DNA from: an uncultured bacterium
GTDB taxonomy: Bacteria > Patescibacteriota > Patescibacteriia > Patescibacteriales > UBA12465
Assembly (NCBI GenBank): GCA_903945435.1
Contig: CAJAVM010000010.1
Location: 1-44,759 of the forward strand
Reading direction: 5' to 3'
DNA: 44,759 nucleotides
Made by a program: the position numbers and the translations under genes. Shown here in pieces: positions 1 to 44,759 of the stretch. The notes beneath the pieces were generated by a model that was given only the letters and a program-made list of their open reading frames with translations, did no database searches and was not told where the DNA came from. Position 1 is the first letter of the stretch; every line of letters begins with the position of its first letter.

Positions 1-2680
<2,680 letters not shown>

Positions 2681-2821
2681 CACACTTTTATCTTAAAGCT
2701 ACAAAAGCGCGTCGTATTTTATTTTACAGCTTGGAGATCTCGTCCTCCAATTAAAATACACTTTATATTTACATTTTTGATGTCTTTACTCTAACGTAAG
2801 TTGTTAATGGACACAGGGTGC

Positions 2822-2844
2822 AAAAAAACCGCTTATGAGCGGTT
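2822..2844 (-). terminator. Terminator-like hairpin inside the 23S leader
   Basis: Stem AACCGCT/AGCGGTT (2827-2833 with 2838-2844), 4-nt loop, followed on the minus strand by seven T. It sits about 105 nt after the predicted 23S transcription start, so it should act on the rRNA transcript unless antitermination overrides it, or it ends a short leader RNA. Confidence 0.65.
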
Positions 2845-2953
2845 CTAAGTAATCGCAAAATAGCTGATCAATTAGAATCGCTTTTTAATCTGGTTTCTAA
2901 ACATTTTTTGCATATTGTTCTAGGCATTTACAGCCCTGTTAAAACTGATAACA

Positions 2954-2981
2954 ATTATAGCTTTTTTAAAAATTATGTCAA
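2954..2981 (-). promoter_or_regulatory. Promoter of the stand-alone 23S gene
   Basis: On the minus strand TTGACA (2981-2976) and TATAAT (2959-2954) are both perfect consensus hexamers with a 16-nt spacer. Predicted start is near 2947, about 265 nt before the mature 23S. It lies immediately downstream of the pilT terminator, so it is the only evident source of 23S transcription. Confidence 0.85.
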
Positions 2982-2996
2982 GGGGGAGCGAGAACT

Positions 2997-3027
2997 AAAA
3001 AAACGGCCTAATTTTAGCCGTTTTTTT
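2997..3027. terminator. Bidirectional terminator after pilT
   Basis: Near-perfect inverted repeat: A7-CGGC at 2997-3007 pairs with GCCG-T7 at 3017-3027. Read on the minus strand it ends the rpmF-nusB-rnc-pilT transcript just before the 23S promoter. Confidence 0.85.
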
Positions 3028-3073
3028 AAGTATGAAAAATATGTAATTTTAGATGTTTTTTATAATTTTATAA

Positions 3074-4132
3074 CTAATCTTCTAATGAGCTCGGGTCTTG
3101 CATCTGACTAAGTGCTGCCTCTCTCCCAACTAGCCCGTTTTGATAAAGCTCTCTAATATGTTTATCAAGAGTAATCATTCCTACAGCAGAACCAGTTTCA
3201 ATTACGCTTCTTAACTGAGCAATCTTTCCTTCTCGAATTAAATTAGCAGCCGCTGAATTATTTAACAGTATTTCTCGAGCAGCAATTCTTCCTCCACCAA
3301 TTTTAGGTAATAGGCGTTGAGATATAATCGCTGATAAAACAAAAGATAATTGGGACTTAATTTGACTCTGTTGGTCTGGAGGAAAAATATCAATAACTCT
3401 ATCTACAGTTTGAGCAGCACTATAAGTATGCAAAGTTGCTAAAACTAAATGACCAGTTTCCGCTAAAGTAATTGCCGTTGAAATTGTTTCCAAGTCTCTC
3501 ATCTCTCCCAACATGATAACATTGGGATCCTGACGTAAGACATGTTTTAGCCCACTAGCAAAACTAATCATGTCGGTTCCTAATTGACGCTGTGAGATAA
3601 TACTAGTTTTAGATTTAAATATGTATTCTATTGGGTCTTCTAAAGTAATAATGTTAGCACTCTTGGTTGTATTGATGAAGTTAATCATAGCCGCCAAAGT
3701 AGTAGACTTTCCACAACCAGTCGGTCCGGTAACTAAAATTAATCCCTGATGAAGATTCATTAACTTTGCAATTACATCTGGCATACCTAGCTCTTCAAGG
3801 GTTGGGTCCTGATTATTAATTACACGACCAACTAATTTAATATTATTTTTTTCAAAAGAAAAATTCAACCGATAACGATAATCTCCAACTTGATAACCTA
3901 AATCTAAATCTCTTTTATCAAAGAATCTTTTCTTCTGCTCTTTATCTAAAATAGCAGTTGTGAATGCTTCTAAATCTTCTTCGCTTAGAACTGTAAAGTG
4001 ACCACCTTTTACAACTTGATTTGCATCAAATAATTCTCCGTCGATTCTTAAAATAGGAAGCTGGCCAAACAATAAATGAATATCCGAGGCATTTTTTTCA
4101 GCGGCTAATTTTAATAAATTTTTTATGTCCAT
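3074..4132 (-). CDS. pilT: PilT-type twitching-motility ATPase
   Basis: Hexameric cytoplasmic ATPase expected to power retraction of type IV pili. The 352-residue protein has the usual PilT length and order: an N-terminal PAS-like domain (about 1-100), Walker A GPTGCGKST (136-144), Asp box LEDPIEY (164-170), Walker B VIMLGEMRD (205-213) and His box TGHLVLATLHT (226-236). No N-terminal MshEN/PilB extension is present, which favours PilT over the assembly ATPase. The start MDIKNLL matches the family. It is the last gene of an operon with rnc 27 nt upstream. A pilin-like membrane protein lies elsewhere in the window (25190-25633), but no other pilus gene is adjacent. Type IV pili are common in Patescibacteria as host-attachment machines; that role is inferred here. 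Confidence 0.95.
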   Translation of the reverse strand: MDIKNLLKLAAEKNASDIHLLFGQLPILRIDGELFDANQVVKGGHFTVLSEEDLEAFTTAILDKEQKKRFFDKRDLDLGYQVGDYRYRLNFSFEKNNIKLVGRVINNQDPTLEELGMPDVIAKLMNLHQGLILVTGPTGCGKSTTLAAMINFINTTKSANIITLEDPIEYIFKSKTSIISQRQLGTDMISFASGLKHVLRQDPNVIMLGEMRDLETISTAITLAETGHLVLATLHTYSAAQTVDRVIDIFPPDQQSQIKSQLSFVLSAIISQRLLPKIGGGRIAAREILLNNSAAANLIREGKIAQLRSVIETGSAVGMITLDKHIRELYQNGLVGREAALSQMQDPSSLED

Positions 4133-4159
4133 AATTATAAAACTAAACTACAAACTTAT

Positions 4160-4858
4160 TTACCAATTAAGTTGCTTTAATCCTTGTGCTGCAGCAGCAA
4201 CTTGAGCCTCTTGTTTTGATGAGCCTTCTCCAGTAGTTACCAACTCGTCTCCAAGATATAAACCAACTGTAAAAGTTTTAGCGTGGTCCGGCCCAACCTG
4301 ATCAAGAATCTGATAATGAGGAGTAATTCCTCTCATTTCTTGAGCTTTTTCTTGAAAACGAGATTTAGGGTCAAGATATAATCTATTTTCTAAAATACCA
4401 TCTAACTTACAAACTATATTTTTCAAAACAAATTCTTTTGAAACTTCAATTCCCTGGTCAAGATAAATTGCGCCGATAATTGCTTCAACGGCATTGGCTA
4501 AAATAAACTGACGAGATTTTTTATTCTTATCCTTAGATTCTCCCTTTGATAAATATAATGCATCTTCAATCTTTAATTCTTGGGCAATTTCGTAAAGCAT
4601 TTTTGCATTAACTAAAGAGGCTCTCCAATTAGTTAAATCCCCTTCTGGAACATCAACAAAATTTAAAAATAAATATTCGGTTACAATAATTTCTAAAACT
4701 GCGTCTCCTAAAAATTCGAGACGTTCGTTGTGACCAGTTTTAAAATCAGGATGCTCATTAATATAAGAACGATGAACCATTGCTTGACGCAGCAGATTTA
4801 CATTCTTAAAAACAATACCGAGATTTTTTTGTAATTTTAATAATTGAGCTTGTTCCAT
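4160..4858 (-). CDS. rnc: Ribonuclease III
   Basis: Double-strand-specific endoribonuclease that matures rRNA precursors and cuts structured mRNAs. The 232-residue protein shows the catalytic signature NERLEFLGDA (44-53), with its Mg-binding acidic residues, the second acidic cluster around ANAVEAIIGAIYLD, and a C-terminal dsRNA-binding domain (about 158-229) ending in the typical KQEAQVAAAAQGL helix. Length and order are canonical. It lies between nusB (16 nt upstream) and pilT in one operon. In this organism its rRNA substrate would be a free-standing 23S precursor, so the usual 16S-23S co-transcript cut would not apply. Confidence 0.97.
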   Translation of the reverse strand: MEQAQLLKLQKNLGIVFKNVNLLRQAMVHRSYINEHPDFKTGHNERLEFLGDAVLEIIVTEYLFLNFVDVPEGDLTNWRASLVNAKMLYEIAQELKIEDALYLSKGESKDKNKKSRQFILANAVEAIIGAIYLDQGIEVSKEFVLKNIVCKLDGILENRLYLDPKSRFQEKAQEMRGITPHYQILDQVGPDHAKTFTVGLYLGDELVTTGEGSSKQEAQVAAAAQGLKQLNW

Positions 4859-4874
4859 ATAAATACAAAAGGGC

Positions 4875-5414
4875 CTAATTACTAGGCGCCTCTTGGTCTA
4901 AATCATTTTTTTGTTTTTCTGAGTCAACGTTAATTGCGGCTTCATCATTAATCTCAACTTTTTTAGCAGCCTCAGCTTCTTCCTTATTATCTCTCTTTTG
5001 AATTTCAGGTTCATCTCCGTAAAGAGCACCTAAAACCCCATTAACAAATTTACCAGAAGAATCGCCACCAAAACTTTTCGCTATTTCAATTGATTCATTA
5101 ATAGCAACACGAGGAGGAATGGAAGTATATAATAATTCATATATACCAAGACGTAAAATATTCCTATCAACGGCTGTTATCTGATCGAGCGGCCATTCAG
5201 TTGCGTACTTAATAATATGTTTATCAATGATATCGGTATGTGCGGCAACTCCAGAAATCAAATCTTTTACAAAACCGCCGTCATCAAAATTAGGGGCGAA
5301 ATTAGCAAAATTATCAAGCATGATTTTATCTAAATCGCCATTTTTTCGTCCATTAAAATCCCAAGCGAATAAGGTTTGAAGGGCGATAGTCCTAGCAAGA
5401 TGTCTATTGGACAT
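4875..5414 (-). CDS. nusB: Transcription antitermination factor NusB with acidic tail
   Basis: Binds boxA RNA with S10 and takes part in rRNA antitermination. The NusB fold covers about residues 1-135, with family blocks [21 protein letters not shown], then [19 protein letters not shown] and the terminal [10 protein letters not shown] helix. A 40-residue tail rich in E, K, D and A follows and looks disordered; such tails are not part of the core fold. The start ATG at 5414 lies 3 nt after the rpmF stop, indicating coupling. A NusB gene is relevant to the hairpin in the 23S leader, which would need antitermination. Assignment is firm; the role of the tail is unknown. Confidence 0.95.
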
Positions 5415-5417
5415 AAA

Positions 5418-5615
5418 TTATTTTTTCTTGACGATCTTTGTTTTTGGTTTGATAACTTCTTTATCTTTATAAGTACCACAGAAAGCACAAACTGTATGAG
5501 GTTTTCTCATCTCACCACACTTTGGACATTTCTTAAGGGTAACTTTTTTCAACGCTAAATGAGCGCGCCCAGTATGGGTCTTACTATGGGTTTTCTTTTT
5601 CTTTGGATTAGCCAT
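5418..5615 (-). CDS. rpmF: 50S ribosomal protein L32
   Basis: Small basic ribosomal protein of 65 residues. The N-terminus ANPKKKKTHSKTHTGRAH is the L32 signature. Two CxxC pairs (CPKCG and CAFCG) form the zinc ribbon, so this is the zinc-binding C+ form. It ends in a lysine-rich tail. It is the first gene of the rpmF-nusB-rnc-pilT operon, with a promoter 26-53 nt upstream. No Shine-Dalgarno motif precedes the ATG; the context is an A/T stretch ending in tttatATG. Confidence 0.97.
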   Translation of the reverse strand: MANPKKKKTHSKTHTGRAHLALKKVTLKKCPKCGEMRKPHTVCAFCGTYKDKEVIKPKTKIVKKK

Positions 5616-5640
5616 ATAAATTTTAAATTATTACATTTTT

Positions 5641-5668
5641 AGTATAACGCAACGTGTATATTAGTCAA
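5641..5668 (-). promoter_or_regulatory. Promoter of the rpmF-nusB-rnc-pilT operon
   Basis: Minus-strand TTGACT (5668-5663), 16-nt spacer, TATACT (5646-5641). Predicted start is near 5634, giving a leader of about 19 nt. It sits directly downstream of the ftsH stop with no terminator between, so some read-through from ftsH is possible. Confidence 0.75.
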
Positions 5669-5687
5669 TAAAGAATCGCAGAAATTA

Positions 5688-7517
5688 TTAAGCAACTACC
5701 GGCTTAGGACCAACAATACTTTCAAATTCTGTTTTTTCTAACGTTTCTTTCTCCATCAAGGCCGCAACAATCGCTTCTAGTTCTTTTTTCTTATCACGAA
5801 TGATAACAGCAGCGATTGCTTCTCCTTGTCTAATAAAACCGCTTATTTCCTCATCGATTTTCTCGGCAACCTTTTCACTGTAATCTCTTTGTTCATGAAT
5901 TTCACGACCTAAGAATATCATTTCCTCTTTTTGGCCATAAGTACGCGGGCCAAGATGATCACTCATTCCATAATCGGTTACTAAACTACGAGCTAATGAT
6001 GTTGCTCGACGTAAATCAGAGGTTGCTCCAGTAGTTACTTCAGAAAAAATTTCTTTTTCAACCATATGACCAGCTAACAAAACTGCAATCTCGGAAATGA
6101 ATTCTGATTTAGCATGCATGTGTCTATCCTCAGACGGAGCCTTTAAAGTATAACCCCCAGCAGAACCACGAGAAATAATAGAAATTTTATGGACTGGATC
6201 AGCCTCGGGAATAAAGTGGGCGACTAAAGCATGACCAGCTTCATGATAAGCAGTAATCTTCTTTTCCTTATCCGTAATTACACGGCTCTTTCTTTCAGGA
6301 CCAATCATTACTTTTTCAATAGCTTCAAATAAATCTTCATTAAAAATTTCTTTTTTATTCTCACGAGCCGCTAAAATAGCTGCTTCATTTAAGATGTTAG
6401 CTAGCTCAGCCCCAGAAAAACCAGAAGTACGTTCAGCAATTTTTTTCAAATCAACGCCAGTACTCATCGGTTTATTTTTAATATGAACATTTAAAATCTC
6501 TTCTCTATCTTTTAAATCAGGTAAATCAATTGTTACTCTTCTATCAAAACGTCCTGGGCGAAGCAAGGCCGGGTCTAAAACATCAGGACGATTAGTAGCA
6601 GCAATTACAATAATATTTTGAGTTGCTTCAAAGCCATCCATCTCAACTAAAATTTGATTTAAAGTTTGCTCCCTTTCATCATGACTTCCACCGAGACCGG
6701 AACCACGTCGACGACCAACAGCATCAATTTCATCAATAAATACTATACATGGTGCGTTCTTTTTCGCCTTTTCAAATAAAGAACGGACCCTTGAAGCGCC
6801 AACACCAACAAACATTTCTACGAATTCTGAACCGGACATATGGAAAAATGGAACTTTAGCTTCTCCGGCAACTGAACGAGCTAATAAAGTTTTTCCCGTT
6901 CCTGGAGCACCTAACAATAATACACCTCGAGGAATCTTAGCACCTAAATCGTGAAACTTTTTAGGGAATCTTAAAAACTCAACAATCTCTTTTAATTCTT
7001 CTTTAGCTTCTTTTGCACCAGCAACATCTTTAAAAGTTGCTCTATTTTTTTCATCAGGCTTAAAATCTTTTGCGGTCGATTGGCCAAAACTCATCGCACG
7101 TGAATTTGAACCTTGAACACCGCGCATCATAAAGAAAATAAAACCACCAACTAATAAAAATGGTAATAGGAATGGTAAAATATTAATCAAAAAATAATCC
7201 CAACCACTTGCATCTTTAACTGAAATTTTTACATTAGTTAATTTGTTTTTATCAACCCCAAGATTACTAAATAAAGTCGATAAAGATTCGGATGGCTCTT
7301 TGCTAATTATTTCTTTTTTACCATCTTTTAATGTCGCGGTTATTTTATTTCCACTAACTACTAATTCTGTAACCTCTTCTTGATTAACTCTATTAATTAA
7401 AGTTTCAATCCCAACTGTTTTTACATCACCAGAATTTCCAGCAAAAGCACTAAAAACAGCAGCAATTATCAAAAAAATGCCCAAAAAAAGTAAGAAATTT
7501 TTTATTAGATTTTTCAT
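5688..7517 (-). CDS. ftsH: ATP-dependent zinc metalloprotease FtsH
   Basis: Membrane-anchored AAA+ protease that degrades membrane and misfolded soluble proteins. With the start at 7517 it has 609 residues: TM1 (about 4-25), extracytoplasmic domain, TM2 (about 108-131), Walker A GAPGTGKT (203-210), Walker [10 protein letters not shown] (257-265), SRH arginine finger in the block ending [12 protein letters not shown], and zinc site HEAGH (425-429). The start was chosen because an in-frame ATG 57 nt upstream lies inside the spacer of a good promoter, so it cannot be in the m[13 protein letters not shown] also gives the usual short cytoplasmic N-terminus. FtsH would be a candidate protease for tmRNA-tagged proteins. 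Confidence 0.97.
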
Positions 7518-7553
7518 GTATTTGAATTTAATCGAACTTAAATGATTATCTCT

Positions 7554-7582
7554 ATTATAAGAGGAAAGGCTCATTTTTGCAA
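7554..7582 (-). promoter_or_regulatory. ftsH promoter
   Basis: Minus-strand TTGCAA (7582-7577), 17-nt spacer, TATAAT (7559-7554). Predicted start near 7547 leaves a 30-nt leader before the ATG at 7517. This decides the ftsH start codon. Confidence 0.75.
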
Positions 7583-7597
7583 CGACTACGACTTAAT

Positions 7598-7626
7598 AAA
7601 AATTCCTCGTAAGTGGAGGAATTTTT
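7598..7626. terminator. Terminator between the S1 gene and ftsH
   Basis: Stem AAAAATTCCTC (7598-7608) with GAGGAATTTTT (7616-7626), 7-nt loop. T runs on both strands make it bidirectional. It closes the monocistronic S1-domain transcript before the ftsH promoter. Confidence 0.85.
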
Positions 7627-7643
7627 ATTTTTATATTTTCGAA

Positions 7644-8843
7644 TTATTCTTCTGTTTTTTCTACCTTTACTTTCTTAGGAGCTTTTTTCTTATCTTCTTT
7701 TACCTCTTCGGTTTTTGCTTCAGAAACTTCTTTATCTTCTTTCTTGGAAGCCTTCTTACCGTCGGCAAGTTTTAAACCTAAGCGATGTTCTGAAGGAGAA
7801 ACGCTTACAACTTCAAAGTCTTTAACCTCATCTGATTTAAACAAATCAGTAATTTTTTCTTTAGCACCAATATTTAACTGACTAACGTGAGCTAAACCAT
7901 GAATTTCTTCATCAAGCTTAACAAATAAACCAAATGGATTAACTTTCAAAATAGTACCAGGAACAACCTGTCCAGCTTTATATTTAGCACTAGCTTCTAA
8001 CCATGGGTCCTTTAATAATTTCTTAGCACTTAAGAAAACTTTAGCGCCATCAATAGAAATAATTTCTGCTTTTATTTCATCGCCAACTTTATACATCTCA
8101 CTTGGAGAATCAATTCTCTGCCAAGCTAATTCAGAAATATGAATTAAGCCTTCGATTCCTTCACCGAAAGAAACAAAAACTCCAAAGTTGGTAATCGCTG
8201 TAATTTTACCATCAACACCCATTCCAATAGTATATTTATCAAGAGCTGGTTTTTGTCTTTTATTCCAAACATCCTTTTCACTGAAAATAATTTTATTATC
8301 TTCTTCGTTTAAAGTCATAACAGTAACTTCAAATTCTTGACCAACGAAAGATTTTAATTTTTCTAAAATTCGACTCTTATCACCGCCAGAAATACGTGGA
8401 TAATTTTCTGGAGCTAATTGTGAAACTGGTAAGAAACCATCAATCTGACAATAACGACTTAACAAACCGCCTTTATTAGCATCAACAATTTTAACCTTAA
8501 CAGTAGTCTTATCTTTAAGTGCCTGACGTAAATTGTGCCAAGCTTTTTCTTGACCGACTAAACGAAAAGAAAGTTCAAGCTCACCATTTTCATTTTCTTC
8601 ATCAACAACAGCCGCTTCAACTTCATCACCAGGTTTTAATTCAGAAAATTCAGGAACTTCATTATAAAGTTCTGGGCCACGAACAACTCCCATTAAAACA
8701 CCAGCAACATCCAATTTAACTTCAGCTTTAGAAGCCGAAATAACGGTTGCCTTAATTATATCCCCGGCTTGAGGAATTTTGATATCATCCTTTTCCAATA
8801 ACTTGGCAAAGTCTAAATCTTGGTCAACATTTTTGTCTTCCAT
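7644..8843 (-). CDS. rpsA: S1-domain RNA-binding protein (ribosomal protein S1 type)
   Basis: Has four S1/OB-fold repeats in about 399 residues: roughly 25-95, 110-190, 200-270 and 290-355 (the last two most typical, with NFGVFVSFGEGIEGLIHISE and NPFGLFVKLDEEIHGLAHVS). A Lys/Glu-rich tail follows. Six repeats occur in E. coli S1; four is common in bacteria with smaller S1. It presumably helps load mRNA on the 30S subunit, which matters where Shine-Dalgarno motifs are absent, as here. The ATG at 8843 is chosen because its AT-rich context matches the neighbours. A TTG at 8858, preceded by AAAGGA at 9 nt, would add five residues and cannot be excluded. It has its own promoter, a structured leader and a terminator. 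Confidence 0.88.
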   Translation of the reverse strand: MEDKNVDQDLDFAKLLEKDDIKIPQAGDIIKATVISASKAEVKLDVAGVLMGVVRGPELYNEVPEFSELKPGDEVEAAVVDEENENGELELSFRLVGQEKAWHNLRQALKDKTTVKVKIVDANKGGLLSRYCQIDGFLPVSQLAPENYPRISGGDKSRILEKLKSFVGQEFEVTVMTLNEEDNKIIFSEKDVWNKRQKPALDKYTIGMGVDGKITAITNFGVFVSFGEGIEGLIHISELAWQRIDSPSEMYKVGDEIKAEIISIDGAKVFLSAKKLLKDPWLEASAKYKAGQVVPGTILKVNPFGLFVKLDEEIHGLAHVSQLNIGAKEKITDLFKSDEVKDFEVVSVSPSEHRLGLKLADGKKASKKEDKEVSEAKTEEVKEDKKKAPKKVKVEKTEE

Positions 8844-8914
8844 ATTATTTAAAGCCAACTCTTTTTATCCTTTAGCAACAAAAAAAGCGTGCTGAACCCC
8901 ATAAAAATAGAGCT

Positions 8915-8968
8915 CTTCGGTCGCCTAGTAGAGCAATAGCTGCTACCCGAAGATTTTATTAAAGGCGA
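8915..8968 (-). promoter_or_regulatory. Predicted H-type pseudoknot in the S1 mRNA leader
   Basis: On the minus strand, starting about 14 nt after the predicted transcript start: strand a TCGCCT (8968-8963), 10-nt AT loop, strand b CTTCGG (8952-8947), an internal hairpin (CTAC/GTAG and AGC/GCT around a 4-nt loop, 8946-8928), strand a' AGGCGA (8926-8921), and directly adjacent strand b' CCGAAG (8920-8915). Both 6-bp helices are perfect and the order a-b-a'-b' defines a pseudoknot. It ends about 70 nt before the start codon. An autoregulatory site or riboswitch is inferred; I do not recognise it as a known family. Confidence 0.6.
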
Positions 8969-8988
8969 AATATTCAATTTGTATTAGT

Positions 8989-9017
8989 ATTTTAAGGCAA
9001 TTACTGGGTTTTGTCAA
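8989..9017 (-). promoter_or_regulatory. Promoter of the S1-domain gene
   Basis: Minus-strand TTGACA (9017-9012), 17-nt spacer, TAAAAT (8994-8989). Predicted start is near 8982, giving a leader of about 140 nt, by far the longest regulated-looking mRNA leader in the window. Confidence 0.8.
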
Positions 9018-9028
9018 GGTTCCCCAGT
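9003..9028. promoter_or_regulatory. Inverted repeat between divergent S1 and purB promoters
   Basis: ACTGGG (9003-9008) and CCCAGT (9023-9028) are perfect inverted half-sites 14 nt apart. They flank the -35 box of the S1 promoter and end 2 nt before the purB -35 box. A shared operator is an inference from position. Confidence 0.4.
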
Positions 9029-9030
9029 TA

Positions 9031-9059
9031 TTGACTAAATCTCAAAATCATCATATTAT
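9031..9059 (+). promoter_or_regulatory. purB promoter
   Basis: TTGACT (9031-9036), 17-nt spacer, TATTAT (9054-9059). Predicted start near 9066 gives a 53-nt leader to the ATG at 9119. It is back-to-back with the S1 promoter, with 13 nt between the two -35 boxes. Confidence 0.75.
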
Positions 9060-9118
9060 CATCTGAAGTTCTTTTAAAATTTAATATATTTCTAGTACTC
9101 ACCAATAAAAATCAGAAA

Positions 9119-10630
9119 ATGCAAGGAAATCTTTCGCTCCCAGGTAACCCACGTTACCAACCGCAACAAATGGTTAGTATCTTCGGATATGATAACCTTT
9201 ATGAAAGCTACGTTGAAGTGGAATTAGCCGCTTTAGAAACTCTTTATGAATTCGGTATTATGCCGAAGGAAGATTACGACAAAATCGACAATGCCGCTCG
9301 TTTAGCACTCAAAGAAATTTCTACCTCCGAAGTTGACGAGGTAGAGAAAAGCGTTACTAAGCACGATATTCGTGCTTTAGTGCAAATCATACAACGGATA
9401 GTTGGACCTGAAGCCGGAAGATGGATTCATGTTCCTCTCACTAGTTATGATGTTATTGATACTGCCCGCTCTCTGCAATTTGTCCGTGCTTTTAACATTT
9501 TAGAACCCAGTATCAGACAAGTTATGTTTGAACTGAATACTAAAATTTTTAATTTCGCTGATAAAATCCAGGTTGGCCGTACCCACGGGCAACATGCCCT
9601 ACCGATTACCGTAGGGTTCTGGTTTGCAACTATCAACCAACGAATTCTTTTCAATCTTTCAGAGATGAGGAGATATGCTGATGGCTTGGTCGGCAAAATT
9701 TCCGGAGCCGTCGGAGCATACAATGCTCAAGTTGGACTGAGAATGCTTAATATTGATGAAAAAAACTTTGAACAAGAAGTGTTAAAAAAGCTGGGATTAA
9801 AACCAGCCATCATCAGTACTCAAGTGCTACCGCCAGAACCATTGGCTTATTTTCTGTTCTCGTCGGCAATGCTATCAGCCTCGCTTGCTCAATTTGGTCG
9901 CGACTGTCGTCATTTGATGCGTTCAGAGATTGGTGAAGTAAATGAGGCTTTCTCCGCTGAACAGGTCGGGTCATCAACTATGGCCCATAAACGCAACCCC
10001 ATAAACTTTGAGAACTTGGAGGGGATGTGGTTACGGACTAAGAATGAATTTGGGAAAGTACTCGACTCTATGATTAGCGAGCACCAGCGTGATTTAGTTG
10101 GTAGCTCTATTGCTCGCGACTTCCCCATCATTCTTATTAACTTACAGCAACAATTAAATACTCTGCTGAGAGCTGATAAAAATGGCGGAACATTCTTAAT
10201 GAAAATCAATGTCGATATAGACAGTTGTAATTTTCATTTCTATCAAAGTGAGAACTTCATGATTGCCGAACCTTTATATCTTGCCTTACAAATGGCAGGC
10301 TATACTGGCGACGCTCATCATTTAGTCAACCATACTTTAATGCCGATTGCTAAAAAAGATAATATTAATTTATTTATCGCTCTGGAAAAGATTGCAAAAT
10401 CTGAACATAGCTTGCAAGAAATTATCACAAACATCCCTTTTGAAGTACAGCTGCTATTAAAAAGTCCGGAAAAATATACCGGAATGGCAACTCAAAAAGC
10501 TCTTCAAATTATAACTCTTATTGAGGAAACAACTCATCAATGGGATTTGGAAGATGAGAACAAGCACAAAACTGGTTTGGCTAATTTTCTAAAAAATCGC
10601 CGACTCGGTAATACTGGAAGTACTAATTAA
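9119..10630 (+). CDS. purB: Adenylosuccinate lyase
   Basis: Member of the fumarase/aspartase superfamily that splits adenylosuccinate to AMP and fumarate and also acts in de novo purine synthesis. The 503-residue protein has the superfamily signature GSSTMAHKRNPINFE with the flexible catalytic-serine loop, the substrate block VGRTHGQHALPITVGFW with its catalytic His, and the KHDIRALVQ block near residue 83. Its length and the HKRNP variant match PurB. No other purine genes are nearby, so salvage of IMP to AMP is the likelier role; this is inference. Codon use looks like its neighbours. It is a single-gene transcript between a promoter and a terminator. Confidence 0.93.
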   Translation: MQGNLSLPGNPRYQPQQMVSIFGYDNLYESYVEVELAALETLYEFGIMPKEDYDKIDNAARLALKEISTSEVDEVEKSVTKHDIRALVQIIQRIVGPEAGRWIHVPLTSYDVIDTARSLQFVRAFNILEPSIRQVMFELNTKIFNFADKIQVGRTHGQHALPITVGFWFATINQRILFNLSEMRRYADGLVGKISGAVGAYNAQVGLRMLNIDEKNFEQEVLKKLGLKPAIISTQVLPPEPLAYFLFSSAMLSASLAQFGRDCRHLMRSEIGEVNEAFSAEQVGSSTMAHKRNPINFENLEGMWLRTKNEFGKVLDSMISEHQRDLVGSSIARDFPIILINLQQQLNTLLRADKNGGTFLMKINVDIDSCNFHFYQSENFMIAEPLYLALQMAGYTGDAHHLVNHTLMPIAKKDNINLFIALEKIAKSEHSLQEIITNIPFEVQLLLKSPEKYTGMATQKALQIITLIEETTHQWDLEDENKHKTGLANFLKNRRLGNTGSTN

Positions 10631-10647
10631 TAAACACAAGACAAAAC

Positions 10648-10680
10648 AAAAAAACGGCCTGACAAAAATCAGGTCGTTTT
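10648..10680. terminator. Terminator shared by purB and the Cys-rich mini-protein
   Basis: Stem ACGGCCTGA (10654-10662) with TCAGGTCGT (10669-10677), one internal mismatch. A T-rich run follows on the plus strand and seven T on the minus strand, so it can end both convergent genes. Confidence 0.75.
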
Positions 10681-10698
10681 CATTTTCTAAAATATTTT

Positions 10699-10902
10699 TT
10701 AGTCTAATGATTTGAAATAATCACAATGTCCTTCCGGAGAAATTTCTCCATTCTCTTCTAGTAGTTCTTCGAAGGTTTTATCGTTAGATGTAACACAAAC
10801 ACAAACATCCTCTTGATTATAAAAACTGCTACAGTTTTTACATTGTGTCGCTTCATTCCCCCATTCATTTACATATTCGCTATCCAAGCTTCTATCGGAC
10901 AT
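10699..10902 (-). CDS. Small cysteine-rich acidic protein, unknown function
   Basis: A 67-residue acidic protein I do not recognise. It has five cysteines: a CKNC pair (about 21-24), CVC (about 34-36) and a late GHC, with aromatic residues after the first and last (CSSFY, CDYF). That spacing resembles small zinc- or iron-binding proteins, so a metal site is plausible but unproven. It has its own start in AT-rich context, a TATAAT-like box 30 nt upstream (10933-10938), and a terminator directly downstream, which together support a real gene. Confidence 0.6.
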   Translation of the reverse strand: MSDRSLDSEYVNEWGNEATQCKNCSSFYNQEDVCVCVTSNDKTFEELLEENGEISPEGHCDYFKSLD

Positions 10903-10951
10903 ATAAATTTAAATAATATTTTTAATAATTTAATTATACCATCAGTTTTTA

Positions 10952-10988
10952 AAAATAAAAGAAGCGCCAAGTTTTACCCTGACGCTTC
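10952..10988 (-). terminator. Terminator of the pyrFE fusion gene
   Basis: Stem GAAGCG/CGCTTC (10961-10966 with 10983-10988), closed inside by a few further pairs, followed on the minus strand by TTTTATTTTTA. It lies 25 nt after the pyrFE stop. Confidence 0.7.
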
Positions 10989-11013
10989 GAATTGCATTTT
11001 TACATGCATTAAG

Positions 11014-12660
11014 CTACTTCATTCTCATAGAGTCTAAAAGAAAACTCCAATCATCTTTCGGTTTCCAAACAACTTCATCTTCGGCAATAAAATCCTTTAT
11101 TTCCGGGTCTTCTTGTTTGAATTGTTCTGTTGGAATTTCCAATGCAGAATGTACTGAAATATTTTTCCAATGATTTGAAGCGGACCGGTTAAACGCACAC
11201 GCGATGGTAATTAACTGAGCGCCACACTCTTCAACCAACTTTTGAATTTTTTCTGTAGTTGAAAAATTATTACAAACGTCCTCAATTAACAAAACCGAAT
11301 CGTGTCTTCTGATCTCATGTCGATCAATAACCAACTTGGAAATTTCTTTTGTGCCAGCGACTGGATCAGCAATTGCAATCACTTTCTTTTCTGCGAAAAC
11401 AACGCGACACCCAAGTTCATCGGCCACACTATCGGCTAACAACAAGCCGCCCATTGGTGCTCCCAAAACAACATCAAAGTATATACCTGTTTTCTCTAAT
11501 TGTTGAACAATCAACTTTGCAAAATATTTCCGTACTGGTAAATACTGTTCTGCTTTTGCAAAATTAAAGTATTCAAAGCCGACAAAGTTTTTCATCAAAC
11601 CTTCTTCACTTTGGTATTGACCAGCATAAGCTACTGCTGGGCCAACGAAGCCACCATTAATATTATCAGTGCGGCTTTTGTAGTATCCCTGACAGTTTTT
11701 CAAAGTCTGTAATGGATCGCTCAAAACAATTCTACTTTCAGGAATTCTCTCAGCATCAGGGATATTTAAAGCATCAGCGATTGCTACATACAATTGCCTA
11801 GCTTTTTCTCTGGCAGCTTCGGCAAAATCTTCACCGCTGCTGGCAAAAATAATATCTGATGATGAGTTAATCGCCATTGAACCCCAGCCATCAAAACCTG
11901 TCTGTACAGTTTCGTAAATGAATCCTCCTTGAGTTCCAACTCCTGGAACAAGAAACCAAAGATTATCACCGACAATTTCGCGACAGCGAGTGAGATGCTT
12001 GGAGTATACCTGGCCAGAGCCCTTGGGAAATTCATAAGCAGCGGCCATAACCAGCCCCGAATCCTCCGTAATGCCAAGTTCTTCTGTCCAACGTAATGTT
12101 GTTTCAGCTACAAATTCCCAATATAGACGTCCATCAAATAATTTAACATCCTGCATTTCGCGACCAGCTGGATTACTGGTATAACACAAACCAACAATCG
12201 ATTTAACGTTATTTTGTTTATCCACCAGAAACTCCATACAATCACGGCCCATATAAGGAGAAAAATTCATACCATCAAATCCATCTATTTCTAAATGGGC
12301 AATTTTGTACTGCTGTTGTGTACGACCAATGTCACCTCTTTTGCAATCTCCAAACACAACAATGCCTGGATAGTATTTGTGGATATAATCCACCACCATT
12401 TGCATAGCTTTTTCGCCATCCGGAATTGATTCCCAGCTAGCTCTTTGGACCTTATAGCCGGATGCGTAGGACGCCGTAGCATCAACAATTTTCATCATCC
12501 ACAATGCGGTATCAATCCATAGATGAGCATTGTAACGCGCATCAGATTTCATACAAACCGGCATTTTTTCAACCAGTGGGTCGAGACCAATAAATACCAA
12601 CGATTTAATTTTTTCCTGCCTTGCTCTGAGCATGGCACGGAAACCTAAAGATTCTTTCAT
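11014..12660 (-). CDS. pyrFE: Bifunctional orotidine-5'-phosphate decarboxylase / orotate phosphoribosyltransferase (PyrF-PyrE fusion)
   Basis: Would carry out the last two steps of UMP synthesis. Residues about 1-300 are a PyrF barrel: FIGLDPL near the N-terminus, catalytic FGDCKRGDIG (about 103-112, with the Lys/Asp pair) and the phosphate-binding block PGVGTQGG. Residues about 350-548 form a PRTase domain: GAPMGGLLLAD, AEKK (dimer-loop lysines) and a PRPP-loop-like LLIEDVCNNFSTTEK. The order is decarboxylase first, opposite to animal and plant UMP synthase and like some bacterial and kinetoplastid fusions. The PRPP loop lacks the usual TTG and has NNFST instead, so the transferase half may be altered. 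The 548-residue length supports an intact fusion with no frameshift. Confidence 0.88.
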   Translation of the reverse strand: MKESLGFRAMLRARQEKIKSLVFIGLDPLVEKMPVCMKSDARYNAHLWIDTALWMMKIVDATASYASGYKVQRASWESIPDGEKAMQMVVDYIHKYYPGIVVFGDCKRGDIGRTQQQYKIAHLEIDGFDGMNFSPYMGRDCMEFLVDKQNNVKSIVGLCYTSNPAGREMQDVKLFDGRLYWEFVAETTLRWTEELGITEDSGLVMAAAYEFPKGSGQVYSKHLTRCREIVGDNLWFLVPGVGTQGGFIYETVQTGFDGWGSMAINSSSDIIFASSGEDFAEAAREKARQLYVAIADALNIPDAERIPESRIVLSDPLQTLKNCQGYYKSRTDNINGGFVGPAVAYAGQYQSEEGLMKNFVGFEYFNFAKAEQYLPVRKYFAKLIVQQLEKTGIYFDVVLGAPMGGLLLADSVADELGCRVVFAEKKVIAIADPVAGTKEISKLVIDRHEIRRHDSVLLIEDVCNNFSTTEKIQKLVEECGAQLITIACAFNRSASNHWKNISVHSALEIPTEQFKQEDPEIKDFIAEDEVVWKPKDDWSFLLDSMRMK

Positions 12661-12711
12661 TCTTCAAATTTTTAATGTTACTACTATAAATACTAAATCA
12701 CTAAATTAAAG

Positions 12712-13485
12712 TTAATAAATAACGCGTTCTTCTCCTAACATAGAAATCTTCAACGGACGATCATCTTTCGTAATAGAAATATGAGCCGCTAAAACATCCT
12801 GCGGAAAAGAAACTTGTTTTGCTAATAGCCCTTGAATTAGTTTTCTGTCTCCAGTCTGATTAAGCAAATTAAACAAAAGCTTTTCAAGTTCATTTGAGCG
12901 CTTGTCTGAAGCATTATATTCATTAAATATATACTGCACACATTCTTCAAATTCAAATACACATTGGTCTGATTCAACGCTATCTTGAAGCGTGATTAAA
13001 TGATGTACATCCCAAGCGTCTATGTCTTCAAAAAACTGAAAGTTTATGGTAAACGGTAAAAAGAATTTTCTTCCTGAAGATTTACCATTATGAAGTGGCT
13101 CAATCTCTAATAATACTTCCACGTCATAATCCTTATCTTGAACAGGAAGTTTCATGCCTTTAGGAAACTTAAGGATTACATGGTCTGTCTTACCCCAAAT
13201 TGGCTGAGTATAAAACTCGGGACGATAGGTGTGGTCGTAAACGATTATCAACCTATTATTTCGTAATTGAAAGGATGTTACATATCGACTGATGCAATAA
13301 AAATTTGACCCAGCCAACAACCAAACGATTAAAGGCAACCAAATGAAATGCCATGCCTCGACTGATAATCCCAAACTCATCAATATTGCTATCGAATAAA
13401 GAGGAATTCCTATTAATACAAACACTATCACTACTTGGATTTTTTCCTGAGCAGTAAACAACAAAAAGTTAATAATTCTTTTCAT
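12712..13485 (-). CDS. Two-TM membrane protein, paralogue B (PIWGK motif)
   Basis: Unrecognised 257-residue protein. Two hydrophobic segments (about 17-38 and 44-66) follow a basic N-terminus, and the next stretch is again basic, so by the positive-inside rule the C-terminal ~190 residues are cytoplasmic. The motif TQPIWGKTDHVILKFPKG near 93-110 matches QRPIWGKAPYVKIYFPED in the gene upstream, and the downstream beta-rich part and the predicted helical C-terminus also correspond. Its ATG overlaps the upstream stop (ATGA), so the two are translationally coupled. Function unknown. Confidence 0.8.
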   Translation of the reverse strand: MKRIINFLLFTAQEKIQVVIVFVLIGIPLYSIAILMSLGLSVEAWHFIWLPLIVWLLAGSNFYCISRYVTSFQLRNNRLIIVYDHTYRPEFYTQPIWGKTDHVILKFPKGMKLPVQDKDYDVEVLLEIEPLHNGKSSGRKFFLPFTINFQFFEDIDAWDVHHLITLQDSVESDQCVFEFEECVQYIFNEYNASDKRSNELEKLLFNLLNQTGDRKLIQGLLAKQVSFPQDVLAAHISITKDDRPLKISMLGEERVIY

Positions 13486-14252
13486 GATGAAATTTTTTTA
13501 GTTGTGAAATCAGATGGAAAAAGTCTCAATTCAATTGAATCAATATTTGCAAATAAATTTTGTGATAAAAGATCCAATTGTAATAATTTCTGTTCTAGCT
13601 CCTTTGTAGTAATAGCTTTCTCCCGCCACTCTAAAAGCCAATCTCTTAGGACTTCTCGATTATCACCAAGCTTACGAGCAATGATTCTCTGCAGACAGCT
13701 TTGAAAACTAAAGGTTTTATCATGCTGTCTATTGATTCCTTGCAGACGAATAATCTCTTCTAAATTACTGGCTTGAAATCCTCCTAAACCAAAGCTAAAG
13801 CATGCTCTAAATTTTACATAACATAAAGATTGGTTAATGACCGGGACAACTACTTTAAGGGTCATCTCGCGCACCAAACTTTCATCATTTAAATTCCAAT
13901 CTTCAGGAAAATAAATTTTCACATAAGGAGCTTTGCCCCAAATCGGACGCTGATACAACAATGATTTAACTAAACCACTATCAACTCTAATCAGAACAAG
14001 CCTTTTATCACTTTTAGGAAAGTGGGTTATAAAAATAAGCGGAACGATGATATTTACCGCCACTAAAGAGATATAACCATAGAAGGCAAAAGTTACCACA
14101 ATATTTACGGCAGCATCAAGAACCGTCCCCCCAGCAAAAATAAAAATAAGAACCAGTAATATGACAACGGCAGGGACAAAAATCAACCAAGCAGCTATCC
14201 TAAAAGGATTATCCGCTACTAACAAGAAGTACTTTTTCAGGAAATTTTTCAT
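13482..14252 (-). CDS. Two-TM membrane protein, paralogue A (PIWGK motif)
   Basis: Unrecognised 256-residue protein: basic N-terminus (MKNFLKKYF), two hydrophobic segments (about 18-42 and 50-75), a basic stretch (PKSDKR), then a cytoplasmic domain containing QRPIWGKAPYVKIYFPED (about 97-114). It is homologous by eye to the following gene in length, topology and this motif, indicating a tandem duplication followed by strong divergence. The only weak resemblance I see is to the post-membrane part of band-7-like proteins; I do not assign that family. Confidence 0.8.
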   Translation of the reverse strand: MKNFLKKYFLLVADNPFRIAAWLIFVPAVVILLVLIFIFAGGTVLDAAVNIVVTFAFYGYISLVAVNIIVPLIFITHFPKSDKRLVLIRVDSGLVKSLLYQRPIWGKAPYVKIYFPEDWNLNDESLVREMTLKVVVPVINQSLCYVKFRACFSFGLGGFQASNLEEIIRLQGINRQHDKTFSFQSCLQRIIARKLGDNREVLRDWLLEWREKAITTKELEQKLLQLDLLSQNLFANIDSIELRLFPSDFTTKKISS

Positions 14253-14282
14253 ATTTTAGTTTTATAAAGGTGAATATTTAGA

Positions 14283-14327
14283 TTAATTATTAAACGTATC
14301 TAGCGTTTAGATACGCTAAATAATTAA
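14283..14327. repeat. Long near-perfect palindrome between divergent genes
   Basis: Outer arms TTAATTATT (14283-14291) and AATAATTAA (14319-14327), 3-nt internal loop on each side, inner arms CGTATCTA (14295-14302) and TAGATACG (14308-14315), 5-nt loop. 17 bp in total pair. It lies 31 nt upstream of paralogue A and has no T run, so it is not a classic terminator. An operator or a remnant of a small palindromic element are options. Confidence 0.6.
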
Positions 14328-14416
14328 CCTAATTTCCCTTATTTTTTAAAGAGCTGAATTAACATTTTACATTAACATAGAAGCTAAATTGGGTCAATAT
14401 GATCAACGTCTCAGCA

Positions 14417-14445
14417 TTGACATTATTAACATCAGGCTTTAAAAT
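14417..14445 (+). promoter_or_regulatory. Promoter of the 171-residue unknown gene
   Basis: TTGACA (14417-14422), 17-nt spacer, TAAAAT (14440-14445). Predicted start near 14452 leaves a 40-nt leader to the ATG at 14492. Confidence 0.75.
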
Positions 14446-14491
14446 CATTTGATTAGTTAACGTTCTTTGTAAAAATCAAAAAAATAAACCA

Positions 14492-15007
14492 ATGACAAGA
14501 AAATTAAAAGATGTAAAATCACTAACGATGAAGGTGCGTGGGGATGCCAATACTCTAATTGACTCCCTGCAAATAGTAGTCGAATCCTGGATTGAAGATG
14601 GTTGCGATGCAGATGCAACAAACATTATGCTGGTAATCATAAAGGATTACAAAGAGTTAGATAAAAAGTTATGGAAAAAGAAACCCTTTGTTTATCTTTA
14701 CCCTAATCGAGACGATTTAATGCTAAAACCAACGCATGGATTTAACGGCGCTATTAAAATCTTCGATGGTAATTATCAAAAATTACCCATCGAGCAAAAA
14801 AAGAACATTCTGATCAATAAGCTTGGAAAATTTATCAACGATTCTAAATTTATGAAACAGGAAAAAGCTCGGTATGAAAAAGTAATCGAGCCTTCACAAC
14901 TGGGACAAGGAGATGGCATCTTTGATGCATTTACAATTGAGTACGATACGGATTACTATCAATCCTTTATGTGTATCTCTTTTGATAAATATATCACCCC
15001 GGCCTGA
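14492..15007 (+). CDS. Hypothetical protein
   Basis: I do not recognise this 171-residue soluble protein. It has no signal peptide or membrane segment. The N-terminal half looks helical and charged (a block around SLQIVVESWIEDG and IIKDYKELDKKLWKKK), the middle has YLYPNRDDLMLKPTHGFNG, and the C-terminus is aromatic and acidic (DAFTIEYDTDYYQSF). A consensus promoter upstream and a strong terminator 30 nt downstream define a single-gene unit, which supports expression. Confidence 0.7.
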   Translation: MTRKLKDVKSLTMKVRGDANTLIDSLQIVVESWIEDGCDADATNIMLVIIKDYKELDKKLWKKKPFVYLYPNRDDLMLKPTHGFNGAIKIFDGNYQKLPIEQKKNILINKLGKFINDSKFMKQEKARYEKVIEPSQLGQGDGIFDAFTIEYDTDYYQSFMCISFDKYITPA

Positions 15008-15034
15008 CCACAAACGAAACTAGTAATGAATACT

Positions 15035-15068
15035 AAAAAAGACGAAACAACCCAGTTTCGTCTTTTTT
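15035..15068. terminator. Bidirectional terminator
   Basis: Perfect stem A6-GACGAAAC (15035-15048) with GTTTCGTC-T6 (15055-15068), 6-nt loop. It ends the unknown plus-strand gene and the convergent EEP-family gene. Confidence 0.9.
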
Positions 15069-15092
15069 CTAAATATCAACTATATTATAACT

Positions 15093-15866
15093 TTATTTAA
15101 TACTGCACTGGACTAAAATAGACTTATGATCAGAGATATATTTACCTAAAACTGCGGGAGAGGTTTTAAGCCCTCGAGAAAAAAACCAATCCAATTTTAA
15201 ATGGAATAACTCCCATCTCCAACTAAACATCGCCCAAGTTGTTTTTGAAATATCGGTCGCTTCTTTAAATTTTTCTTTGGCGGCAATCTTTATAAAGGAA
15301 TACCTTTCATCTTTAAGATGGGTCGCACTATCTAACATCAAGCTTCCCCTTGGAACAGCGTGAAACCATCTAATAAATTTACGACTCCAGCCATAAGCTG
15401 GAATTGTAGTATTAAAGTCTCCGCAAATAATAATTGGTCCAGAATGTTTTTTAGAATCCAGCAAAACAAATTCTAAAGCTTCCGCTCTTTCTTTAGGGCC
15501 GATACCATCAATTTCAAAATGACAATTATACAATTTTAATATTTTCGTTCCAATTTTAATATTCGCCCACAGAATTTCACCCAAACATTTATCAATAAAC
15601 GATGGGCAATTAATTTCTCCGTGCGAAATAATTTTAAACTTACTTAAAATCACATTTACACCATCTTTATCCTCATGAGAGAAAATACAATGATATTTTT
15701 TTATCTTTGTATAATAATTTAGCTTATCTAAAATTGATTCGCCTTCTTGTAAACAAATAATATCGGCATTTATATATTCAAGCGCTGGTTTGATTTTTTT
15801 AAAACTAGTACGAATATTGTAATATTTTTTACCTTGGATATTCCAATCTAAAATAGAAAAATTCAT
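15093..15866 (-). CDS. Endonuclease/exonuclease/phosphatase (EEP) family protein
   Basis: Metal-dependent phosphodiesterase or phosphatase fold of 257 residues. Family motifs appear in order: WNIQG (8-12, metal/Asn), ICLQEGE (about 38-44, metal Glu), YNCHFE, catalytic ICGDFNTT (about 147-154), LDWFF (about 226) and the terminal SDHKSI with the catalytic Asp-His. No signal peptide or membrane segment is visible, so it is probably cytoplasmic. The substrate cannot be told: the superfamily includes DNA repair endonucleases, sphingomyelinases and deadenylases. A weak promoter (TTGTTT-17-TAAGAT, 15927-15899) precedes it. Confidence 0.88.
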   Translation of the reverse strand: MNFSILDWNIQGKKYYNIRTSFKKIKPALEYINADIICLQEGESILDKLNYYTKIKKYHCIFSHEDKDGVNVILSKFKIISHGEINCPSFIDKCLGEILWANIKIGTKILKLYNCHFEIDGIGPKERAEALEFVLLDSKKHSGPIIICGDFNTTIPAYGWSRKFIRWFHAVPRGSLMLDSATHLKDERYSFIKIAAKEKFKEATDISKTTWAMFSWRWELFHLKLDWFFSRGLKTSPAVLGKYISDHKSILVQCSIK

Positions 15867-15898
15867 TTATGTATTAATTTAATATCTCATGTGTTTTC

Positions 15899-15927
15899 AT
15901 CTTATCACAATCAGTAAAACCAAACAA
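15899..15927 (-). promoter_or_regulatory. Possible promoter of the EEP-family gene
   Basis: Minus-strand TTGTTT (15927-15922), 17-nt spacer, TAAGAT (15904-15899). Both boxes are imperfect. The -35 box abuts the preceding terminator. Confidence 0.45.
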
Positions 15928-15955
15928 AAAAAGAAGCCCGTAAATACGACGCTTC
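15926..15955 (-). terminator. Terminator of the swivel/HD operon
   Basis: Stem GAAGC/GCTTC (15933-15937 with 15951-15955), with inner CGT/ACG pairs, followed by seven T on the minus strand. It lies about 160 nt after the last gene of the operon. Confidence 0.65.
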
Positions 15956-16027
15956 AGGTGCCGATTGCTGTCGATGCAGATAATAATTAGTTAACACTGG
16001 TTAACAAGAAAAAAGTGGTGGACCTTC

Positions 16028-16056
16028 GAGCGTTTCATATAAGAGAAGCTCTTTTT
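16028..16056 (+). terminator. Orphan plus-strand terminator-like hairpin
   Basis: GAGC (16028-16031) pairs with GCTC (16048-16051), with further internal pairs, then five T. No plus-strand gene leads into it; see the finding on this spacer. A nearby direct repeat GTTAAC-actg-GTTAAC (15990-16005) is also unexplained. Confidence 0.45.
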
Positions 16057-16116
16057 AAACTTTTTTTAAGATATTAAAGGTTTAAAATTTAAAGTATATT
16101 ATAAAAATATCTATTT

Positions 16117-17229
16117 TTATATCTTTGATTCTAAAATTCTAACAATTCCTTTATCAGCGTCGGCTTCGACTAAATCGCCATTCTTTAAAATTTGAGTAGC
16201 AATTTTAGTCCCAATAATGCAAGGAATTTTAAATTCTCGACTGATAATAGCCGCATGACAGGCGATGCCACCCTCATCAGCTATAATTGCCTTTGATTTT
16301 TTGATAGCAGACATAAACTCCGGGTTCGAACTTACGGTAACTAAAATTTCTCCTTTTACAAATTTAGAAATATCTTGACGGCTCAATAAAATCCGAACTC
16401 GCCCTTTCACTTTTCCCGGGTAAGCCGTTTTACCAGAAATAACTTTTAATTTTTTAGTTATCGCTGGTAATAAAACTTTAGAATATTTTTGATAATTATT
16501 TTCTCCAAATTTAATAAATCTAATTTTGGGGGTCAGTAAGTTTATAAACTTGGCTCTTGCCTTTAACTCTGGCTCTGTAATAGTTATATTTCCTAAAATG
16601 AATTTAGATACTTCGTAATATTCTAGGTTGAACAATAATCGATAATTTTTTATTTTTTGTCTTTTGGCGGCTTCTTTAAATAAATTACCTAAAACTTTCT
16701 CTTCAAATGCAGAATAGAGAGACACTAAACGCAATTGGCTAATTTTATTTTCTAAATTTAAATAATTTTTAATTTTATTTTTACCCTTTAAATTATTAAA
16801 TGCCAAACCTGCTTCATACGGAATAATCGTTGCAAAAACAAATAGTTTTATATAAATATTCAACAGTTTATTAGTCTCACGGCTTAATTCTTGATTGGAA
16901 TAACTATGATAGTTATTTTTGGCTTTTATTAACCGCCACACAGCATTGTTTAACTTTATCCCCTTGTTCAATAAGACGTTACATTTTGAACGATTATTTT
17001 CGATAATTTCAGACACGGTTTCACTATATTGTTTTAATTCAGCTTCATTTCTCAAAGAGCTGGTAATCTCGCCATTACTTAAATAACAAATATTCTCAAA
17101 ACTAAAATTAATAGCCTTCTTTAATTCTTTTGTATATCCTAAAATCACCACGGAGGTCGCCAAGAGGCTTAGCTCTCGTCTTAAAAATAATTTAAATTTA
17201 ATTTTATTAATGTAATTTAGTTCATTCAT
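16117..17229 (-). CDS. PEP-utilising enzyme swivel-domain protein A
   Basis: 370 residues: a helical N-terminal region (about 1-255) of unknown function, then a phosphohistidine swivel domain (PEP mobile domain, about 265-370). The swivel part has GKTAYPGKVKGRVRIL, GEILVTVSSNPEFM and the active-site block GGIACHAAIISREFKIPCIIG, with the phosphorylatable His retained. There is no ATP-grasp domain and no PEP-binding barrel, which full-length PEP synthase, PPDK or rifampicin phosphotransferase would have. The layout resembles the helical substrate domain plus His domain of rifampicin phosphotransferase without its ATP-binding part; that comparison is inference. It is the last gene of a three-gene operon. 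Confidence 0.85.
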   Translation of the reverse strand: MNELNYINKIKFKLFLRRELSLLATSVVILGYTKELKKAINFSFENICYLSNGEITSSLRNEAELKQYSETVSEIIENNRSKCNVLLNKGIKLNNAVWRLIKAKNNYHSYSNQELSRETNKLLNIYIKLFVFATIIPYEAGLAFNNLKGKNKIKNYLNLENKISQLRLVSLYSAFEEKVLGNLFKEAAKRQKIKNYRLLFNLEYYEVSKFILGNITITEPELKARAKFINLLTPKIRFIKFGENNYQKYSKVLLPAITKKLKVISGKTAYPGKVKGRVRILLSRQDISKFVKGEILVTVSSNPEFMSAIKKSKAIIADEGGIACHAAIISREFKIPCIIGTKIATQILKNGDLVEADADKGIVRILESKI

Positions 17230-17250
17230 ACATGTCTGTAACCAGGAAAA

Positions 17251-17829
17251 TTATTTTATTTTCACTCTTTTAGCCTCTTTAATTAACTTTTTAAAATCGA
17301 GATAATTGGCTTCAGTCTCCCTTTTACAAATGTCTAAAGAGATAATTTTGTGCTTTTCTTCAACTTTATTTTCTAACTGCGTTAGTGCATTATTAAAATC
17401 AGAAAGTCTGTTTCCGAAGATTAAAACTCCATGAAAAAAGCCTTCCGGACTTAAAAAGCGATAACAATCGGAATTAGCGCAAATCTCAGCTTCTAAACAA
17501 TAGTAATCATCCAGTCCATGATGCGATTCTATACAACTAATAATCTTTTTTATATTTTCCGAGTCTAAATCAAACTGCTTTAAAAATTCTTGAGCAACTA
17601 AAGAACTATCTTGAACATGTTCTGATAATCTCCCCTCTTTCATACACTGACCAATCTTTAAATCCATCAACATTGTACCGAGAAGAACAATATCTTTATT
17701 AGCTTCCAGTTGCTCGGCTAATTGTTGACCTTTTTCATTAGCTAAAACAAAGTGTTCCATTTTAGGAACGCCATATTTATTAATTTCATCGACTGCTAGT
17801 TCTTTAGCTTTATCTATTATATGTTGCAT
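17251..17829 (-). CDS. HD-domain-like protein
   Basis: 192-residue helical protein resembling HD phosphohydrolases. Candidate metal ligands in family order are H26 (KMEHFVLA), D56 (MLMDLKIG), H71 (SEHVQDSS), H103/H104 (ESHHG) and D121 (ANSDCYRFL). The first residue of the HD doublet is Met (M55), not His, so activity may be altered. No other domain is fused. It lies between the two PEP-swivel genes (35 nt from B, 21 nt to A), implying a shared process. HD proteins hydrolyse phosphate esters or nucleotides, but the substrate here is unknown. Confidence 0.65.
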   Translation of the reverse strand: MQHIIDKAKELAVDEINKYGVPKMEHFVLANEKGQQLAEQLEANKDIVLLGTMLMDLKIGQCMKEGRLSEHVQDSSLVAQEFLKQFDLDSENIKKIISCIESHHGLDDYYCLEAEICANSDCYRFLSPEGFFHGVLIFGNRLSDFNNALTQLENKVEEKHKIISLDICKRETEANYLDFKKLIKEAKRVKIK

Positions 17830-17864
17830 ATGATTATCTTATTGTTCCAACACTATTTGCAAAT

Positions 17865-18923
17865 TTAAATTAATCTCCTAACCACCCCCTTAGAAGCATC
17901 TAACGACAACGATTCTCCATCTTTTATAATATCAGTCGCGTACTTAGTCCCAGTTAAACATGGAATTTTCATTTCTCTAGAAATTATTGAAGCATGGGAA
18001 AGCGCTCCACCATCATTAGTAATTATACCCTTTACCTTTTTTAGATAGGGCATAATCTCAGGCTTCGTCATTGTAGTTACTAAAATATTTCCAGCCTTGA
18101 TTTTATGATAATCTTTTTTAGACAATACGATAACTGCCTTCCCTCGCGCATTTCCCGAACAAGCAGCTTGACCGGTGATTATTTTAGTCTGGGTATCAAT
18201 TTTCAAATGTGCTAATTCTACTTTTAACACTTCAGCAACATCATCTAACTTATATTCTTTGGTTTTTAAATATTTAGTAATAACTAAATATTTTTTAACC
18301 CGTTGTTTAATCTTATCCTTATTAGTTGCACCGGTCTTTAAAAATAATAATAATTCCTCACGCTTCATATACGGAGTTAAGCCTAGTAGCACTTTATTAT
18401 ATTTAGAAAAACATTTAGGAAATTCTCGCTTCATATCCATATCAATCGTGTACATCCTAATCTTATCAAATTTTTCTTCGTGTTTTTTTAAAAATTTCTT
18501 GATATTTGGCTTATTCGCGCCATAGCCAAGAAAAACAAAAAATAAATAATACATGACGGTTAATAAAAAACTTTTATCTAGCTCTATGAGTTTTTTCTTA
18601 ATATCATTTTTATTTTTTAAATTTGGGATTTCTTTAAACAGTTTATAATTTCTAATAACTAGCTCGTCATAAGTGTTCATCATCGTTTCAACGGCCGCGG
18701 GATTATTAGCAACCTTATCAATCAGTTTATAAGAACGTTCAACATCCTTAGGGTCTCTATATATATTAAGAATATCCTTCTCGCCTGAGAACAAATTACA
18801 ACACAAAGTTGTTCCAACAACTTTTTCCATTTTTTTATAAGCATCATTCGTATAGTCTGCCCATAAAAATGAGTATTCTCTGGTAACCACTTTTTGCCAA
18901 TTAATTTTTTGGAATTTAGACAT
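17865..18923 (-). CDS. PEP-utilising enzyme swivel-domain protein B
   Basis: 352 residues. A helical N-terminal region (about 1-240) is followed by a phosphohistidine swivel domain with GQAACSGNARGKAVIVL, AGNILVTTMTKPEIMPYL and GGALSHASIISREMKIPCLTG, retaining the catalytic His. The start MSKFQKINW at 18923 is chosen because the longer reading frame to 19049 runs through a terminator and tRNA-like DNA. It is paralogous to protein A in layout, though the N-terminal parts have diverged. As in A, no ATP-grasp or PEP-binding barrel is present. It is first in the operon; candidate -10 boxes TATAAT lie at 18938-18933 and 18947-18942. Confidence 0.85.
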   Translation of the reverse strand: MSKFQKINWQKVVTREYSFLWADYTNDAYKKMEKVVGTTLCCNLFSGEKDILNIYRDPKDVERSYKLIDKVANNPAAVETMMNTYDELVIRNYKLFKEIPNLKNKNDIKKKLIELDKSFLLTVMYYLFFVFLGYGANKPNIKKFLKKHEEKFDKIRMYTIDMDMKREFPKCFSKYNKVLLGLTPYMKREELLLFLKTGATNKDKIKQRVKKYLVITKYLKTKEYKLDDVAEVLKVELAHLKIDTQTKIITGQAACSGNARGKAVIVLSKKDYHKIKAGNILVTTMTKPEIMPYLKKVKGIITNDGGALSHASIISREMKIPCLTGTKYATDIIKDGESLSLDASKGVVRRLI

Positions 18924-18961
18924 AAATATGTAATTATAATCATTATAACATATTACAAAAC

Positions 18962-18990
18962 AAAAAAGACTCCATTTTGGAGTCTTTTTT
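18962..18990. terminator. Bidirectional terminator, distal end of the tRNA region
   Basis: Perfect 13-bp stem: A6-GACTCCA (18962-18974) with TGGAGTC-T6 (18978-18990). It directly follows the partial tRNA-Gly copy on the minus strand and was probably the original tRNA-Gly terminator. Confidence 0.9.
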
Positions 18991-18994
18991 ATGT

Positions 18995-19011
18995 GAGCGG
19001 GTAACGGGAAT
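18995..19011 (-). repeat. Partial copy of the tRNA-Gly 3' end (candidate att site)
   Basis: The 17 bases gagcgggtaacgggaat (18995-19011) are identical to the tRNA-Gly 3' end at 19210-19226 (acceptor and T-arm half). Each copy is preceded by a strong terminator hairpin and the letters tat(g). A repeated tRNA 3' end bracketing foreign-looking DNA is the classic product of site-specific integration. Confidence 0.6.
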
Positions 19012-19169
19012 TCCGCGCTTGCTTGGCGCCAGAAATGTGCCAAGCTCACTTGTCCAGGGTTGGCGCCTGAATATCCCCCGGATATTCATTCGACGCTCGC
19101 TCACTCGTTTCGGCTTCCGCCTCAACTCGTGTCTCGCTTCCAACCTGTTCGATTCCCTATCAACTTACT
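19012..19169. other. GC-rich segment between the two tRNA-Gly 3' ends
   Basis: About 160 bp clearly richer in G+C than its surroundings. It contains a perfect hairpin GAATATCC/GGATATTC (19069-19076 with 19080-19087), two TTGGCGCC-type boxes (19022-19031 and 19060-19067), a run of cgctcgctcactcg, and a plus-strand T-arm-like gttcgattccc (19147-19157). No convincing ORF or complete tRNA is present. It looks like the remnant of an inserted element or a tRNA-associated repeat. Confidence 0.5.
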
Positions 19170-19207
19170 AAACAAAAAGAACAAGCTAAAGCTTGTTCTT
19201 TTTGTTT
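19170..19207. terminator. Terminator after tRNA-Gly
   Basis: Perfect 17-bp stem (19170-19186 with 19191-19207), loop taaa, ending in a T-rich arm on both strands. It closes the tig-smpB-ssrA-tRNA transcript 3 nt after the tRNA-Gly 3' end. Confidence 0.9.
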
Positions 19208-19210
19208 ATG

Positions 19211-19282
19211 AGCGGGTAACGGGAATCGAACCCGTCTCTCGACCTTGGCAAGGTCGCATAATAACCACTATACGATACCCGC
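19211..19282 (-). tRNA. tRNA-Gly (GCC)
   Basis: Minus-strand cloverleaf. Acceptor GCGGGTA pairs with TACCCGC, the T-arm is CGGGTTCGATTCCCG, and the anticodon stem GACCT/AGGTC carries loop TGCCA with anticodon GCC. Discriminator is U. CCA is not encoded. Anticodon and fold are unambiguous. Confidence 0.96.
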
Positions 19283-19301
19283 ATTTGTGTATCGCTATAC
19301 G

Positions 19302-19385
19302 TGCCGCGAGCGAGAATCGAACTCGCACTGTATCGCTACAACTGGATTTTAAGTCCAGCGCGTCTACCAGTTCCGCCATCGCGGC
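19302..19385 (-). tRNA. tRNA-Leu (UAA)
   Basis: Minus-strand class II tRNA with a long variable arm. Acceptor GCCGCGA pairs with TCGCGGC, T-arm GCGAGTTCGATTCTCGC, and anticodon loop CTTAAAA gives UAA. CCA is not encoded. It lies 34 nt after the tmRNA and 19 nt before tRNA-Gly. Confidence 0.96.
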
Positions 19386-19419
19386 CTATTTTATTTAATC
19401 AAACTACAAACGTAATCTG

Positions 19420-19799
19420 TGGAGATGATGGGAGTTGAACCCATGTCCAATCGGTTTTCCTAAATACATTTACAAAGTTATTCCAATTTTTTGGATTTAG
19501 CTTGAATCATCATAAACTGGACAAAAGCGATTCAAGCGGTCTTCCTATTATTTTGATATGATTCGGAAAGCGCAAATTATATCTATCTCCATGTTTATGA
19601 CACCGGCTAGCGGGTATGGAGACTCGCCGTAGTCCGATGGTTTCAGCTATTAAGCTAAAACAGGAGCGAAACTTGGTGTTGCCCAAGTAAACGCTGTTGC
19701 CTTTTTGGCATTTGTGTTTTTTTAGCCATTTTAACGCGATTAACTAAGCGCGCTTTGAATATTTAGAAAAGAATCCAACTGTCGATTCCTTGCATCCCC
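19420..19799 (-). ncRNA. ssrA: Transfer-messenger RNA (tmRNA)
   Basis: The 5' end GGGGATGCAAGGAATCGACAG and the 3' end with T-arm GGGTTCAACTCCC and acceptor CATCTCC pair as the tRNA-like acceptor stem (one G-U). Length is about 380 nt, in the usual range. The tag frame ends TAATAG at about 19646-19651 and encodes a peptide whose last residues are ATPSFAPVLA; the resume codon is uncertain, with AKKATAFTWATPSFAPVLA as one possible tag. The gene begins 9 nt after the smpB stop, so both partners of trans-translation share a transcript. CCA is not encoded. Confidence 0.95.
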
Positions 19800-19808
19800 T
19801 AGTCTACA

Positions 19809-20270
19809 TTATCTACCTCTTTTTGTTAACGACCTTAGATTTCTTTCCACTTCTCGCTTTTTGATAGACTCTCGTTTATCATATTTTTTCTTACCCTTAC
19901 CAACGGCGAACTCAAGCTTCAGAAAACTATGTTTAGTATATATTTTGAGCGGGACTAGTGTCAAGCCCTCTTCCTTTTTTTTACCTAACAGTCGATTAAT
20001 TTCCTTATGATTAAGCATTAACTTGCGTTCCCTAGCTTTATCATAATCAGGCATCACCCCGGCATATTTATATAATGGTATCTGACAACCAATAAGAAAT
20101 AACTCCGTTTTTCCGTCGGCCGTCCTCAAACTAATATAGCTTCCTTTAAGTCCAGCCTGACCAGCTCTTACCGATTTAACCTCATGACCAAACAAAACAA
20201 GACCAGCCTCGTATTTCTCGAGTAACTCGTAATCAAAACTAGCTTTTCTGTTTACCGCCAGAGTCGGCAT
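19809..20270 (-). CDS. smpB: SsrA-binding protein SmpB
   Basis: Binds tmRNA and carries it to stalled ribosomes. The 153-residue protein shows the family blocks AVNRKASFDYELLEKYEAGLVL, GHEVKSVRAG, the GSYISL strand and the C-terminal basic tail YDKRESIKKREVERNL. The start matches the family N-terminus. It overlaps the 3' end of tig by 32 nt and is followed 9 nt later by the tmRNA gene, an especially tight arrangement. Confidence 0.97.
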   Translation of the reverse strand: MPTLAVNRKASFDYELLEKYEAGLVLFGHEVKSVRAGQAGLKGSYISLRTADGKTELFLIGCQIPLYKYAGVMPDYDKARERKLMLNHKEINRLLGKKKEEGLTLVPLKIYTKHSFLKLEFAVGKGKKKYDKRESIKKREVERNLRSLTKRGR

Positions 20271-21549
20271 AATTCCATTCTTTTAATTTAGCTAAAACTT
20301 TTTCGTTCGTTAAAATATTACTTAAATATGTTGTGTACCCTTTCTCTTCAAGCATTTTTAAGACTTCCGGATTGCTAGCATACTGCAATTTAAGTTCTTC
20401 AATTTTTTCATTAATTTCTTTTTCAGTTGGATTGATTTTTTCAATCACAGCAATCTCTCTAATAATTAAAGCGGCTTTAACGCGCTTAATAGCATTCGGC
20501 ATTAACTCCAACATTAATTCTTCTTTTGTTTTTTTAAGATGCGCTAAATAATCAGCAAATTTCCCTCCTTGTTTTACAACTGATTGCTCAAGTTCCATCA
20601 TTACACTCTTAGATTCACTTTCAATAATTACATCAGGAAAATCGCCAAACTTTGTATTATCACTTATCTTAGAAATTAATTCTGATTCATTTTTTAAATT
20701 AATGTTGTGTGATTTTTCGTGTAATAAACTTTCTTCTAAATTTTTCTTAAGTTCATCCATATCTTTCAAGCGAAAGAAAGAAGCGAATTCATCATTTAAT
20801 TCTGGTAATAATCTTTCATAAACTTCTTTAACAACAGCAGTAAATTCAACCATCTTACCAGCTAAATTTTTCTGGTGATGGTCATCTGGATATGGTAAAG
20901 AAAATTTTCTTTCTTCGCCTTTTTTCATTCCTAAAATATTTTTATCAAATCCAGGAACAAAATAATTTTTACCCATTAAAATTGCGAGGTCATGATGATG
21001 ACCATCTTCCAAAGGAACTTTATCTAAAAACATGTGAACGGTTGCAATTACTTTATCACCATCTTGTATTTCACGTTCTACAATTTTTTCAGCCGCTCTC
21101 ATTTCTCTTAAATCATTCAAAGCTCTATCTAATTCTTTAGTTTCAATTTTTGCGACTTCTGGTGTTAGGTTAAGATTTTTATATTCTCCCAAAGCAATAG
21201 TCGGAAGCAAGGCAACAATAACTTTATATTCTAAAGGATTTCCAGGGGCAAGTTTAGTAATACTAACATTTGGTTGACCAACTGGCTGACGACCCATCGC
21301 TTCTTTATCAACAATTTCATCAACAGTTTTCATAATAGCGATATGAGCAGCTTCTTCTAAAATAGTCATCTCCCCAATTTTTTGCTTTAAAACATCAAAC
21401 GGGACTTTTCCTGGACGAAAGCCTTCAATTTTAACCTTTTCAGAAACTTTTTGTGCTCCTTTTTCTATATAAGGGGCAAATTCTTCTACGCTTAATTCAA
21501 CACTTAATTCAATTTGTGATTTTTCTAAATCTTTTTTTATTATTTGCAT
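20239..21549 (-). CDS. tig: Trigger factor
   Basis: Ribosome-bound chaperone with peptidyl-prolyl isomerase activity. The 436-residue protein contains the ribosome-binding signature GFRPGKVP (about 43-50), a PPIase/FKBP domain (about 155-245, including GDKVIATVHMFLD and KNLAGKMVEFTAVV) and the helical C-terminal arms. Length is normal. It heads a transcript that continues through smpB, tmRNA and two tRNAs, linking nascent-chain folding with ribosome rescue. The 5' leader carries a GC-rich hairpin. Confidence 0.95.
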   Translation of the reverse strand: MQIIKKDLEKSQIELSVELSVEEFAPYIEKGAQKVSEKVKIEGFRPGKVPFDVLKQKIGEMTILEEAAHIAIMKTVDEIVDKEAMGRQPVGQPNVSITKLAPGNPLEYKVIVALLPTIALGEYKNLNLTPEVAKIETKELDRALNDLREMRAAEKIVEREIQDGDKVIATVHMFLDKVPLEDGHHHDLAILMGKNYFVPGFDKNILGMKKGEERKFSLPYPDDHHQKNLAGKMVEFTAVVKEVYERLLPELNDEFASFFRLKDMDELKKNLEESLLHEKSHNINLKNESELISKISDNTKFGDFPDVIIESESKSVMMELEQSVVKQGGKFADYLAHLKKTKEELMLELMPNAIKRVKAALIIREIAVIEKINPTEKEINEKIEELKLQYASNPEVLKMLEEKGYTTYLSNILTNEKVLAKLKEWNYADSGGKQKS

Positions 21550-21569
21550 AGTATCTCTTTAGTTAGCAG

Positions 21570-21590
21570 AAGCGGGCTTGCGACCCGCTT
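21570..21590 (-). promoter_or_regulatory. GC-rich hairpin in the tig leader
   Basis: Perfect 7-bp stem AAGCGGG/CCCGCTT (21570-21576 with 21584-21590), 7-nt loop, 20 nt before the tig start. There is no T run, so it is not a terminator; it could protect the mRNA 5' end or be a binding site. Confidence 0.5.
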
Positions 21591-21610
21591 TGACAATGAT
21601 TATTAATTTT

Positions 21611-21638
21611 ATTTTAGCAGTTTTTGAAGAAAAATCAA
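21611..21638 (-). promoter_or_regulatory. tig promoter
   Basis: Minus-strand TTGATT (21638-21633), 16-nt spacer, TAAAAT (21616-21611). Predicted start near 21604, about 55 nt before the ATG. Confidence 0.65.
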
Positions 21639-21694
21639 GGCTAGAAAAATAGATTAAAACTGCTAGCGAAAGCCTTTAATTGACATCTCAGACA

Positions 21695-21738
21695 AAAATA
21701 GAAAAGGCTTGGACAAAAATCCAAGCCTTTTCTATTTT
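21695..21738. terminator. Terminator of hppA
   Basis: Perfect 19-bp stem (21695-21713 with 21720-21738) around a 6-nt loop, with T-rich arms on both sides. It ends the nusA-hppA transcript 18 nt after the hppA stop. Confidence 0.92.
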
Positions 21739-21755
21739 CAGTGGTCTATTTGAAT

Positions 21756-23750
21756 TTAGAGCAATAATCCAACAATTAACAAAGCAACAATATTCAATAC
21801 TTTAATCATTGGGTTAATCGCTGGACCAGCAGTATCCTTATAAGGATCACCAACTGTATCGCCAGTAACAGCGGCCTTATGAGCATCAGAGCCCTTACCG
21901 CCAAAATGACCAGATTCAATATACTTTTTAGCATTATCCCAAGCACCACCACCTGAAGTCATAGAGATAGCGACAAATAAACCGGTAATAATTGAACCGA
22001 CAAGCAATCCGCCCAAAGCTTCTAGTCCATGAGCACCAAAACCAAATCCAACCGCAATTGGAACTAGGACTGGAATTAAAGCTGGAACAATCATTTCTTT
22101 AATTGCGGCTTTAGTTACGATATCAACTGTACGACCATAATCTGGTTTTTCTGTATTTAACATGATTCCTGGTTTTTCTTTAAATTGAGCGCGGACATCT
22201 TCAACAACTGAACCGGCAGTTTTTCCAACCGCTTTCATCGCCATCGCACCAAATAAATATGGAAGTAAGCCACCAATAAATAAACCAATTAAAACGTATG
22301 GGTTATCAATTAAAAATTCTGCATTACCACCGCCATCTTTAATCTTTTGAGTGAAGTCGGCAAATAATACTAAGGCTGCTAAAGCAGCGGAACCAATTGC
22401 ATAACCCTTAGTAACTGCTTTTGTAGTATTTCCAACCGCATCCAAGGGGTCAGTAATATTTCTAACATCATCACCAAGCTCAGCCATTTCAGCAATTCCG
22501 CCAGCATTATCAGTAATTGGACCGTAAGCATCAATCGTTACAATAATACCAGCCATTGATAACATCGACATCGCAGCAATTGCAATTCCGTATAAACCAG
22601 CTAAAGAATAAGCACCTAAAATAGCTAAACAAATAACAATAATTGGAGCGGCAGTAGATTTCATTGAAACTGCTAAACCAGCAATCACATTTGTTCCGTG
22701 GCCAGTTTTAGAAGCTTCAGCGATTGATTTAACTGGAGAGAAAGCAGTTGAAGTATAATATTCAGTAATGACCACTAACAACCCAGTAACCGCTAACCCA
22801 ATTAAACTAGCAAAGAAAATATTTAAAAAGTTCTCTGTAATAAACATCTTAGTTACAAAGTAAAATGCAATTGCCGATAAAACACCAGCAGCAATTAAAC
22901 CTTTGTATAAGGCTCCCATGATATTTTGTTTTTTACCTAATCGAATAAAGAAAATACCAATGATAGAAGCAATAATAGAAACGGCCCCTAAAACAAGAGG
23001 GAATAAAATAATATTTTCATCACCCTTGAAAGTTAAATGACCTAAAACCATGGTTGCAATAGAAGTAACGGCATAAGTCTCAAATAAATCAGCAGCCATA
23101 CCAGCACAATCACCAACATTATCACCAACATTATCAGCAATCACGGCTGGGTTACGTGGGTCATCTTCAGGAATACTAGCTTCAACTTTACCAACCAAAT
23201 CAGCGCCAACATCAGCTGCTTTAGTATAGATACCACCACCTAAACGAGCGAAGATAGAAATAAGAGAACTACCAAAAGCAAAACCAATCAAAGCGTTTAA
23301 ATCTTTAGTTGCGAAATAAAAACCAGCAGTACCTAAAAGAGCTAAACCAACAACCAACATTCCAGTTACGCTTCCACCACGAACAGCAACGGTTAAAGCT
23401 TTTTGCAAACCACCACGGGCGGCTTCAGTTGTTCTTACGTTAGCACGTACACTAACAAACATCCCGATATAACCAGTTAAAGCAGATAAAACTGCACCAG
23501 CTAAAAAAGCTATTGCCGTCATCCAGCCTAAAGCTGGAATAAATCCAACTACCAAGAATAAGGCAGCAGCTACCATCGCTACTGATTTGTACTGACGATT
23601 TAAAAACGCATTAGCTCCCGCCTGAATAGCAGCAGCAATCTCTTTCATCTTATCGTTACCAGCTGGTAAACGAAGGATGGAGGCAATCACAATTGCGCCA
23701 TAGATAATAGCGACAAGAGCTCCGCCAAGAATAAATAATGTTGTCATCAT
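21756..23750 (-). CDS. hppA: Membrane-bound proton-pumping pyrophosphatase, K+-independent type
   Basis: Hydrolyses pyrophosphate and pumps H+ across the membrane. The 664-residue protein has about 16 hydrophobic segments and the catalytic blocks [19 protein letters not shown] and [18 protein letters not shown]. In the block [16 protein letters not shown] the residue that is Ala in K+-dependent enzymes is Lys, and the third following position is Thr; this is the established signature of K+-independent H+-PPases. It would let a cell with limited energy metabolism recover energy from biosynthetic PPi. It follows nusA at 22 nt in one operon. Two adjacent ATGs make the exact start uncertain by one codon. 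Confidence 0.95.
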
Positions 23751-23772
23751 AATTTTATATTTCTAAATTATT

Positions 23773-25065
23773 TTATTTTTTTTCCTCTGCGGAATCATTA
23801 ATATTAGCAGCTATCTCATTTTCAAAAACTTCAGCTGGAGTTTCTTCTACTAAAGCACTGCCCTCCTCATCACTGCTAATAACTTTCTTTTCACCTTCTT
23901 CGGTTGATTCAATAATATCAATTTTCCAACCACTAAGACGAGCAGCTAGACGAACGTTCTGACCATTTTTACCAATCGCAAGTGATAATTTATCAGAGCT
24001 AACTTTTACAATTGCTTTATGCTCTTCTTCATCAAGTTCAATACTTGAAACTTTAGCAGGAGCAAGAGCGTTAGCAATAAATTTAGCCTGATCTTCACTA
24101 TATTCAATAATATCAATTTTCTCCCCACCCAATTCACTAATAATTGTTTGGATTCTAGAACCGCGTTGACCAACGCAAGAACCAACTGGGTCAACATTTT
24201 CTGATTCAGTATAAATTGCAACCTTAGATCTTGAACCAGCTTCACGAGCAACACTCTTAATTTCAACTGTTCCGTTTGCAACTTCTGGAATTTCTAAATA
24301 AAAAATCTTTCTGAGAATTTCTTCACTACGACGAGATAAAATGATTTCTGGACCTTTATGGCCCTCTCTAACTTCTTTAATAAATACCTTAACTCTATCG
24401 CCAATATTATAGTTTTCATTATAAATTTGTTCTTCAGCTGGTAATAGACCAATCGCTTTCCCTAAATCAATAAATACAAAGCGACCTTCACGACGTTGAA
24501 CAACACCGGAAACAACCTCCCTTTCCTTACTCTTAAATTCACCAAAAATCATATCTCTTTCCATTTCTCTCAATTTTTGGATAATAACTTGTTTAGCGGT
24601 TTGAGCAGCCATACGACCATAACTTTCTGGAATTGGTAAATCAGTTACGATTTCATCGCCGATTTGAGCGTCATGCTTAAGAATACCAGCTTCTTTAATT
24701 TGAATGTCAGTTTTAGGATTAAATTTCTTCTTACCTTCTTCCTCTAATTCATCTTGATGAATAAATTCAGGGCGAAATTCTTGGCGAAACTCTTCTTTTC
24801 TTAACTCCTTAGGATTTGGGTTATAAAGATTTTGTAACATTTCTGCCTCTTCTTCGGCTGGTAAGTTATCAACTACTGTTTTAACATCAAAAATCTCCGA
24901 AGCTCCAGTTACGGAGTCGAATTTTACTCTAATGTTCTGATTTCTTTCGCCGTAATCCTTACGATAGGCGGCAGCTAAAGCTAGCTCGATTGCCGAAATA
25001 ACTGATTTAAAATCTAAATTTTTTTCGTCACAAAGCTGCTTAATAGCATTACTTATGTCCGACAT
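23773..25065 (-). CDS. nusA: Transcription termination/antitermination factor NusA
   Basis: RNA polymerase-binding factor for pausing, termination and antitermination. The 430-residue protein has an N-terminal polymerase-binding domain (from ISNAIKQLCDEKNLDFKSVI), an S1 domain (about 180-245) and KH domains (about 250-390, with GSCVGQRGSRIQTI and AIGKNGQNVRLAARLSGW), then an acidic tail. An insertion of about 50 charged residues (near 75-130, E/K/F-rich) interrupts the N-terminal domain. Its leader contains a terminator-like hairpin, which could provide autogenous control by a termination factor. Confidence 0.95.
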   Translation of the reverse strand: MSDISNAIKQLCDEKNLDFKSVISAIELALAAAYRKDYGERNQNIRVKFDSVTGASEIFDVKTVVDNLPAEEEAEMLQNLYNPNPKELRKEEFRQEFRPEFIHQDELEEEGKKKFNPKTDIQIKEAGILKHDAQIGDEIVTDLPIPESYGRMAAQTAKQVIIQKLREMERDMIFGEFKSKEREVVSGVVQRREGRFVFIDLGKAIGLLPAEEQIYNENYNIGDRVKVFIKEVREGHKGPEIILSRRSEEILRKIFYLEIPEVANGTVEIKSVAREAGSRSKVAIYTESENVDPVGSCVGQRGSRIQTIISELGGEKIDIIEYSEDQAKFIANALAPAKVSSIELDEEEHKAIVKVSSDKLSLAIGKNGQNVRLAARLSGWKIDIIESTEEGEKKVISSDEEGSALVEETPAEVFENEIAANINDSAEEKK

Positions 25066-25092
25066 AGTATTATTATTTAAGTATTTTAAGAC

Positions 25093-25123
25093 AAAAAGCT
25101 AATTGCGGTAGACAACTAGCTTT
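25093..25123 (-). promoter_or_regulatory. Terminator-like attenuator hairpin in the nusA leader
   Basis: AAAGCTA (25095-25101) pairs with TAGCTTT (25117-25123), then TTG/CAA after one mismatch, 7-nt loop. On the minus strand the arm continues into TTTTTG. It lies between the nusA promoter and the start codon, so it can only act on nusA-hppA. The T run is short. Confidence 0.55.
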
Positions 25124-25130
25124 CAAAGAT

Positions 25131-25158
25131 ATAATAACATATTTAAGATTTTTGTCAA
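25131..25158 (-). promoter_or_regulatory. nusA-hppA promoter
   Basis: Minus-strand TTGACA (25158-25153), 16-nt spacer, TATTAT (25136-25131). Predicted start is just before the attenuator-like hairpin. Confidence 0.75.
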
Positions 25159-25189
25159 AATCAGACCAACACACTCATGGAAGACAAGA

Positions 25190-25633
25190 TTACATTCCAA
25201 CTTTAGGATATGTAGTTACATCAGCTGCATTTTTCACAGCCCTATTGGTCATAACTAAAACATATCTGGTAATCATCCAGGAGGCTAAAATAATCACTAA
25301 ACCAATAGTTGCATTTCTTAATAATTTTACCGCCTCAGCCGTTTTATCCTGATTTCCTCCAGCTGTCATATATTTAAACCCAGCAAAAACGACTAAAATT
25401 AGAAATATAACCGCTAAAAAAGTTAAAGCAATTAAAACAAAATCGATTGCTAAAGCTCTAACATCGCCTTGAGCCCTAGTTCCTCCGAATACTCGACTAA
25501 CATCATTCAGCCCTACTTGACCTTCAGCCAAGGTACTATCCGCTTGAACTGGAACAGCGACAAAAGACGCTAGAGAAAGCATTGCTACAAACAGAAAAAT
25601 AAAAGAAAAAATTTGCTTTTTAGTTATTTCCAT
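25190..25633 (-). CDS. VirB2/TrbC-like (T4SS-type) pilin membrane protein
   Basis: 147 residues from the ATG at 25633; the longer frame would begin upstream of the promoter. It has a signal-peptide-like segment (about 9-32, ending near VPVQADS) and two membrane helices (about 60-85 and 106-128), with the linking motif VVFAGFKYMTAGGNQDKTAEAVKLLRNATIGLVIIL. Small two-helix proteins with GGN-K-A-NA-IGL spacing are the widespread Patescibacteria version of TrbC/VirB2 pilins. No other type IV secretion gene is adjacent, so a role in surface or membrane structure is inferred only. No terminator is seen downstream, so read-through toward nusA is possible. Confidence 0.75.
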   Translation of the reverse strand: MEITKKQIFSFIFLFVAMLSLASFVAVPVQADSTLAEGQVGLNDVSRVFGGTRAQGDVRALAIDFVLIALTFLAVIFLILVVFAGFKYMTAGGNQDKTAEAVKLLRNATIGLVIILASWMITRYVLVMTNRAVKNAADVTTYPKVGM

Positions 25634-25641
25634 AATAATGT

Positions 25642-25647
25642 TATAAT
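25642..25647 (+). promoter_or_regulatory. -10 box of the flippase-rluD operon
   Basis: TATAAT at 25642-25647 on the plus strand, with only a weak -35 (TTAGTT at 16 nt). Start predicted near 25654, about 43 nt before the flippase ATG. Confidence 0.4.
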
Positions 25648-25663
25648 TAAGTTGGATATTTAC

Positions 25664-25692
25664 ATTATATATAAGAAAGAAGCAAAATACAA
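25664..25692 (-). promoter_or_regulatory. Promoter of the pilin-like gene
   Basis: Minus-strand TTGTAT (25692-25687), 17-nt spacer, TATAAT (25669-25664). Predicted start near 25657 gives a leader of about 24 nt to the ATG at 25633, supporting that start. Confidence 0.65.
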
Positions 25693-25696
25693 GAAA

Positions 25697-27172
25697 ATGA
25701 ATCTTGCCAAAAAAATAGCCCACAATACACTGATTCAAATAATCGGTAAAATTATTTCCACGGTCCTAGGGCTTTTTTCTTTGGCCCTTATTACACGTTA
25801 TCTGGGTCAGGAAGGCTTTGGGGAATACACAACCATTATTACTTTTTTAACAATCTTTGCCGTGATTGCTGATTTTGGTTTAACGCTAGTAACGGTGCAA
25901 ATGATCAGCGGAACAAAAGATCAGCTTAAAGAGAACAAAATTCTTAATAATCTATTTAGCTTTCGTTTAATCTCTATACTTGGGTTATTGCTTATTGCCC
26001 CACTAGTTTTAATCTTCATGCCTTATAATCAGGCGATTAAACTAGGGGTATTGATTACTGCTCTTTATTTTGTGTTTCCCGCTTTAAGTCAGGTTATTAT
26101 TGGATTGCTACAAAAAAGATTAAGCATGGATAGAGCAGCTTTAGCGGAAGTATTAAGCCGTATAGTTTTAGTTATAGCTATTTTGAGCGTTTGGCGTTAT
26201 GATTTAGGCCTTAATGGAATTTTAATAGCAACTGTATTATCTGGAGCATCTAGTTTTCTATTTCATTATTTGTTTGCTATTAAGTTCTCTACTCTTAAGC
26301 CGGAATTTGATGCAAAAATTTGGAAAGAAATATTTCATCGTTCGTGGCCATTAGCAATTACTATAATCTTAAATTTAATATATTTAAGAACTGATATTAT
26401 TTTCTTGTCTTTATTTAAAAGTGCGGGAGAGGTTGGTCTATATGGCGCTGCTTATAAAGTAGTCGATGTATTAACAACCCTACCTTTTATGTTTGCTGGG
26501 TTAATTCTTCCGATTTTAACTGCCGCCTGGATAGACAAAAAGATTGATTATTTTAAAAATGTTCTACAGAAATCGTTTGATATTATGGCCATTATTGCAA
26601 TTCCTCTAATTATTGGCGGCCAATTTTTAGCTGGCCCAGTAATGCAAGTAGTCGCTGGTCAGGAATTTAATAAATCTGGAATTATATTACAATTATTAAT
26701 TATTGCAGTTTCAGCAATATTTTTAGGAACCATGTTTTCGCATGCCGTTATTGCCTTAGACAAACAAAAAAAACTGATTGGTTTTTATGCATTTACCAGT
26801 ATCAGCTCACTCGCCGCTTATTTTATTCTAATCCCCAAATTTTCCTATTTTGGTGCGGCTGCAGTAACTATCTATAGTGAGTCTTTAATTGCAATTTTTT
26901 CCGCCTACTGTGTTTTTAAATATAGTCGCTTTCTTCCCAACTTAAAAACTATGACAAGATCAGTTATTTCTGGAATATGTATGGGTTTATTTCTTTACTA
27001 TTATCCAGACAGCTTACAAACAGGGGTTCTAAAATTAATTTTTACGATTTTAATTGCCTCAATGATTTATTTCGTTTCTTTATTTTTAATTGGTGGAATA
27101 AAATTAGAGGATTTAAAAACAATCTCTAAAAAATCTAGCGGAAGCCAGCCCTATAATTCAAGTAACTTATAA
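25697..27172 (+). CDS. Polysaccharide/lipid flippase (MATE/Wzx superfamily)
   Basis: 491-residue integral membrane protein with about 12-14 hydrophobic helices. The N-terminal amphipathic stretch NLAKKIAHNTLIQIIGKIIS and the following block SLALITRYLGQEGFGEYTTIITFLTIFAVIADFGL are typical of oligosaccharide flippases of the MVF/Wzx group. It would move a lipid-linked sugar or other lipid precursor across the membrane. The start MNLAKK at 25697 is chosen because the longer frame begins upstream of the -10 box. It runs 3 nt into the pseudouridine synthase gene. No glycosyltransferases are adjacent to tell the substrate. Confidence 0.88.
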   Translation: MNLAKKIAHNTLIQIIGKIISTVLGLFSLALITRYLGQEGFGEYTTIITFLTIFAVIADFGLTLVTVQMISGTKDQLKENKILNNLFSFRLISILGLLLIAPLVLIFMPYNQAIKLGVLITALYFVFPALSQVIIGLLQKRLSMDRAALAEVLSRIVLVIAILSVWRYDLGLNGILIATVLSGASSFLFHYLFAIKFSTLKPEFDAKIWKEIFHRSWPLAITIILNLIYLRTDIIFLSLFKSAGEVGLYGAAYKVVDVLTTLPFMFAGLILPILTAAWIDKKIDYFKNVLQKSFDIMAIIAIPLIIGGQFLAGPVMQVVAGQEFNKSGIILQLLIIAVSAIFLGTMFSHAVIALDKQKKLIGFYAFTSISSLAAYFILIPKFSYFGAAAVTIYSESLIAIFSAYCVFKYSRFLPNLKTMTRSVISGICMGLFLYYYPDSLQTGVLKLIFTILIASMIYFVSLFLIGGIKLEDLKTISKKSSGSQPYNSSNL

Positions 27173-27175
27173 TAT

Positions 27176-27940
27176 ATGAACAACACTTTTCCAGAAATAA
27201 TTTTTGAAGACAATGACTGTTTAGTGATTAATAAACCAGCTGGCCTAGCTGTTCATCATGGTGGCAACATTGAAGGCGAAACCTTAACTGATTTATTAGT
27301 AGATCGCTATCCAAGCATCGCTACGGTTGGTGATGATCCTGAAAGACCAGGAATTGTTCATCGTTTAGATAAGGATGTAAGTGGACTAATGGTAGTTGCA
27401 AAAAATAACGATAGCTTTAATAACTTAAAGATGCAATTTCAAAAACGTGAAATTAACAAACAATATTTTGCACTAGTACATGGTAAAGTTGAAAAAGATG
27501 GTGATAATATATGCTTCCCAATTAAACGTGCTAAAGATGGTTACCGCATGGCCGCCATGCCCTTAAATACTACTGACTTATTAGTACGTCGTAATCCAAA
27601 ATCTAGAGATAAGGGAAATATTTCCGGCCTATTTAAAGCAAAGGAAGCAATTACCGAATTTAAAGTAATAAAGAGATTCGTAAATTATACTTATCTAGAT
27701 GTTAAAATAAAAACTGGAAGAACACATCAAATTAGGGTTCACTTTTTCGCTTACGGACATCCACTAGTTGGCGATACTCTATACTTTACTAAAAAAACTA
27801 AAGTAAAAAATGATAAAATCAATCTTGGACGCGTATTTTTAATGGCTAGTCGCTTATCATTTACTACTTTAGCGGGAGAAAAAAAGGATTTTACAATCAA
27901 GCTTGATTCCAAGCTTGAAGCTTTTCTGCCCAAATTTTAA
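27176..27940 (+). CDS. RluA/RluD-family pseudouridine synthase
   Basis: Isomerises uridine in rRNA or tRNA. The 254-residue protein has the catalytic motif HRLDKDVSGLMV (62-73; Asp65 catalytic), KPAGLAVHHGG near the N-terminus, KQYFALVHG and the late block KIKTGRTHQIRVHFFAYGHPLVGD. The N-terminal S4 RNA-binding domain of RluD is absent, as in RluA/TruC-type members, so the RNA target cannot be assigned. It is co-transcribed with the flippase gene 3 nt upstream. Confidence 0.92.
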   Translation: MNNTFPEIIFEDNDCLVINKPAGLAVHHGGNIEGETLTDLLVDRYPSIATVGDDPERPGIVHRLDKDVSGLMVVAKNNDSFNNLKMQFQKREINKQYFALVHGKVEKDGDNICFPIKRAKDGYRMAAMPLNTTDLLVRRNPKSRDKGNISGLFKAKEAITEFKVIKRFVNYTYLDVKIKTGRTHQIRVHFFAYGHPLVGDTLYFTKKTKVKNDKINLGRVFLMASRLSFTTLAGEKKDFTIKLDSKLEAFLPKF

Positions 27941-27964
27941 ATTACAAAAAATATTATTTAAACT

Positions 27965-27993
27965 TTGACTCTGATATCGTTTTTTAGTATAAT
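27965..27993 (+). promoter_or_regulatory. Promoter of the thioredoxin-fold membrane protein
   Basis: TTGACT (27965-27970), 17-nt spacer, TATAAT (27988-27993). Predicted start near 28000, 44 nt before the ATG at 28044. Confidence 0.85.
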
Positions 27994-28043
27994 AGCATTT
28001 ATAAAGAATTAATAAATAAGTAATTAATAATGTAATAAACCTT

Positions 28044-29072
28044 ATGAAAAAACACCTCAAGCGCTTAGCGCAATCAAAGACCATGACTAAGGTGGTTTTG
28101 CCGATTGTTTTGGTTATCATTTTAGCTATCATAGGCTATATGTCTTTTAAAAAACCCGCTGGTAATCAGCCAGTAAAGGGTAAAAATTTAAATAGTGAAG
28201 CAGCTAAAGTAGCCGCTGAAACTTTTATTAACGGCTACTTAATGTCTGGAGATAATAAGGCAACAATCAAAGAAATTACTGAATTCTATGGTTTTTATAA
28301 ATTAAAAGTTGATATCGTAAGCGATGTAGTCGATTCCTACATGACTAAAGATGGCAAATTCTTCTTCCCTCAAGCTTTTGATGTTGATGATATGATGAAA
28401 AAAGGTACTGGTGCCGCTGCTAACGGAGCTGCTGCTACTACTGCGCCAGCTGATTTACCCAAAACAGATAAACCAGTTGTTGAATTATTTGTTATGAGTC
28501 ATTGCCCTTACGGAACTCAAATTGAAAAAGGTATGTTACCAGTAGTAGAAACACTTGGTAAAAAAATGGACTTTTCTTTAAAATTTGTTGATTATGCTAT
28601 GCACGGTGAAGTTGAACTTAAAGAACAAATTGTTCAATACTGTATCGACAAAGAACAAGCAAGTACATTTAACAACTACCTTAAATGTTTCTTAAATAAT
28701 AGTGATAGCGCAAGTTGTGTAACTTCAGCTAATGTAAATAAGTCTAAGCTTGATACTTGCGTGGCGACAACTGACGCAAAATATAAAATTACAGAAAACT
28801 TTAAGAATAAAGTTGGATTTAAAGGTAGTTATGCTGGTTTTGATATCTATAAAGAAGACAACGCTAAATATGGTGTAGGTGGTTCACCGACCTTGGTAAT
28901 TAACGGCAAGACTGTAGAGACTGGGCGTGATTCAGCTACTTTATTAAGCACTATCTGTGCTGCTTTCAATAATCAACCGGCTGAATGTAAGACTACTCTT
29001 TCTAATGAAACCCCTGCGCCTGGATTTGGAACTGGAACAACTGCCGGATCTGCAGCTGCAAGTTGCAACTAA
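28044..29072 (+). CDS. Membrane-anchored DsbA-like thioredoxin-fold protein
   Basis: 342 residues. A basic N-terminus and one membrane helix (about 17-34) anchor an extracytoplasmic region. After an Ala/Pro linker (about 128-150) comes a thioredoxin fold starting VELFVMSHCPYGTQIEKG, where only the first Cys of the usual CxxC is present (CPYG). The cis-Pro loop appears as GGSPTLVING. Further cysteines (IVQYC, LKCFL, SCV, DTCV, TIC, ECK and a terminal SCN) suggest structural disulfides. Likely roles are disulfide exchange or thiol chemistry at the cell surface; the single-Cys site resembles isomerase or GILT-like variants. It has its own promoter and a strong terminator. Confidence 0.8.
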   Translation: MKKHLKRLAQSKTMTKVVLPIVLVIILAIIGYMSFKKPAGNQPVKGKNLNSEAAKVAAETFINGYLMSGDNKATIKEITEFYGFYKLKVDIVSDVVDSYMTKDGKFFFPQAFDVDDMMKKGTGAAANGAAATTAPADLPKTDKPVVELFVMSHCPYGTQIEKGMLPVVETLGKKMDFSLKFVDYAMHGEVELKEQIVQYCIDKEQASTFNNYLKCFLNNSDSASCVTSANVNKSKLDTCVATTDAKYKITENFKNKVGFKGSYAGFDIYKEDNAKYGVGGSPTLVINGKTVETGRDSATLLSTICAAFNNQPAECKTTLSNETPAPGFGTGTTAGSAAASCN

Positions 29073-29098
29073 CATCTAACACCGATAAAATAACTCAT

Positions 29099-29130
29099 AA
29101 AAAAGACTCGATTTAATTCGAGTCTTTTTT
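29099..29130. terminator. Bidirectional terminator
   Basis: Perfect stem A6-GACTCG (29099-29110) with CGAGTC-T6 (29119-29130), 8-nt loop. It ends the thioredoxin-fold gene and the convergent csoR-trxA-gdhA operon. Confidence 0.92.
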
Positions 29131-29161
29131 ATTATCTAAAGTTTGAACCACAACTTAAATT

Positions 29162-30388
29162 TTATATTCGACCACGATACTGCTCGGCTTTAATAATTTT
29201 ACTAATAGCTATTGCGTAGGCGGCATTACGTAAAGTATGTTTTTTGTCCCAAGAAATATATTTTTGATAAACACGTTCCCAGTTTAACTTCATTTTTTTA
29301 TCTAACAAATTACGTAAATACTCTTCATCTAAAATTTGACCAGTTCGATTTTGCGCCCATTCGAAATAGCTAGTTATAACCCCTCCCGAATTAGCTAGAA
29401 TATCAGGTACAATTATTTTCCCGGCTTCAAATAAAATTTTATCGGCCTCAAAAGTAATCGGGCCATTAGCTAACTCAATAATATATTTAGCTTTAATCTT
29501 ATAAGCATTATCAATAGTAATTTGATTTTCTAAAGCGGCCAATATTAAAATATCAACTTCGGTTTCTAATAGTTCGGCGTTAGAAATTTTTTCTCCATCA
29601 ACATAATCACCAACTAATTTATTCTGGTTTTTTAATTCAGAAATTGATTTAACATTCAACCCCTTAACATTACGAATTCCGCTTTTACTGTCAGAGGCGG
29701 CAACAACTTTAAAGCCGTCATCTGATAATTTTTCAGCAATAAAAGAACCGGCATTACCAAAACCCTGAATCGCAACCGTTAAACCAGACTGGCTAGATAA
29801 AAACTTATTAACCATTTCTTTGATTACAATATAGCCTCCCTGAGCAGTAGCGTCACCGCGCATAGCAATTCCGCCCAACTCGACAGGCTTACCAGTAATC
29901 ATTCCGGGCTCATGATGACCAACTTTTTTCTCAAATTCATCCAACATCCAGGACATGATTTTACCGTTCGTATACACATCTGGTGCAGGAATATCTTTAT
30001 CTTGTCCCAAAAAATCAATAAAGGCATTCGCATATTGACGACTAATCTTTTCTAAATCTTGTTCATTAAATTCTTTAGGATTAAATCGTATTCCTCCTTT
30101 AGCGCCACCATAAGGAATATCAGCTAAAGAATTTTTAAGAGTCATCCAAAAGGCTAGCGATTTTACCTCATCTTCGTTAACATCAGGATGAAACCTGATA
30201 CCGCCTTTTCCCGGGCCAAGCGCTCGATTATAAAGAATTCTCCAGGCAGGATATTTATTACCATTTATTTCTAGCTCAGCATATTTTGTTTGGACTGGCT
30301 CTAAAAGGACTTTTATATCCTGATCGCTAATATTCTCTAACAACTGAATTTCTTTAAGTCGATTTAAATTATCATTAAAGATACTCAT
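29162..30388 (-). CDS. gdhA: Glutamate dehydrogenase (Glu/Leu/Phe/Val family)
   Basis: Interconverts glutamate and 2-oxoglutarate plus ammonia with NAD(P)H. The 408-residue protein has the N-terminal block GPGKGGIRFHPDVN, the catalytic lysine block DIPYGGAKGGIRFNP, the PAPDVYTNGKIMSWMLDE block and a Rossmann fold starting VAIQGFGNAGSFIAEKL. Length fits the hexameric short type. It is the last gene of a csoR-trxA-gdhA operon (11 nt after trxA). It could be one link between carbon and nitrogen in a cell with few amino-acid pathways; direction and cofactor are not visible. Confidence 0.93.
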   Translation of the reverse strand: MSIFNDNLNRLKEIQLLENISDQDIKVLLEPVQTKYAELEINGNKYPAWRILYNRALGPGKGGIRFHPDVNEDEVKSLAFWMTLKNSLADIPYGGAKGGIRFNPKEFNEQDLEKISRQYANAFIDFLGQDKDIPAPDVYTNGKIMSWMLDEFEKKVGHHEPGMITGKPVELGGIAMRGDATAQGGYIVIKEMVNKFLSSQSGLTVAIQGFGNAGSFIAEKLSDDGFKVVAASDSKSGIRNVKGLNVKSISELKNQNKLVGDYVDGEKISNAELLETEVDILILAALENQITIDNAYKIKAKYIIELANGPITFEADKILFEAGKIIVPDILANSGGVITSYFEWAQNRTGQILDEEYLRNLLDKKMKLNWERVYQKYISWDKKHTLRNAAYAIAISKIIKAEQYRGRI

Positions 30389-30399
30389 ATAATAAATTT

Positions 30400-30732
30400 T
30401 TATTTAATGAAAGCTTCTATTTCATTCTTTAGGGTTTCTTTGTTTCTCATGCCGATAAATTCTCCGATAATTTTACCACCCTTAAAAAGTTTCATATTAG
30501 GAATACTTTGAATCTGATATTCCATTGCTAAATCTTGGTTACTACCATCTTCGGTATTTACTTTAGCAATTTTTACTTTTCCGGCCATATCAACAGCTAA
30601 CTCATCGAGAATTGGAGCCATCATCTGACAAGGCATACACCATGGTGCCCAAAAATCAACCAAGACTGGCTGGTCGCTGTTTAAAACTTCTGCTTGAAAA
30701 TTACTTTTGTTAAGTTCCATTGCTTTTGACAT
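30400..30732 (-). CDS. trxA: Thioredoxin (CMPC active site)
   Basis: 110-residue cytoplasmic thioredoxin. Active site FWAPWCMPCQMM with Cys32 and Cys35; the canonical CGPC is here CMPC, which should shift the redox potential. The cis-proline loop SIPNMKLFKGG and the terminal GMRNKETLKNEIEAFI helix are standard. It lies 10 nt after csoR and 11 nt before gdhA. Its place behind a CsoR-family repressor suggests a thiol or metal stress response; that is inference. Confidence 0.95.
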   Translation of the reverse strand: MSKAMELNKSNFQAEVLNSDQPVLVDFWAPWCMPCQMMAPILDELAVDMAGKVKIAKVNTEDGSNQDLAMEYQIQSIPNMKLFKGGKIIGEFIGMRNKETLKNEIEAFIK

Positions 30733-30742
30733 AAATTTATTT

Positions 30743-30985
30743 TTATTTGTTAATTAATTCTTTAAATATCTTTTCCATTTTTTCCTGACTATTATTTTTT
30801 TTATCTAATAAACAATAGTTAAATTCATCAGCGATTATTTTTTCCATTAACGAAGCCATCGCAGACTTAATTGCTTTTAATTGAACTATAAGACCAATAC
30901 AATCTTTAGGGCCAGTAGCCACCATTTTTTTAATACCCTCTAATTGTCCAATAATATTATTAATTCTCTGTTCACTAGTTTTCAT
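30743..30985 (-). CDS. csoR: CsoR/RcnR/FrmR-family transcriptional repressor
   Basis: 80-residue all-helical regulator with the family core RINNIIGQLEGIKKM, DC (Cys29), QLKAIKSAM and a distal Cys58. In copper-sensing CsoR the ligands are Cys, a His four residues before the second Cys, and that Cys; here the His position is Glu54 (block DEFNYC). The two cysteines with no His is the pattern of persulfide-sensing CstR or related thiol sensors, so copper sensing is doubtful. It sits first in the operon directly behind its own probable operator, implying autoregulation. Confidence 0.9.
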   Translation of the reverse strand: MKTSEQRINNIIGQLEGIKKMVATGPKDCIGLIVQLKAIKSAMASLMEKIIADEFNYCLLDKKNNSQEKMEKIFKELINK

Positions 30986-30994
30986 ATATTACAT

Positions 30995-31022
30995 ATTATC
31001 ATACACCCCCCTGGGGTGTCAA
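30995..31022 (-). promoter_or_regulatory. csoR-trxA-gdhA promoter with CsoR-type operator
   Basis: Minus-strand TTGACA (31022-31017), 16-nt spacer, GATAAT (31000-30995). The spacer is filled by a pseudo-palindrome ACACCCC-cct-GGGGTGT (31003-31019), the G/C-tract layout of CsoR-family operators. A repressor here would block both promoter boxes. The predicted start near 30988 is about 3 nt from the csoR ATG, so the mRNA would be almost leaderless. Confidence 0.85.
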
Positions 31023-31027
31023 GATTA

Positions 31028-31050
31028 TAAAAAAATAAGCCTGAGCCTAT
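31028..31050 (-). terminator. Terminator of the methyltransferase gene
   Basis: ATAAGC (31035-31040) with GCCTAT (31045-31050), one G-U pair, 4-nt loop, then seven T on the minus strand. It starts 5 nt after the stop codon. Confidence 0.7.
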
Positions 31051-31055
31051 TTTTT

Positions 31056-31766
31056 TTAACTTAATATCAGCCAATAATTGTATTTCTCAGACCGAATAGT
31101 AATATTTTTAAAGTCAGCCTTTTTAGCTAAATAAAGTAATTCTCGACGAGTAAACGCGTGATAATAACGATTACTAATAGTCTCTCCGTGCTTATTCTTC
31201 CAAGGAAAAATAATATCTCCAAAATCTTTTTTATTTAAACCAATGAGCTTATAAAAGATTTGTTTAATTATCAAAGATTTATGACGACTAGACCATAGAT
31301 TCCAGTTACTAATCACAATCACCCCGTCGTTCTCTAGCAATAAACGCATCGACTTTAAAATTTGTATTTTTAAATCTTTACCAGGGATATGCTGTAATAC
31401 TGCTAAGCAAAAAATGGCATTAAATTTTTTATTACCAAGAGTACCAAGAGTATTAATATTTAAATTATTGCCCGCCAAATCAAGTTCTAAAAATTTGTTC
31501 TTTGGATAGTTCTTTTTTGCTAAATTTAAAAGTGAGCGACTATTATCTATTCCTAGGTAATCAATATTTTTATTTTCCAATGCTTCCAATAGGCGACCAT
31601 TACCACAACCAGCGTCTAGAACCCTGTCTCCATTCTTTACTTGATTAGCAAAAGTTCTAATCTCCGGCCAAATCTCTTTTTTTCTCGTAATATCAAAATC
31701 AGCCGCAATTTTATCGTAGCTATTTTTTGATAATTCTAACAAATTTTCAACAATTTTTTGTTTCAT
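31056..31766 (-). CDS. Trm9/ALKBH8-like SAM-dependent methyltransferase
   Basis: 236-residue class I methyltransferase. It matches the eukaryotic tRNA wobble-uridine methyltransferase Trm9 along its length: SYDKIAADFDITRKKEIWPEI (16-36) corresponds to the Trm9 N-terminal block, VLDAGCGNGRLLE is motif I (49-61), CLAVLQHI is motif IV, FPWKNKHGE corresponds to the FVPW region, and RYYHAFTRRELLYLAKKADF matches the RYYH/EL block, with a terminal YNYW. Trm9 turns cm5U34 into mcm5U34. That activity is inferred; other small-molecule methyltransferases remain possible. It overlaps recQ by 1 nt, and an Elp3 gene lies 4 kb away. Confidence 0.7.
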   Translation of the reverse strand: MKQKIVENLLELSKNSYDKIAADFDITRKKEIWPEIRTFANQVKNGDRVLDAGCGNGRLLEALENKNIDYLGIDNSRSLLNLAKKNYPKNKFLELDLAGNNLNINTLGTLGNKKFNAIFCLAVLQHIPGKDLKIQILKSMRLLLENDGVIVISNWNLWSSRHKSLIIKQIFYKLIGLNKKDFGDIIFPWKNKHGETISNRYYHAFTRRELLYLAKKADFKNITIRSEKYNYWLILS

Positions 31767-33541
31767 TATTCGCTAACTAAATATTCTCTCTTATCGCCAC
31801 CTTTTTGCTTAAATTTTTCTAAACGTGAGCAACTATCACATTTTCCACACGGCCTAGCGTTCATATCGCCAAAATAATTTAAAATATATTCTTGACGACA
31901 ACCAGTATGATAAACGTAGCCCTCCATCTCGTCTAACTTTTCGTAAGCTCGCGCAGACTTCTCTTTTAATGCTTTAAAATCTAAATTAATATCTTCTGGT
32001 TCTACAATTTTTAATACTTTAATTTCCGTTCCTCTAAACGGCGGGCGATATTCAACTAAATCTTTTTCAGCTAATTTTTTTACCGCTCTAATTAAAGAAT
32101 CTTTTTTAATTTTTAGAACTACCGCAACTTCTTCTGGTGAAAAATCCCAACCGGCCTCTAATTCTACGCGATATTTCTCAGCTAATTTTTCCCATACTTC
32201 TTTTTGTGACTTTGAACGTTTACCGATAGAAGCATCTATTTCTACTAATGGTTTTTTTGCTTTTAAAAAGGAGCTAGTATTTTTTTCATTAGGACGAGAG
32301 ATATAGCCCTCTTTTTCTAGCATTTTCAAGGCTGTACCAATGGCCATTTCTGGAACATTTTCTGATAGATTTTGGGCAATTTCAGAATACGTAACTAAAA
32401 TTGAATTTGTTGGATTTATTTCTAATTCGACGCGCCGTAAGATAAAATCAAAAATCTCAATTACCATACGTGGTTCCGGATTGTCGCCCTTAATAAAAAA
32501 CTCACGTAAATATCTATCTTGCTGATGATAAAACAAAAGACAAAAACTATCGATACCATCTCGTCCAGCACGTCCGGCTTCTTGATAGTATGCCTCAACC
32601 GTACCGGGTAAATCGTGATGAATTACAAAACGAATATCTTTTTTATTAATTCCTAAGCCAAAGGCATTTGTTGCTACAACTACTTGTGCTTCCCCGCGCA
32701 TAAACTGTTCTTGAACCCAGTCACGACTACTAGCGTCCATCCCCGCGTGATAAGCAACTGCTTTTATATCATTGTCTGATAATAATTCTACTACTTCATC
32801 CGCTTTAGATCTTGTTCCGGTATAGATTATCCCCGAACCTAAATCAGGATTAGTAATTAAAAAATTTAAAATATGTTCTAGCTTCTGGCCGTTTTGTGAA
32901 GGAATAACTGCTAATTGTAAATTCGGACGCGCAAAACCAGTTAATACTATCTCTGGATTTTGTAAATTTAATTGTTTAATAATATCATCTCTTACTTCTG
33001 GAGTGGCCGTCGCTGTTAAGGCAACCACCGGCGGTCGACCAACAAATTTAACCGCTTCTTTCAAACGTAAATAACTAGGACGGAAATCGTGTCCCCACTG
33101 ACTAACACAATGAGCTTCATCGACTGCAAATAAAGAAACTTTAATATTTTTAAGTTCAGTCAAAAATTGCTGATTATAAAAACGCTCGGGTGCAATATAA
33201 ACTATTTTATAAAAACCTGATTTAATTTTTATTAAGCGATTATTAGTTTCATCTGGCGAAATAGAAGAATTAATGAAGGTCGCTGGGATTCCAACTCGTT
33301 CTAAAGAATCAACTTGGTCCTTCATTAAGGCAATTAGTGGAGAAATAACGATAGTTATGCCTTCTAAAATTAAGGCTGGAAGTTGAAATATTAATGATTT
33401 GCCTGCTCCAGTTGGTAAAACTACCATAGTATCATTGCCCTGAAGAATACTATCAATCGCCCGTTCTTGCCCAGGTCTAAAAGACTCATAACCAAAATGA
33501 ATCTTTAAAAGCTCCAATAATTGTTGTTTTCGGTGTGGCAT
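31766..33541 (-). CDS. recQ: RecQ-family ATP-dependent DNA helicase
   Basis: 3'-5' DNA helicase for repair and recombination. The start is taken as ATG at 33541 (591 residues); a TTG two codons upstream is less likely. Motifs: Walker [22 protein letters not shown] box [35 protein letters not shown], and [21 protein letters not shown] with EAGRAGRDG. Uncommonly, the zinc-binding block [12 protein letters not shown]...CGKCDSC is at the extreme C-terminus, after about 170 residues of winged-helix-like sequence, instead of directly after the helicase core. No HRDC domain is present. Confidence 0.92.
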
Positions 33542-33569
33542 TGACAAAATTGGTTAAAGGTTGTATAAT
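33541..33569 (+). promoter_or_regulatory. Promoter of the small membrane protein
   Basis: TTGACA (33541-33546), 17-nt spacer, TATAAT (33564-33569): both boxes perfect consensus. The -35 box overlaps the recQ start codon on the other strand, so the two genes may interfere. Predicted start near 33576, 50 nt before the ATG. Confidence 0.88.
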
Positions 33570-33625
33570 AATCTAATCACTTATTATTCGTTCATTTCAA
33601 ATTAAAACCAAATAAATTCAGTATC

Positions 33626-33886
33626 ATGAAGAAAATTATTTCTTTTTTCAAAACTTCGCCCCTATCAAAAGGCGATTTGATTATTCGCACTATAGCTCTT
33701 GTAGTTTTAGCCGCTATGTTTATTACTGGTTCCATTTATTTAATGGTAACCCAAGATTTTAGCGGTATTAGCTTCATGGCCGTAGGAATAATAATCCTCG
33801 GTATGGGTCTTTGGGGAATAAACCCCCCAGTCTTCGAAGCTTGGCTTCGATTTAACAACCCTCCAAATAATGATGACTCTAAATAA
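33626..33886 (+). CDS. Small two-TM membrane protein, unknown function
   Basis: 86 residues with a basic N-terminus (KKIISFFKTSPLSKGD), two hydrophobic helices (about 20-42 and 49-68) and a short polar C-terminal tail (NNPPNNDDSK). I do not recognise the family. A perfect consensus promoter and a strong downstream terminator make it a well-defined single-gene unit that should be highly expressed. Confidence 0.75.
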   Translation: MKKIISFFKTSPLSKGDLIIRTIALVVLAAMFITGSIYLMVTQDFSGISFMAVGIIILGMGLWGINPPVFEAWLRFNNPPNNDDSK

Positions 33887-33909
33887 TAGAGCCATCACTA
33901 CTACACACT

Positions 33910-33937
33910 AATCATCTTTCCCAAAAGATGATTTTTT
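33910..33937 (+). terminator. Terminator of the small membrane protein gene
   Basis: Perfect 10-bp stem AATCATCTTT/AAAGATGATT (33910-33919 with 33924-33933) followed by T6. On the minus strand there is no T run, so folD lacks an obvious terminator. Confidence 0.85.
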
Positions 33938-33950
33938 ATTTTACCAAATC

Positions 33951-34739
33951 CTAACGACGTGTAAAGATTTCCAACACGTTCTTAAATAAGAAGGCAATCG
34001 TCATCGGACCAATACCTCCAGGAACTGGTGTAATATAAGAAGCTTTATTTTTTAAATCTTCAAAATCAGCATCACCATAAACTTTATCATCAATTTTAGA
34101 AATTCCGATATCAATAATTACCGCCCCCTCTTTTATCATTTCTTTTTTAATTTTATTCGGCTCACCAAGAGCGGTAACGATTAAATCAGCCTCAGATATT
34201 TTATCAGACGAAACAACTTTAAAACCGCGTGCCGCAACAGTTTCTTCCAAACCTCTTCCAAAAATATCAGAGTTATAAAGAGAACAAGCTATTTTATCTT
34301 TTCCAGACATTCGTATTTCTTCTAAACAAGCATCTACTGAAGCTAAAACCGGAGAAGAAATATAATCCGGATGTTGAGGATGAAAACCATCAACATCTTT
34401 ATTTGGATCAAGCGCGGAAATTACTTTATCGGTATTAAAATTAACCGGTAGCGGTAGCTGTACTAAAATTCCATCTATTGTTTCATCGTTATTTAAAAAT
34501 TTTATTACTTCTAATAATTCTGTTTCCGGTGTATCCGCCGCTAAAGAATATAAATGCGTATCAACGCCAACTTTCACCCCCTCTTTTTGTTTTAGAGAAA
34601 CATATATTTTAGAATCTTCTCTTTCGCCTACTAAAATAATGGCCAAGTTTGGTCTTGGTCCATTAAGTTTATGTATTTTATAAGCAACCTCATCTTTAAT
34701 TCTTTCAGCGATTGCTCGTCCATCTATCAATTTCACCAT
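33951..34739 (-). CDS. folD: FolD-like methylenetetrahydrofolate dehydrogenase/cyclohydrolase, divergent
   Basis: Interconverts methylene-, methenyl- and formyl-tetrahydrofolate. The 262-residue protein is slightly short for the family. Catalytic-domain motifs are kept: SKIYVSLKQKEG (Tyr and Lys), ILVQLPLP and DPNKDVDGF. The C-terminal signature TPVPGGIGPMTIAFL is also kept. The nucleotide-binding part is not: the usual PCTP, GRSxxVGxP and cHSxT blocks are replaced by ISSPVLASVDA, YNSDIFGRGLEE and SSDKISEADL. Cofactor use or the dehydrogenase step may therefore differ. It is 10 nt downstream of glyA. Confidence 0.85.
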   Translation of the reverse strand: MVKLIDGRAIAERIKDEVAYKIHKLNGPRPNLAIILVGEREDSKIYVSLKQKEGVKVGVDTHLYSLAADTPETELLEVIKFLNNDETIDGILVQLPLPVNFNTDKVISALDPNKDVDGFHPQHPDYISSPVLASVDACLEEIRMSGKDKIACSLYNSDIFGRGLEETVAARGFKVVSSDKISEADLIVTALGEPNKIKKEMIKEGAVIIDIGISKIDDKVYGDADFEDLKNKASYITPVPGGIGPMTIAFLFKNVLEIFTRR

Positions 34740-34749
34740 ACTTTATTTT

Positions 34750-35994
34750 TTATTTAGTTGGGATTGGAAATTCATTACACATCTTTTCAACTTTCAATTT
34801 AATTTCCGCTAATTTAACCTCGTCTTCCTTATTCATAAAAGCCTCATCCATATAAGAAGTAATAAGCTTCATTTCCTCCTCTTTCATGCCTCGGGTTGTG
34901 ATAGCTGGAGTTCCAATTCTAATTCCTGAGGGATTCATCGGTGGATTAGGGTCGTTAGGAATAGTTGAGCGAGAAACTGAAATACCAATTTTTTCCAAGG
35001 CTTTTTCTGCTTCTTTACCCACTAATCCTTTACTAGATAAATCAACAACCATTAAATGATTATCCGTCCCTCCAGATACAATTCGATATCCTCTTGCTAT
35101 AAATTCAGCCGCCATTGCTTTAGCGTTTAAAATAATCTGCTTTGTATATTCAATAAACTCTGGTTTTAGTGCTTCTCCAAAAGCAACTGCTTTAGCGGCT
35201 GTAATATGGTCATGAGGACCACCTTGCATTCCGGGGAATACTGCACTATTTACTTGTTTAGCAAATTTTTCTTTACACATTATAATCGCTCCACGAGGAC
35301 CTCTTAAAGTTTTATGTGTGGTAGTTGAAACTACATCAAAAATTGGAACGGGATTTTTTAATTGTTTACCAGCAATAAGACCGGCGATATGGGCAATATC
35401 AGCAAAGGTATAAGCGCCAATTTCATCAGCAATATCTTTAAATTTCTGCCAATCAATTTCTCGAGAATATGCACTAAACCCAGCAACTATCATTTTTGGT
35501 CTTTCTCTTAAAGCAATCTCACGAACCTCATCCATGTCAATAATGCCAGTTTCAATATTTACGCCATACTGAACAAAATTATACAAACGTCCTGAAAAAT
35601 TTACTTTATGACCATGAGATAAATGTCCGCCATGATCAAGTTTTAAGCCTAAAACTTTATCCCCAGGATTTAAGAAAGCCATATAGACGGCAGCGTTAGC
35701 TGGAGAACCTGATAAAGGCTGAACGTTAACGTGTTCAGCGTCAAATAACTTTTTAACTCTTTCAATCGCTAAATTTTCAATATCATCAATAATATAATTA
35801 CCGCCATAATAGCGATGACCAGGGTAACCTTCACTATATTTATTAGTTAAAACCGTCGCCATCGCCTCTAATACAGCCGGAGAGACATAATTTTCGGAAG
35901 CAATTAATTCTAATTCCTCGTTCTGTCTTTTCTCTTCCCTTTCTACAATCTCAAAGACGGCAGAATCTTGATTTTTTAGATGGTCGTATTTCAT
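34750..35994 (-). CDS. glyA: Serine hydroxymethyltransferase
   Basis: PLP enzyme that converts serine plus tetrahydrofolate to glycine plus methylene-tetrahydrofolate. The 414-residue protein has NKYSEGYPGHRYYGG, LKLDHGGHLSHG, DIAHIAGLIAG and the PLP-lysine block STTTHKTLRGPRG, all canonical. Length is normal. It is the promoter-proximal gene of a glyA-folD pair, so the one-carbon unit produced here passes to FolD. Confidence 0.97.
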   Translation of the reverse strand: MKYDHLKNQDSAVFEIVEREEKRQNEELELIASENYVSPAVLEAMATVLTNKYSEGYPGHRYYGGNYIIDDIENLAIERVKKLFDAEHVNVQPLSGSPANAAVYMAFLNPGDKVLGLKLDHGGHLSHGHKVNFSGRLYNFVQYGVNIETGIIDMDEVREIALRERPKMIVAGFSAYSREIDWQKFKDIADEIGAYTFADIAHIAGLIAGKQLKNPVPIFDVVSTTTHKTLRGPRGAIIMCKEKFAKQVNSAVFPGMQGGPHDHITAAKAVAFGEALKPEFIEYTKQIILNAKAMAAEFIARGYRIVSGGTDNHLMVVDLSSKGLVGKEAEKALEKIGISVSRSTIPNDPNPPMNPSGIRIGTPAITTRGMKEEEMKLITSYMDEAFMNKEDEVKLAEIKLKVEKMCNEFPIPTK

Positions 35995-36019
35995 ATTTTT
36001 ATAGTTAATAACTGATTTT

Positions 36020-36048
36020 ATCTTATCTCTGTAAGCCTATTTTGTCAA
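36020..36048 (-). promoter_or_regulatory. glyA-folD promoter
   Basis: Minus-strand TTGACA (36048-36043), 17-nt spacer, TAAGAT (36025-36020). Perfect -35, imperfect -10. It lies directly after the elp3 stop. Confidence 0.6.
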
Positions 36049-36052
36049 AAAG

Positions 36053-37675
36053 TTATTTAAGAGCTTTAAACAGATAACTACCCTTCAATTTATAACCAAA
36101 TTTTTTATAATACCCACGAACTCCTACCCCAGAAATAACTGCAATTTTAGCCAACTTCTGTTTCATAACAATTTGTTCAGCGTGAGCTAATAATTGTTTT
36201 CCTAATCCGCTATGTTGAACCTTTTTTTCACCACCAACAGAAACTAATTGGCCATAAACATGAAGTTCTCTAATTATTGCGGGTGCAATGGGACTTGCCT
36301 CATCTATTCTTAAACGACAAAATCCATAAAGTGTTTTGTAATCCTGACTATCAGCACTAATAAAAAACTCTTTACCCCCCGAGGCTTGATATTCCATCAC
36401 GTTAATTACTGGATTCACGATTTTTCCATCTTTAACTTCGCGACAACGAATACAACTACATTTTACGCCTCTTTGTTGCATTATTTGACGTAAATTTGTA
36501 ATTTTATTTCCAGCAATAATTGATTCACCAGGAATATCACGAATTAAACGAATAATACGAACATACTCCGGAACAACTGCCTTACATTTTACAATTAATT
36601 CTTGTAATACTTTATCGGAGTACGGTTTATATTTTCCCTGCTTATACCATTTATAAAGAAGACTGCCTTGAGTAACAACGGTTGGATAAAATTTTATTTG
36701 ATCAGGCTGAAATCTTTCATCAGTAAATAGTTTTTTAAATATTTCTAAATCTTTTTTTGGAGTTGCGCCTGGTAAAGCAGGCATTATATGATAAGTAATT
36801 TTAAATCCGTATTCTTTAAGTAATTTAGTCGCTTCCGCAATTTCCTTAATACCATGACCACGTTTATTTAATTTTAAAATTTCATCATCGGCCGCCTGCA
36901 CTCCAATTTCTACACGCGTACAACCAAATTCCCTCATTTCCAATAATTCAGCATCATTGATAAAGTCGGGTCTAGTTTCAAGGGTAAGCCCAATAATCTT
37001 GTATTTTGCTTGCTCATTCTTTTTTTGTTCTAAAAGAAGGGCGACACGCAAATTATCTAAACTAAGATTTTGTTTATAGAAAGCAGTGATTTTTGTATTA
37101 AAACTATTATCTTCTTTAAATTCAGGAATTTTTTTTAACCTAAACCTACTAAAGTCATTAGCCGCTCTAAAACAATTAGCGATATACCAATATTTATATT
37201 TTTTAGGAAGATAACTCCAGGTCCCACCAATCACAATAATCTCAATTTTTTCTGGCTCATGCCCATTATTTTCAAGGGCTTTTAACCTTAAGATAACTTG
37301 TTTATACGGGTCATACTGACATCTAATTGCCCTCATAACTGCCGGTTCATTAGCTAAATAGCTAACTGGGACATCTTTTTCTCTCGGACAATACGCACAG
37401 GTTCCCGGACAAGGATAAGATTTTGTTAAAACAGCAACTGGAGCAATCCCGGACATTGTTCTAACTGAACGTTTTCTGAGCAATATCTCAAAAGAATCAG
37501 ATTTTTTAATTAAACCGCTTAAAACTAAGCTTCTATATTCTTTTAAAATATCGGAACTTAAAACAGAATCCAACTTATATTCTTTACAGAAAGTTCGTTT
37601 AATATCCTCTAGTTGGTCTCTATCTAATGTTTTTCCAACACTTTCTATAATTAATTTTTTTATTGCTTCTGCCAT
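36053..37675 (-). CDS. elp3: Elp3-type radical SAM / acetyltransferase tRNA wobble-uridine modifying enzyme
   Basis: 540 residues. The N-terminal radical SAM domain has CxxxCxxC cysteines C89, C93 and C96 (YPCPGTCAYCPRE), then SYLANEPAVMRAIRCQYDPYKQV, characteristic of Elp3. The C-terminal GNAT domain (about 430-540) has QHSGLGKQLLAHAEQI and KIAVISGVGVRGYYKKFGY, matching Elp3 closely. Elp3 uses SAM and acetyl-CoA to place a carboxymethyl-type group on U34 of tRNAs. Eukaryotes need a six-subunit Elongator; bacterial and archaeal Elp3 act alone. With the Trm9-like gene 4 kb away it could support a two-step pathway. Confidence 0.93.
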   Translation of the reverse strand: MAEAIKKLIIESVGKTLDRDQLEDIKRTFCKEYKLDSVLSSDILKEYRSLVLSGLIKKSDSFEILLRKRSVRTMSGIAPVAVLTKSYPCPGTCAYCPREKDVPVSYLANEPAVMRAIRCQYDPYKQVILRLKALENNGHEPEKIEIIVIGGTWSYLPKKYKYWYIANCFRAANDFSRFRLKKIPEFKEDNSFNTKITAFYKQNLSLDNLRVALLLEQKKNEQAKYKIIGLTLETRPDFINDAELLEMREFGCTRVEIGVQAADDEILKLNKRGHGIKEIAEATKLLKEYGFKITYHIMPALPGATPKKDLEIFKKLFTDERFQPDQIKFYPTVVTQGSLLYKWYKQGKYKPYSDKVLQELIVKCKAVVPEYVRIIRLIRDIPGESIIAGNKITNLRQIMQQRGVKCSCIRCREVKDGKIVNPVINVMEYQASGGKEFFISADSQDYKTLYGFCRLRIDEASPIAPAIIRELHVYGQLVSVGGEKKVQHSGLGKQLLAHAEQIVMKQKLAKIAVISGVGVRGYYKKFGYKLKGSYLFKALK

Positions 37676-37691
37676 TTCTTTAGAGTATAAT
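37663..37691 (+). promoter_or_regulatory. Promoter of the bactofilin-like/phosphohexomutase operon
   Basis: TTGCTT (37663-37668), 17-nt spacer, TATAAT (37686-37691). It overlaps the elp3 start on the other strand. Predicted start near 37698, 49 nt before the ATG at 37747. Confidence 0.65.
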
Positions 37692-37746
37692 TAATAATAT
37701 AATCTAATTAACAATACAACATTTTTTCAAATTTAACAAGGCTTTT

Positions 37747-38886
37747 ATGAACATAAAACCCCTAAAAATCATCATTTTTTTAGCTCTTATCGCCTGGCCA
37801 CTATCTGGTTTAAGAGCAGCTGAAACTAACAACGGACAGGCCGTTTTTATAGAAGAAAATGAAGTAATATCAGGAAATCTATTTGCTGCCGGCGACACAA
37901 TAACAGTCAATGGTGTTATTAGCGGAGATTTAATTGTGGCTGCTAAATCAGTAACAGTTAACGGAAGAGTTGAAGGGGATGTCATCGCTGCCGCTCAAAC
38001 AATAAACATTAATGGTGAAATTGGTGGTAATATCCGTGTTATTGGTAATGCGGTAAATATTAACGGGTCGGTAGCAAGAAATATAAATGCCTTTGGATCA
38101 GAAATAGTTATTAGCGAGAAAGCGAGAATTGGTTGGGACGTTTTAATTATTGCTGCAAACTCACAAGTAGACGGTGTCATTAATGGCGCTTTAAATACAT
38201 ATTGTAAACAATCAGTTATTTCAGGTAAAGTTGGGAAGAATATTACTATCAAAGCTTATGATGATAATCAAACTCAAAGTATTATTATTACTGAAAGTGC
38301 AATTATTAATGGTGATTTAAATTATACTTCAAAAAATAAAGCTAATATAAAAGCGGGGGCAGAAATTTCCGGACAAACAAATTACAAATTACCTGAAGTA
38401 AAGGAAAAAAATAATATAGCTATCTGGGCCTGGGGAAGATTATTTTCTATTCTTTCAATGATTCTTATCGGTCTAATCTTTGTTTTTATCATCCCTAAAA
38501 CGACTCAAAAGTTTATTGTTGATATGAAAACTAAAACAGGTAAACTATTACTAATCGGAGCGATTACATTTTTTATCACACCACCCGTAGCAATAGTCCT
38601 AATGTTAACAATTATTGGCATCCCCTTAGCCGCCTCTTTAATGGCTATTTGGGTTGCGGGAATATTCTTAGCACAAACAGCGGCCGCAATTTTTATAGGA
38701 GAGCTAATTATTAACGATTTAATCAAAGCACAAGCGCCTATATTTTGGTCATTACTAATAGGCGTGGTTATTCTCTCATTATTATTTTCACTACCCTTGG
38801 TTGGTTGGATAATTAATTTAATAATTATCTGTCTAGGTTTAGGGAGTATTTTATTTTATGTTACCAATCAATCCAAAAATATTTAA
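37747..38886 (+). CDS. Bactofilin-like polymer-forming protein with C-terminal membrane domain
   Basis: 379 residues: a signal peptide or N-terminal helix (about 5-24, ending GLRAAE), a beta-helix-like region (about 35-215) made of short repeats such as GDTITVNGVISGDLIVAAK, SVTVNGRVEGDVIAAA and TININGEIGGNIRV, then a linker and about four membrane helices (about 228-375). The repeat style is that of bactofilins, which form stable filaments, but soluble bactofilins lack the export signal and the membrane domain. Because the repeats follow a signal peptide they should be extracytoplasmic. It overlaps the phosphohexomutase gene by 29 nt. Confidence 0.78.
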   Translation: MNIKPLKIIIFLALIAWPLSGLRAAETNNGQAVFIEENEVISGNLFAAGDTITVNGVISGDLIVAAKSVTVNGRVEGDVIAAAQTININGEIGGNIRVIGNAVNINGSVARNINAFGSEIVISEKARIGWDVLIIAANSQVDGVINGALNTYCKQSVISGKVGKNITIKAYDDNQTQSIIITESAIINGDLNYTSKNKANIKAGAEISGQTNYKLPEVKEKNNIAIWAWGRLFSILSMILIGLIFVFIIPKTTQKFIVDMKTKTGKLLLIGAITFFITPPVAIVLMLTIIGIPLAASLMAIWVAGIFLAQTAAAIFIGELIINDLIKAQAPIFWSLLIGVVILSLLFSLPLVGWIINLIIICLGLGSILFYVTNQSKNI

Positions 38887-40231
38887 AGCTTACGACATTA
38901 GAGGTATATACGGAGAAGATTTCGATAATGAGCTTGCATATCTTATTGGCCTAGCTTTTATAGATTTAAGAAAAAATGATTCTGATTATATAAATGGAAA
39001 TATTCTTAAAATAGCAGTTGGTTGTGATATGCGCCTATCTTCTCCACTCTTAAAGGACAACCTTATACGGGGATTATTAGCTGGCGGAGTCGAAGTTATT
39101 GATCTAGGGATGGTTTCAACACCAACTTTATATTTTGCAGTTGGAAAATATAATTACGATGGCGGAATTATGGTTTCAGCTTCGCATAATCCAAAAGAAT
39201 GGAATGGTTTTAAAATGGTAAGAACTAGAGGTATTCCTGTAAGCGGTGAGACTGGAATAAACTTCATTAAAGAAAGAGTATTAGAAAATAAATTTATTCC
39301 TGCTCAACAATCAGGAATATTAATGAAGCTGGATAACGTAATAGACGAGGAAATAGCTTATGCTCTAAGTCGCATAAATTTAAATGATATTAAGCCGTTA
39401 ACTATAGTAGCAGATGCTGCAAATAGCATGGGGGCAATTTACTTAAAAAAACTAGCAGATAAATTACCAGTTAAATTAATCCCTCTCAACTTTACTTTAG
39501 ATGGTTCCTTCCCTGCGCACGAAGCCGATCCTCTAAAAGAAGAAAATCTTGAACAATTAAAAAAAGCTGTTATCGAAAATAAAGCTGACCTTGGAATCGA
39601 GACGGACGGCGATGGTGATCGAATATTTTTTGTAGATAATCAAGGCAAAACTATGAATCCGGCAATTATCCGGGGAATTTTAGCAAAACTTTTTTTACAA
39701 GAAAAACCAAAGTCTAAAATAGGCTATGATGTAAGACCGGGAAAAATTACATCTGATATTATTACAGAAAATGGCGGCATCCCCGTAGTAACTAGGGTTG
39801 GCCATTCTTTAATTAAAGAGCAGATGATTAAAGAAAATATTTATTTTGCAGGAGAATCGTCTGGGCATTTTTATCTCAATACTGAGCTTGGCTGTTTCGA
39901 ATATCCAAACATAACAATTCTTAAACTATTACTAGAATTTTCTCAAATTAAAGTATCTACATCGGAGTATATTGCTCAGTATGAAAAATATTTTGCCTCT
40001 GGAGAAATTAACAGCGACGTTAAAGATAAAGATGCTGTTTTTCAAAGAATAGAGACAGCTTTCCCCGATGGAAAAATAGAAAAATTAGATGGTATTAGTA
40101 TTACTTACCCAAATTTTTGGTTTAATCTTAGGGGTTCAAACACGGAAGAAAAAGTTAGATTAAATCTTGAATCTATTAGCGAAGAAATAACTAAAGAAAA
40201 AACTACAGAGATTTTAAAACTGATATTCTAG
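38858..40231 (+). CDS. Phosphomannomutase/phosphoglucomutase
   Basis: Alpha-D-phosphohexomutase that moves phosphate between C6 and C1 of hexoses. The 457-residue protein has IFKAYDIRGIYGEDF at the start, the phosphoserine loop GGIMVSASHNPKEWNG, the metal loop ETDGDGDRIFFVD and the sugar-binding loop AGESSGHFY. The GESSGHFY form occurs in ManB/AlgC-type PMM/PGM enzymes. Likely roles are making sugar-1-phosphates for surface glycans and handling glucose-1-phosphate released by the glucan phosphorylase at 41929-43602. The ATG overlaps the preceding gene, so translation is coupled. Confidence 0.93.
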   Translation: MLPINPKIFKAYDIRGIYGEDFDNELAYLIGLAFIDLRKNDSDYINGNILKIAVGCDMRLSSPLLKDNLIRGLLAGGVEVIDLGMVSTPTLYFAVGKYNYDGGIMVSASHNPKEWNGFKMVRTRGIPVSGETGINFIKERVLENKFIPAQQSGILMKLDNVIDEEIAYALSRINLNDIKPLTIVADAANSMGAIYLKKLADKLPVKLIPLNFTLDGSFPAHEADPLKEENLEQLKKAVIENKADLGIETDGDGDRIFFVDNQGKTMNPAIIRGILAKLFLQEKPKSKIGYDVRPGKITSDIITENGGIPVVTRVGHSLIKEQMIKENIYFAGESSGHFYLNTELGCFEYPNITILKLLLEFSQIKVSTSEYIAQYEKYFASGEINSDVKDKDAVFQRIETAFPDGKIEKLDGISITYPNFWFNLRGSNTEEKVRLNLESISEEITKEKTTEILKLIF

Positions 40232-40253
40232 AATTACTAAAATTATTCAAATA

Positions 40254-40288
40254 AAAAAGAGGTCTAAAAATAGATTAGACCTCTTTTT
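40254..40288. terminator. Bidirectional terminator
   Basis: Perfect 13-bp stem A5-GAGGTCTA (40254-40266) with TAGACCTC-T5 (40276-40288), 9-nt loop. It separates the phosphohexomutase operon from the convergent DUF4342 gene. Confidence 0.9.
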
Positions 40289-40306
40289 AATATCCATTAA
40301 ACCAAC

Positions 40307-40582
40307 TTATTTTCTTTCAACTTCTATTGTTCCCTTATTTAATAAAGCAGCTAAAGCACCAATAGCAGCTACCATTGGGGCTAAAACAGCTCCAATAACA
40401 GCAAAGGTAACTGGAATTTCCATTAATACTTTTCCTTTTTCGTTTTTAATAATAATGCGACGAACATTTCCTTCCTTAATTAATTTTTTTACCTTTTCTA
40501 AAATTTCATGTCCATAAACAGTAAACTGTTCTTTAGTGCTGTTTGTTTGATTAGTTTTTTTGTTAGTTGTTTTTTTAGGCAT
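40307..40582 (-). CDS. DUF4342-like small protein
   Basis: 91 residues: a Lys/Thr/Asn-rich start, then EQFTVYGHEILEKVKKLIKEGNVRRIIIKNEKGKVLMEIPV, followed by one hydrophobic helix (about 58-80) and a short IEVERK end. This layout matches the DUF4342 family: a UBA-like helical part, a basic strand and a membrane-contacting segment. The function is unknown for the family. It is 31 nt downstream of the reductase gene and may be co-transcribed. Confidence 0.8.
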   Translation of the reverse strand: MPKKTTNKKTNQTNSTKEQFTVYGHEILEKVKKLIKEGNVRRIIIKNEKGKVLMEIPVTFAVIGAVLAPMVAAIGALAALLNKGTIEVERK

Positions 40583-40613
40583 ACTAATGAATAGTTAATA
40601 AATTATATTAAAT

Positions 40614-41924
40614 TTAACTTAAAGAAAACTTTTCAAAATAAATATTTTTTTTCTTTACATGTAGTTTATGTAAAATCTGAATCGCATTTTTCATAAACAA
40701 TGGCGGGCCACAAATATAGAAGCTTCTATCAAGATAATCAGGAATTAATCTAATTAATTTTTCTTCATCTAAACGTCCACATTCTCCCGCCCAAGACGTA
40801 TCTTGACTAGCAATTAAATGCAGTGATATTTTATTATTTAATTTTTTAAATTCATCAATAAATATAAAATCTTGTTCTAATACGCACGAATATAAAACAA
40901 CAGAGTCTTTTTCGGTTGTATTTTCAACTAATGCTCTAACAGGAGTAATCCCTACCCCTCCAGCAATTAAGGCAATTTTTTTATTTTCAGTTCTAGCGGT
41001 AGTAAAAATACCATGAGGACCATCAATAAAAACCTTAGTTCCAATTTTAATTTTATTAGCAATAGTTGCCGTAAAATCACCTAAATTCTTAACTGTAATT
41101 CGTAATTCTTGATTATTCTTTGATTGAGAAAAAGAAAAAGGATGCGATTCTAAGGCTAGGCGACCATCAAGAAAACGAAACATGGCAAATTGCCCACCCA
41201 AGAAATTATAATCTTCCATTTTATCGCCAGTAATATATACCGAAACTACATTACTATTTTCTTGCACTATCTTAGAAACATAAAACTTATGTTTAAAAAA
41301 TAATCTAATCGGAACCAAAAATTTAAAATAAACCAACAAGCCAATAGCAACCCAGTATATTAAATACCAATAACCAATAAAAATAAAATTTTGCAGAGTA
41401 TTACCGTGTTCAAGTTGATGACTAAATGCTAAAATAATAGCCAAATATGTTGCTAAATGAATAAAATACCATGTCTCGTAGCGAAACATTTTTTTAATAG
41501 CTGCTAAAGATACTACAATTACAATTACAAAAATAACAACCGATAAAATTGCCGCAAACATGCCTTCCCAATTCAACAAAAAGTCTAACATTTGTGAGCT
41601 AGCTGTAACTTCATTTGCTAATTTATATCCAACAACTAAAAATATCGGGTGAAGCAAAATAAATATCCAGGCTAATAAACCATTTATATGATGTACAAAG
41701 GCTAATTTATCTAAACCAAACATTTTTTCCAAAAACTTTACTCTACCAATCAGTACTAACTGCCATAAAATAAGATAAACCGCTAGCAGCCCTGAAATTC
41801 TACCCAAAGCAATCATTAAACCTGCCTGACCTGATGTTAATAATGTACCGGAACGGTCAAACCAAAAATAAAAAATTATAGCGATGTTTAATATAAATGC
41901 TCCTAAAACTAATATTTTTTTCAT
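40614..41924 (-). CDS. Ferric reductase-like transmembrane flavoprotein
   Basis: 436 residues from ATG 41924, 4 nt after the phosphorylase stop; an upstream in-frame start would overlap that gene. The N-terminal half has about six helices with paired histidines for heme (HHINGLLAWIFILLHP and FIHLATYLAIILAFSH), the ferric-reductase/NOX arrangement. The C-terminal half is a ferredoxin-reductase-like module: FAD part (GGQFAMFRFL, ESHPFSFSQ) and NAD(P) part (IALIAGGVGITPVRALVE, FYICGPPLFMK). It would pass electrons from NAD(P)H through FAD and heme across the membrane to iron, oxygen or another acceptor. The acceptor is not visible. It is downstream of a glycogen phosphorylase, an odd pairing. 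Confidence 0.87.
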   Translation of the reverse strand: MKKILVLGAFILNIAIIFYFWFDRSGTLLTSGQAGLMIALGRISGLLAVYLILWQLVLIGRVKFLEKMFGLDKLAFVHHINGLLAWIFILLHPIFLVVGYKLANEVTASSQMLDFLLNWEGMFAAILSVVIFVIVIVVSLAAIKKMFRYETWYFIHLATYLAIILAFSHQLEHGNTLQNFIFIGYWYLIYWVAIGLLVYFKFLVPIRLFFKHKFYVSKIVQENSNVVSVYITGDKMEDYNFLGGQFAMFRFLDGRLALESHPFSFSQSKNNQELRITVKNLGDFTATIANKIKIGTKVFIDGPHGIFTTARTENKKIALIAGGVGITPVRALVENTTEKDSVVLYSCVLEQDFIFIDEFKKLNNKISLHLIASQDTSWAGECGRLDEEKLIRLIPDYLDRSFYICGPPLFMKNAIQILHKLHVKKKNIYFEKFSLS

Positions 41925-41928
41925 ATTT

Positions 41929-43602
41929 TTATAAATAGGCATCTTGAGCATATTCTTTTAGAACTCGCTCCGTATTAAAAAATGAAGCATTAACACCAAC
42001 TACAAAACGCATAATTTCCCTCCAAGCATCAGTATCTTTATAATAAATTGGCATTATTTCTTGTTCTAATAAATCATATAAACTAGTCGCATCTTTATGA
42101 TCTAAACTATCGTCAACTACAATATGTTCACCTCTAATAGTCCAGCCAGTTTTTCCTCTAATATATCCTTCCTTCCACCAACCATCATACGAACTTAGTT
42201 GAGGAACTCCGTTGTGAGCAGCCTTCATACCACTAGTTCCCGATGCTTCGTTTGGTGGAAGTGGAGTATTAACCCACAAGTCTACTCCAGCAACTATAAT
42301 TTTTGCTAAATCCATTTCATAGCCCGCTAAAAAAACAATTTTAATTTTATCTTTGTATTGTTTAATAAGGCGGTTTACTTCTTCAATAATTAACTGACCA
42401 TCTTCATCAGCTGGGTGAGCCTTTCCTCCATAAACAATTTGAATTTTTCCAACTTTGCCTTGAATATCTATTAAGCGCTCTACGTTATGTAATAAAAGAC
42501 TTGGTCTCTTATAAGCAGTGAATCGACGTGCAAATCCAATTGTAAAAACATTTTCATCAAAATCCATTCCTGATTCTTCTTTGATGATTTTTAATAAATT
42601 ACGTTTTGCCTGTTGATGGGCTCCCCAAATTTCATTTAAAGGAATAATAAAAGCATTTCTTAAAGAAAGATTGGATACGCGCCAATTTGGTATATGCTTA
42701 TCAAATAAGGCTTGAAACGAGGGCGATGTCCAGGTAACCGAATGAACTCCATTAGTAATCGAGTGAATTGGGTATTCTGGAAACATCTGACTAGATAATG
42801 TTTGATGACTGAGAGCTACTCCATTAATATAATCACTAAAATATAAAGCTATTTTAGTCATATTAACCTCATTATCACTAATAAGATTTGGTAATTTAAA
42901 TGGAAAATCTGTTTGATGTTTTAAAACTAAATCCAGAGAAAAAATATCTTGAGCCATTTTTATCGGGGTGTGCGTAGTAAAAATACACCTCTCTCTAGTA
43001 TCCGCAATTTTAGTAGTAATATTTTTTTTATTTGAATTTAAAAATTGTTCAATCGCAACAAAACTACCATGTCCTTCGTTAATATGAAATTTTCTAATAT
43101 TATATCCGAGCGATTTAAGAATTTGATATCCACCTCTACCTAAAACTATTTCTTGTAAAAGTCGATATTCTTTATCCCTACCATAAAGACGTCCGGTTAA
43201 ATTTTTATATTCTTCTTTGTTTCCAGCAACATTAGTATCTAATAAATATATTGGGATAGAAAAACCACTACTGTGTTTAATTAAATATTGCCAAGCGCCA
43301 ACTCTAACTTTATCTTCTCCAATTTTAATAACAGCAAACGTTTTTAATTTTTTTAATTTAGAAAAGTCATAACTTGTAGACGGTAATGCTTCTTGTCGGC
43401 CATCCTTAGTTATTGTTTGATCAAAATAACCTTGGTCACTGAGTAGAGTAATTCCAACCATGGGAAGTTTCGAGTCAGCCGCTGAACGCAAAATATCTCC
43501 AGCTAAAATACCAAGTCCTCCAGAATATGTTTTAATACTACTTTCAAGTGCAATTTCCATGCTGAAATAAGCAATCTTAAAATCATTCTTATTTATTTCC
43601 AT
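41929..43602 (-). CDS. glgP: Alpha-glucan phosphorylase (GT35, short form)
   Basis: Releases glucose-1-phosphate from glycogen or maltodextrin. At 557 residues it is of the short bacterial type. Motifs: FSMEIALESSIKTYSGGLGILAGD at the N-terminus, FHINEGHGSFVAIE, TIGFARRFTAYKRPSLLL, and the PLP-lysine block NEASGTSGMKAAHNGVPQLSSYDGWW, equivalent to the GTGNMKFALNG block of classic enzymes. Glucose-1-phosphate could be converted by the phosphohexomutase at 38858-40231. The predicted promoter leaves almost no leader. It is followed 4 nt later by the reductase gene. Confidence 0.93.
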   Translation of the reverse strand: MEINKNDFKIAYFSMEIALESSIKTYSGGLGILAGDILRSAADSKLPMVGITLLSDQGYFDQTITKDGRQEALPSTSYDFSKLKKLKTFAVIKIGEDKVRVGAWQYLIKHSSGFSIPIYLLDTNVAGNKEEYKNLTGRLYGRDKEYRLLQEIVLGRGGYQILKSLGYNIRKFHINEGHGSFVAIEQFLNSNKKNITTKIADTRERCIFTTHTPIKMAQDIFSLDLVLKHQTDFPFKLPNLISDNEVNMTKIALYFSDYINGVALSHQTLSSQMFPEYPIHSITNGVHSVTWTSPSFQALFDKHIPNWRVSNLSLRNAFIIPLNEIWGAHQQAKRNLLKIIKEESGMDFDENVFTIGFARRFTAYKRPSLLLHNVERLIDIQGKVGKIQIVYGGKAHPADEDGQLIIEEVNRLIKQYKDKIKIVFLAGYEMDLAKIIVAGVDLWVNTPLPPNEASGTSGMKAAHNGVPQLSSYDGWWKEGYIRGKTGWTIRGEHIVVDDSLDHKDATSLYDLLEQEIMPIYYKDTDAWREIMRFVVGVNASFFNTERVLKEYAQDAYL

Positions 43603-43612
43603 ATTTTATAAT

Positions 43613-43618
43613 ATTATA
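43613..43618 (-). promoter_or_regulatory. -10 box of the phosphorylase operon
   Basis: TATAAT on the minus strand (43618-43613), with TTAAAT 16 nt upstream as a weak -35. The predicted start near 43606 is about 4 nt from the ATG at 43602, so a nearly leaderless mRNA is expected. Confidence 0.55.
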
Positions 43619-43765
43619 CCAAAATTATAACAGAATTTAACCGTGATTGCACTGATACTTTATATTTAAAATAAATATCATAGTGAAATTAATTATAATT
43701 AGTGCTGCAGAGATCTTGTTTAATAAAATTAAAGTCAAAACAGTAGAAAATAAACCATTCCTTCC

Positions 43766-44759
43766 CTATTCTATTGTTCCTACTCCTATTTTTCTAAGAT
43801 TTGAATTAGATATTCCTAATGATAAATATCTCATTAGCAAATAAGCGTCATCAGGTCGACCAAGGTAATACCTAGTATTAGTGAGTGGATTAACATACCA
43901 GGCTTCTCCATGACCTTGAACTTGAATGAATATTTTACCGCCCTGATTCTTCGCAAAAATCTCATCAACTCCTAATTTAGGTTTACCCTGAGTACTATAA
44001 CTATTTATTACCTCTGTTTTATCGTCATAACTATCTGAATCAGTATCTTTACTATTTTTGTTAGAGCCAATTGCATCTTCAAAAGCATCAGACAGTCCAT
44101 CATTATCACTATCTATTCCATTAGCTAAATTATAATTAGCAATTTTAACTTTCTCTAAATTACTATTACTGATTCCTATCCCTAGCGTTCTCATAATTGA
44201 AAAGGCCATGTTAGGGGTACCAAGATAATATTTAAGATTATTTTTAGGATTAACATACCAAGCTTCACCCTTATTTTCTACTTGTAATAATAGACGACCG
44301 GCAAGTAGGTTGGAAAAAGTATTATTTATTTTGGTAACTAGCTTGTTCTCAGTTGCAATAAACTCTTTGGCTGCAAGGGTAATCTTTTCTAATTCTTTTT
44401 GACTAATATTATTAACATCATTATTAGCACCAACAACAACATTATCAACGTTATTAGTATTTATAGATGTTGATGTGGCAGTACTTACTGTTGTAGTTGC
44501 CAATGTACTAGTCGAAGTCAACAAATTATTATTAACTGGTGGTGTATATGAAGATCCCCCACCACCTCCACCTCCACCCGATGAGCCACCACCAGTATTT
44601 GGTGGTGGAGAAATAAACAAAGTAATAATCACTTGGTCATTTAAACTTGTTGAAACATTGCCGGCGGCATCTTTTGCAAAAGCATATAATGTTTTAGTTC
44701 CTTCTGTAGAGAAGGTATATGTTGTTGGTGCAGTGACTTGCCAACCAGCATCGCTAGCC
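43766..44759 (-). CDS. Surface protein, C-terminal part (Ig-like repeat, Ca-binding segment, two WYVNP repeats)
   Basis: The reading frame is open to the right window edge, so the N-terminus is missing; about 330 residues are visible. In order: one Ig/cadherin-like repeat (TYTFSTEGTKTLYAFAKD, AAGNVS), a Gly/Ser/Pro hinge with a run of eight Gly, a Thr/Ser/Asn low-complexity stretch, WYVNP repeat 1 (GEAWYVNPKNNLKYYLGTP ... GISNSNL), a thrombospondin-type-3-like Asp-rich segment (SDNDGLSDAFEDAIGSN, DTDSDSYDD) and WYVNP repeat 2 (GEAWYVNPLTNTRYYLGRP ... GISNSNL). No C-terminal anchor is seen. The layout fits an exported adhesin or S-layer-like protein; ligand unknown. Confidence 0.8.
   Translation of the reverse strand, partial: ASDAGWQVTAPTTYTFSTEGTKTLYAFAKDAAGNVSTSLNDQVIITLFISPPPNTGGGSSGGGGGGGGSSYTPPVNNNLLTSTSTLATTTVSTATSTSINTNNVDNVVVGANNDVNNISQKELEKITLAAKEFIATENKLVTKINNTFSNLLAGRLLLQVENKGEAWYVNPKNNLKYYLGTPNMAFSIMRTLGIGISNSNLEKVKIANYNLANGIDSDNDGLSDAFEDAIGSNKNSKDTDSDSYDDKTEVINSYSTQGKPKLGVDEIFAKNQGGKIFIQVQGHGEAWYVNPLTNTRYYLGRPDDAYLLMRYLSLGISNSNLRKIGVGTIE

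What the first reader, a model, noticed from the sequence alone, without database searches (positions are those of the whole stretch)
8915..8968. Perfect H-type pseudoknot in the leader of the S1-domain protein mRNA
Two perfect 6-bp helices (TCGCCT/AGGCGA and CTTCGG/CCGAAG) interlock in the order a-b-a'-b', with the two 3' strands directly adjacent and a third hairpin in the connecting loop. The element begins about 14 nt into a ~140-nt leader. Chance formation of two interlocked GC-containing 6-bp helices with a nested hairpin in an AT-rich leader is unlikely. E. coli S1 represses its own mRNA; an equivalent RNA site, or a ligand-binding riboswitch, is a reasonable hypothesis. I know of no named family with this layout upstream of S1.
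Basis: partly seen in the sequence, partly recalled or inferred. Interest (0 to 1): 0.8.

Follow-up and report, generated by a model that had tools for sequence, protein, structure and literature searches.

The report
Conserved pseudoknot leader of ribosomal-protein-S1 mRNA
The start of the messenger RNA for ribosomal protein S1 in a whole lineage of ultrasmall (Patescibacteria, Falkowbacteria-type) bacteria folds into a strongly conserved, previously uncatalogued knot-plus-hairpin structure ending in a run of U's near the start codon, which most likely lets the S1 protein control its own production.

Summary
In detail: two perfect helices interlock at 8914-8968 (minus strand), and the coordinates are right. 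It is real by comparative evidence. 54 of 56 S1 upstream regions from the same order carry it, with compensatory changes in both pseudoknot helices. A covariance model finds it in 99 of 111 genomes of the order (68 of 71 near-complete ones). No other convincing copy was found, and all 37 loci checked lead into S1. Rfam has no match.

The full element is: promoter; P1/P2 pseudoknot with optional P3; P4 hairpin and GGUUAA box; a 6-9 nt U-tract; usually a P5 hairpin that buries the U-tract just before AUG. In some genomes the U-tract abuts the AUG instead. A P4-like core with an adjacent hairpin, without P1, persists in part of the wider class.

Best explanation: a ribosomal leader through which S1 represses its own translation, competing with 30S subunits at a start site without a strong Shine-Dalgarno sequence. 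S1 binding is inferred, not shown; ftsH follows S1 in most genomes, so the regulated unit may include it. A small-molecule riboswitch is not excluded but has no support.

The parts
8989..9017 (-). sigma-70-type promoter TTGACA-17-TAAAAT; start of transcription predicted near 8982
   Evidence: in most homologs with a good promoter match the -10 box ends 16-24 nt before P1
8963..8968 (-). P1 5' strand UCGCCU
   Evidence: covariation
8954..8962 (-). loop L1 UUAAUAAAA, A/U-rich, conserved
8947..8953 (-). P2 5' strand UCUUCGG
   Evidence: 7 of 7 pairs change on both sides
8928..8946 (-). optional hairpin P3 in loop L2; homologs range from a loop of 1-5 nt to a 40-nt insert
8921..8926 (-). P1 3' strand AGGCGA
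8914..8920 (-). P2 3' strand CCGAAGA, directly after the P1 3' strand
8896..8913 (-). P4 hairpin GCUCUAU-UUUU-AUGGGGU; nearly invariant C-G and U-G pairs near its base
   Evidence: class-wide core
8893..8898 (-). conserved box at the 3' base of P4 (GGUUCA here; consensus GGUUAA)
8880..8886 (-). U-tract (7 U here; 6-9 U in 53 leaders)
8853..8893 (-). P5 hairpin that pairs the U-tract with an A-rich arm ending 9 nt before the start codon; absent where the U-tract abuts AUG
   Evidence: (mean z -2.4 over 38 leaders)
7644..8843 (-). ribosomal protein S1 homolog (399 aa, ATG at 8843), the gene directly downstream of the leader
5688..7574 (-). ftsH, next gene downstream, conserved neighbour of S1; possible member of the same transcription unit

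Best explanation
It is a cis-acting ribosomal-protein leader (r-leader) of the S1 gene. Shown by computation: a 5'-terminal pseudoknot (P1/P2, optional P3), a P4 hairpin with a GGUUAA box, a U-tract, and usually a P5 hairpin that pairs the U-tract just before the AUG, all held as one unit directly upstream of S1. Inferred: when S1 exceeds what ribosomes can hold, free S1 binds the pseudoknot/P4 and the U-tract and blocks entry of the 30S subunit, so S1 translation falls. When S1 is limiting, ribosome-bound S1 uses the same U-tract, opens P5 and places the start codon, since no strong Shine-Dalgarno sequence is present.
For: 54/56 S1 upstream regions of the order carry it. Covariation: 94.1% of cells paired, 16 of 21 pairs with changes on both sides, score 0.627 vs 0.242 shuffled, 0/500; P1 passes although it is not in the model; covariation is also seen on an alignment made without structure; parsimony gives 2-8 double changes at each P2 pair and three at one P1 pair. 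Found in 99/111 genomes of the order, 68/71 near-complete. The three second matches that were inspected are not copies: two lie antisense at the end of a ClpB-like gene, one inside an ORF. All 37 loci checked lead into S1. The upstream neighbour changes: purB in only 2 of 39 loci. E. coli S1 binds pseudoknots (SELEX, tmRNA, rpsO, tisB) and single-stranded AU-rich tracts (PMC7708055), and both kinds of site are present here. E. coli bS1 represses its own mRNA by competition at an initiation region without a canonical SD (PMC10931766); strong SD complementarity is missing in 46 of 53 leaders here. No terminator at the U-tract in 51 of 53 leaders.
Against: No binding or expression data exist. E. 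coli autorepression is reported to need S1 domain D6 (PMC10931766), and this S1 has only about 400 residues. Weak SDs are common in this genome (28 of 34 window genes lack a strong one), so SD absence is not specific to S1. ftsH follows S1 in most genomes of the order, so synteny alone cannot tell which product is sensed. S1 leaders outside the order mostly lack the pseudoknot.
Confidence: 0.7

Rival explanations
1. It is not a repressor site but a constitutive translation enhancer: the pseudoknot plus U-tract form an S1-dependent standby/landing site that replaces the Shine-Dalgarno sequence and ensures S1 synthesis, without feedback.
For: The tisB mRNA of E. coli uses a 5' pseudoknot plus a single-stranded region as an S1-dependent standby site (PMC7708055). 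The U-tract lies directly before AUG in several leaders. SD weak in 46/53.
Against: Many genes in the genome lack an SD, yet only S1 carries the element; strict gene specificity with covariation is what r-leaders show (criteria used in PMC7247131).
Confidence: 0.17
2. A small-molecule riboswitch: the pseudoknot is an aptamer for a metabolite or ion, and P5 is the expression platform that exposes or hides the U-tract and start codon.
For: Compact 5'-terminal pseudoknot with a conserved A/U-rich loop, and a variable hairpin (P5) near the start codon.
Against: Never found before a metabolic or transport gene; only S1 (then ftsH) follows. No match to any Rfam family, riboswitches included.
Confidence: 0.06
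3. The leader controls the S1-ftsH transcript as a whole (transcription attenuation or mRNA stability), through FtsH-related signals or another protein such as S2.
For: S1-ftsH order conserved in 35 of 39 loci of the order.
Against: No intrinsic terminator at the U-tract in 51 of 53 leaders or in the window leader; GGUUAA, U-tract and P5 lie next to the S1 start codon, not ftsH.
Confidence: 0.06
4. Chance structure in an AT-rich leader.
For: Loosely defined interlocked 6+6 bp helices occur in 13% of shuffles.
Against: Compensatory changes in 54 homologous leaders and presence in 99/111 genomes.
Confidence: 0.01

Closest known systems
E. coli/gammaproteobacterial rpsA translation initiation region (bS1 autoregulation)
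   Same: Same gene; structured leader without a canonical SD; AU-rich single strands; competition of free S1 with 30S-bound S1 (PMC10931766) is the mechanism proposed here.
   Different: From general knowledge the E. coli element is a set of hairpins without a 5' pseudoknot; no Rfam similarity was found; distant lineage; this S1 is shorter.
Ribosomal leaders (r-leaders) catalogued by Eckert and Weinberg 2020 (PMC7247131)
   Same: Covarying 5' UTR RNA consistently upstream of one r-protein gene; same criteria of evidence.
   Different: None of their 20 new leaders has S1 as ligand, and the main text names no Patescibacteria.
tisB mRNA standby site of E. coli
   Same: 5' pseudoknot plus single-stranded region, bound by S1 alone and by 30S (PMC7708055).
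   Different: Toxin mRNA; other topology (L1 0, L2 2, L3 3 nt there; here L1 about 7-11, L2 1-40, L3 0-2 nt); not on the S1 gene.
rpsO (uS15) leader pseudoknots of E. coli and mycobacteria
   Same: r-protein mRNA regulated through a leader pseudoknot; the mycobacterial one lies upstream of the start site (PMC10931766).
   Different: Different protein and gene; no sequence relation shown.

Membership tests
r-leader (cis-acting ribosomal-protein leader) | Conserved RNA secondary structure supported by covariation | tested here: met
r-leader (cis-acting ribosomal-protein leader) | Consistently in the 5' UTR of genes for one r-protein | tested here: met
   37 of 37 loci inspected lead into S1
r-leader (cis-acting ribosomal-protein leader) | Encoded r-protein binds the leader and lowers expression | not testable with these tools
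   needs binding and reporter assays
rpsA leader of gammaproteobacteria | No canonical SD before the S1 start codon | tested here: met
   46 of 53 leaders weaker than -4 kcal/mol against the genome's own anti-SD; not specific, since most genes there lack it too
rpsA leader of gammaproteobacteria | Homologous sequence and structure | not tested
   no Rfam match, but the E. coli leader itself was not aligned
Known Rfam families, riboswitches included | Covariance-model match at or near the family threshold | tested here: not met
   only chance-level SNORA50/HOTAIRM1 at E 4-7; 20 homologous leaders, none at E <= 1
Intrinsic-terminator attenuator | GC hairpin directly before the U-tract | tested here: not met
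   window; 2 of 53 leaders
H-type pseudoknot | Two interlocked helices a-b-a'-b' | tested here: met
   but the near-zero spacer lies between the two 3' strands (L3) rather than at L2, so the classical coaxial arrangement is unlikely (inference)

The most novel reading that the evidence does not exclude
A new RNA class with which one order of Patescibacteria senses the state of its translation machinery (free S1, or S1-loaded 30S) through a 5' pseudoknot linked to a U-tract/P5 switch at an SD-less start site, built on an older hairpin core found in parts of the whole class.
Probability: 0.3. Interest if true: 0.75.

Novelty: new variant of a known kind. Interest (0 to 1): 0.62.

Why it matters
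From the papers read, S1 autoregulation is described for gammaproteobacteria, and little is known of gene control in Patescibacteria. A compact, single-gene, order-wide RNA that combines both kinds of S1 recognition element gives a directly testable S1 operator, suggests that S1 control exists with a different RNA architecture far from E. coli, and bears on how SD-poor ultrasmall bacteria start translation.

Tried and rejected
Rfam at gathering and permissive thresholds on the window and 20 homologs: nothing. Transcription attenuator: rejected. Extra copies elsewhere: the three matches inspected (E 0.009-0.08) lie antisense at the 3' end of a ClpB-like gene with a terminator-like hairpin, or inside an ORF; in the window's own genome the next match is at E 0.57. 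Class- and phylum-wide model searches found no match outside the order, but with strict filters that lose weak cases. S1 loci of other orders gave only weak model scores, so the P4 core was tested directly. Mimicry of the 16S 3' end (AUCACCUCCUUU vs AAUCACCUUUAAU) was considered and not pursued because P1 varies A-U to G-C there. SD absence as a special feature of S1 was rejected: most genes in the window lack one. Literature searches for an S1 leader in Patescibacteria found none, in an open-access library only.

Full report
Observation. On the minus strand the strands UCGCCU 8968-8963 / AGGCGA 8926-8921 (P1) and UCUUCGG 8953-8947 / CCGAAGA 8920-8914 (P2) interlock, with hairpin P3 (8946-8928) between. 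The S1 start is taken as ATG at 8843, which aligns with homologs; the ORF lister's TTG at 8858 is a mechanical call. A strong promoter (TTGACA-17-TAAAAT, 11 of 12) lies at 9017-8989. Folding without pseudoknots gives P1, P3, P4 and P5 at -38.7 kcal/mol (z -3.28, 0/200) and leaves both P2 strands free, as expected for a pseudoknot. As a pattern in one sequence the claim is mixed: any 6+6 bp interlocked pair occurs in 2597/20000 shuffles, but with four G-C pairs per helix and limited loop lengths in 0/20000.

Homologs. S1 was located in related genomes, and 56 upstream regions were read. Nearly all show AAUAAAUA-CACCU-UUAAUAAAA-P2-(P3)-AGGUG-P2'-RCU-P4-GGUUAA-nnnn-U7-AUU-(P5)-AUG. A pseudoknot finder scores 36/56 at 30 or more against 13/224 shuffles. 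MAFFT of 20 leaders, made without structure, already shows covariation in all three helices (score 0.536 vs 0.269 shuffled, slid structures 0.13-0.22). A covariance model of P2+P4 finds 54 of 56 at E <= 1, all but one at E < 0.003. On that alignment 94.1% of cells pair, 16 of 21 pairs change on both sides, and the covariation score is 0.627 vs 0.242. P1, which the model does not contain, pairs in 91.3% of cells and switches A-U to G-C in 14 sequences. On an S1 protein tree of 30 genomes, parsimony needs 2-8 double changes at each P2 pair and 3 at one P1 pair. Support for P1 is thus good but weaker than for P2 and P4, because half of P1 (CCU/AGG) hardly varies.

Distribution. The refined model matches 99 of 111 genomes of the order, 68 of 71 near-complete and clean, almost always once. 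With lenient filters in 38 genomes the second matches are mostly at chance level; the best ones were inspected and are not copies. All 37 loci checked carry S1 directly downstream. Named relatives include several Candidatus Falkowbacteria. No match was found elsewhere in the class or phylum with strict filters. In the wider class, 15 of 67 S1 upstream regions contain a P4-like RCY-stem-GG[U/C]UA element against 1.0 expected, and 8 of these 15 have a strong hairpin ending right before it against 0.7 expected. So the hairpin + P4 core looks older than the P1 pseudoknot; this is an inference from pattern matching, not a tested homology.

Other parts. The U-tract (6-9 U) is present in 53 leaders. 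In 38 leaders with at least 15 nt between U-tract and AUG, this stretch folds more stably than shuffles (mean z -2.4; 25 below -2), usually by pairing the U-tract and its 5' flank with an A-rich arm close to the AUG. Some leaders instead have the U-tract directly before AUG. No terminator hairpin abuts the tract in 51 of 53.

Mechanism. S1 in E. coli binds pseudoknots with nanomolar affinity and AU-rich single strands (PMC7708055), and represses its own SD-less mRNA by competing with 30S-bound S1 (PMC10931766). This leader offers both kinds of site within about 140 nt. The genome keeps an intact anti-SD (CACCUCC), yet strong SDs are rare (6 of 34 window genes, 7 of 53 S1 leaders). I therefore favour S1 autorepression (0.7). 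The steps of S1 binding, P5 opening and repression are inferred. The main rival is a constitutive S1-dependent standby site (0.17).

Limits. The S1-ftsH order is conserved (35 of 39 loci), so co-regulation of ftsH is possible. Covariation was not tested with R-scape, and shuffles ignore relatedness. E-values of the covariance models are rough (short calibration). The literature search covers open-access papers only, so a published S1 leader of this lineage could have been missed.

Noticed in passing
window 5688-8843 (minus strand): S1 is followed by ftsH in 35 of 39 loci of the order, and ftsH lies near S1 in 20 of 27 loci from other orders of the class: a deeply kept gene pair.
   Followed up: partly
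S1 upstream regions of other orders in the class (L160, L161, L162, L166, L172, L188, L192, L194, L202, L210): A simpler leader: one strong hairpin directly followed by an RCY-stem-GG[U/C]UAA hairpin, without an evident P1 pseudoknot.
   Followed up: partly
window, 34 long ORFs: Strong Shine-Dalgarno matches are rare (6 of 34) although the 16S 3' end keeps CACCUCC.
   Followed up: partly
L061 155-280 (minus strand): The L2 insert of this leader contains a second copy of the AGGUGGCC strand of P1/P2, perhaps a duplication or alternative pairing partner.
   Followed up: no
window 19211-19799 (minus strand): A tmRNA gene and two tRNA genes in a row; a 23S rRNA gene is cut by the window start at 1-2679.
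   Followed up: no
L055 (G044), L056 (G045), L059 (G050): Divergent cases: L055 has a degenerate U-tract (AUUUAUUU); L056 and L059 have S1 but no detectable element.
   Followed up: no
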